From Urbifossiella limnaea (GTDB lineage: Bacteria; Planctomycetota; Planctomycetia; Gemmatales; Gemmataceae), in contig NZ_CP036273.1 in NCBI RefSeq assembly GCF_007747215.1, positions 6,308,322 to 6,372,321 of the forward strand: a stretch of 64,000 nucleotides of DNA. Direction: 5' to 3'. The position numbers and the translations under genes are program-made. A model generated the notes under the pieces. It ran no database searches and had not been told where the DNA came from. It worked only from the letters and a program-made list of their open reading frames with translations. Below are positions 1-64,000 of this stretch, in pieces. The first letter of the stretch is position 1, and each line of letters opens with the position of its first letter.

Positions 1-972
1 GAACACCATCAGCGCCGTGTTCTGGTTCACCAGCACCCGCTCGGTGATGTTCGTGATCCAGCTGTCGGTGCCGAGCTCGACGTACCCGACCAGGGCGTGC
101 ATCACGTACAGGAACAAGATCAGGATGCTGCCGAACGCGAACCGGGTGGCGCCGGCGTAGGCCAGCCACACGGCGCCGGCCCCGGCCCACCCGAGCCACG
201 CCGGGAACTCGACGTTCACCGCCTTGCTGATCATCGGCAGGATCTGCGTGTTCAGCGTCAGCCCGAACAGCCCGACGGCGGCGGCGACGCCGACCATGCC
301 GATCGTCCCCATCTGGTCGGGCATCGACACCCCGGCGGTGTCGGCCTCGGACCGCGGGAAGGGGCGGTTGAACATCATCAGCCCGTACGCCAGCACCGGC
401 ACCAGGAACACGCCGAGCTTGTACTCCCAGCGGATCGTCTCGCCCGAGTAGTTGAACCCGAGCAGGATGACGGCCCCGAGGATGAGCCCGAGCGGCCAGC
501 CGGCGTGGAGGATGTTCAGCCAGTGCGTCTTGTTCTTCGGGAACAGCGTGGCGGTGAGCGGGTTGATGACCGCCTCACAGGTGCCGTTGCCGAACGCGAA
601 CAGCCACATGCCGAGGTTCAGGCACGTGAACGCGGCGGTCTTGCCGTAGGCGTTGTAGACCGGGGTGGCGGCGAACGTGAGGATGGCCGACGAGGCGTGG
701 AGCAGGAAGGCGACGGCCATGAGCCGGCCGTACCCGAACCGGTCGGCGAGGAAGCTGAAGAAGATGATGGCGAGCCCGAAGCCCCACAGGCCGCCGCCGT
801 TGATGGTGCCGAGTTCGGCCTGGGTGAAGCCGAACTGCTGCCCCCAGTCTTTCACGATCGCCCCGCGGACGGAGAACCCGATGCCGGCGGCGATGAGGGT
901 GGCGAAACTCGCCCAGAACAGGATGCGGTCGTTCAGGCTCGGCCGGTCGGCCGAGCGGGTGGCGCCGTTCAC
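1..972 (-). CDS. MFS transporter, 3' end cut by window edge
   Basis: This is a major facilitator superfamily permease of the inner membrane; the substrate is unknown. The visible 324 residues start at a GTG with a GGAG box 7 bases upstream. They contain repeated hydrophobic spans, for example FGLAIIFFSFLADRFGYGR (an MFS loop 2-3-like DRFGYGR motif) near residues 68-86, and further segments through LGLILGAVILLGF. The protein continues past base 1, so the last membrane segments are missing. It is transcribed divergently from the PPIase gene at 1261. The MFS call is firm; substrate class cannot be told. Confidence 0.85.
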   Translation of the reverse strand, partial: MNGATRSADRPSLNDRILFWASFATLIAAGIGFSVRGAIVKDWGQQFGFTQAELGTINGGGLWGFGLAIIFFSFLADRFGYGRLMAVAFLLHASSAILTFAATPVYNAYGKTAAFTCLNLGMWLFAFGNGTCEAVINPLTATLFPKNKTHWLNILHAGWPLGLILGAVILLGFNYSGETIRWEYKLGVFLVPVLAYGLMMFNRPFPRSEADTAGVSMPDQMGTIGMVGVAAAVGLFGLTLNTQILPMISKAVNVEFPAWLGWAGAGAVWLAYAGATRFAFGSILILFLYVMHALVGYVELGTDSWITNITERVLVNQNTALMVF

Positions 973-1116
973 GAAACGACTCCGGGGGGAGGGTGGGGGT
1001 GCGTGGTAAAGCGGCGAGTATAACCGCGGGTGCCCGTGAGTGTTTACGAAAAACCCGGTGGGTGGGCGAGTTACCGACGGGAGCGAAAACCCGGCGTCGC
1101 GCGTGACAGGTGAACA

Positions 1117-1144
1117 AATGTAAACTACGTCTTGGTAGAGTCAA
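1117..1144 (-). promoter_or_regulatory. Putative sigma-70 promoter for the MFS gene
   Basis: On the minus strand a TTGACT -35 box (1144-1139) and a TACATT -10 box (1122-1117) are separated by 16 bases. It would give a leader of about 140 bases to the GTG at 972. The rest of the 976-1260 gap shows only an imperfect repeat of GAAAACCCGG. Matched by eye only. Confidence 0.4.
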
Positions 1145-1260
1145 GGAATTCTGTTCACCCGCCTCACCGACCGCCAGCGAGCGACGCTTCCCCCTTGCAC
1201 CCGCCGGCCGCCGCGGTATACCCGGGCCTCCCGAACTTCTGCCGCCGAGGACGCGTGGGC

Positions 1261-2451
1261 ATGGACGCCACAGCCCGGTTCCGCCGCACGCTCGGCCTCG
1301 TCGCGCTGCTCGCCGGCTGTCAGGCCGCCGCCGCCGACCGCCCCGTCGGCCGCGCCCAGAGCCCCGACGGCCCGCTGCCCCCCGTTGCGCCACTCGCCCC
1401 GGCCGCCCCCGTCGCCCCGGCCGCCCAGCCCGCCTCATTCACCGCGCCGCCGGTCAAGGCGGCCGCCGCGGCCCTCGCCGGCGACCCGCGCATCAAGGTC
1501 GTCGCGCTCGTCGGCCTGCGCAACACCGTCACCGAACAAGAGGTGTGGGAGGCGGCCCGGCAGCGCGTGCAGGACTACATCAACGTCGTGGACGGCCCCG
1601 GCGGCAAGCAGACGGTCGTGAAGGACGACGCGAAGGCGAAGGAAGTTTACAACGACGAGCTGAAGCGGATCGTGGAGCGCGAGCTGGTGCTGGAGGAGAT
1701 GGAGGCGAAGCTCAAGAAGGCGGGCAAGGCGGCGGTGATGGACGACATCAAGGACTTCGCCGGCAAGCTCGCCGACCGCAAGCTGCGCGACTTCAAGAGC
1801 CGCACTAAGGCCAAGACCGACGACGACTTCCGCGCCGCGCTGGCCGTGATGGGCCTGACGCCGGGCGTGGTGAAGCGGCAGATCGAGCGGCAGGTGATGG
1901 CCGACGAGTACGTCCGCAACAGCCTGAAGGACCGCGGCCGGACGGTGAGCCTGGGCGACGTGCGCCGGTACTACGACGAGCACCCGGACGAGTACTCGCG
2001 GCCCGAGGCAGTGGCGTGGCAGCACATCTTCATCAGCGCCGCCCGCTTCCCGACGCGCGAGGCCGCCCGCCAGCACGCCGAGAAGGTGCGCGCCGAGGCG
2101 GCGGCCGGCGCGAACTTCGAGGCGCTGTGCAAGCAGCACGACCACGGCATCGCGGCGAACCAGCGGGCCGAAGGCGTGGGCCACAAGCGCGGCGAGATCC
2201 AGCCGGCGGAGCTGGAGCCGGTGGTGCTGGCGACGCCGGCCGGCGGCGTGGCGGCGGTGGTGGAGACGCCGCCGGGGTACCACATCGCCAAGGTGGCGAC
2301 GCGGCAGGAGGCGGGCCGGCTGCCGTTCACGGTGCAGGTGCAGGACGACATCCGCGAGAAGCTGATGCGGAAGATGCAGGAGGCGGAGTACAAGCGGATC
2401 GTGGGCGAGTTGTGGCAGCGCGGCGTGGTCCACTTCATCTCCACCCCGTGA
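1261..2451 (+). CDS. Lipoprotein peptidyl-prolyl isomerase, SurA/parvulin-like
   Basis: Predicted periplasmic folding factor of 396 residues. The ATG at 1261 is chosen because it begins a good lipoprotein signal, with lipobox LLAGC at Cys20; a longer in-frame start lacks one. A Pro/Ala-rich linker (about 25-65) is followed by a charged helical SurA-N-like region (about 100-235) and a parvulin-type rotamase domain (about 255-365), with AWQHIFI and PPGYHIAKV matching parvulin core strands. The family isomerises prolyl bonds in exported proteins. It stands alone, followed by a hairpin terminator. Confidence 0.85.
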   Translation: MDATARFRRTLGLVALLAGCQAAAADRPVGRAQSPDGPLPPVAPLAPAAPVAPAAQPASFTAPPVKAAAAALAGDPRIKVVALVGLRNTVTEQEVWEAARQRVQDYINVVDGPGGKQTVVKDDAKAKEVYNDELKRIVERELVLEEMEAKLKKAGKAAVMDDIKDFAGKLADRKLRDFKSRTKAKTDDDFRAALAVMGLTPGVVKRQIERQVMADEYVRNSLKDRGRTVSLGDVRRYYDEHPDEYSRPEAVAWQHIFISAARFPTREAARQHAEKVRAEAAAGANFEALCKQHDHGIAANQRAEGVGHKRGEIQPAELEPVVLATPAGGVAAVVETPPGYHIAKVATRQEAGRLPFTVQVQDDIREKLMRKMQEAEYKRIVGELWQRGVVHFISTP

Positions 2452-2531
2452 CACCGGTCGTGGTGACGGGGATTTGTGCGTCCGTCACCCCCTGCCCCTT
2501 CCCGCACACATGTGTCTAATTTTATGCACAA

Positions 2532-2553
2532 GGCGGGGGCATGAGCCCCCGCC
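2532..2553 (+). terminator. Stem-loop terminator after the PPIase gene
   Basis: GGCGGGGGC and GCCCCCGCC form a 9-bp stem with loop ATGA, followed by AGTCGCATTTT. It lies 80 bases after the stop. The remaining gap to 2691 is relatively AT-rich and probably holds the next promoter. Confidence 0.6.
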
Positions 2554-2691
2554 AGTCGCATTTTAAGTTCAAACTCCAAAATCGTTTACGGCTTTCCAAC
2601 CGCATTTTTGCAGGTCAAGGGTGTCCGTCGAAGTTGTGTCGGATAACAATGGGGGGGTCGCCCGGAACCCCCTCACGGAAAGAGCACCCTG

Positions 2692-3222
2692 ATGACGGTT
2701 CGCGCCCTCCTCGCCCTCGCCCTCCTGACCGCCCTCACCCTCGACTCCGAAGCCGGCCCGTTCCGCCGGCGGTCGCAGCCGAGTTCACCGGCCCCCAGCT
2801 ACCAACCCACCTACCAACCCCCCTACCAACCCCCCTACCAACCCGCCTCGGTGGAATCCGTCACGAGCACGAGTCACTACACGCCGATCGCGGCGACCGA
2901 CTCCGTGAGCGGCGACGGGCTCGACGAGGTGAACGCCCTCCGCGCCGCGCGCGGGCTGCGGCCGTTCGCCCGTGACGCGGCGCTGACGGAAGGTGCCCGC
3001 GCGTGTGCCGCGGCCCGTGCGGCGCGCTTCCAGTTCGGCCACACGTCGAACGACTTCGCGTTCCTGCCGCCGGGTGCGGCGGCGAGCGCGGCCGGCTGCG
3101 CCGCCTACCCGGCGTCCTACGGGTGGATGAGCTGCTGCGTGTACGACGGCGGCACCACCGCCGGCGCCGCGTGGGTGGCCGGCGCCGACGGCAAGCGCTA
3201 CATGCAGCTGTTCGTGCGCTAA
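2692..3222 (+). CDS. Secreted CAP/SCP-like domain protein
   Basis: A 176-residue exported protein. Residues 1-21 form a signal peptide (MTVRALLALALLTALTLDSEA). A low-complexity linker follows with three near-identical YQPPYQP-type units at about 38-52. The rest (about 80-176) resembles a CAP domain: EVNALRAARGLRPF, then ALTEGARACAAARA, FGHTSNDFAF and a Cys-rich GWMSCCVYDGG stretch. CAP proteins are secreted and of mixed function. The His/Glu pattern of classical CAP sites is not complete, so activity is uncertain. Monocistronic. Confidence 0.6.
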   Translation: MTVRALLALALLTALTLDSEAGPFRRRSQPSSPAPSYQPTYQPPYQPPYQPASVESVTSTSHYTPIAATDSVSGDGLDEVNALRAARGLRPFARDAALTEGARACAAARAARFQFGHTSNDFAFLPPGAAASAAGCAAYPASYGWMSCCVYDGGTTAGAAWVAGADGKRYMQLFVR

Positions 3223-3265
3223 CGGGATCGGCGAGCCGGGGCCGGACGCCCCCGGCTCGCCAACA

Positions 3266-4438
3266 TCACATCTTCTGCACGGGCGGGATCGGCCCCTTCG
3301 CCCCGCCCCAGTCCGTCGGCCGGTAGCGGATGTCCAAGTGCGGCGTCTCCACCCGCACGCCGCCGCGGTGCTTACTCGTCATCACCGCGTCCAGCACGCC
3401 GGTCGTCAGCAGCGTCCGCTCCACCGGGTACGGGGCGTGGCCCGTGCGGACCAGCGAGTCGATCGCCTTCGTCAACTCGGCGAAGTGCGCGAACGGGTCG
3501 GGCTGTTGCAGGTAGAACTGGCACGCCACCGGGTCGCGGCCGCGGACCTGGCCGGCGAACACGAACGCCCCGCCGTCGCCCTCGTGGACCCAGCCGTTGG
3601 GCATCACCACGAACGCCCGGAACCCGTCGCGGTACTCCACCTCGAACGTCCCCGCGTCGCGCGCCTTCGCCGTCAGGTCGCGGACGTCGCCCTGCGCGTG
3701 CGCGGGGACGCGCCGCAGGCCCGCTTCGAGCAGCGGCTTCGTCCAGGCGTGGCGGTCGAGTGCGGCCCACATCGCCGGCCCGGTGTGGCACGTCACCGCG
3801 CTCACGCCCGTCTCCTCGCGGCCGCGGCGCTCGACCATGCACTGCAACCCTTCAAGCGCGTGGAAGCCGTACCCCTCGAACGGGCCGTAGCCGATCTGCA
3901 CGGCGCCGACCAAATCACAGCCGCGCGGCAGTTCCAGCTCGGGCTTGCGCCAGGTCACGGGGATGCTCGATCCCGCGAGGAACGGCACCATCAGCCGGCG
4001 GGCGGTGTCGTACATCCACTTCGCGTCGTCCCACGTCGCCGCGAGGTGCTTGTCGTTGAACACCGGCACCGACTTCTTGGTGCGCTCGAAAACGGCAGCG
4101 ATTTCCGCGAAGAAGCGGCGGCGCGGGTAGAGGAGCTGGCCGCGGTCGTTGGTCGGGTACTGGCCGTGCTCACCGATCGACAGCACGCCGTCCACGGCGA
4201 GCGTGTCGGTGCCGAGGGTGAGTGCTTCGCTCACGGTGTTGCAGATGCGGAAGCCGTGGCGCTTCGCCAGCTCGCGGCTCATGTCGGTCTTGGGCACCTG
4301 GTCGGTGACGAGCGACACGAGTTGCAGGTCGGGGCGGGTGCCGTCGGGGTAGCCGCCGAGGAGGTTGCGGAGGATGACGTCGGCGTGCGACCACCGACGG
4401 TACTCGGTGACGACCGCGGCGACCTTCTTCGGGGGCAT
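3266..4438 (-). CDS. Conserved hypothetical protein downstream of DUF1501
   Basis: A 390-residue soluble protein beginning MPPKKVAAVVTEYRRWSHAD, which looks like the first strand and helix of a Rossmann-like fold. I do not recognise a named domain. The reading frame is long and free of interruptions, and it starts 20 bases after the DUF1501 stop on the same strand, so it is probably the last gene of the DUF1501/PSD1 operon. No signal peptide or membrane segment is seen. Function unknown. Confidence 0.8.
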   Translation of the reverse strand: MPPKKVAAVVTEYRRWSHADVILRNLLGGYPDGTRPDLQLVSLVTDQVPKTDMSRELAKRHGFRICNTVSEALTLGTDTLAVDGVLSIGEHGQYPTNDRGQLLYPRRRFFAEIAAVFERTKKSVPVFNDKHLAATWDDAKWMYDTARRLMVPFLAGSSIPVTWRKPELELPRGCDLVGAVQIGYGPFEGYGFHALEGLQCMVERRGREETGVSAVTCHTGPAMWAALDRHAWTKPLLEAGLRRVPAHAQGDVRDLTAKARDAGTFEVEYRDGFRAFVVMPNGWVHEGDGGAFVFAGQVRGRDPVACQFYLQQPDPFAHFAELTKAIDSLVRTGHAPYPVERTLLTTGVLDAVMTSKHRGGVRVETPHLDIRYRPTDWGGAKGPIPPVQKM

Positions 4439-4458
4439 GGGGGCTCCACAGTGCCGGG

Positions 4459-5889
4459 TCAGGCGATGATCGCGCGGATCGGCGCGCCGTGGTCGATGTC
4501 CAGCCGCTTCCGGCCCGGCACCTCCAGCCGCCGGCTGTCGAGGCCGAGCTGGTGCAGGATCGTGGCGTGCACGTCGGTCACGTAGTGGCGGTCCTCGACG
4601 GCGTGGAAGCCGATCTCGTCCGTCGCCCCGTGGACGACGCCGCCCTTCAGCCCGCCGCCGGCCAGCGCCACGCTGAACCCGTAGACGTGGTGGTCGCGGC
4701 CGTCCGCGCCCTGCGTGCCGGGCGTGCGGCCGAACTCGGTGGCGAACACCACCATGGTGTCGCGCAACAACCCCGTCCGCTTCAGGTCGGCGAGCAGCCC
4801 GGCGACGGGCTTGTCCACCGCGAGGCAGTTGCGCTGGTGGTTCGCCTTCAGGCCGCCGTGCGCGTCCCACACGCCGGCGCCGCCGGCGCCGTGCTGCACC
4901 TGGATGAAGCGGACGCCGCGCTCGACCAGCCGCCGGGCCGCGAGCATCTGCATGCCGAACTCGCGCGTCTCGGCGCGGTCGATGCCGTACAGCTTCTTCG
5001 TCTCCTCCGTCTCGGCCGCGAAGTTCAGCACCTCCGGCAGCGACCGCTGCATGCGGAAGGCCAGCTCGTAGCTCCGCACCCGCGCGTCGAGCGCCGGGTC
5101 GGCCGGGTACTCGACGCCGCGGAGCCGGTTCAGCCGCTCGGTGAGCGCGAAGCCGGCCCGCTGTTCGGCTTCCGTGATCGGGCCTTCCGGTCGGCCGTAG
5201 TCGAGCGGGTTGGCGGGATCGACGCGGACCGGCACGGCGTCGTGGGCGGGGCCGAGGTAGTGGCCGTCCTTGAGGTTCCAGTACTCGCGGCGGCCCATGC
5301 TGACGAACTGCGGCAGGTTGTCGTTGAGCGACCCGAGGCCGTAGTGGACCCACGCCCCGAGCGTCGGGTACTCGCCGTCGAGCATGTGCCGGCCGGTGTG
5401 GAACTGCGTCTGGGCGCCGTGGTTGTCGTCCGTCGTCCACATGGAGCGGACGACGGCGAGGTCGTCGGCCCGGTCGCGGAGGTGCGGCAGCCAGTCGCTG
5501 ACCTCGATGCCGGACTGCCCGCCGCGGGCCGAGCCCACTTGCAGCGGGTAGAGGCGGTTGCGCTGCTGGCCGTTGGCGTCGTTGACGACGGTGACGCGGT
5601 TGAGGGCGAGCTTCGCGGGGTTCTGCGTGTCGGCGAACGGCGTCTCGGCGATGGTCTTGCCGGCGTACTTCGTGAGCATCGGCTTGGGGTCGAACGTCTC
5701 CATGTGGGACACGCCGCCGTTCATGAACAGCCAGATGACGGACTTGGCCTTGGGGGTGAAGTGCGGCCGGCCGGTGGGCGGCGCCCACGGCGCGGCGGGG
5801 TCGGCGCGGCCGTCGCGGTGGAGCATGGCGGCGAGGGCGAGGCCGGTGAACCCGTGGCCGAGGTCGGCGAGGAACGCGCGGCGGTGCAT
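4459..5889 (-). CDS. DUF1501 family protein (Tat-exported sulfatase-like)
   Basis: A 476-residue member of the planctomycetal DUF1501 family, distantly related to alkaline phosphatase/sulfatase folds. Start ATG 5889 is chosen for its GGAG box and because it opens a Tat-type leader ([12 protein letters not shown]). Family landmarks are [20 protein letters not shown] near residue 60, [13 protein letters not shown] near 310 and ATEFGRTPG near 375. DUF1501 proteins are usually encoded with PSD1 proteins, here the gene at 6442-8820. The pair is commonly linked to polysaccharide use, but the reaction is not established. Confidence 0.92.
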
Positions 5890-5909
5890 GAGAGGCGCTC
5901 CGGAGGATA

Positions 5910-6422
5910 GCCGCAAAAAAGCACAAAAGACACAAAAAGGAAGACCACAAAATTCAGGTCGCGGACAGCGATTCGGACATCACGTACTTCTTGACAAAGA
6001 ATCGCGGGGCGCCGAAGTTCACGAACAGGCCGTGTTCGAGCCGCGACGAGCGAAGGTAGCCGAGGAGCTGGGCGACGTGCTCGTCGGTCGTCGTCCGCAC
6101 CGCCTTCGACTCGACTACCAGAATTCCTTCGACGAGGAGGTCGGCGAAGAAGTCGCCGAGGGGTGTCCCGTCCTCGTCGTACACGTCGATCGGGCGCTGC
6201 GTTTCGACGTGGAGCCCCTGCTTACGAAGTCGGTGCGCCAACCCACGCTCGTAAACCTTCTCCTGGTGTCCGTTCTTGAGGTACGAGTGGAGCGCGAACC
6301 CAGTTTCGCGGACGATGTCGCACAGCTCGAAGACCGTCCCCCACGGCTTCATGGCTCCCCCCTCCGTTCCTGTCTTAACCCTCTTGGTCTTCCTTTTTGT
6401 GTCTTATGTGCCTTTTTGCGGC
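5910..6422. mobile_element. GxxExxY cassette bounded by 38-bp inverted repeats
   Basis: A 513-bp unit. Left arm 5910-5947 and right arm 6385-6422 are inverted copies matching at 36 of 38 positions. The arms are A-rich with a loose 8-9-base period of ACAAAA units, unlike the GC-rich surroundings. Between them lies only the GxxExxY gene. The unit fills the space between the PSD1 stop and the DUF1501 ribosome-binding site, so it appears inserted into a pre-existing operon. No target duplication is visible at the outer edges, which argues against a classical DDE transposon. Confidence 0.65.
5954..6352 (-). CDS. GxxExxY protein (PD-(D/E)XK-like)
   Basis: A 132-residue protein with the diagnostic GxxExxY motif (GHQEKVY, residues 28-34), a [19 protein letters not shown] core (about 68-86) that fits the D-xnn-ExK pattern of PD-(D/E)XK folds, and a [18 protein letters not shown] tail (about 96-113) typical of the family. 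The start has a strong GGAGG box. Family members are often multicopy and their role is unknown. It lies inside the operon between PSD1 and DUF1501, flanked by inverted repeats. Confidence 0.9.
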
Positions 6423-6441
6423 CAACCGGCTTGCTCCGCTA

Positions 6442-8820
6442 TCACCTCACGGTGACGAAGTCGTTGTGGTTCACCAGCGCCTGCACGAGCAGCGCCCGCG
6501 CCCGGCGGGTGCGCTCGGCCGGGGCGCCGCCGTTCGCGGCCCGCAGCTCGGCCAGCCCCTCGACGCACGCCGTCAACTCGGCCGCGCTCGGCGTCGTGCC
6601 CAGCACCGTCTCGAACGCCGCCGTCACAAACGCCGCGTCGTCGGCCGCGGGGATGCGCCCGGCGATCTTCCCCGCCGCGCCGATGGCGAAGCCGCTGTTC
6701 CACAGCGCCAGCGCCTGCTGCGGCACCACGCTCTCGGTGCGGCGGTAGCAGTCCAGCACGTTGGCGTCGTCGAAGATCGACAGCAGCTTGTGGTGGTCGT
6801 TGTGCGACTGGAAGAAGTACATCGCCCGCCGCCGGCTCGTGTCCTGCTCGGCCAGCGGGATCGGCGGACCGCCGCGCGTCAGGTCCAGTTCTCCGCTCAG
6901 GTGCAAGAGGCTGTCGCGGATCGTCTGCGCCGTCATCCGCGTCGGGTTCATGCGCCACAGCTTGCGGTTCTCGGGGTCCGCCGCGGCGCTCGCCTCCGCC
7001 CCCTTCGCCGAGGAGGACAGGCGGTACACGCCCGACGTGACGACGACGCGGTGGAGGTGCTTGAACGACCAGCCGTGCTCCATGAAGTCGGCGGCGAGCC
7101 AGTCGAGCAACTCGGGGTGGGTCGGGGCGGTGCCCTTGCGGCCGAAGTCGAACACCGTCGGCACCAGCGGCTGACCGACGTGCCGCAGCCAGACGTGGTT
7201 CACGACCACGCGGGCCGTCAGCGGGTTGCTGCGGTCCGTCAGCCAGCGGGCGAGCGCGGTGCGGCGGCCGGTGCTCGTGGTCGGGTACGGCCGGGCCTTC
7301 GCGGCGGCGTCGGTGTCCAGGTTCGACTCGCGGGTGCGGACGGCGCCGGGGAAGCGCTGCGCCAGTGCCGGCGGCGGCACTGTGCCGGCCTTCGCGTGCC
7401 CCTCGAACTCGCGCGCCGCGGCGAGCGCGTCGTCGGCCGCCTTTGTGGCCTTCTCCAGCGCCAGGACCACGCCGAGCGACGGCCCGCCGACCACCGCTTG
7501 CGCCTTCGCCGCGGCGCGCGCTCGCAGCTTCGCGGCGTCCGCCGCGGCCGACGCCTTCGCCACGTGCGCGGCGGCGATGTCGGGCCGCAGCCCCGGCTGC
7601 ACCGCCAGCAGCGGCAGCTTCACCGGCTCGATCGTCAGCCCGGTCGGCGCCAGGAAGCGCGGTAGGCCCGGCTCGACGACGCGGGTCTTGTCAGGGGTGC
7701 GCTCGTCGCCGCGGACGTGGAACGGCGTCTTGGCGTCGGGGTTGGCGTCGAACGCCCGCGCCAGCCCGGCCTTCACCTCGTCGAGGTCGGGCGTCAGGTC
7801 GGTGCGGAGCTGGTACGGCTCGAACACGGCGCGAAGGCGGTAGTAGTCCGTCTGCGTCACCGGGTCGTACTTGTGGTCGTGGCACTTGGCGCAGTTCGTC
7901 GTCAGCCCCATCAGCCCCTTGCCGGTGTGCTCGACCACCTCGTCGAGCCACGTCGTGCGGTTGAACAGGAAGTACGGCCGGGCCAGGTAGCCGGTGGCGC
8001 GGAGCTTCAGCGGGTCGGTCGGGTACAGCTCGTCGGCGGCGAGCATCTGGCGGACCATCTCGTCGTAGCCCACGTCGGCGGCGAACGCCTCCACGGCCCA
8101 GTCGCGCCACCGCCACACGTGCCGCTGACTGTTGCGGAGCTCGGCCCCGAGCCCCCACCAGTCGGAGTAGCGCCAGATGTCCAGGAAGTGCCGCGCCCAA
8201 CGCTCGCCGTACTGCGGCGACGCCAGGAGTTCATCGACGACGCGCTCGTAGGCGTCGGGGCGGGCGTCGGTCTCGAAGGCGGCTTGCTGCGCGGGCGTCG
8301 GCGGGAGACCGATCAAATCCAGGTAAACGCGCCGCAGCAGGACGCGCTTGTCGGCGGGGCCGACGGGAGTGAGCTTGCCCCGGCCGGCGACCACGAAGGC
8401 GTCGATCGGGTTGCCCGCGGCCGGCGGCGTCGGCTTCACGACGGGTCGGAACGCCCAGTGGTCGCGCGGGTCGGGCTCGGGGCGGTCGTCGGCGGGCACC
8501 TTCGCCCCGCCGTCGATCCACGCCCGCAGCTTCGCCACCTGCTCGGCCGTGAGCGCGTGCCCCTCCGGCGGCATCCGCGTGTCGTCGGTCGCGGTCACCC
8601 GCGCGATCAACTCGCTTCCCGCGGCCTTCCCGGGAACGACGGCGCCGGCGGCGGTCATGGCGGCGCCGGTGTCGAGGCGGAGTTTGGCCTTCTGTTGCAG
8701 GACGCCGTGGCAGGCGTAGCAGCGCTCGCGGAGGAGCGGCTGCACGTCCTTGCGGTAGTCCTGGGCGACGGCCGGCGACGCGGCGGCGAGCAGCGCCAGG
8801 GCGGCGAGGGGAGTCCGCAT
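6442..8820 (-). CDS. PSD1 protein: cytochrome C plus DUF1549 and DUF1553
   Basis: A 792-residue planctomycete PSD1 protein. It has a signal peptide (residues 1-20), a PSCyt1 haem motif CYACH at Cys34/Cys37, DUF1549 (about 150-360, ending in a second CxxCH, CAKCH, and CHDHKYDP), and DUF1553 (about 560-775, with ALARWLTD, NRLWLRH-like VNHVWLRHVGQPLV and VVTSGVYRLSS). Start ATG 8820 is preferred because it gives the signal peptide directly; a longer in-frame start does not. It is the first gene of the operon with the DUF1501 gene. Presumed periplasmic redox protein of carbohydrate metabolism. Confidence 0.92.
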   Translation of the reverse strand: MRTPLAALALLAAASPAVAQDYRKDVQPLLRERCYACHGVLQQKAKLRLDTGAAMTAAGAVVPGKAAGSELIARVTATDDTRMPPEGHALTAEQVAKLRAWIDGGAKVPADDRPEPDPRDHWAFRPVVKPTPPAAGNPIDAFVVAGRGKLTPVGPADKRVLLRRVYLDLIGLPPTPAQQAAFETDARPDAYERVVDELLASPQYGERWARHFLDIWRYSDWWGLGAELRNSQRHVWRWRDWAVEAFAADVGYDEMVRQMLAADELYPTDPLKLRATGYLARPYFLFNRTTWLDEVVEHTGKGLMGLTTNCAKCHDHKYDPVTQTDYYRLRAVFEPYQLRTDLTPDLDEVKAGLARAFDANPDAKTPFHVRGDERTPDKTRVVEPGLPRFLAPTGLTIEPVKLPLLAVQPGLRPDIAAAHVAKASAAADAAKLRARAAAKAQAVVGGPSLGVVLALEKATKAADDALAAAREFEGHAKAGTVPPPALAQRFPGAVRTRESNLDTDAAAKARPYPTTSTGRRTALARWLTDRSNPLTARVVVNHVWLRHVGQPLVPTVFDFGRKGTAPTHPELLDWLAADFMEHGWSFKHLHRVVVTSGVYRLSSSAKGAEASAAADPENRKLWRMNPTRMTAQTIRDSLLHLSGELDLTRGGPPIPLAEQDTSRRRAMYFFQSHNDHHKLLSIFDDANVLDCYRRTESVVPQQALALWNSGFAIGAAGKIAGRIPAADDAAFVTAAFETVLGTTPSAAELTACVEGLAELRAANGGAPAERTRRARALLVQALVNHNDFVTVR

Positions 8821-8911
8821 GGGGCGGGTCCGGGGCGGACGGGCGCGGGAGGAAGGCTGTGGTGTAGCGTAAGCGGGCGCGGGGACGGGTGCAAGGCGCG
8901 AATGCGTGTGG

Positions 8912-8989
8912 CGGAGCCCCGAAGGGGCGTCAGCCAATAGCCCAGGGCTTGCGCCCTGGGCTATTGGCTACCGCCCCTTCGGGGCTCCG
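8912..8989. repeat. Nested long palindrome between E1 alpha and PSD1 genes
   Basis: Outer arms 8912-8929 and 8972-8989 are perfect 18-bp inverted copies. An inner stem of 16 bases, 8932-8947 with 8954-8969, closes on a short loop. It follows the E1 alpha stop and precedes the PSD1 start, both minus-strand. It could terminate the upstream gene or be an interspersed palindromic repeat. Confidence 0.7.
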
Positions 8990-9022
8990 GACCAGACGCC
9001 GGAAGCACCAAGCCGCAGGCAC

Positions 9023-10141
9023 TCAGCGGCCCGGCAGCCCCGTGTACTCGTTCGGGTACACCGCGTCCACCGGGCTCGGCGCGAACGTGTCGCGGTACAG
9101 GTCGGCCGGCGTCGGGTGCGGCTCGCTCGTCGCCTCCACCGCCGCCGCGTCCGCCTCGGCCCGCGCCTCGTCGCGCAGCTGCCGGACGCCGTCGGCGTCG
9201 ATCGCCGCCGCGTCGATCAGCCGCTGCTCGAACAGCGCCAGCGGGTCGGCCTCCGCCCAGTCCCGCTGGGCGCCGCTGCTCGACGAGTGGCCGTGCATCC
9301 GGCTCACCATCACCTCCAGCAGGTACGGCTTGCGGCCCTGCCGGCACACCCGCATCGCCCGGTCCAGCGCGTGCCACACCACCACCGGGTCGGTCCCGTC
9401 CACCGTCGCCGAGTCCACCCCGTACGGCAGCGCCCGGTCGGAGATCGGCCGCCGCGTGTGGACGGTCTCGAACGGCGTCGAAATGCCCGTGCGGTTGTTG
9501 GTCACGATCATCAGCACCGGCAGCGAATTGCCCGGCTGCGTCGCCCAGTTCAGGCAGCTCTCGAAGTCGCCTTCCGCGGTGCCGGCGTCGCCGCCGACGA
9601 CGACCGAAATCCCCTCGCCGCCGTACCGCTTCTGCACCAGCGCGGTGCCGGGGGCCATCACGTACTGCACCTCGATCACGCTCGACACCGGCAGGACGTT
9701 CCACTCCGGGACGCAGTAGTGGCCGACGAAGTTGCGGCCGCGGCTGTGCCGGTCGGTGGCGCGCATGGCCAGCTGCCGGAGGTGGTCGGTCATGCTCATG
9801 CCCATGGCGAGCATGGTGCCGGCGTTGCGGTAGTGGAGGTGGAGGTAGTCGAAGGCGGGGCCGCGGCCCTTGAGGACTTGCCGGCCGAGGCAGACGTTGA
9901 ACGCCTCCTCGCCGGGGCCGCCGATCCAGAAGAACGCCTCGCCCGACTTCGACATCTTGATCGAGCGCTCTTCCAGCGCCCGGGTGCGAACCATCTGGCG
10001 GTACAGCGTCAGCGCCAGTTCGGCCGAGATGGCGTCGCGGCCGGTGCGGACGACGGCCGCGGGGCGGGTGCTCGCGCCGCTGCGGCGCGGCCCGCCGGCG
10101 CGGCCTTCGGGAGGTTCCTCGTCGGCGTTTTGCTCCGGCAT
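9023..10141 (-). CDS. TPP-dependent 2-oxoacid dehydrogenase E1 alpha subunit
   Basis: A 372-residue E1 alpha-type protein: pyruvate or branched-chain oxoacid decarboxylation with thiamine diphosphate, cytosolic. A disordered N-terminus (about 1-35) is followed by LYRQMVRTRALEERSIKM and the E1 alpha core. The cofactor motif reads GGDAGTAEGDFE with NN about 30 residues later (IVTNNRTGIS), so the usual GDG is GDA. The C-terminus has GRKPYLLEVMVSRMHGHSSS. No E1 beta, E2 or E3 gene lies in the window; in most complexes the beta gene is adjacent. Substrate cannot be assigned. Confidence 0.85.
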   Translation of the reverse strand: MPEQNADEEPPEGRAGGPRRSGASTRPAAVVRTGRDAISAELALTLYRQMVRTRALEERSIKMSKSGEAFFWIGGPGEEAFNVCLGRQVLKGRGPAFDYLHLHYRNAGTMLAMGMSMTDHLRQLAMRATDRHSRGRNFVGHYCVPEWNVLPVSSVIEVQYVMAPGTALVQKRYGGEGISVVVGGDAGTAEGDFESCLNWATQPGNSLPVLMIVTNNRTGISTPFETVHTRRPISDRALPYGVDSATVDGTDPVVVWHALDRAMRVCRQGRKPYLLEVMVSRMHGHSSSSGAQRDWAEADPLALFEQRLIDAAAIDADGVRQLRDEARAEADAAAVEATSEPHPTPADLYRDTFAPSPVDAVYPNEYTGLPGR

Positions 10142-10221
10142 GAAAGCGACCCCGGGACGGGAAGGGGTGGAAGAGGTATCGGCATTATACCACGGGGACG
10201 GGCGACGGTAGTGGGGAACCC

Positions 10222-10302
10222 GGCGAGCGGCCGGCGTGAGCCGGCTGTTGTCGTGCGCGTCCGTGGCGCTCGACAACAGCCGGCTCACGCCGGCCGCTCG
10301 CC
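10222..10302. repeat. Perfect 32-bp inverted repeat 3' of ligA
   Basis: Arms 10222-10253 and 10271-10302 are perfect inverted copies around a 17-base spacer. It begins four bases beyond the ligA stop and lies upstream of the E1 alpha start, so it probably terminates ligA transcription. Confidence 0.75.
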
Positions 10303-10305
10303 TGT

Positions 10306-12405
<2,100 letters not shown>

Positions 12406-12747
12406 TCAGGCGCGCCTGGCGCACAGTTCCGCCGGCGCGTCCACCTCCGCCCGCAGCAGCGCCAGCGCGAACGTCTTCCCCTGCGTGTCGGTCCGCAGCG
12501 ACGTGCTGGCGCCGCCCGCGAGCGCGTCGTACAGCACGAAGTTCAGCCCGCGCACGTTCACCGCCTCGAACCGCTTCACCCGCGACGCTCCCAACGGCGC
12601 GAAATACGCCGCCACCCACGCCGCCGTCAGGTGTTCACGGAGCCAGGCGTAGCCCGCGTCGGTGTACGCGATCACCGCCACGTTGGCGTGGTTCCCCTTG
12701 TCGCCGCTGCGGCCGTGGGCCAGCGTCGAGAGCGGCACCCGCGTCAC
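12406..12747 (-). CDS. AtuA-related small partner protein
   Basis: A 113-residue protein starting at a GTG that overlaps the AtuA stop as GTGA, so translation is probably coupled. It begins TRVPLSTLAHGRSGDKGNHA, the signature of the small C-terminal partner of AtuA-family proteins (HGRSGDKG). In some relatives this domain is fused to the AtuA domain. The exact catalytic role is unknown. Confidence 0.85.
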   Translation of the reverse strand: MTRVPLSTLAHGRSGDKGNHANVAVIAYTDAGYAWLREHLTAAWVAAYFAPLGASRVKRFEAVNVRGLNFVLYDALAGGASTSLRTDTQGKTFALALLRAEVDAPAELCARRA

Positions 12748-14099
12748 GGCAGCACCTCCGCCGTGGCGTGTACGGCGCTCTTGGCGACCAGCGCCGGCCA
12801 GTACGCGAACACCTCGCGGACCGGCGGCCGGCCCGTCGTGTACCCCGTCGTGCCGGCGTAACCAGACGTGACCAGCGGCGCGAACTCGCGCGTGAACCGC
12901 TCCACCGCACCCCGCCGCGGGTCGCGCACCGCCACCCGCAGCACCACCTCCGGCGGGTCGAACGCCGCCGTCACCACGCCCGGCACGCACGCCCCGGCGC
13001 CGAGCGTTTCCACCAGGCTGTGCGCGAACGTCAGCCCCGCCTGTCGCAGCCGGTCCAGCAGAATCTCGCCTGACCGCCGCGCCTTCGCGGCGGCGTTCGG
13101 GCCGGCGATGACGAGCGTCCCCGCGGCCATGTACCCGTCGCGGTACGCCACCGACACCTTGTACGTGTCCGTCACGCCGCGGCCGCTCCCGCCGGTCACC
13201 GCGACTACGCCCGGCCCCGCCAGCCGCAGCTGCACCGTGGTGAAGTCGGCGACCACGTCCGGCGTGTAGTACCGGGCCGGGTCGGCGACCTCGTACAGCA
13301 GCTGCTCCGCCAGCGTCTCCACGTTCACGACGCCGCCGGTGTTGTCCGGCTTCGTCACGATGAAGTCGCCGCCGTCGCCGATCTCGGCGATCGGGTAGCC
13401 GACCGTTTCGAGGTGCGTCGCGTCGTCGGCGTTGATCCACAGGCCGCCGGTCGCCTGCGCGCCGCACTCGATGAGGTGGCCCGCCACGGTCGCCGCGGCG
13501 AGGCGATCGAAGTCGCCGAAGTCCCAGCCGAACTCGTGCGCCACGGGGCCGACCGTGAGCGACGCATCCGCCACGCGCCCCGTCACCACGATGTCGGCGC
13601 CGAGCCTCAGCGCCTCGACGATCGGCCGCGCCCCGAGGTAGGCGTTGGCGCTGACGACGCGGTCGCGCACCGTCGCCAGCGGCTCGCCCGTATCCAGGTG
13701 GCTCAGCGGGTGGCCGGCGGCGATCAGCTCATCGAGCCGCGGCATCAGGTCGTCGCCGCTCACGACGCCGACGCGGCGGCCGTCGAGCCCGGCCTGGGCG
13801 AGCACGTCGCGGGCCTTCGCGGCGCAGCCGTGCGGGTTCATGCCGCCGGCGTTGGTGACGATCTTGAGGTTCGGCTGCTCGGCGAGGGCGCGGGTGAGGC
13901 GGCCGAGGACGTGGGGGAAGTCGGTGGCGAACCCGGCCGCGGCGTCCTTCTGCCGCTGCACGGCGAGGATCGACATGGTGAGTTCGGCGAGGTATTCGAG
14001 CGTGAGGTAGTCGAGGCGGCCGGCTTCCGCGAGGCGGACGGGCGCGTCGGGGCTGTCGCCCCAGAACCCGCACCCGTTGCCGACGCGCACCCGCCGCAT
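12744..14099 (-). CDS. AtuA (DUF1446) family protein
   Basis: A 451-residue member of the acyclic terpene utilisation AtuA family. It starts MRRVRVGNGCGFWGD and contains the family stretches LTLEYLAELTMSI, VTNAGGMNPHGC (about 84-95), ADIVVTGRVADAS and GHLIECGAQATGG. In Pseudomonas the atu cluster degrades citronellol and geraniol; here no other atu genes are present, so terpene use should not be assumed. It forms a two-gene operon with the small partner downstream. Confidence 0.9.
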   Translation of the reverse strand: MRRVRVGNGCGFWGDSPDAPVRLAEAGRLDYLTLEYLAELTMSILAVQRQKDAAAGFATDFPHVLGRLTRALAEQPNLKIVTNAGGMNPHGCAAKARDVLAQAGLDGRRVGVVSGDDLMPRLDELIAAGHPLSHLDTGEPLATVRDRVVSANAYLGARPIVEALRLGADIVVTGRVADASLTVGPVAHEFGWDFGDFDRLAAATVAGHLIECGAQATGGLWINADDATHLETVGYPIAEIGDGGDFIVTKPDNTGGVVNVETLAEQLLYEVADPARYYTPDVVADFTTVQLRLAGPGVVAVTGGSGRGVTDTYKVSVAYRDGYMAAGTLVIAGPNAAAKARRSGEILLDRLRQAGLTFAHSLVETLGAGACVPGVVTAAFDPPEVVLRVAVRDPRRGAVERFTREFAPLVTSGYAGTTGYTTGRPPVREVFAYWPALVAKSAVHATAEVLP

Positions 14100-14177
14100 G
14101 TGGCGCTCCCCCGCGGGGTATCGTACGCGGCGGGGCTTCGTAGAGCACGGGTCAGGCCGACGGATTGCCGCGGGCGA

Positions 14178-14396
14178 TCACTTGCCGGCGAGTTTTCGCT
14201 CCAGTTCCTCCACCCGCTTGTGCACAGCCTGCAGCGCCTCGATCAGGGCGGCGACGCAGATGGCCAGGACGATGCACGTCATCCCGAGGTACTGCGAGCA
14301 CTCCTCCGGCTTGACGTCCTCGCGGCGGATGATGATGAAGCACCCGAGCGCCAGGATGCCGACCGCGAGGAGCAGGAAGTACCGGGGCTTGGACAT
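14178..14396 (-). CDS. Small two-helix membrane protein
   Basis: A 72-residue protein with two hydrophobic spans, YFLLLAVGILALGCFIII (6-23) and MTCIVLAICVAALIEAL (39-55), then a charged helical tail (HKRVEELERKLAGK). It is monocistronic and has a good predicted promoter upstream. Function unknown. Confidence 0.7.
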   Translation of the reverse strand: MSKPRYFLLLAVGILALGCFIIIRREDVKPEECSQYLGMTCIVLAICVAALIEALQAVHKRVEELERKLAGK

Positions 14397-14714
14397 CGCC
14401 GTTCACCTACGTGGGGCTTCCGCCGCGGGCGCGCGAGACGGCCTCGCCAGCGACGGAATCGGGTCGGTTGAGAGCTCGCTTGCTCATGAGTATCCGCGAC
14501 CGCGGACCGGTGTCAAACAAAAAAGCGTTGCGCCGACCGATGCCGCATGTGCCGCCGCGCGAAGGCATCCGGTGCCGCCGCCGGCCGCGTTGCGACGGCC
14601 CGCCACCGCCGCTACCCTGGTGGGGAAAGTCCGCCCGATTCCCGCGTGCCGTGCCGCGGCCGGCGGGCACTACCCTCACAAAACCCGCCGCCGCGGCCAG
14701 GAGGTCCGCCGCCG
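14397..14714. other. 318-base divergent intergenic region
   Basis: The gap between the small membrane protein (minus) and the ECF sigma factor (plus). It holds the predicted minus-strand promoter at 14489-14516 and an AGGAGGT ribosome-binding site just before 14715. No other structure was recognised. Confidence 0.5.
14489..14516 (-). promoter_or_regulatory. Consensus-like sigma-70 promoter
   Basis: On the minus strand TTGACA (14516-14511) and GATACT (14494-14489) are separated by 16 bases, about 90 bases upstream of the small membrane protein start at 14396. This is the best sigma-70 match noticed in the window. Confidence 0.5.
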
Positions 14715-16418
14715 ATGGTCAGCCACGCCGGAACCGGCGGCGTCCGCCCGTTCCTCCAACTGCTCGAAGTGCAAGCCCTCCGCGGCGCCGCCGACCCGGA
14801 GTTGCTCCGCCGCGTCGCCGCCGCCGACGAGGCCGCGTTCCGCGTCGTCGCCGAGCGGCACGGGCCGATGGTGTTCGGCGTCTGCGCCCGGCTGCTCGGC
14901 AACCGGCACGACGCCGAGGACGCGCTCCAGGCCACGTTCCTGGTGCTCGCCCGCCGGGCCGCCGCGGTGCGGAAGTCCGAGTCGCTGGCGAGCTGGCTCC
15001 ACGGCGTCGCCCGGCGCGTCGCGCTGCGGCTCCGCCGCGCCGACCGCCGCCGCACCGCCCGCGAGCACGCGGCCGCCGTGCCCGACGGCCGCACCCCGGC
15101 CGACGCGCTGGCGTGGGCCGAGGTGCGGGCCGGGCTCGACGACGAGCTCGCCCGCCTGCCGGCCGCGTACCGCGACGTGCTGGTGCTGTGCTACCTCGAG
15201 GGCCTGTCCCGCGACGAGGCCGGGCAGCGGCTCGGGATCGACGCCGGCGCCGTGAAGGGCCGGCTGGAGCGCGGCCGGCGGCTGCTCGGCGAACGACTGG
15301 TGCGGCGCGGCATCGGCCTGTCCGCGGGGCTGGCCGCGCTGGCGGTGGCCCCGGACGCGACGGCGGCGCTGCGGCTGGGCCGGCTGGCGGCGGACCCCGC
15401 CGCGGCGAGCCCGCGGGCCGCGGCCCTGTCCCACGAATTCCTGAAGGGAGTGGCGATGTCCAAGTTCAAGCTCGTGACCGCCGGCGTACTGGCGCTGGCC
15501 GTCGGCGTGGGAGTGGGGACCGCGCAACCGCCGAAGCCGGCGCCCCCGCCGGCGCGGCCGCTGACGGCCCGTCTGGAGGAACCCAGGGACACCGACGAGG
15601 CGTTCATCCGCCGCGTCAGCCGCGACCTGCGCGGCACCGACCCGACGCCGGCCGAGGTCCACTTCTTCCTCGCCAGCAAGGACGCGAACCGGCGGGCCAC
15701 GCTGGTGGACCTGTTCGTCAGAGAGCGGACCGCGAAGGCCGCCGGGCAGGCGGACAAGGTGGCCGAGCGGGCGAACGAGCTGACCCGGTGGTCGGACGCC
15801 GACACCGCCGAGGCAGTCCGGCGGTACGCCGAGGCCGTGCAGCTGGCCCGCGCCCGAGATGAGGAGGCGCGGGCGATGGCCGAGAAGGCGGCCGCGGACC
15901 GGAACGCGGAGGCCCGGCGCGCGGCCGAACAGGCGGTTGAGGCGCAGCGGGCGCAGGTGCTGGCCGAGGCGCTGGCTCGGCGTGCCCAGGCGGAGCGCGA
16001 CGCCGACCGCGCCCGCGCCGACGAGGCGCTGTCGCGGGAGAAGGCGCGGCTGAAGGAGAAGGGTTCCCGCGAGCCCGCCGAGCCGAGCCGGCCGACCGAG
16101 CCGAAGAAGGCGCCGGTTCCGCCGGGGCCGACCACGCCCGCCCCGCCCCCGACCCGGGCGGCCGCCCCCGCCCCTGCGGCGAACCTGGAGGTGCTGAAGG
16201 TGCGGGTGCAGCTGGCCGAGCTGACCGTCCGCGAGAAGGTGCTGGGCGCCCAGCAGTTGCAGGAGCAGGTGAAGCGCGGCGTCGTGCCCGCCGGCGAACT
16301 CGACCGGGCGAAGTTGGAGGTGGAGCGGGCGCAGCTGATGCTCCGGGAGGCGCAGCTGACGCTGGAGCAGGCCGAGCGCGCCGCCCCGCGGGCGGTCCCG
16401 CCGGCGACCCGGCCGTAA
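14715..16418 (+). CDS. ECF sigma factor with membrane span and long C-terminal extension
   Basis: A 567-residue extracytoplasmic-function sigma factor, about three times the usual length. The ATG at 14715 has an AGGAGGT box. Sigma region 2 spans about 20-105 (AEDALQATFLVLARRA) and region 4 about 140-200 (YRDVLVLCYLEGLSRDEAG, GAVKGRLERGRRLL). A hydrophobic span follows (FKLVTAGVLALAVGVGVGTA, about 252-271), then a segment resembling the start of DUF1549 (FIRRVSRDLRGTDPTPAEV), an Ala/Arg/Glu-rich coiled coil (about 345-460), a Pro-rich linker and a final helical region. Such extensions are known in planctomycete ECF factors and probably control activity from across the membrane. Confidence 0.88.
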   Translation: MVSHAGTGGVRPFLQLLEVQALRGAADPELLRRVAAADEAAFRVVAERHGPMVFGVCARLLGNRHDAEDALQATFLVLARRAAAVRKSESLASWLHGVARRVALRLRRADRRRTAREHAAAVPDGRTPADALAWAEVRAGLDDELARLPAAYRDVLVLCYLEGLSRDEAGQRLGIDAGAVKGRLERGRRLLGERLVRRGIGLSAGLAALAVAPDATAALRLGRLAADPAAASPRAAALSHEFLKGVAMSKFKLVTAGVLALAVGVGVGTAQPPKPAPPPARPLTARLEEPRDTDEAFIRRVSRDLRGTDPTPAEVHFFLASKDANRRATLVDLFVRERTAKAAGQADKVAERANELTRWSDADTAEAVRRYAEAVQLARARDEEARAMAEKAAADRNAEARRAAEQAVEAQRAQVLAEALARRAQAERDADRARADEALSREKARLKEKGSREPAEPSRPTEPKKAPVPPGPTTPAPPPTRAAAPAPAANLEVLKVRVQLAELTVREKVLGAQQLQEQVKRGVVPAGELDRAKLEVERAQLMLREAQLTLEQAERAAPRAVPPATRP

Positions 16419-16424
16419 GCGGGC

Positions 16425-16459
16425 TCGACGCCCGGGGGCGGTCGCCCCCCGGGCGTCGA
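16425..16459 (+). terminator. 14-bp stem-loop after the ECF sigma gene
   Basis: TCGACGCCCGGGGG at 16425-16438 pairs perfectly with 16446-16459 across a 7-base loop, seven bases beyond the stop. No long T-run follows. Confidence 0.6.
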
Positions 16460-16485
16460 ACCGGTTTGTGCACTACACTTCGGGC

Positions 16486-18084
16486 ATGTTCCGCCCGTTC
16501 TTCGCCGCCGCCGTCGCGTCGCCCGTCCGCCGCCGCAGCCTGCGGCAGGCCGTCGCCCTGCACGCCGTATTGTGCGTGCTGCTGGCGTGGGCCGCGGTCA
16601 ACAACCCCACCCCCGCCGGCCGCACCGCCGTCGCTAACTTCGCGCTCGTCCTCGGCATCGTCGAGGGCGGGGCGCTCGTCGGCTGGCGGCTCACGCAACT
16701 CCCCAAGAGCCAGGCGCTCGAGTTCCTCCTCGTGTCGCCGCTGCGGCCGCGCGGCGTGTTCCTCGCCGAAGCCGCGGTCGGAATCTGCCGCTTCGCCGTG
16801 GTGCAACTCGCCGGCCTGCCCGCGCTCGCGGCGCTGGTGTGGCAGGGGCTCATCACGCCCGCCGACCTGTGGCCGCTGGCGCTGATGCCGTTCGCGTGGG
16901 GCGTCGTCACCGGCCTCGGCGTCACCGTGTGGGCCTACGAGCCGTTCGCGGGGCGGAAGGCGGCCGAGATCGTGGCGCTGTTCGGCGTGCTGGTGTACCT
17001 CGTCGTCGGCGTGCTGGCCGCGGAGAAGCTGCCGCTGTGGCTTGCACAGTTGCCGCCGGCGTGGGCCAACGCCGTGCAGGCGGCCGTGCTCGCGGCGCAC
17101 AACGAGAACCCGTTCGGCGTCGTCCGCAACTGGTTCGACCCGGCCCGCGACCCGGCCGAAGTGTGGGACAGCTTCGTGACGCTCCACCAGACCGCGGCCG
17201 TCGCCGTGGCGCTGTTCGCGCTGCGGGCCGCGTTCCGGCTGAAGCCGCACTTCCACGACCGCCACTACCGGCCGCTGACCGCCGACCGCGCCGCCCGCAC
17301 CGAGGACGTGGGGGAGCGGCCGTTGTCGTGGTGGGCGGTGCGGCGGGTGATGGAGTACGGCGGGCGGGTGAACCTGTGGCTCGCGGGCGGGTTCGGGCTG
17401 GCCTACGCGGTGTACCTGATGGCCGGCGACGCGTGGCCGGCGTGGCTCGGCCGGCTCGTGTTCCAGCTGTTCGAGAACTGGGGCGGCGCCCCCACCGTGG
17501 CGGCGGCGATGTGCGTGCTGGCGGCGGTGCCGGCGGCGTTCCAGTTCGGCCTTTGGGACGCGACCATCAGCGACCGCTGCCGCCGGCTGGAACTACTGCT
17601 GCTGACGGACCTGGACGGCCGCGACTACTGGCACGCGTCGCTGGCGGCGGCGTGGCGGCGCGGGCACCACTACCTGTACGTGGCGGAGCTGCTGTGGGTG
17701 GCGCTGGCGGTGGCGGGGCGGGTGGAGTGGTACGAAGCGCTGGCCGCGGCGATCGGCGGGGCGGTGCTGTGGATGTTCTTCTTCGCGGTCGGCTTCCGGG
17801 CGTTCTGCACCGGCCGGCAGGCGAGCGGGCTGGCGTCGTTCCTGACGCTGGGCCTGCCCCTGGTGCTGTTCGCGCTGTTGAAGGCGGGCCTGCCGGAGGT
17901 GGCGGGGCTGGTGCCAGTAGCGGCGTGCTACCTCCCCGCGGCCGGCGGCCTGGGCATGGGCTGGGCGGCGGGGCTGGTGCTGATGGGCGCCGCGACGGTG
18001 TGGCTGACGCGCCGCGGCCTGACGCGCTGCGACGCCGAGCTGCGGGCGTGGTACGACGCCAACCAGGGCCGCAAGACGGAGTGA
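16486..18084 (+). CDS. Polytopic membrane protein, ABC-permease-like
   Basis: A 532-residue integral membrane protein with about ten hydrophobic spans (for example HAVLCVLLAWAAV, ALIGVLVYLVV-like VLVYLVVGVLA, LVLFALLKAGL). The N-terminal part, SQALEFLLVSPLRPRGVFLA, resembles ABC-2-type permeases, which carry an amphipathic loop before the first core helices. No ATPase gene is adjacent, so transport is a guess. ATG 16486 is chosen over an in-frame start six codons earlier because it opens the hydrophobic N-terminus. Confidence 0.75.
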   Translation: MFRPFFAAAVASPVRRRSLRQAVALHAVLCVLLAWAAVNNPTPAGRTAVANFALVLGIVEGGALVGWRLTQLPKSQALEFLLVSPLRPRGVFLAEAAVGICRFAVVQLAGLPALAALVWQGLITPADLWPLALMPFAWGVVTGLGVTVWAYEPFAGRKAAEIVALFGVLVYLVVGVLAAEKLPLWLAQLPPAWANAVQAAVLAAHNENPFGVVRNWFDPARDPAEVWDSFVTLHQTAAVAVALFALRAAFRLKPHFHDRHYRPLTADRAARTEDVGERPLSWWAVRRVMEYGGRVNLWLAGGFGLAYAVYLMAGDAWPAWLGRLVFQLFENWGGAPTVAAAMCVLAAVPAAFQFGLWDATISDRCRRLELLLLTDLDGRDYWHASLAAAWRRGHHYLYVAELLWVALAVAGRVEWYEALAAAIGGAVLWMFFFAVGFRAFCTGRQASGLASFLTLGLPLVLFALLKAGLPEVAGLVPVAACYLPAAGGLGMGWAAGLVLMGAATVWLTRRGLTRCDAELRAWYDANQGRKTE

Positions 18085-18144
18085 CGCGGTGATGCAGTTT
18101 TTGACAGCACGAACAGGATGAAGCAGGATGCCGCCCCAGGCATC

Positions 18145-18399
18145 TCAGCGGCCCGCGGGGCTCGGTATCTCGGGGAGCGAACACGCCGCGCCGGCCGATG
18201 GCGCTGCCGGGGTCGGTCCGGTCGCCGTCCCCAGATGCGCCCGCGCCGCGGCGAGAAGCTGATCGTCCGCGGCGTCCCACACGTCCGCGTCCGCCCAGCC
18301 GGCCACGTTGGCGACGAGTTGGCCGACCCGCCAGTGTGGGTAGCGCCGGGCCAGTTCCGCCAGCGCCGCGAACAGTTCGGCCCGCTCGTTCGTGGTCAT
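18145..18399 (-). CDS. Small hypothetical protein, last of a four-gene overlapping cluster
   Basis: An 84-residue acidic helical protein (TTNERAELFAALAELARRYP, then VAGWADADVWDAADDQLLAA). Its ATG overlaps the stop of the preceding gene as ATGA, which decides the start; an in-frame ATG six codons upstream is possible. A low-complexity Pro/Ala tail ends the protein. No domain recognised. Confidence 0.6.
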   Translation of the reverse strand: MTTNERAELFAALAELARRYPHWRVGQLVANVAGWADADVWDAADDQLLAAARAHLGTATGPTPAAPSAGAACSLPEIPSPAGR

Positions 18400-18659
18400 G
18401 TCGGCTCGTTCCGCCATGACACCGCCCAGCTCTCCGCCACGGCCGCAGCTACTTCGTACTGAAGGCGGGTGAGGTCGCCCTCCGCCCCGCATCCGGCGTC
18501 GTACACAACCGGATCGACAAGCCCGCGTGGGATCAACACGTCCCGGATGTTGCTGTTGATGCCGTCGCTGATGGCGTGGACGAGTACCTCCACGTCGGTG
18601 CGAATCTCCCGCATCCACTCCACGAGGGACCTCCGCGGCATGTATGGTCGCGGGCTCAC
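18396..18659 (-). CDS. Small hypothetical protein
   Basis: An 87-residue protein with a GTG start overlapping the preceding stop as GTGA. It contains VEVLVHAISDGINSNIRDVL and a C-terminal helical stretch. No domain recognised. The four-base overlaps on both sides are the main evidence that it is expressed. Confidence 0.55.
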   Translation of the reverse strand: MSPRPYMPRRSLVEWMREIRTDVEVLVHAISDGINSNIRDVLIPRGLVDPVVYDAGCGAEGDLTRLQYEVAAAVAESWAVSWRNEPT

Positions 18660-18976
18660 AGCACTTCAATGAGGTACGTCGTCAGCCAGATGTCAAGCTG
18701 CTGAAAACGGGCCTTCAGCACGTCCTTGAAGGCCACGAAGAACTCGCGGTGTTCGGGGTCGTCGTCCACGTCCACGAACACGCGGATCAGGTCGTCGCGG
18801 TAGGTCTGCCCTTCGGCGCGCCAGCGGCCGCGGATCGTCTGCGTCTCGCACGACACGGCCCCGAACCGCTCCTCCAGTTCGATCAGCGTGTCGGCCACGG
18901 CGGCGTCCGGGACGGGGGTGCCGTCGTTAAGACGCAGCGGCAACAGCACCTCGAACCGGCGGAGCTGTCTGCTCAT
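18656..18976 (-). CDS. Conserved hypothetical protein (106 aa)
   Basis: A 106-residue protein starting MSRQLRRFEVLLPLRLNDG, with IELEERFGAVSCETQTIRG and a C-terminal FQQLDIWLTTYLIEVL. The alternating strand/helix pattern suggests a small alpha-beta fold. Its first 50 bases overlap the preceding 73-residue gene. I recall similar paired small proteins in other bacteria but cannot assign function; a toxin-antitoxin-like pair is one possibility. Confidence 0.65.
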   Translation of the reverse strand: MSRQLRRFEVLLPLRLNDGTPVPDAAVADTLIELEERFGAVSCETQTIRGRWRAEGQTYRDDLIRVFVDVDDDPEHREFFVAFKDVLKARFQQLDIWLTTYLIEVL

Positions 18977-19148
18977 AGGTGGCCGGCCCCTCGACGGTGA
19001 ACGGGACGCCCTGGACCGCCAGGAACCCCAGGGCGTCCTCGGGCACGACCATCTCGCCGGTCGCCCAGCTCTTGAAGCCGAACCGCCCTGCGAGCTGGGC
19101 GAGCGCGGCACGCTTGGCGTCGGTGGTCGGAAAGTGAATGCGGATCAT
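18927..19148 (-). CDS. Conserved hypothetical protein (73 aa)
   Basis: A 73-residue protein (MIRIHFPTTDAKRAALAQLA, GRFGFKSWATGEMVVPEDAL) at the head of a four-gene minus-strand cluster. It has no obvious Shine-Dalgarno site and overlaps the next gene by 50 bases. It may be the antitoxin-like partner of that gene, but this is inference from size and overlap only. Confidence 0.6.
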   Translation of the reverse strand: MIRIHFPTTDAKRAALAQLAGRFGFKSWATGEMVVPEDALGFLAVQGVPFTVEGPATYEQTAPPVRGAVAAAS

Positions 19149-19162
19149 GTTGAAATGCTAAC

Positions 19163-19212
19163 CCGCCGCTCGCGGCGGTGCAAGGCGTGCCCTGCACCGC
19201 CGCAAGCGGCGG
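19163..19212. repeat. 23-bp palindrome between oxidoreductase and small-gene cluster
   Basis: Arms 19163-19185 and 19190-19212 are inverted with two mismatches and a four-base loop. It lies just beyond the Gfo/Idh stop codon, so it may terminate that gene and separate it from the small-gene cluster downstream. Confidence 0.65.
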
Positions 19213-19219
19213 AAGAGGG

Positions 19220-20677
19220 TCAGCCCTCCAGCCGCCACGGGGCGCGCATCGGCCGCGACAGGCGGGCGTTGCCCACGTCCGCGTCGGCGCCGGTGAACTT
19301 GAACGTCCGCGCGTCCCACGTCAGCTTCTTGCCCGTCTGCAGCGCGATCACGCCGAGGTGGCACACGATCACCGACCCGGCACCCACGTCCACCCCCGTG
19401 ATCGGCGTCTGTCGGCTTTGCACGCAGTCCAGGAAGTTCCCCATGTGGTTCGTCGGCCGCGACGGGTACAGCATCGGGTCCAGCAGCAGCGGCTCCGACA
19501 GGATCGCCTTGTCGCTCGCCAGCAGCAGGCCGCGGCTCACGAAAATCTTCCCCTTCTCGCCGACGATCAGCAGGCCGTTCTCGCCGCCGTCCACGCCGTC
19601 CATCTCCTTGTTGTTCCGCTTCGGCTTGTTCCCCATGGCGTCCACCAGGCCGGGGGCCGGGGTGCCCATCCCCTCGGCGCCGCTGCCGCTCATGGCGTAC
19701 ACGCTCACGCCGTTCGGGTAGCTGTACTTCACCTTGAAGTGCTCGTGGCAGTTGTACCCGTCGCCGGCCGCGTAGGGCGCCTTCGCCGCCACCACCTCCA
19801 CGCCGGTCGGGCCGCTGCCGTCCATGCCCAGGCACCACTGCGCGATGTCCAGGTGGTGGGCGCCCCAGTCGGTCATCTTGCCGCCGCTGTAGTCGTACCA
19901 CCAGCGGAACTCGTAGTGGCAGTTCGTCTTGCCGGCCTCCTGGCGGTACGGCACGCGGGCGGTCGGCCCCAGCCACATGTCCCAGTCCAGCCCCTTCGGC
20001 ACCGGCGCCTCCTTGATCGCGCCGCTCTGCGGGTTGTTGCCGATGCGGCACTCGATGCTGCGGACCGAGCCGATGCGGCCGGTGCGGACCAGCTCGGCGG
20101 CGAGGCGGAACTTGCCGCCCATCTCCGTCCGCTGCTGGCTGCCGGTCTGCAGCACCTTGTTCGTGTCCTTCACCGCCTTCTTCAGCGCCAGCGCCTCCTG
20201 CACGGTCAGCGTCAGCGGCTTCTCGCAGTAGATGTCCTTCCCCTTGCGGAGGGCGTCGAGCGCGACCAGCGCGTGCCAGTGGTCGGGCACGGCGACGATG
20301 ACCGCGTCCACGTCGCGGCGGTCGAACACCTCGCGGAAGTCCTTGTGCCCGCGGACGTCGTAGCCGTCCTTCTTGTACTGGTCGACGGCGAAGGCGACGT
20401 GCCGCTCGTCCACGTCGCAGACGCCGGTGAACTGGACGTGGCGGAACCGCTTGGCCTCGCCGTAGAGGGCGTTGCTGCGGCGCGGGTTGGGGCCGACGCC
20501 GATCACGGCGACGTTGAGCCGGCCGTTCGCCTGCACGGGGCGGGCGGCGGCGGCCTGTTGGGCGACGGTGGCGCCGAACACGTCCTTGGCGTACCACGCC
20601 GGCAGGCCGGCGGCGGTGAGGGTGGCCACGGAGTTCCGCATGAACCCGCGGCGCGAGAGGTTTCCGCGTTCCAGCAT
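19220..20677 (-). CDS. Gfo/Idh/MocA family oxidoreductase, Tat-exported
   Basis: A 485-residue NAD(P)-dependent sugar oxidoreductase-like protein. The N-terminus carries a Tat signal (LSRRGFMRNSVATL, residues 7-20). The Rossmann part starts at LNVAVIGVGPNPRRSN, and the hallmark EKPLTLTVQEA motif lies near 150. GKMTDWGAHHLDIAQW near 240 matches the catalytic His region of the family. Planctomycetes encode many exported copies acting on cell-surface sugars. It has no close operon partner. Confidence 0.92.
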   Translation of the reverse strand: MLERGNLSRRGFMRNSVATLTAAGLPAWYAKDVFGATVAQQAAAARPVQANGRLNVAVIGVGPNPRRSNALYGEAKRFRHVQFTGVCDVDERHVAFAVDQYKKDGYDVRGHKDFREVFDRRDVDAVIVAVPDHWHALVALDALRKGKDIYCEKPLTLTVQEALALKKAVKDTNKVLQTGSQQRTEMGGKFRLAAELVRTGRIGSVRSIECRIGNNPQSGAIKEAPVPKGLDWDMWLGPTARVPYRQEAGKTNCHYEFRWWYDYSGGKMTDWGAHHLDIAQWCLGMDGSGPTGVEVVAAKAPYAAGDGYNCHEHFKVKYSYPNGVSVYAMSGSGAEGMGTPAPGLVDAMGNKPKRNNKEMDGVDGGENGLLIVGEKGKIFVSRGLLLASDKAILSEPLLLDPMLYPSRPTNHMGNFLDCVQSRQTPITGVDVGAGSVIVCHLGVIALQTGKKLTWDARTFKFTGADADVGNARLSRPMRAPWRLEG

Positions 20678-20768
20678 GGGAGACCCTTTACGAGAGAGGC
20701 AGGGGAGGGACGGGGCCGGGGGATATGATAGGCGGCCGGCGAGGGGCGCAGCCAAAGAAGAAGTGACA

Positions 20769-20810
20769 CCGCTCGCGGCTTCGCGCTGGGTGACGCGAAG
20801 CCGCAAGCGG
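20769..20810. repeat. 17-bp palindrome upstream of the oxidoreductase gene
   Basis: Arms 20769-20785 and 20794-20810 are inverted copies with one mismatch around an 8-base loop. It begins 11 bases after the polyprenyl synthase stop and probably terminates that operon. Confidence 0.65.
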
Positions 20811-20821
20811 CAACGATTCCG

Positions 20822-21820
20822 TTATTTCTCCCGCCGCACCGCCCACTCCGGCAGCGCCTCCAACACGGCCCGCGCGTCCGAGCGCGGCAGCGCCGCCAGT
20901 TCCGCCCGCGCGGCGCGGGCCAGCTCGTCGGCGCGGCCGCGGGCGAACGCCAGCGACTCCGTCCGCCGCAGCGCCGCCAGCACCGCGGCGCCGTCGCCGT
21001 CGCGGATCCGCTCCCGCAGCCGGTCCGCGTCCCCGCCCGGGAGCCGGTTCAGGCAGTGAATCACCGGCAGCGTCAGCTTCTGCTGCTGAAGGTCGGTGCC
21101 GAGCGTCTTGCCCGCGGTCGTCTCGTCGCCGACCAGGTCGAGCAGATCGTCGGCGATCTGGAACGCCCGGCCGAGCGCCCGGCCGTAGTTCGCCAGCCGG
21201 TCGGCCGTCTCCTCCGACGCGCCCGCGTACAGCGCCCCGAGGCGGCCGCAGCACTCCGTCAGCGCCGCCGTCTTGCCGTCGATCACGGCGTAGTAGTCGG
21301 CTTCCGTCAGGTTCAGGTTGCCGCGCTCGGTCACCTGCCGCAGCTCGCCCGCGCACACGCGGTTGGTCGCGGCGCCGATGATGCCGCAGGCCCGGCCGTC
21401 CACCGTGCTGGTGAGGTGGAAGGCGTGCGTGAACAGCATGTCGCCGAGCAGGATGCTGACCTTGTTCCCCCAGCCGGCGTTCACCGTCGAGACGTGCCGC
21501 CGCACATCCGCCTCGTCGAGCACGTCGTCGTGAACGAGCGTCGCCGTGTGGATCATCTCCACCGCCGCGGCGAGGGTGTGGTGCGGGGGTGTGATTCCGC
21601 CGCACGCCTTGCCGGCGAGGAGCAGCAGGGCGGGCCGCAGCCGCTTGCCGCGGTAGTGGCGGAGGTGTTGGACCAGCGGCCCGAACAGCCCCTGGTACGG
21701 GGCGAGCGTCGCGGCGAACACCCGATCCGCTTCGTCGATGTCGGCGGCGACGGGGGCGAACATCGACCCCGCCGGCCGGGGCACGAACGGGGCGACGGGC
21801 GGGGCGATGGTCGAGGTCAC
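20822..21820 (-). CDS. Polyprenyl diphosphate synthase
   Basis: A 332-residue trans-prenyltransferase that elongates allylic diphosphates with IPP for quinone or carrier-lipid chains. Both aspartate-rich motifs are present: DDVLDEAD near residue 100 (first DDxxD) and DDLLDLVGDE near 227 (second DDxxD). The GKRLRPAL substrate motif lies near 58. The GTG at 21820 is chosen because it has a GGAGG box 9 bases upstream; a GTG five codons earlier has none. Chain length cannot be read reliably. Probably co-transcribed with moaC 37 bases upstream. Confidence 0.93.
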   Translation of the reverse strand: MTSTIAPPVAPFVPRPAGSMFAPVAADIDEADRVFAATLAPYQGLFGPLVQHLRHYRGKRLRPALLLLAGKACGGITPPHHTLAAAVEMIHTATLVHDDVLDEADVRRHVSTVNAGWGNKVSILLGDMLFTHAFHLTSTVDGRACGIIGAATNRVCAGELRQVTERGNLNLTEADYYAVIDGKTAALTECCGRLGALYAGASEETADRLANYGRALGRAFQIADDLLDLVGDETTAGKTLGTDLQQQKLTLPVIHCLNRLPGGDADRLRERIRDGDGAAVLAALRRTESLAFARGRADELARAARAELAALPRSDARAVLEALPEWAVRREK

Positions 21821-21857
21821 GGCGCGGCCCTCCACGGGAGCGGCCCCGGCGGCGGCG

Positions 21858-22334
21858 TCAGGCGGGCGGCCGGGCGTAATGGCCGCTCGCGCCGCCGTCC
21901 TTCTCGTCGAGGCGGATCGCGTCCACGGTCATGCCGCGGTCGACCGCCTTGCACATGTCGTACACCGTCAGGGCCGCCACGCTAACCGCAGTGAGGGCTT
22001 CCATTTCAACACCCGTGCGGGCGAAAACCGTGGCCGTGGCCTCGATTCGCACCGCGTCCGGCTCCACGGGCGTCAGCATCACTTTGACCGACGTGAGCGG
22101 CAGTGGGTGGCACAGGGGGATGAGGTCGGCCGTCTTCTTGGCGGCCATGATGCCGGCGAGGCGGGCGACTTCTAACACGTCGCCCTTGCTGAGCTTACGG
22201 TCGCGGATCAGGGCGAGTGTCGCGGGCGCCATGCGGACCAGCGCCGAGGCGCGGGCCGTGCGGTGCGTCTCGGCCTTGCCGCTGACGTCCACCATGCGGG
22301 CAGCGCCGCTGTCGTCGAAGTGCGTGAGAGGCAT
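21858..22334 (-). CDS. moaC: Cyclic pyranopterin monophosphate synthase MoaC
   Basis: A 158-residue MoaC, the usual length, which forms cPMP in molybdenum cofactor synthesis. Family motifs are present: [28 protein letters not shown] (about 69-82), [15 protein letters not shown] and [13 protein letters not shown] 22334 matches the normal N-terminus ([18 protein letters not shown]). No other moa or mob gene is nearby. It precedes the polyprenyl synthase gene on the same strand. Confidence 0.97.
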
Positions 22335-22404
22335 GCGATGACGCTCCAAGACCTGATATGGAAGGGATTTAGGTAGACAGACGGGAAACGATCGCCCCGG
22401 CATC

Positions 22405-22443
22405 ATTGTTTCCGCGACCCACCCCCCGCTCGGCGGAAACAAT
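22405..22443 (-). terminator. 11-bp stem-loop after the large exported protein gene
   Basis: ATTGTTTCCGC (22405-22415) and its inverse (22433-22443) form an 11-bp stem with a 17-base loop, 24 bases beyond the 22468 stop. It separates that gene from moaC. Confidence 0.5.
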
Positions 22444-22467
22444 AATTTCGACGCGACCGTGGAGTTT

Positions 22468-24294
22468 CTACCGCGCCGTCCAGCCGAGCGACGCCGTCAG
22501 CAGCAGGTCGGTGCCGTCCTCGGTCAGCCGCGGGGCGGACGCGGTGACACGCGACAGGGCCGCGGCCGTCGGAGCGTCCGTGGCGGCGAACAGCGGCACG
22601 GTGTCCTCCCGCGTCAGCCGAGACCGGACGAACTCGGCCGGCGACTGGCCGTCCACCCGGACGCGGTCGCGGAACCGCGCCGCCAGCTGCACCAGCGGCC
22701 GCACCGGCGCCGGCAGGCCGTCCACGGTCGGCTCGCCGACCTCGGCCGATTCGCAGTTGGTGCGCACTCGCAGCGCCGCGGCCGCGAGCGTCGGGCCGGG
22801 TATCACCTCGACCGTCGCCGTGCCGCGCACCGTCAGCGGCACCGTGAACGGGGCGCTGACCTGCGGCACCCAGCGCACCACCGGCACCTGCACCGTTGTG
22901 CGGACCTCGCGGCCGAACACGACCACGACGCGCTCCTGCGGCTCGAGCGCCACCTGCCGGCCGTCGGCCGTCACGCGGCCGCGCACGACCGGCGACGCGG
23001 CGAACACGATGCGGCCGTTCTCGTAGCCGATGGTGGGGGCGCCGAGGTCGGCGGCGATGCCGGTCAGCTTCACGTCGCGGAACAGCTCGGCCACGTTGTC
23101 GGCGACCGGCTGGTCCGGCAGCGGCACCGACTTCGGCAGCGCCGCCCGCGCCGCCGCCAGCACCGCCGCCTTCGGCAGCCGCACCGACACGTCGTCGAGC
23201 CGGATCGTGTTGCCGTCGCCGGCGACCGCGCCGGTCACCGACTCGACCCGCAGCCCGGCCAGCGCCGCCGGGACCGTCAGGCCCGTGACGCGGACCGTCG
23301 TGCGAACCGTGGCGACGGGCTCGGCGCCGTGCGGTTGCGCCCAGTCGGCCTGGTCCACGGTTGCGTCGAGCCGGTCGGCCGCGAAGTCCGGCACGCCGGC
23401 GGCGGGGGTGACGCGCGCCGCCACGAGTCGCACCGCGGCGGGGGCGCCGGCGGCGAGTGACACGCGGGTGTCCGTGGCGTCGCGCCGGACGGTGAAGGTC
23501 CCGGTCAGGTCGCCGCCGGCGGCGCGGACCTCGACCCCGCCGCCGCGGACGACGCTGTCGGCGCCGACCTTCAGGTTCACCGTCAGCCGGCCGTCGGTGA
23601 TCGCGCCGCCGGCGGTGACGACCAGGTCGCGCACGTCCACGGTCGAACCCGGGCCGACGGCCAGGACGGAGGCGTCGCCGCGGCGGAAGTCGCGCCAGCC
23701 GACGCGGCCGTTCTCGCGGAGCGCCAGCCGGGCCGTCGTGACCGTCACTTCGCGCACGGGGCTGCCCGCCTGGTCCGCGGCGCCGCCCGGCGCGGACCAC
23801 ACCCGGGCCGCGACCCAGTTCGCCACCGACCGGCCGACGACCGGCACGGCCGTGGCCTCGACGCCGCCGGGGTCGGCGGTGAGTTCGTGCAGGTCGGCGA
23901 CCCACCCGGCCGCACCGGTGACGCGGACGGGGTTCGAGAAGGCGACGCGACTCGGCTCGGCGGTCACGTCGATCCAGCGGCGGCCGTCGGCGTCGCCGCG
24001 GGCGGCCACGCGCAGGTCGAGGGTGCCGCCGGCGCTCGTGTCGGGCGGCACGTCGAGGGTGACGTCCGTGCCGAGGGCGTAGCGGCCGGGGGCGAGGGCG
24101 GCGCGGAACTCGGCGGTGAGCCGGTCGGCGGCGAACGCGGCTTCGCCGAACGGGGTTTGGTCGAGGTCGAGGCGGCCGCCGGCGGGCACGGGCACGGCGA
24201 CGGCGTGCGGCCGCCCGGCGACGCGCAGCCCCCACGCCGCGGCGAGCGCGAGCACCCCCAGGGCGACAACCCCGGCCGCGATCCGCTTCCGCAT
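22468..24294 (-). CDS. Large membrane-anchored protein of unknown function
   Basis: A 608-residue protein with an N-terminal membrane anchor ([19 protein letters not shown], about 5-23) and a long extracytoplasmic part rich in alternating Val/Thr/Arg strands, typical of beta-rich repeats as in AsmA-like or TULIP-like lipid-handling proteins. Those comparisons are impressions, not assignments. It starts 26 bases after the PAQR gene stop, so the two are probably co-transcribed. Confidence 0.7.
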
Positions 24295-24320
24295 GACGGG
24301 CCTCCGCTGTTCGGGGCATT

Positions 24321-24974
24321 CTACCGCCGCTCGTGGCCGATCGCGTGGCGGGCGACGAACACGAAGAACGCGGCACTGGCGGCCACCACGAAGACGTGGA
24401 ACACCTCGTGCGGGCCGACGCGGACCGGCGGCGGGCTCAGCTCCGGCCAGCCGAACAGGTCACACGCCGCGCCGCCGGTGTACAGCACGCCGCCCAGCAG
24501 CACCCAGTTCATCGCCCGCCAGCCGACGGCCCGGTAGTACGCCACCACCGGCAGGCCGCCGAGCCAGCCCATCGCCACGTACAGGCTCACCGTCGCCCAG
24601 TACGGCGCCCTCGGCAACAGCCACAGCGCCGCCACCCCGACTGCGGCCACCCCCCACATCACGCCGAGGCACCACCGCCGCTGCCGGCCGCGCAGCAGCG
24701 CCGCGATCACCGGCGTGTTCGTCCCGGCGATCAGCACGAAGATGGCGGAGCGGTCGAGGGTCTGGAGGTGGCGGACGGCGTCGGCGTCGGCGGGGACGGC
24801 GTGGTAGAGGCCGCTGGCGGCGTACAGCAGTACCATCGACAGGCCGTACACGACGGCCGAGGCGCGGCGGCCGGGGTGCCGCGGGGCGAGCCGCACCAGC
24901 ACGAGCGTGGCGTACGCGGCCCAGACGGCGGCCAGCAGGTGCGTGGCCGAGCTGAACGGGTCGCGCAACTCCAT
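24321..24974 (-). CDS. PAQR/hemolysin III family membrane protein
   Basis: A 217-residue seven-helix membrane protein of the hemolysin III/TrhA (PAQR) family. The conserved polar motifs are present: SSATHLLAAVWA near 9, SGLYHAVPADAD near 53, and HEVFHVFVVAAS near 190, whose histidines form the zinc site in relatives. The start has GGAGG 4 bases upstream. Bacterial members affect membrane energetics and fluidity. Leads a two-gene operon with the 608-residue protein. Confidence 0.88.
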   Translation of the reverse strand: MELRDPFSSATHLLAAVWAAYATLVLVRLAPRHPGRRASAVVYGLSMVLLYAASGLYHAVPADADAVRHLQTLDRSAIFVLIAGTNTPVIAALLRGRQRRWCLGVMWGVAAVGVAALWLLPRAPYWATVSLYVAMGWLGGLPVVAYYRAVGWRAMNWVLLGGVLYTGGAACDLFGWPELSPPPVRVGPHEVFHVFVVAASAAFFVFVARHAIGHERR

Positions 24975-25129
24975 GACACCTCCGGTATGGAATCGAGGGG
25001 ACATCTTAGCCACGCCCTCCGTGACGGGACGGGCCAATCGCTGCCCACCACCGCCGAACGGCACACGGGGTGCAACACATCCCGCGTCCCGCCGCGGGCG
25101 GCCGCGGCTCTCCCACTGGAGGCAACACC

Positions 25130-25468
25130 ATGAGCGTCAAGGACACCCTGAAGAACGCCGGCGAGGCGGTGAAGGAGAAGGCCGAGGAGGCCGCGTGCTG
25201 GGTGAAGGAGAAGACCGGCATGGGCACCTGCGACGCCTCGACCGTCAAGCCGCACATGGCGGTGGTCTCGTCGTGCGGCTGCACGATGGGCAAGGTGGAC
25301 GGCGTCGAGGGGTCGAGCATCAAGCTGACGAAGAACGACAGCCCCGACGGCGTGCACCACTACATCCCGACGGCGTGGGTGGATCACGTGGACAGTCACG
25401 TCCACCTGAACAAGAACGCCGACGAGACGAAGCGCGGCTGGACGAGCCGCGCCGGCGCGTCGGCGTGA
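25130..25468 (+). CDS. DUF2171 domain protein
   Basis: A 112-residue protein. A Lys/Glu/Ala-rich amphipathic N-terminus (VKDTLKNAGEAVKEKAEEAA) resembles stress-associated repeat helices. The rest matches DUF2171: MAVVSSCGCTMGKVDGVEG, then SIKLTKNDSPDGVHHYIP and an HVHLNKNADE end. Roles of DUF2171 are unclear; it binds or buffers something at the PRC-barrel-like fold. A strong terminator follows. Confidence 0.8.
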   Translation: MSVKDTLKNAGEAVKEKAEEAACWVKEKTGMGTCDASTVKPHMAVVSSCGCTMGKVDGVEGSSIKLTKNDSPDGVHHYIPTAWVDHVDSHVHLNKNADETKRGWTSRAGASA

Positions 25469-25492
25469 CCGTACCTTACTTCGCGGCCCCGG

Positions 25493-25540
25493 AGCGACCC
25501 CGGGGGCCCCACGCTTCGGCGTGCGGCCCCCGGGGTCGCT
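25493..25540 (+). terminator. 16-bp terminator hairpin
   Basis: AGCGACCCCGGGGGCC (25493-25508) pairs perfectly with 25525-25540, followed by TTTGTTG. The GC stem with a short T-stretch is a plausible intrinsic terminator for the DUF2171 gene. Confidence 0.75.
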
Positions 25541-25708
25541 TTGTTGCCCCAACCCCTTTTGGGGGGACGATGAGCAACGGATGGAGAATTATGAGAATCA
25601 TCGAAATTGGCTTGCATGCCGCTTCGCGACGGGAGTAGGCTTCACGTGCCTCTCTGGGTCCGGCGTAATCGGTTGGTTTACCGGTTCACATTCCGCAGGA
25701 GTTCGTCC

Positions 25709-26842
25709 ATGACCCGCTTCATTCACCGGCGGCGCTCCCGCCACGCGTTCACGCTGATCGAGTTACTCGTCGTCATCGCCATCATCGCCATCCTCATCGG
25801 CCTTCTCCTGCCGGCGGTGCAGAAGGTCCGGGAGGCGGCCGCCCGCGCCAAGTGCTCCAACAACCTCAAGCAGCAGGGCATCGCCCTGCACGCCTTCGCC
25901 GACAGCGTCGGCGCCGGCCGCCTCCCCGCCGCCATGATCAACTCCGGCCGCGCCGGTAGCGGGACCATCGCCGCCCCCAACGTCTCCAACTACAAGGGGC
26001 CGGAGGTGGACCTGCAAGCCCTCCACGGGAAGGGCGACACCACGGCCACGTACCGCGTGTACAACCACACCGGGTTCGTCGCCCTGCTGCCGTACATCGA
26101 GCAGGGGCCGCTGTTCGCGCGGTACGACTACAAGCAGATCTCCAACGGGTCCAACCCGTACTCGTACACCCTCGGGGCGAACCCGGCCGGGAACACGAAC
26201 CGCATCGTCGCGTCCACGCCGATCGCCACGTACACCTGCCCGTCGGACGACAACCCCGCCCCGGTCATGACCACGGCCGACGCGGCCGGGTCGTTCTACG
26301 AGCGGCTCGCCCCGGGCGTGGCCCGGAGCAACTACCTGTTCAACACCGGGTACTACACCGACTACGACCGCGACTGGGCGGTGAGCGCGACCTGGGCGCG
26401 GGGGCCGTTCGGCAACAACGGCGCGTCCATGATCGGGTCGATGCGCGACGGCACCAGCAACACCATCGCCATCGGCGAGTCGGCCCAGATCAAGACCTCG
26501 ACCTCCTACGGCCCGTACTGGGGCGGCGGGGTCCACACCTCCGTCCACGGCCGCATCCTTCAGGTCACCCCCGGCCTGGTGCAGCAGACCGGCGGCACGA
26601 CCCTCACCAACGCGCTCACCTACTGCGCCATCAACGCCCCGACCGGGCGGTTGGCCAGCGGGTGGACGGACAGCCGGGCCAACCTGCAGTACGCCTGGGG
26701 CTTCGGCAGCAGGCACACGGGCGGGGCCAACTTCGTCCTGTGCGACGGGTCGGTCAAGTTCATCCGGGACACCGTGGACTACGTCAGCGTGCTCCAGTGC
26801 CTGGCCACTCCCGAAGGGGCCGAAGTGATCGGCAACTACTAA
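25709..26842 (+). CDS. DUF1559 prepilin-like protein
   Basis: A 377-residue planctomycete DUF1559 protein with a type IV prepilin N-terminus: after a basic leader, the cleavage and N-methylation motif [16 protein letters not shown] begins at residue 14. The DUF1559 region follows ([25 protein letters not shown]), and the C-terminus carries the H-x-DG-like motif [19 protein letters not shown]. These are highly multiplied in this phylum and are thought to form pseudopilin-like surface components. Followed by a small lipoprotein gene with which it usually pairs. Confidence 0.95.
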
Positions 26843-26852
26843 CCGCGACCCG

Positions 26853-26878
26853 CCCCGCAGCCGACCTCGGCTGCGGGG
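26853..26878 (+). terminator. Terminator-like hairpin after DUF1559
   Basis: CCCCGCAGCCGA and TCGGCTGCGGGG form a stem with a very short loop, followed by ATTTCCTTT. It lies between the DUF1559 gene and its lipoprotein partner, so it may attenuate rather than end transcription. Confidence 0.65.
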
Positions 26879-26932
26879 ATTTCCTTTCCCCGATCACGTC
26901 GCCCCCGGGGAGGGGCGGAACGAGGACGATCT

Positions 26933-27421
26933 ATGCTCCGGTGGAGATTTCCGGCGCTGGCCGCGGGGCTTCTCGCCCTGGCGACCGGGTGTTCGGGCAG
27001 CAAAGACGGCTCCTTCGCCACCGTCTCCGGCGTGGTGTCCGTCGACGGTACCCCGGTCGACGGGGCGAAGGTGACGCTCTACAGCACGGCCGAAGTGGAC
27101 GGTAAGCCGGGAGCCTCTTACAGCTCACTCACCGACAGCTCGGGCAAGTACCTCATCGCCACGACCGGGAAGGACCCCGGCATCCCGCCGGGCGTGTACA
27201 AGGTCACCGTCACGAAGTTCGACGGCAAGTTCGCGGCCGGGGCCGAGGGGATGGACGCCGGCCAGACGGACGCGATGGTGTCCGACACCGGCGGCGGCGC
27301 CAAGGGGGGGCCGACCAACCTCCTCCCGAAGGAGTACGCCACGGTGGCCACCAGCAAGCTGTCGGCCACCCTCGACGTGGGCAAGAACGAGGGCGTCAAC
27401 TTCGCCCTCAAGAAGAAGTAG
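26933..27421 (+). CDS. Carboxypeptidase-regulatory-like lipoprotein
   Basis: A 162-residue lipoprotein with lipobox LATGC at Cys20 and a transthyretin/carboxypeptidase-regulatory-like beta-sandwich: VSGVVSVDGTPVDGAKVTLY (about 31-50), then SSGKYLIATTGKDPGIPPGV and YKVTVTKFDG. Such proteins commonly sit directly downstream of DUF1559 genes in planctomycetes, which supports the pairing here. Presumed outer-membrane or periplasmic; role unknown. Confidence 0.85.
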   Translation: MLRWRFPALAAGLLALATGCSGSKDGSFATVSGVVSVDGTPVDGAKVTLYSTAEVDGKPGASYSSLTDSSGKYLIATTGKDPGIPPGVYKVTVTKFDGKFAAGAEGMDAGQTDAMVSDTGGGAKGGPTNLLPKEYATVATSKLSATLDVGKNEGVNFALKKK

Positions 27422-27480
27422 TCGGGCTCCCCCGCGGGCCGGTGGTTCCGACCGCCCGGCCCGCGCGGTACACTTCCCCC

Positions 27481-28872
27481 ATGCGACCCGCACTTCTCCT
27501 CGCGCTCCTCCTCCCCACCCCCGCCCGCGCCGACGACCCGACGCTGAGGGCCGACGCCGCCCGCGCCCTGAAGGCCGCGGCGACGTTCTTCCGCGACAAG
27601 GCCGCCGTCCGCGGCGGGTACGTGTACTACGTCACGCCCGACCTGGCGCAGCGCTGGGGCGAGGGGAAGGCGAGCCCGACCACGGTGTTCGTGCAGCCGC
27701 CGGGCACGCCGGCCGTCGGCGAGGCGTTCCTGGAGGCGTTCGCCGCCACCGGCGACCGCTTCTACCTCGACGCCGCGACGGCCGCCGCCGAGTGCCTGGC
27801 CGCCGGCCAACTCCAGTCCGGCGGGTGGACGCAGACGATCGAGTTCGGCCCCGCCCGGCGCGTCGGTAAGTACCGCAAGATGGCCGGCGGCAGCTGGAAC
27901 GCCTCGTCCCTCGACGACGACCAGACGCAAGCCGCGCTCCGGTTCCTGGCCCGCACGGACAAGGCGCTCGGCTTCAAGAACGAGGCGGTGAGCGACGCCA
28001 CGCGGTACGGGTTCGACGCGCTGCTAACGGCGCAGTTCCCGAACGGCGGCTTCCCCCAGGTGTTCACCGGCCCGAGCCCGGCCGCGCCGGTGCTGAAGGC
28101 GAAGTTCCCCGACTTCGACTACCGCACCGGGGGGAAGGAGAAGGAGTACTGGACCCACTACACGCTCAACGACGGCCTCCCCGGCACGGTCGCGGACGCG
28201 CTCGTGACGGCCCACCAGGTGTACGGCGACGCCAGGTACAAGGCGGCGCTGGCGCGGCTCGGCGACTTCCTGATCCTGGCCCAGATGCCCGACCCGCAGC
28301 CGGCGTGGTGCCAGCAGTACGACCGCGACATGCGGCCGGTGTGGGCGCGGAAGTTCGAGCCGCCGGCGGTCAGCGGGTGGGAGTCGCAGGACGCGCTGGA
28401 GACGCTGATTCGGATCGCCCGCGTCACCGGCGACGCGAAGTACCTGGAGCCGGTGCCGCGGGCGCTGGCGTACCTGCGGAAGTCACGGCTGCCGGACGGC
28501 CGGCTCGCGCGGTTCTACGAGTTGAGGACGAACCGCCCGCTGTACATGGACGCGGCGTACCAGCTCACGTTCGACCCGGCGGCGGCGCCGGCGCACTACG
28601 GCTGGACGCAGCCGGCGCGGCTCGACGCCATCGAGAAGCAACTCGACGACGCGCGGCGTAACGCCCCGCCGCCGGTGCGGGCGCGGCCGACGGAGGCGGA
28701 GGTGCGGCGCGTGGTCGCGGCGCTGGACGCCGAGGGGCGCTGGGTGAGCACCTATGCGGGTGAGCGGCTGGTGGGGCAGCCGCCGTTCGCGGCGGGCTTC
28801 CGGTACGTGTCGAGCGAGGTGTTCCGGCGAAACGTCGGCGTGCTGAGCGCGTACCTCCGGGCGGAGGAATAG
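27481..28872 (+). CDS. Pectate-lyase-like exported protein
   Basis: A 463-residue exported protein with a short signal peptide (residues 1-17). It is rich in alpha/alpha-barrel helices and resembles the Pec_lyase (PL10-type) family, with GGWTQTIEFG near 117, NGGFPQVFTG, WCQQYDRDMRPVWARKFEPP near 277, and FYELRTNRPLYMD near 344. PL10 enzymes cleave polygalacturonate by beta-elimination. ATG 27481 is preferred to an in-frame start 13 codons upstream because it opens the signal peptide. Substrate is inferred from the family. Confidence 0.75.
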   Translation: MRPALLLALLLPTPARADDPTLRADAARALKAAATFFRDKAAVRGGYVYYVTPDLAQRWGEGKASPTTVFVQPPGTPAVGEAFLEAFAATGDRFYLDAATAAAECLAAGQLQSGGWTQTIEFGPARRVGKYRKMAGGSWNASSLDDDQTQAALRFLARTDKALGFKNEAVSDATRYGFDALLTAQFPNGGFPQVFTGPSPAAPVLKAKFPDFDYRTGGKEKEYWTHYTLNDGLPGTVADALVTAHQVYGDARYKAALARLGDFLILAQMPDPQPAWCQQYDRDMRPVWARKFEPPAVSGWESQDALETLIRIARVTGDAKYLEPVPRALAYLRKSRLPDGRLARFYELRTNRPLYMDAAYQLTFDPAAAPAHYGWTQPARLDAIEKQLDDARRNAPPPVRARPTEAEVRRVVAALDAEGRWVSTYAGERLVGQPPFAAGFRYVSSEVFRRNVGVLSAYLRAEE

Positions 28873-28937
28873 GCCCGGGCCCGGCGTGTCGGCCGCGACG
28901 ACCGTCCCTCACCTCGACCCGACCTCCGGAGCCCGCC

Positions 28938-30188
28938 GTGGCGCCCGACCCCGTGCCCCCCGACTTCCGCGTCCGCAACCTGTACGAGCCGTCACCCGCG
29001 GACGAGTCCGACCGCGCCCGCTGGTCGCTCCCCGCGTCCGGCCGCGTCGAGCTCCCGTCGCGCGGCGGCCTCGGCTTCCGTGCCGTGCAGGCCAAGCGGG
29101 CCGGGCTGGCGTTCGCCGACGCCGAGTTGGTCGTCCGCTTCGACGGCGCCGCGCAGCTCGACCGCGAGACCGCCGAGCGCTGGCCGGCGACCCTCGACGA
29201 CCTCGAACGCGACTTCATGGAGCGGTTCGCGTTCGAGAACGCCGACGCCGTCATCGACCCCGACGGCGGCGCGGCCGCGCTCGGCTGGCGCTGGTCGCCG
29301 CCGCCCGACGCCAAGCCGCAAGCGGCTGCGGAAGTGGTGACCATCGGCATCGCGTACTACAACCTCGGCGCGCACCTCCCGGCGACGCTCGCCTCGGTCG
29401 CGGCACAAACGTATCCGACGCTCGACGTGGTCGTCATCGACGACGGCAGCACCGATGCCGCCTCCCGCGCCACGTTCGACCGGATGGAGCAGACCTACCC
29501 GCAGTTCCGCTTCGTACGGCAGGCGAACGCCGGCATCGGCGCCACCCGGAACCGCTGCCTCGAACTGGCGCGCGGCGAGCTCTTCCTGCCGATGGACGCC
29601 GACAACGTCGCGCGGCCGGACATGGTCGAACGCTTCGTGACCGCACTCGACCGCAACCCACAGTTCGCGGCGATGTCGTGCTACTTCCTGGCGTTCGACG
29701 AAAAGCACGCGGCGCCCGCCGGCGAGTACCTGTTCGCGCTGCGGCCGGTCGGCGGGCCGTATGCCGCGGCCGCGGTCCGCAACGTGTACGGCGACGCGAA
29801 CTCGATGTTCCGCACGGCGGCGTTCCGCGCCGCCGGCGGCTACGGCACCGACCGCGGCACCTCGTGCGAGGACTGGGAGGCGTTCGTCCGCCTGGTGCAG
29901 GCCGGGGGGAAGGTCGGTGTGGTGCCGGACCACCTGTTCTACTACCGCCACCGCGCCGGCGGGTTCTCGCGGGTGACGAACTGGTACAAGAACCACCAGC
30001 GGGTGCTGCGACAGTTTGCGAAGGCGGACGCGCTGCCCCCGGGCGAGGCAGCGGTGCTGTGGGCGGCGCTGGTGGGCTTCCAGCAGGAGGCGGCGCGCCA
30101 CGCGGACGCGCGGCGGGCGTGGCGCTACCGGATGGCGGACCGTGTCGCGGGGGCGCTGCGGTGGGTGAAGGGGCGTGGAGCGCGTTAG
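28938..30188 (+). CDS. Family 2 glycosyltransferase
   Basis: A 416-residue GT-A glycosyltransferase. A variable N-terminal region (1-132) is followed by the GT2 core: VTIGIAYYNLGAHL, VVVIDDGSTDAAS (about 160-172), the metal-binding DAD in FLPMDADNVARPD (about 220), and CEDWEAFVRLVQAGG (about 310). GTG start with a GGAG box 9 bases upstream. No membrane segment. The last codons lie inside a 39-base palindrome arm shared with the gene facing it. Donor and acceptor unknown. Confidence 0.88.
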   Translation: MAPDPVPPDFRVRNLYEPSPADESDRARWSLPASGRVELPSRGGLGFRAVQAKRAGLAFADAELVVRFDGAAQLDRETAERWPATLDDLERDFMERFAFENADAVIDPDGGAAALGWRWSPPPDAKPQAAAEVVTIGIAYYNLGAHLPATLASVAAQTYPTLDVVVIDDGSTDAASRATFDRMEQTYPQFRFVRQANAGIGATRNRCLELARGELFLPMDADNVARPDMVERFVTALDRNPQFAAMSCYFLAFDEKHAAPAGEYLFALRPVGGPYAAAAVRNVYGDANSMFRTAAFRAAGGYGTDRGTSCEDWEAFVRLVQAGGKVGVVPDHLFYYRHRAGGFSRVTNWYKNHQRVLRQFAKADALPPGEAAVLWAALVGFQQEAARHADARRAWRYRMADRVAGALRWVKGRGAR

Positions 30189-30210
30189 GCCGGGGCGCAA
30201 GCCCCGGTGG

Positions 30211-30221
30211 GTTCCAGACAC
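30211..30221 (+). repeat. Left target-site duplication of the IS4-family element
   Basis: GTTCCAGACAC directly precedes the left terminal repeat and is repeated at 31719-31729 in the same orientation. Confidence 0.85.
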
Positions 30222-31718
30222 CAGGCCATTCACGGTGTGAGACTCACGGATTCCGGCTGACTTTCGCCTGACGGGTCTTCTTCCCCTCGTCGAGCAACCG
30301 GGCCGTGGAAACATGTGGGCTCTTGTCCTTGATCCGTCGGGTCGCCGTCCTCGTCGGCTTCCGGGGCGGCGCTTTCTTGATCCTCCCAAGGTCGACCTTG
30401 CCCGCCCACTCGCGGAGGTGGCCGGCCAACTCCGGGCTGGGCATCGGACCGAACGCCTCCCATTCCGACGCGGGCAGGGCGATCATCATCCCCGCGTACA
30501 CCATCGCCCACTCCAGCGCCAGGTAATACCCCGACACCTCCTCCTGCACCTTCTTCTCACCATGCACCGCCCGCAGGGCCGCCTTCAGTACGGCCAGCAC
30601 GTTGTACGCGGCCACCGCCACGCAGAACCCGAACAGCGCGGCCCTGGGGTACCCCAGGGTGTTCACCTCACAGTTCAAGGCGACTGTCAACTCGTGGAAG
30701 GCCCCCTCGATCTTCCACCGCTTGAGGTAGATCTCGGCCACCTTCTTGGCCGGCACCTTCGCCGGCAGGTTGGTCAGGATCTCCACCTCCGCGTCCCCGT
30801 CCGCGGTCGGCGCCCGCAGCCGCACCCGCACCTGCCGCAGGCGCACCAACCGCGCCCCACCCCAGCAGACCCAGACCCGCCGCTCGCCCACCCAGCCCCG
30901 GTCCGTCGCGACCTCGGCCCCGTACCCGGCTTCGGCCTCGACGCTCAGGTTCCCGTGGCGTCGGATGACGACGTAGGCCCGCCGGGCGGCCACCTCACAC
31001 AGGAACTCCGCCGTGCAGAAGTTGCGGTCCGCGACCCACACGTCCCGCTCCCGCACCAGCGGCACAATCTGGTCGATCAGCGCCCGCTCCTGGGTGTGGG
31101 CGTCCTCGCACGGGACGATGTCGGTGACCAGCATCAGGGCCGGGTCGAGCACGACCAAACTCTGCCCGGGCAAGGGGCCGGCGGTGTGCCCCCGGGTGAC
31201 GCCCAGCCGCCGCTGGGTGGCGGCCAGGTGGTTGCCGTCGAGGACCCGCACCCGGTAGCCCGGCAGCAGGCTCTTGCACCCCCCGCCCAGCGCGGTGATC
31301 AGCCCCTCGCACCGGCCCGACACGTGCGCGACCAGCCCCGCGGACACGCCCGTCTCGATGTTCCGGAGCTTGTCGTAGACGCACTTGAGGGTGACCGGGA
31401 CGCGGTCCCGCAGGTGCCGGTAGGCGGCCTGGACGTGGAGGGCCTTGCCGCCGACCACCAGGGTCATCAGATCGACCGTCGTGGAGAACAGCAACTCCCG
31501 GGTGTACCCGCGCTCGGCGGTCCGGTCGAACAGCGCGTCGAGGGCCGAGGCCGAGAGGGCGTGCTCGATGGTCGCCCGGGACATCACGCTGAGCGGGCTC
31601 TCCTCTAGGAACCGCTCGAAGACCCCACCGAACAGCATGGGCGCGCCCTCTCCCTGGCTTGGCCAAGTCCCTGCCAGCGGACGGCTTACGACCGGGATGC
31701 GTCACCGTGAATGGCCTG
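30222..31718 (-). mobile_element. Complete IS4-family insertion sequence, 1497 bp
   Basis: Bounded by perfect 16-bp terminal inverted repeats, CAGGCCATTCACGGTG at 30222-30237 and its inverse at 31703-31718, with 11-bp direct target duplications outside. It contains one intact transposase gene. Intact ends, target copies and frame suggest a recent insertion. Confidence 0.92.
30244..31638 (-). CDS. IS4-family transposase
   Basis: A 464-residue DDE transposase. The acidic triad is visible: Asp in VRVLDGNHLAA (about 133), Asp in VWVADRNFCTAEF (about 202) and Glu in the Y-x6-E-type motif YLKRWKIEGAFHELT (about 315). The N-terminus is HTH-like, and the basic C-terminus is rich in Lys/Arg. Length and motif spacing fit IS4. 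The frame is intact, so the element may be active. Confidence 0.93.
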   Translation of the reverse strand: MLFGGVFERFLEESPLSVMSRATIEHALSASALDALFDRTAERGYTRELLFSTTVDLMTLVVGGKALHVQAAYRHLRDRVPVTLKCVYDKLRNIETGVSAGLVAHVSGRCEGLITALGGGCKSLLPGYRVRVLDGNHLAATQRRLGVTRGHTAGPLPGQSLVVLDPALMLVTDIVPCEDAHTQERALIDQIVPLVRERDVWVADRNFCTAEFLCEVAARRAYVVIRRHGNLSVEAEAGYGAEVATDRGWVGERRVWVCWGGARLVRLRQVRVRLRAPTADGDAEVEILTNLPAKVPAKKVAEIYLKRWKIEGAFHELTVALNCEVNTLGYPRAALFGFCVAVAAYNVLAVLKAALRAVHGEKKVQEEVSGYYLALEWAMVYAGMMIALPASEWEAFGPMPSPELAGHLREWAGKVDLGRIKKAPPRKPTRTATRRIKDKSPHVSTARLLDEGKKTRQAKVSRNP

Positions 31719-31729
31719 GTTCCAGACAC
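31719..31729 (+). repeat. Right target-site duplication of the IS4-family element
   Basis: GTTCCAGACAC directly follows the right terminal repeat, identical to 30211-30221. Confidence 0.85.
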
Positions 31730-31769
31730 CCACCGGGGCTTGCGCCCCGGCCTAACGCGCTCCACGCGC

Positions 31770-32717
31770 TCACGCCGCGTTGCGGAACAGGCCGCGGCCT
31801 TCCATGCGGTAGCCCTTCAGCAGCTCGCGGATGCCGTCGTCGAGCGACCGCCGGGCCTCGAACCCGGCCGCGGCCAGCTTCGCGCTCGACACGATGTAGT
31901 TCCGCTTGTCCGGGTCCTGGCCGATCGGCGCGAAGTGGAGGTAGAAGTTCGGCACCTGCCGCTGCACGGCACGAGCCAGCTCTTCCTTCGACAGGTTCGC
32001 CGAGTCCAGCCCCAGGTTGTACACGCCGCCCGCCAGCTTCGGCACGTTCCGCAGCGCGAACAGGAAGGCGTCGGCCACGTCGCGGACGTGGACGAAGTTC
32101 CGCTTGAAGTCCTTCTCGAACAGCACGAGGTAGCCGTCGGTCACGGCCGCGTGGACGAAGTGGTTCACCAGCAGGTCGAGCCGCATCCGCGGCGACATGC
32201 CGAACACCGTCGCCAGCCGGAAGGCCACCGCGTTCGGCGACCCCAGCAGCTCCCGCTCGGCCTCGACCTTCGTCCGGCCGTACAGCGAGATCGGCTCCAG
32301 CGGGGTCTCCTCGGTGCAGTAGCTGGCGCCGGTCGTGGCGCCGTAGCCGCTGTTCGTGTTGGGGAAGATCACCGCCTGACTCGGGCTGCGGAGGCGGTTG
32401 AGGAGCTTCACCGCGTCGAGGTTCACGCCGGTCGTCAGGGCCGGGTCCTTGTCGCACGCCGACGCCCCGACGATCGCCGCGAGGTGGACCACGGCGTCGG
32501 CCGTCTTCAGTGCCGCCTTCATGGTCGGTTCGTCGCGCACGTCGCCCTTCACGAACTCGAAGTCGGGGTTGGCGCAGAGGTGGAAGAGCCCCTGCTGGCC
32601 GAGGCCGTACATGAGGTTGTCGAGGGCGGTGACGCGGTACCCGGCGGCGAGCAGGTGTTCGCACAGGATGCTGCCGAGGTAGCCGAGCCCGCCGGTGACG
32701 AGAACGCGATCGGCCAT
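31770..32717 (-). CDS. NAD-dependent epimerase/dehydratase (extended SDR)
   Basis: A 315-residue extended short-chain dehydrogenase acting on nucleotide sugars by family precedent. The Rossmann motif is GGLGYLGS at residues 9-16, the catalytic Tyr/Lys are in YGRTK near 144, and NFVHVRDVADAFLFA near 206 is the usual C-terminal family stretch. ATG 32717 gives the standard MADRVLVTGG start. It faces the glycosyltransferase across the palindrome; both could act on surface sugars. Confidence 0.9.
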   Translation of the reverse strand: MADRVLVTGGLGYLGSILCEHLLAAGYRVTALDNLMYGLGQQGLFHLCANPDFEFVKGDVRDEPTMKAALKTADAVVHLAAIVGASACDKDPALTTGVNLDAVKLLNRLRSPSQAVIFPNTNSGYGATTGASYCTEETPLEPISLYGRTKVEAERELLGSPNAVAFRLATVFGMSPRMRLDLLVNHFVHAAVTDGYLVLFEKDFKRNFVHVRDVADAFLFALRNVPKLAGGVYNLGLDSANLSKEELARAVQRQVPNFYLHFAPIGQDPDKRNYIVSSAKLAAAGFEARRSLDDGIRELLKGYRMEGRGLFRNAA

Positions 32718-32854
32718 CGGTCGTGGCTCCACAGGGTGCGCGAGGGTGCAGGAGGGCGGCGAGTGTAGACCGGCCGCGAACCGCGACGCAAGCCCGCTTC
32801 CGGCTGCTACACTGACACCTGCTCGACTCACCCCCGTCCCCCCGCGAGTCGCCC

Positions 32855-34588
32855 ATGAGTGCGTTCCTCCCCGCGTTCGACCCGGACCCGGAAGGCCGCG
32901 CCGCGGACCAGACCGCCCGCCGCACCGAGTACCGGTTCAACCACAGCTACGTGTCGCCGCTGGCGTTCGTGTGCGACGTGCCGCGCCGCGACCGGTTCCC
33001 CACCGACTTCACCACGCTGGTGCTCAGCAAGGTCATCACCAACGTCTCGAACCAGGGCGACGGCGACTCGGGGCTGCGCCGCCGGCTCCGCGAGATGTCC
33101 AACCCGCTGGCCGGCGCCGCGCTCGGCACCGGCACCGCCGTCCGCGCCGTGGCCGCGGTCGTCGGCGAGCTCGTGGGGTTGCAGCAGGAGTCGCGGCGGC
33201 TGATGTCGATCGACGACTACAACGACCTGTTCCACATCATCGGCCTCCCGCCGATCAGCAAGGATTTCGAGAAGGACAGCACGTTCGCCGAGCTGCGGCT
33301 CGCCGGCCCGAACCCGGTGATGATCCACCGCGTCGACGCCCTCGATTCGGGCTTCCCGGTCACGGACGAGCACTTCCAGGTGGCGCTCCCCGGCGACACG
33401 CTCGCCGCCGCCGGCGCGGAAGGCCGGCTGTTCCTGGTCGATTACCAGGAGCTCGACGGCATCGAGAACGCGATCGCGCCGGGCGGGCAGCAGAAGTACC
33501 TGTACGCGCCGCTGGCGCTGTTCGCGGTCAACAAGCAGACGCGGCAACTCACGCCGGTCGCCGTCCAGTGCAAGCAGCAGCCGGGGGCCGACAACCCGAT
33601 CTTCACCCCGGACGACGGCTACAACTGGCGGATCGCCAAGACCATCGTCGAGATCGCCGACGGGAACTACCACGAGGCGGTGACACACCTCGGCTGGACG
33701 CACCTGACGATCGAGCCGTTCGCCGTCGCGGCCCACCGCCAGCTGGCGCCGACGCACCCGCTGAAGGTGCTCCTCGCCCCGCACTTCGAGGGGACGCTGG
33801 CGATCAACCACATGGCCCGCACCAAGCTCATCTCGCCGGACGGCGTGGTGTCCAAGCTGCTGGGCGGCACCATCGACGGCACCCTCGGGCTGTCCGCCCG
33901 CGGCGTGCAGAGCCGGCTGTTCAAGGAGCAGATGCCGCCGGAGACGTTCCGCCGCCGCGGCGTCGGTTCGGACGCGCTCGCGAGCTACTCCTACCGCGAC
34001 GACGCGCTGCTGCACTGGGACGCGATCCGCGAGTGGGTGGCGGGCTACCTCCGCTGCTTCTACCGCTCCGACGCCGAGGTCGCGGCCGACCACGAGGTGG
34101 CGGGCTGGCTGTCGGAGGTGTCGCACAAGGGCGGCGGCCGCATCAACGGCGTGGAGCCGGCGCGGACGCTGGCGGAGCTGGTGGACGTGACGGCGCTGGT
34201 GATCTTCACGGCGAGCGCGCAGCACGCGGCGGTGAACTTCCCGCAGTACGACGTGATGAGCTACGTGCCGGCGATGCCGCTCGCCGGCTACGCCCCGGCC
34301 CCGACGGCGAAGACGGGCGCGACCGAGGCCGACTACCTGGCCCACCTGCCGCCGCGCGACCAGGCGATTCTCCAGATGAACACCGGCTACATGCTCGGCG
34401 ACACGCACTACACGCGGCTCGGCTACTACGGCGACGACTACTTCGGCGAGCCGCGGCTGGACGAGCTGGCGGGCCGGTTCGCGGACAAGATGCTGGACAT
34501 CGAGAAGACGATCGCCGACCGCAACACGCGGCGGCGGCCGTACCCGTTCATGATGCCGTCGGGGGTGCCGCAGAGCATCAACATCTAG
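32855..34588 (+). CDS. Lipoxygenase
   Basis: A 577-residue bacterial lipoxygenase, a non-haem iron dioxygenase that forms hydroperoxides from polyunsaturated fatty acids. All five expected iron ligands align by spacing: His278 and His283 (H-x4-H in HLGWTHLTIEPFAVAAHRQL), His457 and Asn461 (H-x3-N in TASAQHAAVNFPQY), and the C-terminal Ile577 (QSINI). HPLKVLLAPHFEGTLAIN also matches the family. No signal peptide or PLAT domain is evident, so it is probably intracellular. It is the first gene of the plus-strand group leading to the CHAT-STAND gene. Regiospecificity cannot be read. Confidence 0.92.
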   Translation: MSAFLPAFDPDPEGRAADQTARRTEYRFNHSYVSPLAFVCDVPRRDRFPTDFTTLVLSKVITNVSNQGDGDSGLRRRLREMSNPLAGAALGTGTAVRAVAAVVGELVGLQQESRRLMSIDDYNDLFHIIGLPPISKDFEKDSTFAELRLAGPNPVMIHRVDALDSGFPVTDEHFQVALPGDTLAAAGAEGRLFLVDYQELDGIENAIAPGGQQKYLYAPLALFAVNKQTRQLTPVAVQCKQQPGADNPIFTPDDGYNWRIAKTIVEIADGNYHEAVTHLGWTHLTIEPFAVAAHRQLAPTHPLKVLLAPHFEGTLAINHMARTKLISPDGVVSKLLGGTIDGTLGLSARGVQSRLFKEQMPPETFRRRGVGSDALASYSYRDDALLHWDAIREWVAGYLRCFYRSDAEVAADHEVAGWLSEVSHKGGGRINGVEPARTLAELVDVTALVIFTASAQHAAVNFPQYDVMSYVPAMPLAGYAPAPTAKTGATEADYLAHLPPRDQAILQMNTGYMLGDTHYTRLGYYGDDYFGEPRLDELAGRFADKMLDIEKTIADRNTRRRPYPFMMPSGVPQSINI

Positions 34589-34595
34589 CGGGGTG

Positions 34596-34698
34596 CCCCA
34601 CGAGCCGCGACCGCAAGGGAGCGGCTTCGGAACCGGTCGTCTCCGATCGCGGCTGGTGTTGGGCGTCAGCCGCTCCCTTGCGGTCGCGGCTCGTGGGG
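34596..34698. repeat. 31-bp perfect palindrome between lipoxygenase and peptidase genes
   Basis: Arms 34596-34626 and 34668-34698 are perfect inverted copies around a 41-base spacer, starting 8 bases beyond the lipoxygenase stop. It is probably a terminator or an interspersed repeat; if it terminates, the next gene needs its own promoter. Confidence 0.75.
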
Positions 34699-34737
34699 TG
34701 ATTGATCCGTCTCGCAAGCCACCGGAGCGCCCCCGAC

Positions 34738-36153
34738 GTGGACGACCCACTTACCCTCAACGGCATCAACGGCGCCACCGGCGAGTACCTCGTCCCGCCG
34801 ATGACGGCCGCGGCCGCCGCCGACCTCGCCCGCGGCAGGCCGCCCGAGGGGCTGCTCGCGTCGTGGTTCCGCGCCGTCGTCAGCGTGCTGAAGCGGCCGA
34901 AGCTCGGCCTGCCGATGGACGTAGACCCCACTAACGTCGGCCGCGCCGGCTGGGCCGTCGTGCTCCCGGCGGCCGCCCCGCCCGAACTCCTGGCCGCCGT
35001 CCAGCCGCTCATCGACCACCGCAAGAAGTCGGTGCCGCCGGACCGCTGCAAGGTGCTGCAATACCGGCCCGGCGAAGGGATGAAGCCGTGGCTCGCCCGC
35101 CACGGCGTCGCCCCCGGCACCGTGGACCCGCGGAAGGTGCCGTACTACGTCACGCTCGTCGGCGGCCCCACCGACATCCCGTTCGACTTCCAGTACCTCC
35201 TCGACGTGGAGTACGCCGTCGGCCGGCTCGCGTTCGACACCCCCGACCAGCTGCGCCGCTACGCCGAGAGCGTCGCCGCGTTCGAGACGGCGGGCGCCGT
35301 CAAGAACGCGAAGGAGCTGGTGTACTGGGGGCCGCGCCACGCCGCCGACCGCTCCACGCAGATGAGCGCCGACGCGCTCGTCACCCCGCTCGCCGACGGC
35401 ACGCCCGACGACCCGCCCCCCGCGGCGGCGCAGAGCTACCGCTCGCGCACCTTCAAGGGCGCCGACGCCACCAAAGCGCGCCTGCTCGAAACGCTGCACG
35501 GGACGCCGCCGGCGGTGCTGTTCACGGCGTCGCACGGGATGGGCTGGCCGAAGGACGACGCCCGCCAGCGGCCGGCGCAGGGGGCGCTGCTGGCGCAGGA
35601 CTGGCCCGGGTTCGGACAGGTCGGGCCGCAGCACTACCTCACCGCCGCGGAGGTCGAAGACTCGGCGAACGTCGGCGGCCTCGTCGCGTTCCTCTTCGCG
35701 TGCTACGGGGCCGGCACGCCCGCGTTCGACAACTTCCTGACGGAGCGCGGCCGTGGCCCGGTGGCGGTCGCGCCGGCGCCGTTCGTGGCGGCGCTGCCGC
35801 AGCGGCTGCTGTCGCACCCGAACGGGCCGGCGCTGGCGGTGGTCGGGCACGTCGAGCGGGCCTGGGGCTATTCGATCAAGCCGCCGGGGGCGGGGTCGCA
35901 GGTCGGGCCGTTCCGCGACTTCCTCGGCCGGGTGATGGCGGGCGAGCCGGTCGGCCACGCCACCAAGAGCTTCAGCGAGCGCTACGCCGTGCTGTCGTCG
36001 GAGCTGCTGAGCTACCTCGACCCGTCGGCGGGCGTGCCGAAGCCGACGGCGACCGAGCTGGCGGCTTGCTGGGTGGAGCGGAACGACGCGCAGAACTACG
36101 TGCTGCTCGGCGACCCGGCGGCCCGGCTGCGGCCCTCGGACCTGAAGGGGTGA
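34738..36153 (+). CDS. Caspase-like/gingipain-like cysteine peptidase
   Basis: A 471-residue protein of the caspase-haemoglobinase fold by motif. A candidate catalytic His266 lies in LFTASHGMGW and Cys322 in LFACYGAGTP, 56 residues apart, after hydrophobic strands (PPAVLFTAS; VGGLVAFLFACYG), as in C14/C25 peptidases. The first 200 residues are unassigned. GTG 34738 is chosen for its GGAG box 10 bases upstream. No signal peptide. It lies between the lipoxygenase and the CHAT-STAND gene. Pseudo-enzyme status cannot be excluded. Confidence 0.7.
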   Translation: MDDPLTLNGINGATGEYLVPPMTAAAAADLARGRPPEGLLASWFRAVVSVLKRPKLGLPMDVDPTNVGRAGWAVVLPAAAPPELLAAVQPLIDHRKKSVPPDRCKVLQYRPGEGMKPWLARHGVAPGTVDPRKVPYYVTLVGGPTDIPFDFQYLLDVEYAVGRLAFDTPDQLRRYAESVAAFETAGAVKNAKELVYWGPRHAADRSTQMSADALVTPLADGTPDDPPPAAAQSYRSRTFKGADATKARLLETLHGTPPAVLFTASHGMGWPKDDARQRPAQGALLAQDWPGFGQVGPQHYLTAAEVEDSANVGGLVAFLFACYGAGTPAFDNFLTERGRGPVAVAPAPFVAALPQRLLSHPNGPALAVVGHVERAWGYSIKPPGAGSQVGPFRDFLGRVMAGEPVGHATKSFSERYAVLSSELLSYLDPSAGVPKPTATELAACWVERNDAQNYVLLGDPAARLRPSDLKG

Positions 36154-36230
36154 AGGGGTGCGGGGGTGAGGGGGTGACAAGCCGCTGTCGTTCGTCACCC
36201 CCTCACCCCCGCACCCCTTCACCCCTTCAG
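36142..36230. repeat. 37-bp perfect palindrome overlapping the peptidase stop codon
   Basis: Arms 36142-36178 and 36194-36230 are perfect inverted copies, built of repeated GGGGTGA-like units, around a 15-base loop. The left arm includes the final codons and stop of the peptidase gene. It lies 54 bases before the CHAT-STAND start and could limit read-through into it. Confidence 0.8.
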
Positions 36231-36283
36231 GGGGTACGGACGCCCCACGACTGTCACCCTTCACGCACGAGCTCGATAGAGCC

Positions 36284-39200
36284 ATGCCCGCGCCGTACCA
36301 CGTCCGCCTCGCCGTGTCGCAGTACGGCGACCAGTTCCGCGCCGAGCTGTTCACCGAAGACCTCGGCGACACCGAAGGCGACGTGCTGACCGAACTCCCG
36401 CCCAGCCTCGGCGAGTGGGTGCCGTACCTCGCCCAGGGCGCCGAGCTGCCGCCCGACGCGGCCCGCCAGCTCGGCAAGGACCTGTTCGCCGCGCTGCTCG
36501 GCCAGCCCGAGAACGCCAAGAAGTGGACCGAAGTCCTCGACCGCGCCCGCAAGACCAACCGCCCCATCCGCCTCCTCATCGACGCCACCACCGACGCCGT
36601 CCGCGACCTCCCCTACGGCCTGCTGTGCGAGCCGCACGACGACTGGTTCCTGTTCCGCGGCACCAAGGCCGACCGCGTCCGGTTCGTGCGCATCCTCCGC
36701 CGCTGTTCGCCGCGGCCGCTCACCCTCGGCGACCGGCCGCGGGTGCTCGTCGCCGCCGCCGAGCCGAGCAGTGCCGACGTGCCCGCGTTCGACGCCGCCG
36801 GCCGGCTCAAGGCGCTGTGTGTTGCGTTGCAGCCCAGCGCCGAAGTCTTCCTCGTCGGCGCCGCCGGCGTGACGCCGCTGGAGAAGCTGGCCGCGGAAGC
36901 GACGACCTTCGCGCCGTTCACCCGCACCACGCGGGCCGCACTCAAGGCGGCCCTGGCCGGCAGCTACGACGTGTTCCACCTCCTCGCGCACGGTCACGGC
37001 GCGGGCATACTCCTGTGCGACGCCGCGGGCGCCCCCGCGGAGACGACCGCGGGCGAGCTGGCCGAGTGGTGCGGCGCCGGCACCGCGGGGCTCGCCTTTC
37101 TCCAGGTGTGCAAGGCCGGGCAGACCGGCGGCCGCGGCGGGTTCGGCGGCGTCGCCCAGCAGCTGCTCAGCCCGCGCGGCGGCAACCTCGCCGCGGTCGT
37201 CGCCAGCACCTTCCCGCTCGACGCCGAGCACAGCACGACCGCCGCCGCCGGCTTCTACCGCGCCCTCGCCGCCGGCAAGTCGCCGGAAGAGGCGCTGGCC
37301 ACCCACGCCTCCGAGACCGACTGGACGTGGGCGTTCCTGGAGCTGTGGGCGCGGCCCGGCGCCCTCGGCGGCACGAAGCAGCGGGCGGCGTTCCAGTTCG
37401 TGTCGCCGTACCGCGGGCTCTCCAGCTTCACCGAGCGCGACGCCGACCTGTTCTTCGGCCGCCGCGCCGAGGTCACCGAGCTGCTGAACATCCTCCGCAC
37501 CGAACCGGCCGTGGGCGTCGTCGGCGACTCGGGGAGCGGCAAGACCTCGCTGCTGCAAGCGGGCCTCGTGTACGCCGCGCGGCAGGGCGGGCTCGCGGGC
37601 GTGGAGCGCTGGCGGATCGTGTCGCTGCGGCCCGGCTACCACCCGGCACAGGCGCTGCTGACGGCGCTGAAACCCGGTTCGACCGAACCGCCGACGGCCG
37701 CCGCGCTCGCCGCCGCGCTGCGGGCCGACGACCGGCCGCTGCTCGTCATCTTCGACCAGTTCGAGGAGGCGTTCACCCTGGCCCGCGACCCCGAGGAAGC
37801 CCGCACGCTGACGAAAGCACTGGCCGACCTCGTGGCCGAACGCCCCGACCGGTTCCGCCTCGTGATCGGGATGCGGAGCGAGTTCCTCGGCCAGTCGGCG
37901 GGGCTGCCCGGCCTCAGCCGGCTGCTGCGGCGGCCGTGGGTGCTGCGGCCGCCGGGCGCGGACAACCTCCGGGCCATCGTCGTCGGCCCGGCCGAGCACT
38001 GCGGCTACACCTTCCAGGGGCCGCTCGCCGACGGCACCCCGACGCACGCCACGGGGCTGCTCGACCGCATCCTCGCCGACCCGCTGCTGGCGGCCGGCGA
38101 CGGGGCCGCGCCGTCGCTGCCGCTGCTGCAGTTCGCGCTGGAACGGCTGTGGCTGAAGGCCGTGGAGACGGGCACGACGGTGTTCACGCACGCCGCCTTC
38201 GACGCCCTCGGGTGCCTCGGCACGGCCATCGCCTTGCACGCCGAAACGACCTACCAGGCCACACCGACCGCGACCGGCCTCGGCGTCGGCGCGCGCGCGG
38301 TGGCGGAGCACGTCATCACGGCGCTGGTCAGCAGCCGAGGCACGCGGCAGCCGCGGTCGCGCGCCGCGCTCGAAGCCGAGACGGGGAAGCCGGACGCGGC
38401 GCGGGCCGTCATCGACCACCTCGTCGGCGAGCGGCTGCTGACCGTCCGCAGCGACCCGGCCGACCCGGCGGCGTCGCTCGTGGACCTGGCGCACGAGGCG
38501 CTCGTGCGGCACTGGGACCGGCTCCGCGGGTGGCTCGCCGAAGACCCGCAGGGGCGGGCCATGCGCGACGAGTTCCGCACGGCCGTGGAGAAGTGGGAGG
38601 CCGGATTCGCCGGCGTGCCCGCGAAGAGCACCCGCGGCCTGCCGGGGGCCGACGTGTGCCGCAACTACCTGGCGTGGATCGACACCCACACGCCACAGTT
38701 GCCGCCGGCCGCGCTCGAGTTCGTGGCCGGGATGCGCGGCTACCTCACCCGCCAGAAGCGGACGCGCGGCGCCGTCATGGTCACCCTCGGGCTGCTCGCC
38801 GCGACCGCCGCGGCGCTGGCCGTGCTCGCCGACGGCAAGGCCCGGGACGCGACGAAGAGCGCCGCGGACGCGAAGGAGAGCGCGAAGCAGGCACAGGCCA
38901 GCGCCCGCGACGCGCAGGTGCGGGCGGCGACGCTGGCGCTGGACCGCGGCATCCAGCTCAGCGAACAGGGGCGGCCGCGGTTCGGGCTGCTGAGCATGGC
39001 CTACGCCCTCAAGGCGTGCCCGCCGGCCGACGCCTGCCCGGAGGCGGCCGCGCTCCGCAACGTCATCCTCACCAACCTCGGCGGGTGGGCCACGCACCAG
39101 CTCTGCCTCGACGACGTCCGCACCTTCCCCGGACCGGCCCTCGCCACCGACCCGGCCGGCACGGTCATCCTTTGCCGCACCAAGGGCGGCGCCCAGCTGT

Positions 39201-41368
39201 ACGCGACGGACGCCCCCCCCGGACAGCCGCAGCCGCTCGGCCCGCCGATCCCGCACCTGCCGTTCACGAAAGACACGGTCGGGATGTCGGCCGAGGTCCA
39301 CCGCGACGGGCGGACCGTTCTCCTGTCCGACGGGGCCGGGTATTCGCAGCTGTGGGACGCGCCGGGCGGGGCGCCGCTCGGCGCGCCGTTCATCACCGGC
39401 GCGGTCGGCGGGACGGTCCTCAGCCCGGACCGGAAGACGGCGGCCAGCGCCGACCACGACGGGACGGTGACGCTGTGGGACGCGACCTTCCCGGGGCACC
39501 CGGACGAGGCCCGGAAGTACCAGGGAAAGGTGGTCGGCAGTCCGCAGCCGCACCAGGGGAAGGTGTACGCGATGGAGTTCAGCCGCGACGGCAAGCTGCT
39601 GGCGGTCGGGTGCGGCCGTGGCGCGGGCGCGCAGAAGGGCACCGCCGGCAGCTTCCACCTCATGGACGCCGCGACGGGCGCGACCCTCCGCCGGTACGGG
39701 CTCGACGTCACCGTCACCTGCGTCGCGTTCAGCGAGGACGGGTCGCGGGTTGCCGCCGGCGGGATCGACATGTTCGTGTGGAAGACCGCGGACGCGGTCA
39801 ACACGGCGATCGACAACAAGGACCTCCGGCCGATCGGCCGCCGGTCCGGCCAGGAGCACACGGCCCGGGCCGTGTTCGACAAGGCGGACGCGGAGCAGGT
39901 GCTCCTTGTCAACCCGTCGGGCGGGCTGGCCGTCACCCACTCGAAGGACCGGCACTTCGGGGCCGAGGAGCGGCTGTCGCCGCAGGGGTGGCTGGCCGGG
40001 TACGGGTTCCGCCCGGACGGCAAGGTGTTCACCGCCAACGTCGACGGGACGGTGCGGCTGTGGGGCCGGCCGAAGCGCGACCCGGCGCAGGCCCGGTACG
40101 AGCTGCCGCGCGGCCCGGAGCCCGGGCGCAAGGTCATCAACAACATCCTGGCGGTGGACTTCCGGCCCGACGGGAAGGCGGTCGCGGCGGGCACCCGCGA
40201 CGGCAAGGTGTTCGTGTACCACCTCGACAACAGGGCCGCGCCGACCGTCTTCCGGTGCGCCGAGGCGGACACGGGGAAGGACTGGAGTCAGGTGGCCGAG
40301 GTCGAGTTCAGCACCGACGGCACCCGCCTGATCGCCCAGGACGAGTCGTTCCGGGTGTTCGTGTTCCACGTCCCCCCGCCGGGGTCGAACTCGGACGTGA
40401 ACGACCCGGTCCGGCACGCGGGGAGGAACCTCGTCGCCGCCGCCCCCGACGGGCGGACGGTGGTGGTCCGCGCCCCGCACCCGGACCCGGACGGCCGGAA
40501 CTACTGGGTGATCGACCTCGACACCGGGGCGCGCGTCTGCCGGCTCGCCGAGCCCGGCCCGATCGGCCCGCCGCCCGAGCTGGGCGACGACGGGTTCGTG
40601 ATGCGCGTCCGGGCGGTCGCGTTCAGCCCCGACAAGTCGCGGGTGGCGGTGGCCCACCGCGACGGGCGGGTCCACGTCTACTCGACGGCGACCGGGGACC
40701 AGGTGGCCGGGCCGATCGAGCACCAAATCGACGGCGGCCGGGACTTCATCCGGGCGGTGGCGTACAGCCCGGCCGGGGACCGGCTCCTCACGCGCAGCCC
40801 GCGCGGCCGGGGGCTGTGGCACGCCGCGGGGGCACCGGTCCACCTCCTCCGCAACCGCGTCGGCGTGCAGCTCGCCCGGTTCAGCCGGTCCGGCCGGCTG
40901 GTCCTCGGCGGCACCAACTTCAACACCGGCGAGGTGTGGACGGGCGACGGCGGGGAGGCGGTGCCGCTCCCGCTCGTTCACGCCAGCGAGGTGTGGGGCA
41001 TCTCGGCCAGCCCGGACGAGACGCGGGTCGTCACCGCCAGCTACGACCAGACGGCGCGGGTGTGGGACGTGGCGACGGGCAAGCCCATCTCGCCGCCGTT
41101 CGCCCACGACAGCGGGGTGAGCGACGCCGAGTTCAGCCCGGACGGAAAGACGGCGCTGACCGGCAGCTGGGACGGCACCCTGCGGCTGTGGCCGCTGCCG
41201 ACGCCGGTGCCGGACGACGAGCCGCGGATCACCGCGTGGGTGGAGGTACAGTCCGGCCTGCGCGTGGCCGAGAGCGGCATCGGCCAACTGTTGACGGCAG
41301 ACGAGTGGACGAAGCAGCGCGACGAGCTCAACCGGCGGGGCGGCCCGCCGCCGGGGATCGTGCGGTGA
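36284..41368 (+). CDS. CHAT peptidase / nSTAND ATPase / membrane span / WD40 protein
   Basis: A 1694-residue multidomain protein. The N-terminal CHAT caspase-like domain (about 90-350) has candidate catalytic His236 or His238 (LLAHGHGAG) and Cys276 (LQVCKAGQ). The nSTAND1 ATPase follows PYRGLSSFTERDADLFFGR (about 380): Walker A GDSGSGKTS near 414-422, Walker B LLVIFDQFEE near 487-496, then a helical winged region to about 780. A hydrophobic span (VMVTLGLLAATAAALAVLAD, about 831-850) and a charged coiled coil precede WD40-like repeats (about 920-1650; TVRLWG, ARVWDVATG, LRLWPLP). The layout is that of an NLR-like sensor with a protease effector. ATP-driven assembly is inferred. Confidence 0.93.
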   Translation: MPAPYHVRLAVSQYGDQFRAELFTEDLGDTEGDVLTELPPSLGEWVPYLAQGAELPPDAARQLGKDLFAALLGQPENAKKWTEVLDRARKTNRPIRLLIDATTDAVRDLPYGLLCEPHDDWFLFRGTKADRVRFVRILRRCSPRPLTLGDRPRVLVAAAEPSSADVPAFDAAGRLKALCVALQPSAEVFLVGAAGVTPLEKLAAEATTFAPFTRTTRAALKAALAGSYDVFHLLAHGHGAGILLCDAAGAPAETTAGELAEWCGAGTAGLAFLQVCKAGQTGGRGGFGGVAQQLLSPRGGNLAAVVASTFPLDAEHSTTAAAGFYRALAAGKSPEEALATHASETDWTWAFLELWARPGALGGTKQRAAFQFVSPYRGLSSFTERDADLFFGRRAEVTELLNILRTEPAVGVVGDSGSGKTSLLQAGLVYAARQGGLAGVERWRIVSLRPGYHPAQALLTALKPGSTEPPTAAALAAALRADDRPLLVIFDQFEEAFTLARDPEEARTLTKALADLVAERPDRFRLVIGMRSEFLGQSAGLPGLSRLLRRPWVLRPPGADNLRAIVVGPAEHCGYTFQGPLADGTPTHATGLLDRILADPLLAAGDGAAPSLPLLQFALERLWLKAVETGTTVFTHAAFDALGCLGTAIALHAETTYQATPTATGLGVGARAVAEHVITALVSSRGTRQPRSRAALEAETGKPDAARAVIDHLVGERLLTVRSDPADPAASLVDLAHEALVRHWDRLRGWLAEDPQGRAMRDEFRTAVEKWEAGFAGVPAKSTRGLPGADVCRNYLAWIDTHTPQLPPAALEFVAGMRGYLTRQKRTRGAVMVTLGLLAATAAALAVLADGKARDATKSAADAKESAKQAQASARDAQVRAATLALDRGIQLSEQGRPRFGLLSMAYALKACPPADACPEAAALRNVILTNLGGWATHQLCLDDVRTFPGPALATDPAGTVILCRTKGGAQLYATDAPPGQPQPLGPPIPHLPFTKDTVGMSAEVHRDGRTVLLSDGAGYSQLWDAPGGAPLGAPFITGAVGGTVLSPDRKTAASADHDGTVTLWDATFPGHPDEARKYQGKVVGSPQPHQGKVYAMEFSRDGKLLAVGCGRGAGAQKGTAGSFHLMDAATGATLRRYGLDVTVTCVAFSEDGSRVAAGGIDMFVWKTADAVNTAIDNKDLRPIGRRSGQEHTARAVFDKADAEQVLLVNPSGGLAVTHSKDRHFGAEERLSPQGWLAGYGFRPDGKVFTANVDGTVRLWGRPKRDPAQARYELPRGPEPGRKVINNILAVDFRPDGKAVAAGTRDGKVFVYHLDNRAAPTVFRCAEADTGKDWSQVAEVEFSTDGTRLIAQDESFRVFVFHVPPPGSNSDVNDPVRHAGRNLVAAAPDGRTVVVRAPHPDPDGRNYWVIDLDTGARVCRLAEPGPIGPPPELGDDGFVMRVRAVAFSPDKSRVAVAHRDGRVHVYSTATGDQVAGPIEHQIDGGRDFIRAVAYSPAGDRLLTRSPRGRGLWHAAGAPVHLLRNRVGVQLARFSRSGRLVLGGTNFNTGEVWTGDGGEAVPLPLVHASEVWGISASPDETRVVTASYDQTARVWDVATGKPISPPFAHDSGVSDAEFSPDGKTALTGSWDGTLRLWPLPTPVPDDEPRITAWVEVQSGLRVAESGIGQLLTADEWTKQRDELNRRGGPPPGIVR

Positions 41369-41589
41369 GCCGCCGGCGGCGCGGGTGCGGTGCCCGGCCG
41401 CGCGACAATTCGGCGCCACCACCCTTGAATAGTGAACAGACGTTCCGTATGCTGCCTGGTGAGGTGTCGGGGCGATTCAGACCCACGACGTTGCGACCCG
41501 GACAGCGCGACCGGATGGGTTGGTCAACCGCACTCGACCCGTGAGTCCCCAACCGCGTGCCGCGCGGTCCGTCCCCGTAATGGGGCGCC

Positions 41590-41644
41590 GGGGGGAGCCG
41601 GTCGTCCGGGCGACCGGCAGCAGGTGACGAGCCTGTAATCCCCC
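41590..41644. other. Possible three-way-junction RNA element
   Basis: An outer G-rich/C-rich stem (41590-41595 with 41640-41644) encloses two hairpins: an 8-bp stem at 41597-41618 with a 6-base loop, and a 4-bp stem at 41621-41635 with a 7-base loop. On paper it folds as a three-way junction. It may be chance in such GC-rich DNA. Confidence 0.3.
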
Positions 41645-41838
41645 TGGCCGACAGGCGCGGTCCGGAGGGCGCGTTTGTGCCGAACTCGACACCCCGCTGC
41701 CGGCGGCCGTTGGCTCGCGTCCCGTGCGCGACCGACGGCCGCCGGTTGGCGTTCTCCGCCCCGGCGGTCGTCGGTCCGAAAAATCGGCAGATTCCGTGTC
41801 CGAGTCGGCGGGCGGGTTACGTATACCAGGGTGTTCAG

Positions 41839-41883
41839 CCGGCCCCGGGGTGGTCCCGTGAGGGGGTGACGCCCCGGGGCCGG
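41839..41883. terminator. 12-bp palindromic terminator between convergent genes
   Basis: CCGGCCCCGGGG (41839-41850) and its inverse (41872-41883) form a perfect stem around a 21-base loop. It can serve both the CHAT-STAND gene and the minus-strand MBL gene, which stops 12 bases away. Confidence 0.65.
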
Positions 41884-41895
41884 TTTAGCCGGCCG

Positions 41896-43545
41896 CTACG
41901 ACCCCACACCGGAAAACACGACCTCGTAATAGATGGGGCACTGGCGCCCCTCGGCCGCGGGGAACGCCTCGGCCGACTCGCGCCAGCGGGCGCCGGTCAC
42001 GCCCGGCACCGCCGCCGGCGCCGCCCCCGTCGGCTGGCGCTGCTCCGGGGCGTTCTTCCACCACGGGCCGCCGCCGTCGGACCGGAGCACGCGGCCGGCC
42101 GCCTTCTGGAGGAGCCGCTGGTACAGCGGCTGGTGCGGCATCTTCCACGGCTGCGGCATCTCCCGCTGCGCGGCCGCCCGGTCGACCGGGATCATGGCGA
42201 TCAGCCCCGGCGGCATCAGCTCCAGGCCGAACGGCGAGGCGTCGTCGGCCGACACCCGCTTGGCGGTGGCGTTGTGGCTTCCGTGGTGGCCGACCTTGTA
42301 CAGGGCCGTGCGCCGCAGCAGGTCGTCGGCCGTGGTCGTGGTGCCGCCGACCTTGAACTCCTGGCCGTGCCACGACAGCCAGTTGCCGACCTGGGCGTCG
42401 CCGACGAACAGCAGCACCTTCCCCAGCCCCGGCTCGCCCACCTCGAACGCCAGCACCAAGCTGGTGTTGTTCGTGTCCGCCTCCAGGTCGAGGCCCAGCT
42501 GGTCGGCCGCGCCGAGCCAGTCGTCGTCGATGCGGCGCCACGCCTCGTCGTCGGCGAGGTAGCGGTCCTGCCAGAACTCGACGGCCGTGGCCGGCGCGTC
42601 CGTCACGTCGTCGGCGGAGACCTTTTTGGGGGTGACCTCGGGGCAGCGGCGGCGGGCCGACTTCTCGAACGGGTAGCGGAAGTCGGAGCCGAGGCTGGTC
42701 GCGAGGTCGAGCGCCGGCGCGAGCCGGAGCGCGGTGAGTTCGCCGCGGCCGGTGAGGTACGTCTCGCGGTTCTCGCCCTCGTCGCCGCCGGTGGGCAGGT
42801 CCTTCTTCAGCCGGGCCTCGTCGGTCGGCGGGCCGAGCACGTAGGCCCGCGCCCAGGGCACGCCGGGCACCGGGGCCACCTCCTCCGGCTCCCAGTACTT
42901 CGTCTTGTCGGCGTGCTTCTGGAGCATCGCCAGCGCCACCTCGTTCGACGTGGGCTTGGCCTTGTCCTTCCCCTTCCGCTTGGGCGCGCCGGCGGCCGCG
43001 CCGAGGAACTCGTCGGCGACCATCTTCGGGTCCATCTTCTCGAAGTCGCCGAGACCCTCGAGCTTCTTACCGTCGGCGCCGAGGCCGCGGTCTTCGAGCT
43101 TCTTGACGGCCGACTTGATGGCCGCGCGGTACGCCCCGCGGCGGGCGCGGAGCTTGTCGGCCAGCCCCTTGTCCTGCTTCTCCGTCCACGCGACCCACAG
43201 CTGGTCGAAGGTGATCGTGTCGCCCTTTGCCTTGGCGACGAACGGGCTCCCCTTCTGCACGAACCCGGACAGGTGGTCGGCGTGCTCGTGGGTGGCGACG
43301 ACCACGTCGAGGTGCCCGCCGGTGGCGGCGCGCAGGTCGCGCATGACGCGGAGGAGGCGGGCCGGCCCCTTGTCCTGGCGGGCGTGGATGCCGCAGTCCA
43401 CGAGGACGTAGACGGGCTCCTGGCCGAGGCGGCCGAAGGCGAGGAGGAAGCAGTCGCCGAGGCCGGCCCGGTACATGCGGACGACGGCCTCGCCGGGCTT
43501 CGGGAGGAGCCGCTTGTCGTCGGCCGCCGCGGTCGCCTTGGCCAT
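41896..43545 (-). CDS. ComEC-like metallo-beta-lactamase fold protein
   Basis: A 549-residue MBL-fold hydrolase. The metal motif H-x-H-x-D-H is at 86-91 (THEHADHLSG), preceded by VLVDCGIH, with a later Asp in LFVGDAQVGNW and the His of VGHHGSHNA, a combination typical of the ComEC/Rec2 branch. A charged insertion (about 110-220) separates the halves. There is no membrane domain, so a soluble nuclease-like or other phosphoesterase role is inferred. Its ATG overlaps the metallopeptidase stop by one base (TGATG), so the two are co-translated. Confidence 0.85.
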   Translation of the reverse strand: MAKATAAADDKRLLPKPGEAVVRMYRAGLGDCFLLAFGRLGQEPVYVLVDCGIHARQDKGPARLLRVMRDLRAATGGHLDVVVATHEHADHLSGFVQKGSPFVAKAKGDTITFDQLWVAWTEKQDKGLADKLRARRGAYRAAIKSAVKKLEDRGLGADGKKLEGLGDFEKMDPKMVADEFLGAAAGAPKRKGKDKAKPTSNEVALAMLQKHADKTKYWEPEEVAPVPGVPWARAYVLGPPTDEARLKKDLPTGGDEGENRETYLTGRGELTALRLAPALDLATSLGSDFRYPFEKSARRRCPEVTPKKVSADDVTDAPATAVEFWQDRYLADDEAWRRIDDDWLGAADQLGLDLEADTNNTSLVLAFEVGEPGLGKVLLFVGDAQVGNWLSWHGQEFKVGGTTTTADDLLRRTALYKVGHHGSHNATAKRVSADDASPFGLELMPPGLIAMIPVDRAAAQREMPQPWKMPHQPLYQRLLQKAAGRVLRSDGGGPWWKNAPEQRQPTGAAPAAVPGVTGARWRESAEAFPAAEGRQCPIYYEVVFSGVGS

Positions 43546-45923
43546 CAGTCGCCCTCCTCGTCGGTGCCGCGGTGGGTCAGCGCGAACGGCTCCAGCGGCC
43601 GCCGCTTGTTTGCCCGCCGCCGCCGGGCGGGGGCGTCGGTGCCGCTCTCGTCGGTGTCGTCCTTGGCGCCCTCGTACTCCAGGCCGTACCGGTCCATCAC
43701 GGCCGGGCCGCCCTCGATCAGTCGCTCCAGAAAGAACCGGGCGTTGGCGTTGCGGCGGGCGACACCGAGGACGTTCTTGGCGATGGCGTACCGCAGCTCG
43801 CCGGTCTCGGGGTTGATGATGAGCGTGCAGCCGCCGCGGAACGTGAAGTACACCTTGCGGCCGGCGTCGTCCTGGTACTGGGCGTACGTCCCGTCGCGCC
43901 AGTCGTCGCGGGCCACCTGGCAGCCCAACTGGCCGACGGCGAACTCGTCCTTTTCGGGCTTGCCGGCGTCGGTCGCGGGGAGGAGCCACCGCCGCTTCTG
44001 GGTGAGGACGACGACGAGTTCGACTTTGGTACGCCCGTCCGCGCGGACGCGGTACGTCGGCCTCACGTCGTGGACCTCGATGGGCATGTCGCCCGGCCGG
44101 CGGCGCTCGCCGCGCGGCCGCGCCAGGTACTCGTTGTTGGCGTGCAGGTCGAGCCCGAGCCACTCGCCGATGACGCCGGCGGCGTCGCTAGCCGAAGACG
44201 CCGCCGCCGACCCGGCGGCCACCGCCGCCGCCGCCGCCGATGCCGGTGATCTGGCGGCGGCAGCCGACGCCGCGGCGCCGGCCGGCTCCGACACCGACAG
44301 CCGCAGCCACTGGTGGAGGAACGCGGCGATGGTGTTCTCCAGCTTGTACGCCTCCATCCGGCGCTCGACCCGGCGGTCGCGCTGGGCCGGCGGCTCGACC
44401 CACATCTTGCGGAGGAACGCCTCGCGCAGGGCGACGCGGGTGTCGAACTGCGTCCACTCTTTTCGCGCCGCCGCTTCCGGGATGGACTCGGAGATGGAGT
44501 CGTACCCGGCGAGCATGGTGCGGATCACCTCCGGCGGCGGCATGAAGTCCTTGATGGCGGCGACGCACTCGCGGGTCGCCGGCTGCCACCGCAGGCTGTC
44601 CTCGCCGAGCGAGCGGACGTCGTCCGGCAGGATGCCGCGCTCGCGGAACGCCTCGATGAACGCCACCCGGTGCCGCTTCGGGTCGTCCGGCACCAACTCG
44701 GCGTCGGCGGTGATGAGCGCCCGCAGGTAGTCGCCGAAGGTGATGTCCACCGGCGGCAGGTAGTCGAGCGCCCGCACCGAGATGTTCAGCACCCGCTGGG
44801 CGGCCTTGATCGCCTCGTCGGCGAAGCGCCTGGCCAGGTCGGGGTGGATGTCGCCGGGGCGGAGGATGCCGGAGCCGTCGGACGCGATCCGCTTCAGGTC
44901 GCGGATGCGGTCCTCGTAGATGCGGAGGAAGGCGTCGAAGACGGCGGCGACGAGGACGGCCCCGCGGTCGTGCGGCTTGGTGGTGCCGGCGAGCGTCTTC
45001 GGCTGCGGGCGGACGCGGCGGCCGTCCTTGTCGAACTCGCCGAGCGCGTTCCGCAGCGCCCCGCCGCGCTTGGTGGCCCGGCCGAACTGCCCGGCGAGCT
45101 CGGCGAGGAGGTTGTTCAGCGACAGGTCGCCGCGCGTCTTGTGCATCTGGTCCAGCAGCAGGCCCGGCAGCGTGAAGTGCTGGAAGATGGCGACGATGTC
45201 GGCGAAGCCCTCGTGGAACGCGAGCATGTCGCCGTTCGACGGCTTGAGCAGCCGCGGGTGGATGCCGTCGAGGATGGCGTGAGTCGTCTCGTGGGCGATC
45301 ACGTCGTGGCTGAGGCAGGTGAAGACCATGCCGCCCGGGAGTTCCTCGCGCGGGTCGGCGGTCTGGGCGTTGAAGTAGCCGAACAGCAGCGCCTTCTTGC
45401 TCGGCGAGTAGTAGGCGTTGGCCTCGCGGAGGGCGTGCGGGTAGACGCGGAGCCGCGGCACGTACCGCTCGGCCCGGGTGAGTTCGCGGCCGGTCGGGTG
45501 CTTGTCGGTCCACGGCCGGTCGGCCCACATCACCGGCCGGCCGAGGGCCGCCTCGAAGTTCTCGATCGTCTTCATGACGACCGCGTACACCATTTGCTGG
45601 TGGAAGTGCGGGTTGCCCTCGGACGGGCGGAGGCCGTCCTGGGCGGCGTGGTGCGGGTGGTCGAGGTCCACGGGGTCGTAGGCGCAGCCGCTGGACGGGT
45701 CGACGTCCACCACCTCGACGTACTCGCCGACCGGGCCGGGCGTGAGCGCCTCCCACCGGACGGGCAGCACGCAGCGGGCGATGTTGGCCGTGCTGAGCGA
45801 CTGGTCGGCGGCCGGGTCGAGGGCGTACACCTGGAGGCGCCGGCGGCTCGGCGGGGCGACGTCCGGCGGCGGCAGCGGCGGGACGGGCTTCGGCCGTGGC
45901 TTTCGGGGGCGCGAGCGGGCCAT
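43545..45923 (-). CDS. HExxH metallopeptidase, gluzincin-like
   Basis: A 792-residue protein with a zinc-peptidase site: His211, Glu212, His215 in SHDVIAHETTHAILDG and a candidate third ligand Glu238 in AFHEGFAD, 23 residues later, as in M4-like gluzincins. The N-terminus is Pro/Arg-rich with no signal peptide. A low-complexity Ala/Ser segment (about 565-600) separates a C-terminal beta-rich region (RPTYRVRADGRTKVELVVVL; VYFTFRGGCTLIINPETGEL). It is the first gene of a coupled pair with the MBL protein and faces the lipoxygenase group. Substrate unknown. Confidence 0.8.
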   Translation of the reverse strand: MARSRPRKPRPKPVPPLPPPDVAPPSRRRLQVYALDPAADQSLSTANIARCVLPVRWEALTPGPVGEYVEVVDVDPSSGCAYDPVDLDHPHHAAQDGLRPSEGNPHFHQQMVYAVVMKTIENFEAALGRPVMWADRPWTDKHPTGRELTRAERYVPRLRVYPHALREANAYYSPSKKALLFGYFNAQTADPREELPGGMVFTCLSHDVIAHETTHAILDGIHPRLLKPSNGDMLAFHEGFADIVAIFQHFTLPGLLLDQMHKTRGDLSLNNLLAELAGQFGRATKRGGALRNALGEFDKDGRRVRPQPKTLAGTTKPHDRGAVLVAAVFDAFLRIYEDRIRDLKRIASDGSGILRPGDIHPDLARRFADEAIKAAQRVLNISVRALDYLPPVDITFGDYLRALITADAELVPDDPKRHRVAFIEAFRERGILPDDVRSLGEDSLRWQPATRECVAAIKDFMPPPEVIRTMLAGYDSISESIPEAAARKEWTQFDTRVALREAFLRKMWVEPPAQRDRRVERRMEAYKLENTIAAFLHQWLRLSVSEPAGAAASAAAARSPASAAAAAVAAGSAAASSASDAAGVIGEWLGLDLHANNEYLARPRGERRRPGDMPIEVHDVRPTYRVRADGRTKVELVVVLTQKRRWLLPATDAGKPEKDEFAVGQLGCQVARDDWRDGTYAQYQDDAGRKVYFTFRGGCTLIINPETGELRYAIAKNVLGVARRNANARFFLERLIEGGPAVMDRYGLEYEGAKDDTDESGTDAPARRRRANKRRPLEPFALTHRGTDEEGD

Positions 45924-46058
45924 GGGCGGTTCCGGGGCGGGACGCGTGGCCGGGGTGAAGTGCTGTGAGTGTTAGTCGATCGCACCGACGAACTCAAGAC
46001 GTTTCCTGCCAGATTGTTGAACGCCGGACGCGCCGGCTCGTCGCAACCGGAACTCCTC

Positions 46059-47225
46059 ATGACACACCGGCCGGGTCTGCTCCTCGTCGTGCTCGCCTAC
46101 GTCGGGTTCGTCAGCCTCGGGCTGCCGGACGCCGTCATCGGCGTGGCGTGGCCGTCGGTCCGCGACCGGTTCGGGCTGGCGCAGGCCGCGGCCGGCGTCG
46201 TGTTCGCGGCGTCGGGGCTGGGCTACTTCGCCAGCAGCTTCGTCGCCGGCCGACTCGCCCGCGGGCTCGGCATCGGCCTGCTGCTGGGCCTCAGCACGGG
46301 CCTCGTCGGGGGTGCGATGTTCGGGTTCGCCGGGGCGCCGCTGTTCGCGCTCTTCGCGGCGTGCGCCGTCGTCCACGGGCTCGGCTCGGGGGCCATCGAC
46401 GCCGGGCTCAACGGGTACGCGGCGCACCACCTGTCGGCCCGGCACATGAACTGGCTGCACGCCTGCTACTGCTTCGGCGCCATGCTCGGCCCGCTGCTGA
46501 TGACTGCGGTCCTGAGCGGCGGGCGGCCCTACGCCGCGGGGTACACCGTGGTCGGCGGCGTGATGGCGGCGCTGGCGCTGGTCTTCCTGGCGACGCGGCC
46601 GCGCTGGGGCGAGGCGAGCGCCGACCCCGCCGGGGACGCGCCGCCGGTCCGCACCGGCGACGCGCTGCGGCACCCGGCGGTGCTGCTGCACATGGCCGTG
46701 TTCTTCGTCTACACCGGGCTGGAGGTGGCGCTCGGGCAGTGGGCGTTCACCGTGCTCACCGAGCACCGCGGCGTCGCGGCCGGGGCGGCGGGTGTGGCCG
46801 TCGGCGCGTACTGGGGGAGCATCGGCGTCGGCCGCGTGGTGTTCGGCCTGGTTGCCGAGCGCGTCGGCATCGACCGGCTGCTCCGCGTGTGCATGTTCGC
46901 CACCCTCGCCGGTGCGATGTTGTTCGCGGCGCCGCTGCCCGAGTGGGCGGCGTTCGCGGGGCTGGTCGTCGCCGGCGTCGGGCTGGCGCCGGTGTACCCG
47001 TGCCTGATGACGCGCACGCCGCAGCGCCTCGGGCCGGGCCTGTCGGCGCACTCGATCGGCTTCCAGGTCGGCGCGGCGATGATCGGGGCGGCGGCCGTCC
47101 CCGCGGGGCTCGGGCTTCTGGCGGGTGATGTGGGGTTAGGCGCGGTGCCGACGGCGACACTGATGGTGGCCGCGGGGCTGGGGCTGCTTCACGAAGTGCT
47201 GATCGCGCGGGGCGAAGCGCGGTGA
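46059..47225 (+). CDS. MFS transporter
   Basis: A 388-residue twelve-helix major facilitator, close in style to the fucose permease-type group (VGFVSLGLPDAVIGVAWPSV near residue 14, YFASSFVAGRLARGLG, and the helix-5 region HACYCFGAMLGPLL). ATG 46059 follows an ACTCCTC stretch with weak ribosome-binding potential. It is divergent from the metallopeptidase gene and stops just before a bidirectional hairpin. Substrate not assignable. Confidence 0.88.
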   Translation: MTHRPGLLLVVLAYVGFVSLGLPDAVIGVAWPSVRDRFGLAQAAAGVVFAASGLGYFASSFVAGRLARGLGIGLLLGLSTGLVGGAMFGFAGAPLFALFAACAVVHGLGSGAIDAGLNGYAAHHLSARHMNWLHACYCFGAMLGPLLMTAVLSGGRPYAAGYTVVGGVMAALALVFLATRPRWGEASADPAGDAPPVRTGDALRHPAVLLHMAVFFVYTGLEVALGQWAFTVLTEHRGVAAGAAGVAVGAYWGSIGVGRVVFGLVAERVGIDRLLRVCMFATLAGAMLFAAPLPEWAAFAGLVVAGVGLAPVYPCLMTRTPQRLGPGLSAHSIGFQVGAAMIGAAAVPAGLGLLAGDVGLGAVPTATLMVAAGLGLLHEVLIARGEAR

Positions 47226-47226
47226 A

Positions 47227-47247
47227 GCCGGGGGACGAGCCCCCGGC
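47227..47247. terminator. 8-bp GC hairpin between convergent genes
   Basis: GCCGGGGG (47227-47234) pairs with CCCCCGGC (47240-47247) across 5 bases. It is two bases after the MFS stop and 14 before the lipoprotein stop. Confidence 0.6.
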
Positions 47248-47260
47248 CCGCCGCCGTGGG

Positions 47261-48364
47261 TCAGTTCACCAGCTGGAACGAGTCGAAGAAATCGGCCACG
47301 CCGGGGTCGCGGACGGCGGCGTCGGAGCCGCGTACCGTCACCCGGTACAGCCGCGCCCCGACGACGTACACCCGGCCGCGCAGGCTCCGGTCGCCGGCCG
47401 TCGCCTCGAACTCCCAGCCGCGGTGCCGCCCGCCCAGCACCAGGAGTTCGCACTTGCCCAGCTTCGACCCGTCGCCCAGTTCGGCCACGGTCGTGTCGCG
47501 GAGATGGTCCAGCGCGGCCTGCCGCGCCTTGCCGGCGACGCCCTCCAGCTCGGAGTCGTCGGCGTACCCGGCGGAATAACGGCCGCCGGCGGCCGTCACC
47601 GCGTAGGTCGTGAACGTGTGCCCGTCGGCGTCGGCCGTCCCCTTCGTCGGCGACGCCGGGAACCGCGCCTTGAATTTGCCGCCGGTCGAGTGGATGGCCG
47701 TGCCCGCCGCCTTCGCCGCCGGCTCGGGGTCGGCCGCCTTCGCCGCCACCCGGTCGGCCGGGTTCGTCCGCTTCGGCGTCGCCGTCGCCAGCCGCTCGGC
47801 CGGGTTGCCGCTCGCCGCCGGGAGGTCGCCGAGCAGCGCGAACGAGTCCAGGAACTCGTCCGCCTTCGGGTCGGCCACGAACTCGTCCACGCCCATGACC
47901 GCGACCATGTACATGCGGGTTCCGGCGAGGAAGATGCGGCACCGGTACTTCCCCGCCTTCGGGTCGGTGACCGAGGCCAGGCACTCGCGGCCCGGGTAGC
48001 GGTCGTGCAGCATCACCCGCTTGGTGTCGATCGTCTTCCCGCCGACGCCCTGCACCGACCCGGCGACGGCGTCGTCGAGCCGCTTCTGCGACAGGGCCAG
48101 GGGCTCGGCCGCCGACAGCGGCAGCTCGGCGGTGCCGACCATGTACCCGCCCTTGTTCCCCCACGGCTCCTTCACCCACATGGTGAAGTTGACTCCGAAC
48201 GCCGACTTGGTCTTCTCCGACGGCGTGCCCGGGAACAGCGCCTTCCACTTGCCGTCGGGCGAGGTGAACTCGGCCATCGGCGGGTTGAGCACGTCCTTGA
48301 ACTTGCCGCAGCCGCCGGCCAGCAGCGCGGCGGACACGGCGACCAGCAACACGGGGCGCGGCAC
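47261..48364 (-). CDS. Lipoprotein with two related repeats
   Basis: A 367-residue lipoprotein (lipobox LLAGGC at Cys19; GTG start with GGAGG 7 bases upstream). Two related halves can be seen: WKALFPGTPSEKTKSAFGVN near 42 and FKARFPASPTKGTADADGHT near 230, each followed by a beta-rich segment and ending in similar motifs, DEFLDSFALLG and ADFFDSFQLVN. An internal duplication is likely. Planctomycetes carry similar exported proteins of unknown function. Confidence 0.75.
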   Translation of the reverse strand: MPRPVLLVAVSAALLAGGCGKFKDVLNPPMAEFTSPDGKWKALFPGTPSEKTKSAFGVNFTMWVKEPWGNKGGYMVGTAELPLSAAEPLALSQKRLDDAVAGSVQGVGGKTIDTKRVMLHDRYPGRECLASVTDPKAGKYRCRIFLAGTRMYMVAVMGVDEFVADPKADEFLDSFALLGDLPAASGNPAERLATATPKRTNPADRVAAKAADPEPAAKAAGTAIHSTGGKFKARFPASPTKGTADADGHTFTTYAVTAAGGRYSAGYADDSELEGVAGKARQAALDHLRDTTVAELGDGSKLGKCELLVLGGRHRGWEFEATAGDRSLRGRVYVVGARLYRVTVRGSDAAVRDPGVADFFDSFQLVN

Positions 48365-48572
48365 GGCAGGCCTCCGGGGGCGGTGCGAACTCTGCCCGGA
48401 GCCTAGAACACGAACCCTCGCCTGGCGTTCATCGTGTCCAGCGGCGAAGGGGACGAGTTCCGCGGATGCAGCAAGTGGGTTAGACGAAAGAGCGCCGGAC
48501 CGGTGTGAGGGCTGAAGTGGTTGGGATTCCGTCGCTTGCGGCGATGCACGCCGTGCCACGCCGCGAGCAGCG

Positions 48573-49397
48573 TCACTTCGCGTCCACGAGGTACAGCCGG
48601 TGGAACTGATCGATCGCCGCAGCCACCTTCCCGGCCGTCTCGGGAGCTGACACGGGCGTCGTGAGCATCCAGCCGAATTCGAGCTGCACGGCGTCGAGGC
48701 CGTAGTCGCCGCTGTAGGTGCGGACGATGTAGCCGCCGTTGAAGTTATCGTGCTCCTTGCCGTCGAGCTTGGCCGGGTGCGTCTTGAAGCCCGCCCCGCC
48801 GAGCAGCCCGAGCAGGCTGTCCGGGCCGCAGTGGGCCTTCTCGCCGAAGCGCTGGCGGAGCAGCGCCACCGTCTTACCGTCCTGCGTGCCGCGGACCACC
48901 GAGTCGGGGAAGGTCGCCTGGTTGTGGACGTCGAGGAGCAGACCGCGGCCGTGAACCTTGCGGACTTCCTTGCAGAACCCGGCGAGGGTGTCGTGGTAGG
49001 CGTCGTAGACGGGCTTGGCGCGCGGGCTCTCGTAGGCGACGTCGGCCGGCCGGTTGGCGTCGACGTAGCGGCGGCTGAACCGGGCGGTGACGAGGTACGG
49101 TCGCTTGCCGGTCTTGAGGAACACTTCAACGGCCAGCGTCGCGGCCAGCTCTTCGGTGCCGGGGTCGCGGCCGGTGTAGAAGCCGTTCGGCCCGGTGGGC
49201 AGGCCGACCCCGCGTCGCGTCGGGACGCCGGGAATCTCGCCCGTGCCGCCGTGCGGTGCGGAGATGATGACCGGCATGTTCCCCTTGCGGACGTTGAGGA
49301 ACGGCGACTCCGGTCGCGCGGCCGGCTCCTGGGCCAGCGCGACGGCGACGGCGGCGAGCGCGGCAACGACCGCCGCGGGGAGGCGCGGGCGACGCAT
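48573..49397 (-). CDS. N-formylglutamate-amidohydrolase-like exported protein
   Basis: A 274-residue protein with a signal peptide (residues 1-22) and the FGase-like fold: VIISAPHGGTGEIPG (about 43-57), RDPGTEELAATLA, VTARFSRRYVDANR and LLLDVHNQATFPD (about 145). The His, Glu and His positions expected for a zinc amidohydrolase are present. Export is unusual for histidine catabolism, so it more likely acts on another N-acyl amide or peptide-like substrate in the periplasm. Confidence 0.75.
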   Translation of the reverse strand: MRRPRLPAAVVAALAAVAVALAQEPAARPESPFLNVRKGNMPVIISAPHGGTGEIPGVPTRRGVGLPTGPNGFYTGRDPGTEELAATLAVEVFLKTGKRPYLVTARFSRRYVDANRPADVAYESPRAKPVYDAYHDTLAGFCKEVRKVHGRGLLLDVHNQATFPDSVVRGTQDGKTVALLRQRFGEKAHCGPDSLLGLLGGAGFKTHPAKLDGKEHDNFNGGYIVRTYSGDYGLDAVQLEFGWMLTTPVSAPETAGKVAAAIDQFHRLYLVDAK

Positions 49398-49946
49398 GGC
49401 AGTGTCTGTGCGGACGTAGGCGAGCGAGTCTGGCTTCAGTGTACGAGATGGGAGTGAAAAATGAGAACCCGGTTTGGCGCGGGCGGTGCTGGGAAAACGA
49501 ACAGCCCGGGTGATCGGCCGCCTCTCCCCTCGGCCGACACACCCGGGCTGCTGTATTGGCGAGGTCGAGATCGCGACCCGTGGTGATACCGCCTCTCCCC
49601 TCGGCTCACCCCGGCGTCCCGTTCGACCTCTCCGCTTCATGTAAAAGCAGCCGCGGTGCCAATCGCGCCCGCCGCCGCCGCGTTCCGCGCTGACCCGCGC
49701 GAAAAACGCTGGGATTCTTGGGGCATTCCCGCCGCCCCGGCCGCACGAAAAAAAGTCCGCCCGGGTTCGTGCCGCGCCGCCGTGCCGGGTGCGAGCGCAA
49801 TTCGTGCCCGGGGGACGGGCAGGTGGCGGAGGTCGGCGGGCGTAAGACAGAGGGCGGCGCCGGCGTAAACTGGAGAGACCGGAAAGTCGGGGCGGCTTCG
49901 TGGCCGATCTATTCCGGCGTCTGCCCTCTGGTCCCTGGCGACTGAC
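49398..49946. other. 549-base divergent intergenic region
   Basis: The space between the FGase-like gene (minus) and the serine acetyltransferase gene (plus). It contains the paired hairpins at 49502-49609. The remaining bases, including the GC-rich 49640-49900 segment, show nothing recognisable. Confidence 0.5.
49502..49609. other. Twin hairpins with an identical 10-base loop
   Basis: Hairpin 1 (49502-49550) has a stem of GCCCGGGTG plus CGGCCG; hairpin 2 (49583-49609) is shorter. Both display the same apical loop CCTCTCCCCT, 71 bases apart. On the plus strand the loop is complementary to a Shine-Dalgarno-like sequence; on the minus strand it reads AGGGGAGAGG. Regulatory RNA or leader is possible. 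Confidence 0.4.
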
Positions 49947-50900
49947 ATGGCAACCGACATCCGGCTGAAGGACGAGCTGCCGACGATCACCGACCTGCTG
50001 GTCGAGTCGTACACCGAGTGCAGCCGGATGAACCACCTGGCGCACGAGCCGCTGCCGAGCCGCGACTCCGTCGCCGACATCCTCGCCGATCTCAGCGAAG
50101 TGCTGTACCCCGGCTACGGCCGGCGGCAGAACCTCCACCACGGCAACGTGGGTTACCACGTGGGCGCCCTCGTCGATGGGCTCCACGACAAGCTGACGCA
50201 GCAGATCGCCCGCGCCCTGCGCCACGAGCTGTGCGAGGAGAGCCCGCACGTCGACTGCGAGGCCATCGCCCAGCCGAAGGCGATGGAGCTGCTGCGGCGG
50301 CTGCCGGACGTGCGGAAGGTGCTGGAGCAGGACGTGGACGCCGCCTACCGCGGCGACCCGGCCGCCCGCAGCCACCACGAGATCATCTTCAGCTACCCCG
50401 GCCTCGAAGCGGTGAGCGTGTACCGCGTGGCCCACGAGCTGTACACGCTGGGCGTGCCGTTCATCCCGCGCATGATGACGGAGGCGGCGCACGCCAAGAC
50501 CGGCATCGACATCCACCCGGGGGCGCGGATCGGGCCGGGCTTCTTCATCGACCACGGCACCGGCGTGGTGATCGGCCAGACGTGCGAGATCGGCGCCGGC
50601 GTGAAGCTGTACCAGGGCGTGACGCTCGGCGCCCTGAGCTTCACGAAGGACGACGACGGCAACCTGACGCACGGCAGCTACAAGCGCCACCCCACGCTGA
50701 AGGACGGTGTGGTGGTGTACGCGAACGCCACTATCCTGGGCGGCGCCACGGTGGTGGGCGAGCGGAGCGTGATCGGCTCGAACGTGTGGCTGACGGAGAG
50801 CGTACCGCCCGACACGACGGTGCTGCTGGAGAAGCCGCGGCTGCGGCTGAAGGGCGCTAAGCCGGCGGCGGACGACGTGTCGCTGATGTACCACATCTAA
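49947..50900 (+). CDS. Serine O-acetyltransferase
   Basis: A 317-residue CysE/EpsC-type enzyme that acetylates L-serine for cysteine synthesis. The helical N-terminal part (about 1-180) is followed by left-handed beta-helix hexapeptides: [46 protein letters not shown] and [16 protein letters not shown]. The insertion [18 protein letters not shown] before [14 protein letters not shown] is typical of the longer EpsC-like group. No cysK nearby. The start codon lies about 350 bases from the twin hairpins. Confidence 0.93.
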
Positions 50901-50964
50901 ATGTGACCCGTGCCGGCGGGCGGATCGGGTACGATACGGGTAGTACGCCCGACGGAGGCACCCC

Positions 50965-51354
50965 ATGCCCGCTGCCCTCGACCCGCCGGCCGACCTACTG
51001 GAGGCGGCCGTTGCCCTGGACCCCGACCGGTTCGACCGGTTGGTCGCCGGCCTGCTCCGGGTGCGGGCGGAGCGCGTGGCCGGGACGGTCCGGGGCGGCG
51101 AAGCGGCCCTCCTCGCACGCATCAACGGGGGGCCGTCCCCGGACGTGTGGAGCGAGTACCACCGCCTCCGCGACCGGCACCGACGGCAGGTGCTCACCCC
51201 CGCCGAGTACGCGGAGTTGACCCGTCTGACCGACACGGTCGAGTTGTACCAGGCCGACCGGACGGCCGCGCTGGTGGAGTTGGCGGCCGTGCGCGGGGAG
51301 CCGCTCGACCAGGTGCTCCGCGCGCTCGGCATCCCCTGGCCGGCGTCGGGGTGA
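50965..51354 (+). CDS. Hypothetical protein, partner of an HNH nuclease gene
   Basis: A 129-residue helical, charged protein (LVAGLLRVRAERVAG, DVWSEYHRLRDRHRRQVL, EYAELTRLTDTVELYQAD). No domain recognised. It ends 4 bases before the HNH gene, so they are probably co-transcribed; small helical genes upstream of HNH nucleases recur in this phylum as far as I recall. Confidence 0.7.
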   Translation: MPAALDPPADLLEAAVALDPDRFDRLVAGLLRVRAERVAGTVRGGEAALLARINGGPSPDVWSEYHRLRDRHRRQVLTPAEYAELTRLTDTVELYQADRTAALVELAAVRGEPLDQVLRALGIPWPASG

Positions 51355-51358
51355 TCCC

Positions 51359-51823
51359 GTGTCGTCGTCCGTTCGAACCGCGGTGGCGGACCGGGCCGGC
51401 GGCTGCTGCGAATACTGTCGCAGTCAGGACCGGTTCGCGGTCCAGTCGTTCGCGGTCGAGCACGTCGAGCCGCAGAGCGGCGGCGGGTCCGACGATGCGG
51501 AGAACCTCGCCTACTCTTGTCAGGGGTGCAACAACCACAAGTACACCCGGACCCGCGCGGTAGACCCCGCCACCGGTGCCGAGGTGCCCCTGTTCCACCC
51601 GCGCCGCCAACGCTGGTCGGACCACTTCGCGTGGGCGGCCGACTACTCGGAAGTCGTCGGGTTGACGCCAACGGGCCGCGCCACCGTCGCGGCGCTCCGG
51701 CTCAACCGCCCCGGCGTGGTCAACCTGCGGACCGTACTCTTTTCGGTCGGCCTCCACCCGCCCGGACCGCCGACTGACGCCGGCCGCTCGCCGCGCCCCC
51801 TGCCGCCCGCTACGACTTCCTGA
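51359..51823 (+). CDS. HNH endonuclease
   Basis: A 154-residue HNH nuclease. The zinc/active-site motif is CCEYCRSQD (about 16-24), then FAVEHVEPQSGGGSDDAENL (HVEP as the first His) and CQGCNNHK (about 54-61). The C-terminal tail is variable. GTG start; the stop overlaps the next gene's ATG by one base (TGATG), suggesting coupled translation with the kinase-pyrophosphorylase fusion. Role unknown; may be a solitary nuclease. Confidence 0.88.
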   Translation: MSSSVRTAVADRAGGCCEYCRSQDRFAVQSFAVEHVEPQSGGGSDDAENLAYSCQGCNNHKYTRTRAVDPATGAEVPLFHPRRQRWSDHFAWAADYSEVVGLTPTGRATVAALRLNRPGVVNLRTVLFSVGLHPPGPPTDAGRSPRPLPPATTS

Positions 51824-54800
51824 TGCTCACCGACCTGATTACCTCCCCCGACCCGGCCGTCCGCAACCGCCCGCTCGCCGCCGCCGTGGCGGCGCTGTCG
51901 TACCCCGAACTCCTCGCCGAGCGGCAGACGCTCGACCGCTTCCGCCGCGAGCGCGGCAACCTCTACGACCGCGTCCGCGCCCTGTTCTTCCTGTACGCCA
52001 TCGACCGGTTCCACCTGCCGACGCGCCCCGAACTCCCCGCCGCCGGTCGCATCCCGCACGCCGGCATCGACCGGCTGATGAACCGCCGGTTCGACGAGGC
52101 CGTGCGCCTGTTCCGCGCCGCCGAGGCCGAGCACGGCCCGAGCGACCCGCTGTGCAGCGCCCTCGCCGCCGCGTACCACGCCCTCGCCTTCCAGACGCTC
52201 GCCGACCAGGTCCGCGCCAGCGTCCGCGGCGCCGCCGGCAACCGCTGGATGTTCCGCGCCGGCGACCCCGCCGACCACCCGCTCCGCGTCCGCCCCGAGT
52301 TGCTGAGTCGCCCCCACGCCGGCGCCCCCTTCCCCGTGCTGCGCGAGCGGACGCCGGTGCGGATGGACCTGTCCCACTCGTGCTGGTCGGACATCTTCTT
52401 CCTCGGCATGGACTACCCCGAGGGCGCCCGCGTCCTGAACGTGTCCATCGACCTCGGCGTCCACGGCCGCGATAGCGTGCCGAAGCCGCCGATCGAGGTG
52501 TACTTCCGCGTCATCGACGAGCCCGTGCTGCGACTGGTGAGCGTGGACCTGGACGCCGCCGCGGACGTGAAGTCGTTGCCCGAGGTGTTCGACTTCGCCC
52601 GCGATTACCTCGGCCTACTGAAGGCCGCGGTGATCGCGTCGGGCGTGATCCCGCCGGGGCTCGAAGGGTCACGCGCCGACCTGCGCCAGGTGCTCGACGT
52701 ACTCGTCGGCCCGGGCCTCGGCATCGAACTGGTCAGCGCCGTGAACGACATCCCGAAGGGCTCGCGCCTCGCCGTTTCGACGAACCTGCTGGCCGGCCTG
52801 ATCGCCGTGTGCATGCGCGCGACCGGGCAGGCGAAGGCGCTCACCGGTTCGCTCGCGGAGCCGGAGCGCCGGCTGGTCGCGGCGCGGGCCATCCTCGGCG
52901 AGTGGCTCGGCGGCAGCGGCGGCGGCTGGCAGGACAGCGGCGGCGTCTGGCCCGGCATCAAGCTCATCGAGGGGACCGTCGCCGCGGAGGGCGACCCCGA
53001 GCACGGCGTCAGTCGCGGACGCCTGTTGCCACGGCACACCGTCTTCGGCCCGGAGGAGGTTTCGGAGGCGAACCGCCGGAAGCTCGAAGACAGTTTGGTG
53101 CTCGTCCACGGCGGCATGGCCCAGAACGTCGGCCCGGTGCTGGAGATGGTGACCGAAAAGTACCTGCTGCGCGACGACGCCGAGTGGCAGGCCCGGCAGG
53201 CGGCGCTCGGCATCTTCGACGAGATCGCCGACGACCTGAAGCGCGGCGACGTCCCCGCCCTCGGCGCCGCGACGACGCGCAACTTCGCCGGGCCGATTCA
53301 GACGATCATCCCCGCGGCGTCGAACGCCTTCACGGAGGGGCTGATCGCCGCGAGCCGCGCGCGGTTCGGCAGCGATTTCTGGGGCTTCTGGATGCTCGGC
53401 GGCATGAGCGGCGGCGGCATGGGGTTCATCGTCGCGCCGCACCGCAAGGCCGAGGCGCAAGACTTCCTCCTGGAAGAGATGCGTCGGCAGCGGGAGGCCT
53501 TGAAGCACTCGCTGCCGTTCGCCATGGCGCCGGTCGTGTACGACTTCGCCGTCAACCCGCGCGGCACGCACGCCGACCTCCTCCCCGCCGGCGCCGAGTT
53601 GCTGCCGCGCGGCTACTACGCGCTGCTCGTGCCGCGCTGGCTGCGCGAGGACGCGCGGCTCATCCCGGCGTCACGGCGCGGCGAGCTGGAGCGCGTCGGC
53701 GCCGCGGCCCGCGCCCCGGAGTTGGCCGGCCTCGTCGAGTCGCTGTTCGACCGCATGGTGCCGGCGGCGGCGGCGTCGTCGAGCGCCCGGCCGGAAGCGC
53801 TGGCGGCATTGCTGACGGCGAACGGCTTCGACCGCGCCGAGCACGAGCGCATCCGCGACGACCTCCGCCGCGGCCGCATCGGCCTGGCGCAGAACCGCCT
53901 CGCGGCGTCCACCGTCGTGGAAGACGTGCAGCCAGGCGACGTGACCGACTGCCGCGGCGGCGTCCCCGCGGAGGTCGTGCGGCGTGGCGAGCAGGCGCTG
54001 GCCGCGGGCGAGCTCGCGGTCGTGACGCTGTCGGCGGGCGCGGGTTCACGCTGGACGCAGGGCGCCGGCGTGGTGAAAGCGCTGAACCCGTTCGCACGCC
54101 TGGCCGGGAAGCACCGCACGTTCCTCGAGGTGCACCTGGCCAAGAGCCGCAAGGCGGCCGAGCGCTCCGGCGCGACGGTGCCGCACGTCTTCACGACGGG
54201 CTACCTCACGCACGGCCCGACCGGCGCGCACCTGGCGGCGACCGGCAACTACGGCTACGGCGGTCCGGTGAAGCTGTCGCCGGCGATGAGCGTGGGCCTG
54301 CGGCTGGTGCCGATGGTGCGCGACCTCCGCTTCGCGTGGGAGGAGACGGCCCACCAGGTGCTCGACGAGCGGAAGCAGCGGGTGCGCGAGGGCGCTCACC
54401 AGGCGCTGATCGGCTGGGCGACCGCGGCCGGCGAGGGGAGCGACTACACCGACAACGAGCCGCTCCAGTGCCTCCACCCGGTCGGCCACTGGTACGAGAT
54501 CCCGAACCTGCTGCGGAACGGCGTCCTGCGCGACCTGCTGAGCGAGCGGCCGAACCTGAAATACCTTCTCGTCCACAACATCGACACGCTCGGCGCCGAC
54601 GCCGACGCCGGGCTGCTGGGCACGCACATCGCCGCGGGCAAACCACTGACGTTCGAGGTGATCGGCCGCCGCCTCGACGACCGCGGCGGCGGGCTGGCGC
54701 GGGTGGACGGCCGGCCGCGCATCCTGGAGGGGCTGGCGATGCCGCGCGAGGAGGAGGAGTTCGCGCTGAGCTTCTACAACTCGCTCACGACGTGGGTGAC

Positions 54801-55134
54801 GATCGACGCCCTGCTGGAGCTGTTCGGCCTGTCGCGCGGTGAGTTGGGCGACGACACGGCCGTGGCCGCCGCGGTGAACCGGGTGGCGGCGCGGCTGCCG
54901 ACGTACGTGACGCTGAAGGACGTGAAGAAGCGTTGGGGTCATGGGCAGGAGGACGTGTTTCCGGTGTGTCAGTTCGAAAAGCTGTGGGGCGACATGACGG
55001 CGGTGGCGGGGGTGGAGTGCGGCTTCGCCGCGGTGCCGCGCGTCCGCGGCCAGCAACTGAAGGACCCCGCCCAGCTCGACGGCTGGCTCCGCGACGGCTC
55101 CGCGGCCCACGTCGAGGGGCTGTGCTGGTTCTAA
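51823..55134 (+). CDS. GHMP-kinase-like plus UDP-sugar pyrophosphorylase fusion
   Basis: An 1103-residue protein. The N-terminal half (about 1-540) carries GHMP-kinase features: SRLAVSTNLLAGLIAVCMRA near 305 and the HddA/fucokinase-like signature GGGWQDSGGVWPGIKLIEG near 366-384. The C-terminal half (about 715-1080) has UDPGP-type nucleotidyltransferase features: LSAGAGSRWTQGAGVVKALNPF near 740 and VHNIDTLGADADAGLLG near 920. By analogy with fused fucokinase/pyrophosphorylase enzymes it could phosphorylate a free sugar and activate it. Start overlaps the HNH stop. The sugar is unknown. Confidence 0.8.
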   Translation: MLTDLITSPDPAVRNRPLAAAVAALSYPELLAERQTLDRFRRERGNLYDRVRALFFLYAIDRFHLPTRPELPAAGRIPHAGIDRLMNRRFDEAVRLFRAAEAEHGPSDPLCSALAAAYHALAFQTLADQVRASVRGAAGNRWMFRAGDPADHPLRVRPELLSRPHAGAPFPVLRERTPVRMDLSHSCWSDIFFLGMDYPEGARVLNVSIDLGVHGRDSVPKPPIEVYFRVIDEPVLRLVSVDLDAAADVKSLPEVFDFARDYLGLLKAAVIASGVIPPGLEGSRADLRQVLDVLVGPGLGIELVSAVNDIPKGSRLAVSTNLLAGLIAVCMRATGQAKALTGSLAEPERRLVAARAILGEWLGGSGGGWQDSGGVWPGIKLIEGTVAAEGDPEHGVSRGRLLPRHTVFGPEEVSEANRRKLEDSLVLVHGGMAQNVGPVLEMVTEKYLLRDDAEWQARQAALGIFDEIADDLKRGDVPALGAATTRNFAGPIQTIIPAASNAFTEGLIAASRARFGSDFWGFWMLGGMSGGGMGFIVAPHRKAEAQDFLLEEMRRQREALKHSLPFAMAPVVYDFAVNPRGTHADLLPAGAELLPRGYYALLVPRWLREDARLIPASRRGELERVGAAARAPELAGLVESLFDRMVPAAAASSSARPEALAALLTANGFDRAEHERIRDDLRRGRIGLAQNRLAASTVVEDVQPGDVTDCRGGVPAEVVRRGEQALAAGELAVVTLSAGAGSRWTQGAGVVKALNPFARLAGKHRTFLEVHLAKSRKAAERSGATVPHVFTTGYLTHGPTGAHLAATGNYGYGGPVKLSPAMSVGLRLVPMVRDLRFAWEETAHQVLDERKQRVREGAHQALIGWATAAGEGSDYTDNEPLQCLHPVGHWYEIPNLLRNGVLRDLLSERPNLKYLLVHNIDTLGADADAGLLGTHIAAGKPLTFEVIGRRLDDRGGGLARVDGRPRILEGLAMPREEEEFALSFYNSLTTWVTIDALLELFGLSRGELGDDTAVAAAVNRVAARLPTYVTLKDVKKRWGHGQEDVFPVCQFEKLWGDMTAVAGVECGFAAVPRVRGQQLKDPAQLDGWLRDGSAAHVEGLCWF

Positions 55135-55138
55135 AGAC

Positions 55139-55209
55139 AAGCTCACGCAAAGGTGCGAAGTCGCAAAGCGATCCAAGCCCCGGGCTTCTTTGCGCCTTTG
55201 CGTGAGCTT
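55139..55209. repeat. Solo inverted repeat resembling the GxxExxY element ends
   Basis: Arms 55139-55160 and 55188-55209 are inverted with 2 mismatches in 22 bases. They have a period of about 8 (GCAAAG units) in an otherwise GC-rich region. The pattern recalls the A-rich arms at 5910-6422, but without a gene between them. It also could terminate the fusion gene, which stops at 55134. Confidence 0.55.
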
Positions 55210-55366
55210 GCTTTAAAACGAATTCTGCCCGGTCCCGCGAACCATTTCCCGGCGGCCGCGTCTATCCCCGTGAGCACAAACGAGGACGGGCGATGAACCG
55301 CTTCCCGCAACCCAATCCGAAACCGCATCACGCCTCCGGCTGACGCCACGACGCAACGGGAATATC

Positions 55367-55404
55367 CCGGGGCCGGGCGTCCTTCCGAGGCCGCCCGGCC
55401 CCGG
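55367..55404. terminator. 13-bp hairpin upstream of tRNA-Asn
   Basis: CCGGGGCCGGGCG at 55367-55379 pairs perfectly with 55392-55404 across a 12-base loop. It may terminate transcription from the recombinase side on the minus strand, or end read-through before the tRNA. Confidence 0.5.
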
Positions 55405-55426
55405 TGCGTTTGTGGGGCCACTTCAC

Positions 55427-55500
55427 AGCGGTGTGGAGCCGAATGGTAAGGCGGCGCTCTGTTAAAGCGCAATTTGCAGGTTCGATTCCTGCCACCGCTG
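55427..55500 (+). tRNA. tRNA-Asn (anticodon GTT)
   Basis: Acceptor arms AGCGGTG (55427-55433) and CACCGCT (55493-55499) pair fully. The anticodon stem GCGCT/AGCGC encloses loop CTGTTAA, with GTT at 55461-55463. The T arm GCAGG/CCTGC encloses TTCGATT. The D arm is weak (GCC/GGC). The 3' CCA is not encoded. Immediately downstream lies the serine recombinase, so the 3' end is a likely integration site. Confidence 0.93.
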
Positions 55501-55515
55501 CTGCACGGGGATCGG

Positions 55516-57318
55516 CTAACGGTCGGCCGCCGGCCTTTGACCCCGGAAATGACGGTTCAATTCTTTCGTAGCCCCCACGTCTGGATGGAGGGTAATCTCG
55601 CCCCCCTGAAGCTGGTGTCGGCGGCGTTTCCCCGATCCCTCGGTTCGGGTGTGGAGGGTGATTCCAGCGATATGCCGCAAGTACCTCCGCAGGAGAGGGG
55701 AACGTGCGGCCCCGGTCAAGACTGCCACCGGCCGTCCGCCATTCAGTTCCCTCATTTCTTCCAGCAACTCCGTCCAGTCCTCCGGTTGCTCTCTACCGTG
55801 CTCCTGGGCCACACACCGGAAAAGGTAGCTGACCCAGTACAGGGCCTGCAACGCCTGAAACGTTTGCTCATTCAGGTCTGATTCCCCGCCGCCAGTCTTG
55901 CGGAGAGCATTTTCTAGCCGATCTCTCTCTTGTTCCAGCTCCCTAATCGTAGCCTGAGCGTCGGGGATAAACTCGGGGTCGATAAGGACCAACTGCTTGC
56001 GTGCCTTCTCAATTTGAACTGAGAGCTCGCGAACCCGTCCCACGATCTGTTTGCGGTCGATCGCGGGTTGCTCTGGGGGTGAGAGGAGGGACTTTAACCT
56101 TGCGAACCCCTCGGGAAGATCTTCTGGCTTTAGCTCTTTGAGTTCTGCTCGGAAGGCGAGTTGTTCGCCTCCGAGAGCTAAGAACTCCCGGTCCACGAAG
56201 TCTGCAACCTGCAGCAGGACCCGATCTTCGCGAACCTGGGTACCAGAGCATTCCTTACCCCGACTATCGTGGTTCAGACTGCACTTATAGTGGCGATACT
56301 TTGACTGCCTGAGGCCGTGCATCGGGCAAGAGCATCGGCCGCATCTGAGTAGGCCGGATAGGAGGTAAGGATTCTCTTCAGGGCTATAAGGGCTGTGCCC
56401 CACCCTTCGGCCGGCAGCTTTCTGATTCGCAAAAATCCCCTGAGTGCGTTCCCAGATCTCTCTGCTCACGATGGGCTCGTGGTGGTCACGATGGATGATC
56501 CATTCCGATTCCGGCTTCTTGCCCGGCCTTTCAGCCTTCGCTACAGCACGCCCTTTGATCGTGTAATACTTGCCGTGCTCCCATCGCCCTGCTGTGAAGT
56601 CGCCTGCGTATGCTGGGTTCGTGAGGATGACCTTGATTTCGTCGTATCTCCACTTGCCTACTCTTCCACGTGCGGTCGGAACCGCATCGTGATTCAGGCG
56701 GGTTGCGATCGCGTTCATCGATCGCCCATCATCTGCAAACTCCTTATAGATCCGCTGTACAATAAGCCTGTGCCCCGGATCGCCGAGCACTAAACGCCGG
56801 TTCTTCCGCGTGCCTTCCAGCCGGTATGCGTAAGGAGGGCACCCAACCCATCCCCCGTTTTGCATAGCCCCAAGCTGTCCTCGAACAACGTTTCGGCTGT
56901 GATCGAGGAGTTGCTCGTGCTTGCCTTCCTGCTTGACGCTCCCAATGATCCGGTCCACTGACTTCGTCCAGTCGAGAGCCCCGTCTTTCACTGTGACCAG
57001 GTGAACGTTAGCTTGCCGGAGCTGATAGCCGAAGAACCCTTGCTCAAGTGAATCGAACCTGCCGAACCTTGCGTGATCCCAACAGACAATGGCCCGAAAG
57101 TCCCCCCGTGTCTGGGCGTCCTTGATCATCCGAAGGAACTCGACCCGTTTGTCTGTGTTATCCCCAGACACAGCGTCGTCCGAGTACCAGCGAACGAGCA
57201 GGTAGCCCTGCTCCCTTGCGAAGTCCTCGCATGCCCGCTTCTGCTCGGGGATGCTGGCCTCGTCCTGGGCTTTCGAGCTACGGCGCGCATACCCGACCGC
57301 AGGGATTAGTGCTGGCAT
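55516..57318 (-). CDS. Large serine recombinase
   Basis: A 600-residue site-specific recombinase. The catalytic serine is Ser14 in VGYARRSSKAQDEAS; the domain continues with VRWYSDDAVSGDNTDKR. The recombinase domain (DUF-style) contains GCPPYAYRLEG and GKWRYDEIKVILTNPAYAG. A zinc ribbon LLRCGRCSCPMHG ... YKCSLNH lies near 365-395, and a C-terminal coiled coil follows (about 430-540). The start at 57318 is chosen for its fit to family N-termini and an AAGGGG box; an in-frame ATG 22 codons upstream has a GAGG box. GC is lower than neighbours, marking acquired DNA. Confidence 0.93.
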   Translation of the reverse strand: MPALIPAVGYARRSSKAQDEASIPEQKRACEDFAREQGYLLVRWYSDDAVSGDNTDKRVEFLRMIKDAQTRGDFRAIVCWDHARFGRFDSLEQGFFGYQLRQANVHLVTVKDGALDWTKSVDRIIGSVKQEGKHEQLLDHSRNVVRGQLGAMQNGGWVGCPPYAYRLEGTRKNRRLVLGDPGHRLIVQRIYKEFADDGRSMNAIATRLNHDAVPTARGRVGKWRYDEIKVILTNPAYAGDFTAGRWEHGKYYTIKGRAVAKAERPGKKPESEWIIHRDHHEPIVSREIWERTQGIFANQKAAGRRVGHSPYSPEENPYLLSGLLRCGRCSCPMHGLRQSKYRHYKCSLNHDSRGKECSGTQVREDRVLLQVADFVDREFLALGGEQLAFRAELKELKPEDLPEGFARLKSLLSPPEQPAIDRKQIVGRVRELSVQIEKARKQLVLIDPEFIPDAQATIRELEQERDRLENALRKTGGGESDLNEQTFQALQALYWVSYLFRCVAQEHGREQPEDWTELLEEMRELNGGRPVAVLTGAARSPLLRRYLRHIAGITLHTRTEGSGKRRRHQLQGGEITLHPDVGATKELNRHFRGQRPAADR

Positions 57319-57707
57319 AGCTCGCCCCTTGATGGTTTCTGGGATCGTCGGAAGCGAGACTTGCCGGTCGAGAATCGCCGGCATTGCACCTCGGCCCGCT
57401 ATCCAGGCCCATTTTACCACCAGCCGCCGGAAGCAGGCACCTCGATCGGAATCTCCTCCGGCCAGATTCCGCCGGTATGACCCTGCAGCCAAACGCCCTC
57501 TTCTACGTTTGGATACCCTCCCGACCGAGCATCCTGACATGCAAAGCGGTGCCTTTTCTGGAAGGGATGGCAGCTTCTCGGAATCCGGGGAATCGCGGTG
57601 GTCCTCGGCACGACCGGGTGGGATCGTGCGAGCAGGTGGCGGGGATCGCCGGACCTGCGGGACATTCCCGCTGGCAGCCGACGCCCTACCACTAGGAGGA
57701 TCAACCG
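57319..57707. other. 389-base region after the recombinase start
   Basis: It holds the recombinase 5' region and an AGGAGGA ribosome-binding site before 57708. A minus-strand frame across 57414-57947 has a plausible-looking tail near 57414 but overlaps the better plus-strand gene. Nothing else recognised. Confidence 0.4.
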
Positions 57708-57941
57708 ATGAAGAGCCTGAAGACCTTCGAGTTTCCGGCGAGCCGGGTCGGGAAGGGGCAGTACGAGTGGGCCAAGCTCCTGAACGGCGGGATCTACCAG
57801 CTCGAGGAGGGGAAGGACTACCAGTGCAAGACTGTCAGCTTCGTGGCCCTGGCCCGCATGGCGGCGAAGAAGGCTGGGAAGGGGCTCAAGGCGTCGAAGG
57901 TCGAGGGCGGGGTCGTCATCCAGGCGATCGATCCCTCGTAG
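57708..57941 (+). CDS. Small hypothetical protein of the island
   Basis: A 77-residue basic protein (MKSLKTFEFPASRVGKGQYE; a Lys-rich centre, MAAKKAGKGLKASKV). The AGGAGGA box 7 bases upstream is one of the strongest ribosome-binding sites in the window. No domain recognised; a small DNA-binding or regulatory protein is only a guess. Confidence 0.65.
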   Translation: MKSLKTFEFPASRVGKGQYEWAKLLNGGIYQLEEGKDYQCKTVSFVALARMAAKKAGKGLKASKVEGGVVIQAIDPS

Positions 57942-58149
57942 TTGCAAGCGCTCTCCCGGACTCGGTCAGCCTCTGTCGGTGTTTAAGCACTCAGGGGGCT
58001 GGCCGGGGCGGCATAGCGGGCTTCGTCTGGACGTGTGGTGTACTCAAAGAGAACCAAAATCAACCCCGCGGTTCTGCCGGCAAAGGCCGTTTTTACCCAG
58101 CAGTTCACGGCATATCCAGTCAGGTAAAGGCTTTGCGCCTCCTCCTCCG

Positions 58150-58590
58150 TTAGGCACTGCTGGGCACCGCCGGGCACGATTTGGCCCCGTTAGAGGGTGA
58201 TTTGTTGGGCCATTGCTGGGCGGGCAGAGTCCTCGTCGAGCCCTCGTACACGTCGTCGAGCCGGAGCTTACCCCGGATCATCAGCATCCGGTCGGTTGCC
58301 CGCCGGTAAAAGTCGAGGAGCGGCCCGGCGACCACCTCCCCTTCCAGAACCCCGATCGCCTGGGCCACCACCTCGTAGCTCGACATGTGGTACCCCACAG
58401 AGTTGAGGCGCTGGGCGCGGCCGGCCAGGCGCCGCTCCGGCAGCTCGACCTCGACGGCCACGGCGAGGAGCGGCAGTCGTTTCACCATCCGGCTCGCCCG
58501 CTTCCAGTTGCCGTCAACTGCTGTTCTCTGGCGATCTGCCGGTACATCCGGCACTTTCGGTCGAAACGCGCTTCCCTCTCCCGAATTCAT
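58150..58590 (-). CDS. Hypothetical protein
   Basis: A 146-residue frame (MNSGEGSAFRPKVPDVPADR; VGYHMSSYEVVAQAIGVLEG; RRATDRMLMIRGKLRLDD). No domain recognised. It has no close partner and is transcribed away from the ParB-like gene. An internal ATG at 58488 is an alternative start. Could be spurious, but the composition looks protein-like. Confidence 0.45.
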   Translation of the reverse strand: MNSGEGSAFRPKVPDVPADRQRTAVDGNWKRASRMVKRLPLLAVAVEVELPERRLAGRAQRLNSVGYHMSSYEVVAQAIGVLEGEVVAGPLLDFYRRATDRMLMIRGKLRLDDVYEGSTRTLPAQQWPNKSPSNGAKSCPAVPSSA

Positions 58591-58610
58591 TTCTGGTTCG
58601 GGTCTTACGC

Positions 58611-58638
58611 TTGTCTTCAACGTGGGCGGGGCTAAAAT
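58611..58638 (+). promoter_or_regulatory. Putative promoter of the ParB/nuclease/methyltransferase operon
   Basis: TTGTCT (58611-58616) and TAAAAT (58633-58638) are separated by 16 bases, about 90 bases before the ATG at 58730. A small GGACAC/GTGTCC stem lies over the ribosome-binding region at 58707-58726 and might modulate translation. Confidence 0.35.
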
Positions 58639-58729
58639 CGTCCGAAAGCCCAGGGTACTCCAATCCGGGTAAGGTGGCGGACGGCGCGAGCCCATTTTAA
58701 TCGCCCCGGACACTGCCAAAGGTGTCCTC

Positions 58730-59872
58730 ATGGCCAAAAAACCAGCGGCTCCGGAAGCGAAGCAACCATACGAGCGGGTGGATACCAAGGATCTGTTCCT
58801 TGACCCCACGAACCCTCGTCTGGCTGAGTACTCGCTCGGCGAGGAGCCGACGCAGGCGGACCTACTACGAGTCCTCTGGGAGAAGATGGCGGTTGACGAA
58901 CTGGCCATGTCCATCGCCTCCAGCGGCTACTTCGACCACGAACCCGTCTTCGTCGCAACCGAGGGCGGTAAGGACATCGTGATCGAGGGAAATCGCCGAC
59001 TGGCTGCAGTCAAAATACTGCTCGACGACAGCCTGCGGAAGCGGCTGAAGATTGATGACCTGCCTCGCATTTCGGCTGAACTCCGCCAGGATCTTCAGCA
59101 GCTCCCAATCATACGGACCGATCGCAAGAGCATTTGGCAGTACATCGGCTTCAAGCACGTAAATGGGCCGGCGAAATGGGGCTCCTATGCCAAGGCCCAG
59201 TACATCGCCGAGGTAAGGAAGAATTTCGGCATCTCACTAGAGAAAATTGCGGAACAGATCGGTGACAGGAACCGAACCGTCCAGCGGTTATACCGAGCCA
59301 TGATGGTCATCCGCCAAGCCGAGGATGCGAAGGTCTTCGCGCGCGAGAACCGCTTCAAGCAGAGCTTCTCGTTCTCTCACCTCTACACCGGGTTAGATTA
59401 CGACGGGTTCAAGCGGTTTCTCGACCTCAGCGACGAGACATCCGAATCCGACAAACCTGTTCCTCGGCCGAAGCTGAAGCATCTCGGCGAGCTCTGCAAA
59501 TGGCTTTATGGGGACCGGCGAGACAAGACGCGCCCCCTGATCGAGAGCCAAAACCCCGACCTGGCGATACTCGACGAAGTCCTAATGAAGGACAACGCGA
59601 TCGACACGCTTCGCAACGGCCTTCCTCTGAAGGTCGCTCACGATGTCAGTCGCGGCGATGAACGCATCTTCCGGGAATCGCTCCAAGAGGCCAAGAGGGT
59701 ATTGCAAACGGCCCTCGGTACGCTAACCACGGGATTCAAGAGGGAAGATACGGACCTGGTGCGAACTGCAAACCAGATCGCCGAGCTGGTCGACGACATC
59801 GTAGAGCAAATGGAAAGGAAGAGAAAGCCGAAGAGGCGGCATCGGATGTCGGAGGATGACGAGGATGTTTAA
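58730..59872 (+). CDS. ParB/Srx-like DNA-binding protein
   Basis: A 380-residue protein. The ParB/Srx N-terminal domain (about 18-115) has DLFLDPTNPRLAEYS and the nucleotide-binding box VIEGNRRLAAVKILL (about 83-97). A KorB-like HTH follows (about 143-190: YAKAQYIAEVRKNFGISLEK, then EQIGDRNRTVQRLYRAMMVI). The C-terminus is basic and ends KRHRMSEDDEDV-like acidic. It is not beside parA, so segregation is unlikely. It precedes and overlaps the nuclease gene by 17 bases and probably recognises or regulates the cassette. Confidence 0.85.
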   Translation: MAKKPAAPEAKQPYERVDTKDLFLDPTNPRLAEYSLGEEPTQADLLRVLWEKMAVDELAMSIASSGYFDHEPVFVATEGGKDIVIEGNRRLAAVKILLDDSLRKRLKIDDLPRISAELRQDLQQLPIIRTDRKSIWQYIGFKHVNGPAKWGSYAKAQYIAEVRKNFGISLEKIAEQIGDRNRTVQRLYRAMMVIRQAEDAKVFARENRFKQSFSFSHLYTGLDYDGFKRFLDLSDETSESDKPVPRPKLKHLGELCKWLYGDRRDKTRPLIESQNPDLAILDEVLMKDNAIDTLRNGLPLKVAHDVSRGDERIFRESLQEAKRVLQTALGTLTTGFKREDTDLVRTANQIAELVDDIVEQMERKRKPKRRHRMSEDDEDV

Positions 59873-60812
59873 AATCGGCACTGCTCCGACGCACACCGAA
59901 GACGCCATTCATCATGCTGACTATATCGAGCTCGAATGCCTGAAGAAATCGAACGGCTCTTTCTCGGGCGGCGACCTGGCAGCTGTCTTTAGCCGCCTGA
60001 ACGACGACCTACCAGAGGACCGGCGGGACGCTGATCTTGATACGGAGAATGCGATCCGGGAAGCGTTCGCAGAGCTGGGAGACCGCATCGAGCATTCAGG
60101 CAGGCGCGGCCATCGTTACCCATACAAGCTGAATAGAAACGCGGATGTGCTCACGTTTGACACGAATATTAAGGCATTTGATCTGTATCTGTTTCTGCTC
60201 ACTGCGACTCGCTTGAATATGGGGGAAGACCGCGTCCACGAAGGTATCGACGGCGCGGAGTTATTCGAGCAAGTCTGCTGCGAAGTTGCGAAGAACTATT
60301 GGGGGAAGGATGCAGAGGCTCTCGTATTTGGCACGGCGCGCCGCGTGGACGGGCGCGAGGTCGCCGGATTCGAGGCGGCCGTCGATCATCTGTGCAAATC
60401 GATGAAGGAGAGCGACGGGTTCTGCAACAACTACAACGACGCTATCACGGCCCAAGATGGAAAGCTCGATGTGGTGGTCTGGAAGCCGTTCACGGACCAG
60501 CGCCGAGGCCAACTGATTGGGTTCGGACAGTGCAAGACTGGGACGCACTGGTCGGCGGGGCTGTTTACGCTCCAGCCTGATGGGTTCTGCAAGAAGTGGG
60601 TATGGCCTGCGCCTGTCGTTGATCCTGTTCGCCTTTACTTCATCACCGCGAGGGTAAAGCAGTCAAAGTGGAATGAGGTGAACGTCGATGCCGGTATCTT
60701 TTTTGACCGATGCCGGATTATGGATTACGCCCCACCAATGCCTACGCTTCGCCAGCAGTGGATCAAATGGACGCGGGCGGCTTTGCTGTCTCATGGAATC
60801 ACCATGCCATGA
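59856..60812 (+). CDS. Putative PD-(D/E)XK nuclease
   Basis: A 318-residue protein with a candidate restriction-fold core: Asp205 in GKLDVVVWKPF and Gln225/Lys227 in LIGFGQCKTGTHW, matching a D-xn-QxK variant of PD-(D/E)XK. The remainder (for example AIREAFAELGDRIEHSGRRG) is unassigned. Its ATG overlaps the ParB-like gene by 17 bases and its TGA overlaps the methyltransferase ATG by four, which supports one functional unit. Cleavage activity is not shown by sequence alone. Confidence 0.6.
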   Translation: MTRMFKIGTAPTHTEDAIHHADYIELECLKKSNGSFSGGDLAAVFSRLNDDLPEDRRDADLDTENAIREAFAELGDRIEHSGRRGHRYPYKLNRNADVLTFDTNIKAFDLYLFLLTATRLNMGEDRVHEGIDGAELFEQVCCEVAKNYWGKDAEALVFGTARRVDGREVAGFEAAVDHLCKSMKESDGFCNNYNDAITAQDGKLDVVVWKPFTDQRRGQLIGFGQCKTGTHWSAGLFTLQPDGFCKKWVWPAPVVDPVRLYFITARVKQSKWNEVNVDAGIFFDRCRIMDYAPPMPTLRQQWIKWTRAALLSHGITMP

Positions 60813-61906
60813 GACACCGCTTCCATGCCATCTGTCCTTATTTCGCCATGTTCCCCGAGTCGTTCGCGGAGCAGTGGATCGGCGAGTTAACACGCAAGGG
60901 CGATGTGGTTCTTGATCCGTTCAGCGGACGCGGCACGACCGCGTTTCAAGCCGTATTGATGGGCAGGAAACCTGTAGCGTGCGACGTGAATGACGTGGCT
61001 TACTGCATCACGAAAGCAAAGGTCCAGGCACCTTCTTTGACGAGCGTGCTTCGTCGTCTGACTGTTCTTGAGAGTGGCTACAAAAAGGGAGAATGGCTGC
61101 GGCGTGCCAGGTCGATGCCGGAGTTCTTTCATGTCGCGTACCATAACGACACGCTGCGCCAGACGCTTTACCTGCGAGATGCCTTGGACTGGCGGAAGAA
61201 TCGGACGGATTGCATGCTGGCTGCGATCGCCCTCGGGGCGCTGCATGGGGAGACGAATAAATCGCCTTCCTACCTCAGTAACCAGATGCCCCGCACGATC
61301 AGCACGAAACCGGCGTACTCGGTGAAGTTTTGGCGAGACCGCAACCTCCTGCCTCCGGAGCGCGATGCGTTTGCGCTACTCCGCACGCAGGCTCGTTACC
61401 GCTATGAGTCGCCCCCCCCAGAAGGCGAGGCAACTGTAATCCATGGTGACATGCGTCACCTATCTTGGGAAAAGGACACTTTGCCTGGGCCGATCCGACT
61501 CGCAGTCACCTCCCCTCCTTACCTTGATGTTACCAACTTCGAGGAGGACCAGTGGCTCCGCTTGTGGTTTCTTGGTGGACCACCGAACCCGACTCGGCAC
61601 CGTGTTTCGCGCGATGATCGTTACGAGACGCAAGTTAGCTACTGGTCGTTCATTGCTGACATGTGGCGGATGCTCGGGGCTGTCATGGCGAAGAAAGGCC
61701 ATGTAGTCATTCGCCTAGGGGGGCGAGGTCAGGAGATCGACTCGATGCAAAAGAAGCTTGCCTCTACTTGCTCTTTTAGCGGCCGTCGTGTTGAACTGGT
61801 TTCGCACAGCTATAGCGAATTGAAGAAGAGGCAGACGGATTCCTTTCAGCCGGGGACCAAGGGGTGCCTGGTTGAACTGGACTGCCATTTTCAGTTTATA
61901 TCATAG
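60809..61906 (+). CDS. DNA methyltransferase (N4-C or N6-A)
   Basis: A 365-residue SAM-dependent DNA amino-methyltransferase. Motif I is DPFSGRGTT (36-44); motif IV is TSPPY (234-238 in AVTSPPYLD). The order, motif I first with about 190 residues before TSPPY, suggests an alpha-like arrangement, with the intervening part as target recognition domain. The ATG at 60809 is chosen because it overlaps the nuclease stop as ATGA; an earlier in-frame ATG would create a 100-base overlap. SPPY is common in N4-cytosine enzymes. Presumed to protect host DNA. Confidence 0.9.
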   Translation: MRHRFHAICPYFAMFPESFAEQWIGELTRKGDVVLDPFSGRGTTAFQAVLMGRKPVACDVNDVAYCITKAKVQAPSLTSVLRRLTVLESGYKKGEWLRRARSMPEFFHVAYHNDTLRQTLYLRDALDWRKNRTDCMLAAIALGALHGETNKSPSYLSNQMPRTISTKPAYSVKFWRDRNLLPPERDAFALLRTQARYRYESPPPEGEATVIHGDMRHLSWEKDTLPGPIRLAVTSPPYLDVTNFEEDQWLRLWFLGGPPNPTRHRVSRDDRYETQVSYWSFIADMWRMLGAVMAKKGHVVIRLGGRGQEIDSMQKKLASTCSFSGRRVELVSHSYSELKKRQTDSFQPGTKGCLVELDCHFQFIS

Positions 61907-61989
61907 CTCGGCTTGTGCAGTTTCGAAGTCGCCCCGAGGGTAGCATGGCGGGGTGATCGCCCTGACTTCGCTGCCCACGGACGGCCGCC

Positions 61990-62216
61990 ATGCTCCTCCC
62001 CGCCGAGGCTCAGCCGCTCCTCGCGGCCTTCCTCCCGCACTTCACGACCCCGACGTACACGCGGTTCGTCACCCTGGCCGCGGCGGCCATCCTGACGACC
62101 GGCCGGCGGACCGTCGCCAACCTCCTCCGCACGGTCGGTGATCTGGCCCCGGGCTACGACGCGAGCTACCGCCGGGTGCTGTCGTCGGCCGAGTGGTAGC
62201 GGCTCGAACTCGGGTG
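61990..62216 (+). pseudogene. N-terminal remnant of a planctomycete DDE transposase
   Basis: Residues such as LLPAEAQPLLAAFLPHFT, ILTTGRRTVANLLRTVGDL and GYDASYRRVLSSAEW match the start of a large transposase family of this phylum. An in-frame TAG (62197-62199) follows SSAEW; similar-looking codons (RLELG) continue a few residues in the same frame. The rest of the gene is missing; it joins an IS66 fragment at about 62217. Confidence 0.65.
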
Positions 62217-62308
62217 TGGCCGTCACGCCGACGCAGTTGGCGATGCTCCTCTGCGGCCTCGACCCGGCCAAGGCCCGCGCACGCCGCCGGTACAAAACGC
62301 CGGCGTGA
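62217..62308 (+). pseudogene. IS66 TnpB C-terminal fragment
   Basis: A frame reading VTPTQLAMLLCGLDPAKARA then RRRYKTPA and TGA matches the C-terminal end of the IS66 TnpB (Orf2) protein. Only this end is present; the rest is replaced by the transposase remnant upstream. Its TGA overlaps the next frame's ATG as TGATG, as in intact IS66 operons. Confidence 0.55.
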
Positions 62309-62700
62309 TGCGCTACCGCGACCACTCCGCCGGTGTTGAATCCGGCATGCCGCCGACCGACGAGTGCGACGACCTCCGCCGCAAGTTGGCCCACGCCGAG
62401 GCCGTGATCGCCGAACTCCGCGGCGTCGTGGCCGACCTCCGGAAGCAGGTCGAGGCGCAGCAGGCCCACATCCACCGCCTGGTGAAAATGACGTTCGGCC
62501 GCGGCGGCGAGCGGGTCGAAGGCCCGACCATGTTCGACGGGATCGACCCGCCGGAAGCCGAGTTGCCCCCGCCGCCGGTCGAGCCGCCGGCCCCCGAACC
62601 ACCGGCCTCGACGAAGCGGAAGTTCGGCCGCCTCCAGGAAGACCTCCTTGAGCGATTCGCGCTCCCGCCGTCGGTCAGTGAATCGCGACCCCGACTGTAA
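62308..62700 (+). pseudogene. IS66 TnpC N-terminal fragment
   Basis: 130 residues. The Leu-zipper-like N-terminus DDLRRKLAHAEAVIAELRG and HIHRLVKMTFGRGGERVEG resemble the opening of IS66 TnpC, which is normally about 500 residues. The frame ends early at 62700, so it is truncated. Confidence 0.55.
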
Positions 62701-62974
62701 CCGGCCCCAAGAGCCAAGAGCGTCATTTCACCGTACGGCTACGTAGCACCCGGGCCGTTGCCGTTACTCGCGGGCGAGTTGCAGGCTAGTCATCCGGCGT
62801 TCTTGACCAGGGCGTCCACGTCCACCACATCCGCCGTCGTCTTCCAGCACGTCCCCCACAAGACCCAACCCGAGGAACGGCCCCTGTGCAACCGCCGGGG
62901 TGGAGGTCGATTCTTGACATGGCCGGTCATTCTGGGAGAATCCCGACTTCACCCAACCCAAGAAGGTCTCGCCC

Positions 62975-63481
62975 GTGGCAATCGTCAACTATGGCCTGTT
63001 CTGGCAGCGGGAGGAAGTGAACTGGAAGCCGGGACAGGGAGGGCAGTTTCGCCTGCTTGGCCGGAACGGGGTGAATAAGCCCGGCCTTCGCGTGGCGGAC
63101 TTCCGTGAGCAGACGGGCGTTTACATCCTCTACGGCAACTACGGGGTCTTCCGCGTCGGGATCGTTACGGAATCGCGTCTCGGCATTCGGCTACGTGACC
63201 ACCACACGAACTACAGTGAACACGAGTGGGACCGCTTTTCGTGGTTCGGGTTCCGTGCCGTGGACTGGAGCCCCGACGAAACGGGCGTGTGCGGGTTGAA
63301 CGATACCCGCTATCTCGATGCCGAAGCCTGGATTAGAGACATCGAATCGTTACTGATTCGGGCGATGGGGCCGACGGGCCAGCGTATCGAGAACTTCCGC
63401 TACGAAGAACGCTGGGAACAAGTCCCGGAGAGCGATGCAGTGTACTGGTTGAACAAGGTTCGGCCCGCCGGGGACGACTAA
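62975..63481 (+). CDS. GIY-YIG-like nuclease-domain protein
   Basis: A 168-residue protein with a GIY-YIG-like core: TGVYILYGNYGVFRVGIVTE (about 47-66) supplies the GVY and VGI strands, then RLGIRLRDHHTN with candidate Arg and HDH-like residues. The C-terminus is variable. GTG start with an AGAAGG box 11 bases upstream. It may be an orphan or a defence-island nuclease. The catalytic Tyr pattern is degenerate, so activity is uncertain. Confidence 0.65.
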   Translation: MAIVNYGLFWQREEVNWKPGQGGQFRLLGRNGVNKPGLRVADFREQTGVYILYGNYGVFRVGIVTESRLGIRLRDHHTNYSEHEWDRFSWFGFRAVDWSPDETGVCGLNDTRYLDAEAWIRDIESLLIRAMGPTGQRIENFRYEERWEQVPESDAVYWLNKVRPAGDD

Positions 63482-63716
63482 GGCTCATGCGTCCAGGGAC
63501 GGGAACGAGTGACTAGCCGAGCTCGAAGGCCACGCCCAGCCTGGCCGACGTAGCCAAGCTGATCGGCCCCCCCGCGACCCGGACCCGGTATAGTCCCGGC
63601 CCGGCTGGGATAAGACGGCTGTCCGACGCCCGGAAAGGGATGAACGGGCTCCACGACAACCCGCACCAGTTCGACGCGAGGAACGCCGGGTTCAAGTGGC
63701 ACCCGATCGGCGGCAT
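63478..63716 (-). pseudogene. Frameshifted GIY-YIG fragment
   Basis: One frame reads WSPFIPFRASDSRLIPAGPG then LYRVRVAGG, and the next frame continues LGYVGQAGRGLRARL; together they give GIY-YIG strands (GLYRVR ... LGYVGQ). The switch lies at a run of seven G (C7 at 63567-63573 on the plus strand). One added base would restore the frame. The protein also ends soon after, so it is a remnant in any case unless the base call is wrong. Confidence 0.5.
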
Positions 63717-63754
63717 TCTGGGGATTCAACGACACAGTTCGCGAGTCAGCCGCC

Positions 63755-64000
63755 TTAAAGGGCACGGTGAAGGAACTCCTCCGCCTGTGCGACTTCGTCG
63801 GGTTCACTTGCCCGAGCGGTCAGCTCTGCGGAAACCCGGTCCCCGCCGTACCAGTTGTCGCCCCGCTGTACCAGGTCGCCGGCCAGGTGGTCGCTCCACC
63901 CGGTATGCAACCAGACGGATTGCGGTGGGTTCTTCGAGCCACCGCGAACGATAAAGCTCATGTAGACGGCGTCCCGCCCGGGAACGGCCGCCTTGTAGCG
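63755..64000 (-). CDS. Hypothetical protein, 5' end beyond the window
   Basis: The last 81 residues are visible on the minus strand (YKAAVPGRDAVYMSFIVRGG, then SVWLHTGWSDHLAGDLVQRG), ending at TAA. The start lies past base 64000 or at an internal ATG at 63961. No domain recognised. It is upstream of the GIY-YIG remnant on the same strand. Confidence 0.5.
   Translation of the reverse strand, partial: RYKAAVPGRDAVYMSFIVRGGSKNPPQSVWLHTGWSDHLAGDLVQRGDNWYGGDRVSAELTARASEPDEVAQAEEFLHRAL

What the first reader, a model, noticed from the sequence alone, without database searches (positions are those of the whole stretch)
58730..61906. Overlapping ParB-like, PD-(D/E)XK nuclease and DNA methyltransferase triad
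The genes overlap by 17 and 4 bases, so they form one unit. A nuclease plus methyltransferase is restriction-like; adding a ParB/Srx-HTH protein is not a standard R-M layout. The ParB-like protein may direct recognition or use nucleotide hydrolysis to control cleavage. The methyltransferase has TSPPY with alpha-like motif order, also uncommon.
Basis: partly seen in the sequence, partly recalled or inferred. Interest (0 to 1): 0.65.

Follow-up and report, generated by a model that had tools for sequence, protein, structure and literature searches.

The report
ParB-guided restriction-modification operon
Three overlapping genes encode a DNA-binding ParB-type protein, a DNA-cutting enzyme and a DNA methylase; the same pair of ParB-type protein and cutter recurs in phages and bacteria, including a few percent of E. 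coli, beside three unrelated kinds of methylase, which points to a largely unrecognised family of restriction-modification systems.

Summary
The triad is real: ParB-like 58730-59872, nuclease 59856(or 59865)-60812 and methyltransferase 60809-61906, overlapping on one strand. AlphaFold2 models show a ParB/KorB-type protein (NTP pocket plus HTH) and a winged-helix PD-(D/E)XK nuclease. The ParB+nuclease pair recurs in 73 non-redundant loci. In 67 a DNA methyltransferase lies next to it, of one of three unrelated classes: 34 C5, 25 D12/Dam-type, 8 of the window's TSPPY type. The class changes at least 4 times on the pair's tree. 28 loci lie near a P2-like portal gene, 23 with the replication gene too, i.e. 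in the known P2 defence hotspot. In E. coli, 139 of 5,426 genomes carry the C5 methylase, always with one of two very different pairs. So this is a restriction-modification system whose cutting part includes a ParB-type subunit. It is a sibling of the defence system PD-lambda-5, which shares the ParB domain but has another effector. I found no paper describing it. NTP control, division of labour and the window's recognition site are inferred, not shown.

The parts
58730..59872 (+). ParB-like protein, 380 aa: ParB/Srx NTP-binding fold (about res 12-148), HTH DNA-binding domain (about 150-290), C-terminal helices
   Evidence: ORF; AF2 pLDDT 93; KorB 8qa9 Z 10.3 over res 13-289, ParB-CTPgammaS 7bnr Z 10.0, Noc Z 8.8; PADLOC PD-Lambda-5_A E 3.5e-20 over res 21-179; PHROG 3694 E 5e-74, unknown function
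58985..59008 (+). EGNRRLAA, equivalent of the ParB P-motif (Box II), res 86-93
   Evidence: E86, G87, N88, R90 identical in 73/73 pairs and R89 in 72/73; coordinates
59856..60812 (+). nuclease, 318 aa (conserved start probably 59865): N-terminal winged helix plus C-terminal PD-(D/E)XK domain
   Evidence: ORF; AF2 pLDDT 91, pTM 0.91; PDB look-alikes for the C-terminal half are nucleases (1y88 Z 7.8, MspJI 7.2, BsmI 7.1, BsaWI 6.8, FokI 6.3) and for the N-terminus winged helices (BrxR Z 5.6); no Pfam, NCBIfam or PADLOC family
60456..60542 (+). predicted active site D201-x3-D205 ... Q225-C-K227 on strands 206-210 and 220-227
   Evidence: D205 72/72, Q225 71/72 aligned; K227 in the window's clade, K235 in the rest; coordinates
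60809..61906 (+). amino DNA methyltransferase, 365 aa, motif I before TSPPY (order I - probable TRD - IV)
   Evidence: Pfam N6_N4_Mtase E 5.7e-14; PADLOC MTase_II E 1.9e-31 over res 3-304; homologues in the same position in L002, L003, L010, L036, L042, L057, L058
55516..57540 (-). large serine recombinase upstream of the triad (mobile context, not part of the machine)
   Evidence: Pfam Resolvase, Recombinase, Zn_ribbon_recom
55427..55501 (+). tRNA-Asn next to the recombinase; the adjacent tRNA-Gln-like sequence (about 55505-55577) is degenerate
   Evidence: ARAGORN; same-genus relative L133 has tRNA-Asn and tRNA-Gln in tandem

Best explanation
The three genes form a restriction-modification operon of an undescribed layout. 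The methyltransferase marks the host's sites. The restriction part is the ParB-like protein plus the nuclease: the ParB-like protein, built like KorB/ParB, binds DNA through its HTH and switches state with an NTP in its pocket; on unmodified DNA it loads or activates the winged-helix PD-(D/E)XK nuclease, which cuts. Shown here: gene order, predicted folds, conserved pockets, recurrence and exchange of methyltransferase class. Inferred: that the pair reads the unmethylated site, that nucleotide binding or hydrolysis gates cleavage, and that ParB rather than the nuclease's winged helix does the recognising (this last step about 0.45).
For: 73 non-redundant ParB+nuclease pairs, fetched by ParB or nuclease similarity only; 67 have a methyltransferase gene within 1.2 kb, while elsewhere in the viral loci the same searches hit only L039/L040 and L054. 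The methyltransferase belongs to three unrelated classes and switches at least 4 times on the pair's tree; within the window's own clade L002 and L036 carry the TSPPY type and L033, L020, L035 a Dam type. PD-(D/E)XK fold and active site: D205, Q225, and a Lys that moved between 227 and 235 (66 sequences K235 only, 5 K227 only, 1 both; one clade, so one event). ParB nucleotide pocket nearly invariant. 28 loci near the P2-like portal gene, 23 with the replication gene in the same stretch, the hotspot described in PMC9519451. E. coli: 103 + 36 = 139 genomes, no C5 methylase of this kind without a pair. G+C of the triad 0.56-0.57 against 0.71 for the window, i.e. acquired. Sibling PD-lambda-5, shown to be anti-phage, has the same ParB domain, and its D12 methylase family is the one found in our Vibrio locus (PMC9519451).
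Against: No restriction, cleavage, methylation or nucleotide assay could be run. Persicobacter (L006) has a pair without an adjacent methyltransferase, and L008 and L012 have pairs in a Z1 (L012 also DUF4420) context, so a methyltransferase next door is not obligatory. Structural matches of the nuclease are all below Z 8, though the top ones are nearly all nucleases. No domain of the pair tracks methyltransferase divergence clearly enough to say where specificity lies.
Confidence: 0.8

Rival explanations
1. The ParB-like protein is a controller, like the C proteins of type II systems or the repressor KorB: it regulates expression, and the nuclease alone is the restriction enzyme.
For: The best structural match is the repressor KorB, across both the NTP and HTH domains.
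Against: In PD-lambda-5 the same ParB domain is fused to a different C-terminal effector, and ParB and nuclease stay together in 73 pairs while methyltransferases change; a mere regulator need not be so tied to the effector.
Confidence: 0.12
2. The system is abortive: the nuclease is unleashed on all DNA, the host's included, when phage is sensed, and the methyltransferase serves as a guard rather than a site mark.
For: The sibling PD-lambda-5 is described by its authors as an RM plus Abi version (PMC9519451).
Against: The C-terminal effector of PD-lambda-5 is unrelated in sequence to this nuclease (hhalign probability 0.3%). Methyltransferases of three classes, with a conserved HaeIII-type recognition region in 31 of 32 C5 members, fit site-specific self-marking better.
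Confidence: 0.12
3. The pair serves the mobile element's own partition or replication, and the methyltransferase is an anti-restriction accessory.
For: ParB-like fold and frequent prophage location.
Against: No ParA was seen among the annotated neighbours; the loci sit in the P2 defence hotspot between conserved phage genes; the window copy is chromosomal beside a recombinase; and the conserved PD-(D/E)XK active site has no role in partition.
Confidence: 0.04
4. The pair is a modification-dependent (type IV-like) enzyme that cuts foreign methylated or hypermodified DNA, as ParB-like GmrSD does.
For: A weak Pfam hit to the GmrSD N-terminal domain, E 0.06; ParB/Srx folds occur in GmrSD (PMC5512222).
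Against: A resident methyltransferase beside the pair in 67 of 73 loci would be suicidal for an enzyme cutting that methylation, and the best folds are canonical ParB/KorB.
Confidence: 0.05

Closest known systems
PD-lambda-5 (Vassallo et al. 2022, PMC9519451)
   Same: ParB-like N-terminal domain (hhalign probability 99.9%, E 4e-32) and, in the Dam branch, the same D12 methyltransferase family (PD-Lambda-5_B, E 7e-95)
   Different: PD-lambda-5 is two genes with an unrelated helical C-terminal effector on the ParB protein; here ParB has an HTH half and the effector is a separate PD-(D/E)XK nuclease
Type II restriction-modification systems (in the C5 branch, M.HaeIII)
   Same: nuclease plus cognate-looking DNA methyltransferase; the C5 branch carries an M.HaeIII-like methyltransferase, 31 of 32 with its recognition-region signature
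   Different: restriction part is two proteins, one of them a ParB/KorB-type protein
ParB-fold restriction proteins: GmrSD and SspE (DUF262), DndB
   Same: ParB/Srx-superfamily domain in a DNA-modification or restriction setting
   Different: those are DUF262/DGQQR- or DGQHR-type proteins, GmrSD with an HNH domain (own knowledge); here a canonical ParB-type EGNRR pocket plus KorB-like HTH and a separate PD-(D/E)XK nuclease (SspE only Z 3.9)
ParB/KorB/Noc CTP clamps
   Same: NTP pocket and HTH arrangement (KorB Z 10.3 over both domains)
   Different: no ParA seen; signature G[FY][RK]H[IV]xGxxxW where ParB has its third motif; partner is a nuclease

Membership tests
Restriction-modification system | restriction nuclease gene | tested here: met
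   PD-(D/E)XK fold and active-site residues
Restriction-modification system | linked DNA methyltransferase | tested here: met
   window and 67 of 73 loci
Restriction-modification system | methylation protects the site that the nuclease cuts | not testable with these tools
   needs expression, cleavage and methylome data
PD-lambda-5 | ParB-like N-terminal domain | tested here: met
   PADLOC PD-Lambda-5_A E 3.5e-20, res 21-179; hhalign 99.9%
PD-lambda-5 | PD-lambda-5_A C-terminal effector domain | tested here: not met
   PADLOC alignments stop near res 200 of the window protein; C-terminus unrelated to the nuclease
PD-lambda-5 | PD-lambda-5_B (D12) methyltransferase | tested here: not met
   window methyltransferase is the TSPPY type; met only in the Dam branch
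ParB/KorB CTP-switch proteins | ParB-type NTP pocket and HTH domain | tested here: met
   EGNRR conserved in 72-73 of 73
ParB/KorB CTP-switch proteins | CTP binding and clamp closure | not testable with these tools
   PMC12704722 reports that sequence does not predict which NTP is bound
PD-(D/E)XK nucleases | D ... (D/E/Q)xK on the core strands | tested here: met
   D205 and Q225-x-K227 on strands 206-210 and 220-227; Lys relocated to 235 in other branches
GmrSD / DUF262 | DUF262 domain with DGQQR-type motif and HNH nuclease | tested here: not met
   GmrSD_N only E 0.06, below cut-off; no HNH hit

The most novel reading that the evidence does not exclude
ParB-type NTP clamps are a general, swappable discrimination module of prokaryotic immunity: the same sensor scans DNA for missing methylation set by an exchangeable methyltransferase and hands over to interchangeable effectors (PD-(D/E)XK nuclease here, a helical Abi-like domain in PD-lambda-5), so restriction is gated by a sliding nucleotide-dependent clamp instead of by the nuclease's own site recognition.
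Probability: 0.3. Interest if true: 0.85.

Novelty: new variant of a known kind. Interest (0 to 1): 0.66.

Why it matters
A restriction-modification family present in about 2.6% of complete E. coli genomes (139 of 5,426) and in many P2-like phages is annotated only as 'ParB N-terminal domain-containing protein' plus 'hypothetical protein' beside a cytosine methylase. If confirmed, it links the ParB nucleotide switch, known from chromosome partition, to self/non-self discrimination of DNA, and lets one ask directly what the shared ParB domain of PD-lambda-5 senses. The E. coli W prophage W-phi gives a ready laboratory test.

Tried and rejected
Pfam, NCBIfam and PADLOC on the nuclease: no family. 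phmmer against PDB sequences: nothing useful for the nuclease. PDC-M38A (PADLOC candidate, ParB-like over the full length) was sought in 246 genomes of the phylum; nothing rang, also not in the controls, so uninformative. Paper searches found no description of the triad; the library lacks most subscription papers, so absence is weak evidence. Locating specificity by correlating each domain's divergence with methyltransferase divergence gave no clear answer (partial rank correlations in the C5 set 0.35 for the nuclease core, 0.08 for the ParB HTH, -0.06 for the winged helix). Integration boundary: left side only; no second tRNA-Gln(TTG) copy found. The idea that PD-lambda-5_A is simply the fused form of ParB plus this nuclease was rejected.

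Full report
Observation. The three ORFs lie on the + strand at 58730-59872, 59856-60812 and 60809-61906. The second overlap is ATGA, 4 bp, kept in L002. The triad has G+C 0.56-0.57 in a window of 0.71, and third-position G+C of 0.66-0.73 against 0.95 in a neighbouring gene. It follows a large serine recombinase beside tRNA-Asn. It looks acquired.

What the proteins are. The ParB-like protein has only marginal sequence hits (TIGR00180 E 6e-5, below its cut-off), but its AlphaFold2 model (54-sequence alignment, mean pLDDT 93) matches KorB over both the nucleotide domain and the HTH domain (8qa9, Z 10.3, 198 residues), ParB with CTP analogues (Z about 10) and Noc. The pocket motif EGNRR is identical in 72-73 of 73 homologues. 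PMC12704722 shows that an arginine of this motif is needed for NTP binding in several ParB-like proteins and that the fold may bind CTP, ATP or GTP, which sequence does not predict. The nuclease has no Pfam, NCBIfam or PADLOC family. Its model (pLDDT 91, pTM 0.91) has an N-terminal winged helix and a C-terminal alpha-beta core whose nearest solved structures are nearly all nucleases: AF1548 (1y88, Z 7.8), MspJI, BsmI, BsaWI, Card1/Can2 relatives, FokI. The Z values are below 8 and Foldseek E-values are weak, so the fold call leans on topology and on conserved residues: D205 at the start of one core strand, Q225-x-K227 on the next. In 66 of 72 aligned sequences position 227 is A, G or T and a Lys stands at 235; the window's clade has Lys at 227 and, in five of six, none at 235. 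That is one event on the tree, but it is what one expects when a catalytic Lys relocates within a PD-(D/E)XK site. The methyltransferase has motif I before TSPPY; Pfam N6_N4_Mtase aligns by its C-terminal end only and a PADLOC type II model covers residues 3-304. The base it methylates (m4C or m6A) is not decided.

Conservation. A single scan of bacterial genomes found L002, a Planctomycetales MAG; two more genomes of the window's phylum matched the nuclease and G305 carries the triad too. Tblastn found distant pairs in phage W-phi and P2 isolates, a gut phage contig and a Persicobacter plasmid, then triads on a Mesorhizobium plasmid (L010) and in Vibrio campbellii (L011). Viral contigs gave 13 loci by the nuclease and 80 by the ParB protein. 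Profile searches over all loci and clustering at 90% identity left 73 pairs.

Exchangeable methyltransferases. 67 of 73 pairs have a methyltransferase within 1.2 kb: 34 C5 (PF00145 type), 25 D12 (PF02086 type), 8 TSPPY type. The others are two contig ends (L069, L027), L006, both pairs of L008, and L012. On a tree of the concatenated pair the class changes at least 4 times; the labels are far more clustered than in shuffles. The window sits with L002 and L036 (TSPPY, downstream) next to L033, L020 and L035 (Dam type, upstream). Three non-homologous enzymes in the same place, on either strand, is what one expects if the function needed is methylation of a site rather than a particular protein. 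In the C5 branch the methylase is M.HaeIII-like along its whole length (1dct, E 1.6e-48), and 31 of 32 members examined keep the region SRNRxxxW...TI...R...LHPxSP that aligns with the HaeIII target-recognition region. I therefore predict GGCC or a derivative for that branch. Methylase alleles move between pairs: L005 and L009 share a 97% identical methylase with ParB at 32-34% and nuclease at 21-26%, and L031/L073 and L021/L098 show the same.

Setting. 28 of the 73 non-redundant loci have a P2-like portal gene in the same stretch, 23 of them the replication gene as well, in either orientation. This is the place that PMC9519451 describes as a P2 defence hotspot, between replication endonuclease and portal. 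In E. coli, 139 of 5,426 complete genomes carry the C5 methylase; 103 have the W-phi type pair and 36 the O145 type, none lacks a pair. RefSeq calls the nuclease 'hypothetical protein'.

Relation to known systems. PADLOC models of PD-lambda-5_A match the ParB protein's N-terminal part. Four loci from the window's phylum have true PD-lambda-5: the ParB domain aligns with ours (hhalign 99.9%), the C-terminus does not resemble our nuclease (0.3%). The D12 methylase of our Vibrio locus belongs to PD-Lambda-5_B (E 7e-95). Thus the ParB domain and, in one branch, the methylase are shared and the effector differs. PD-lambda-5 protects E. coli broadly against phages (PMC9519451). That supports, by analogy, a sensor role of the ParB domain. 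I do not file the window's triad as PD-lambda-5, because two of its defining features are not met.

Mechanism. Best supported: R-M, with methylation as the self-mark and cleavage by the PD-(D/E)XK protein. The step from ParB binding to cleavage is inference: KorB-like HTH and NTP pocket suggest site binding or clamp loading and nucleotide gating. Whether ParB's HTH or the nuclease's winged helix reads the site is open; a correlation test did not resolve it.

Limits. Viral-contig loci are weighted to prophages, so class counts are not population frequencies. The label 'Dam' means D12 family, not GATC specificity. Literature coverage is open-access only; REBASE was not available, so a deposited but unpublished member cannot be excluded.

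Noticed in passing
window 55427-55577: tRNA-Asn is followed by a degenerate tRNA-Gln-like sequence, and the serine recombinase's stop codon (55516) lies inside it; a same-genus genome (L133) has intact tRNA-Asn and tRNA-Gln(TTG) in tandem, and no other close copy of that tRNA-Gln was found in the window's genome. Possibly the integration site.
   Followed up: partly
window 62975-63478 (+): 168-aa ORF that by eye resembles a GIY-YIG nuclease (VYILYGNYGVFRVGIV); no Pfam or PHROG hit.
   Followed up: no
window 62305-62700 (+): Short ORF with a SlyX-like coiled coil, by eye the N-terminal part of an IS66-type transposase, directly downstream of the triad.
   Followed up: no
window about 58150-58520 (-): Fragment with a DTW-domain match just below Pfam's cut-off, running antisense up to the start of the ParB gene.
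   Followed up: no
L004 (G081 C83): Decayed triad: truncated ParB ORF, and the start of the nuclease joined in frame to the C-terminal part of the methyltransferase.
   Followed up: partly
L012 and L008: ParB+nuclease pairs beside Z1-domain proteins (L012 also DUF4420) without a detected neighbouring methyltransferase; L008 holds two facing pairs.
   Followed up: partly
H11 (NZ_CP173544.1), H93 (NZ_CP172163.1), L108: IS elements (ISKpn26, IS1) inside the E. coli locus, and a nuclease gene interrupted by about 0.9 kb in L108.
   Followed up: no
L005/L009, L031/L073, L021/L098: Nearly identical HaeIII-type methylases sit beside ParB+nuclease pairs only 20-34% identical, so methylase alleles move between P2-like phages independently of the restriction pair.
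   Followed up: yes
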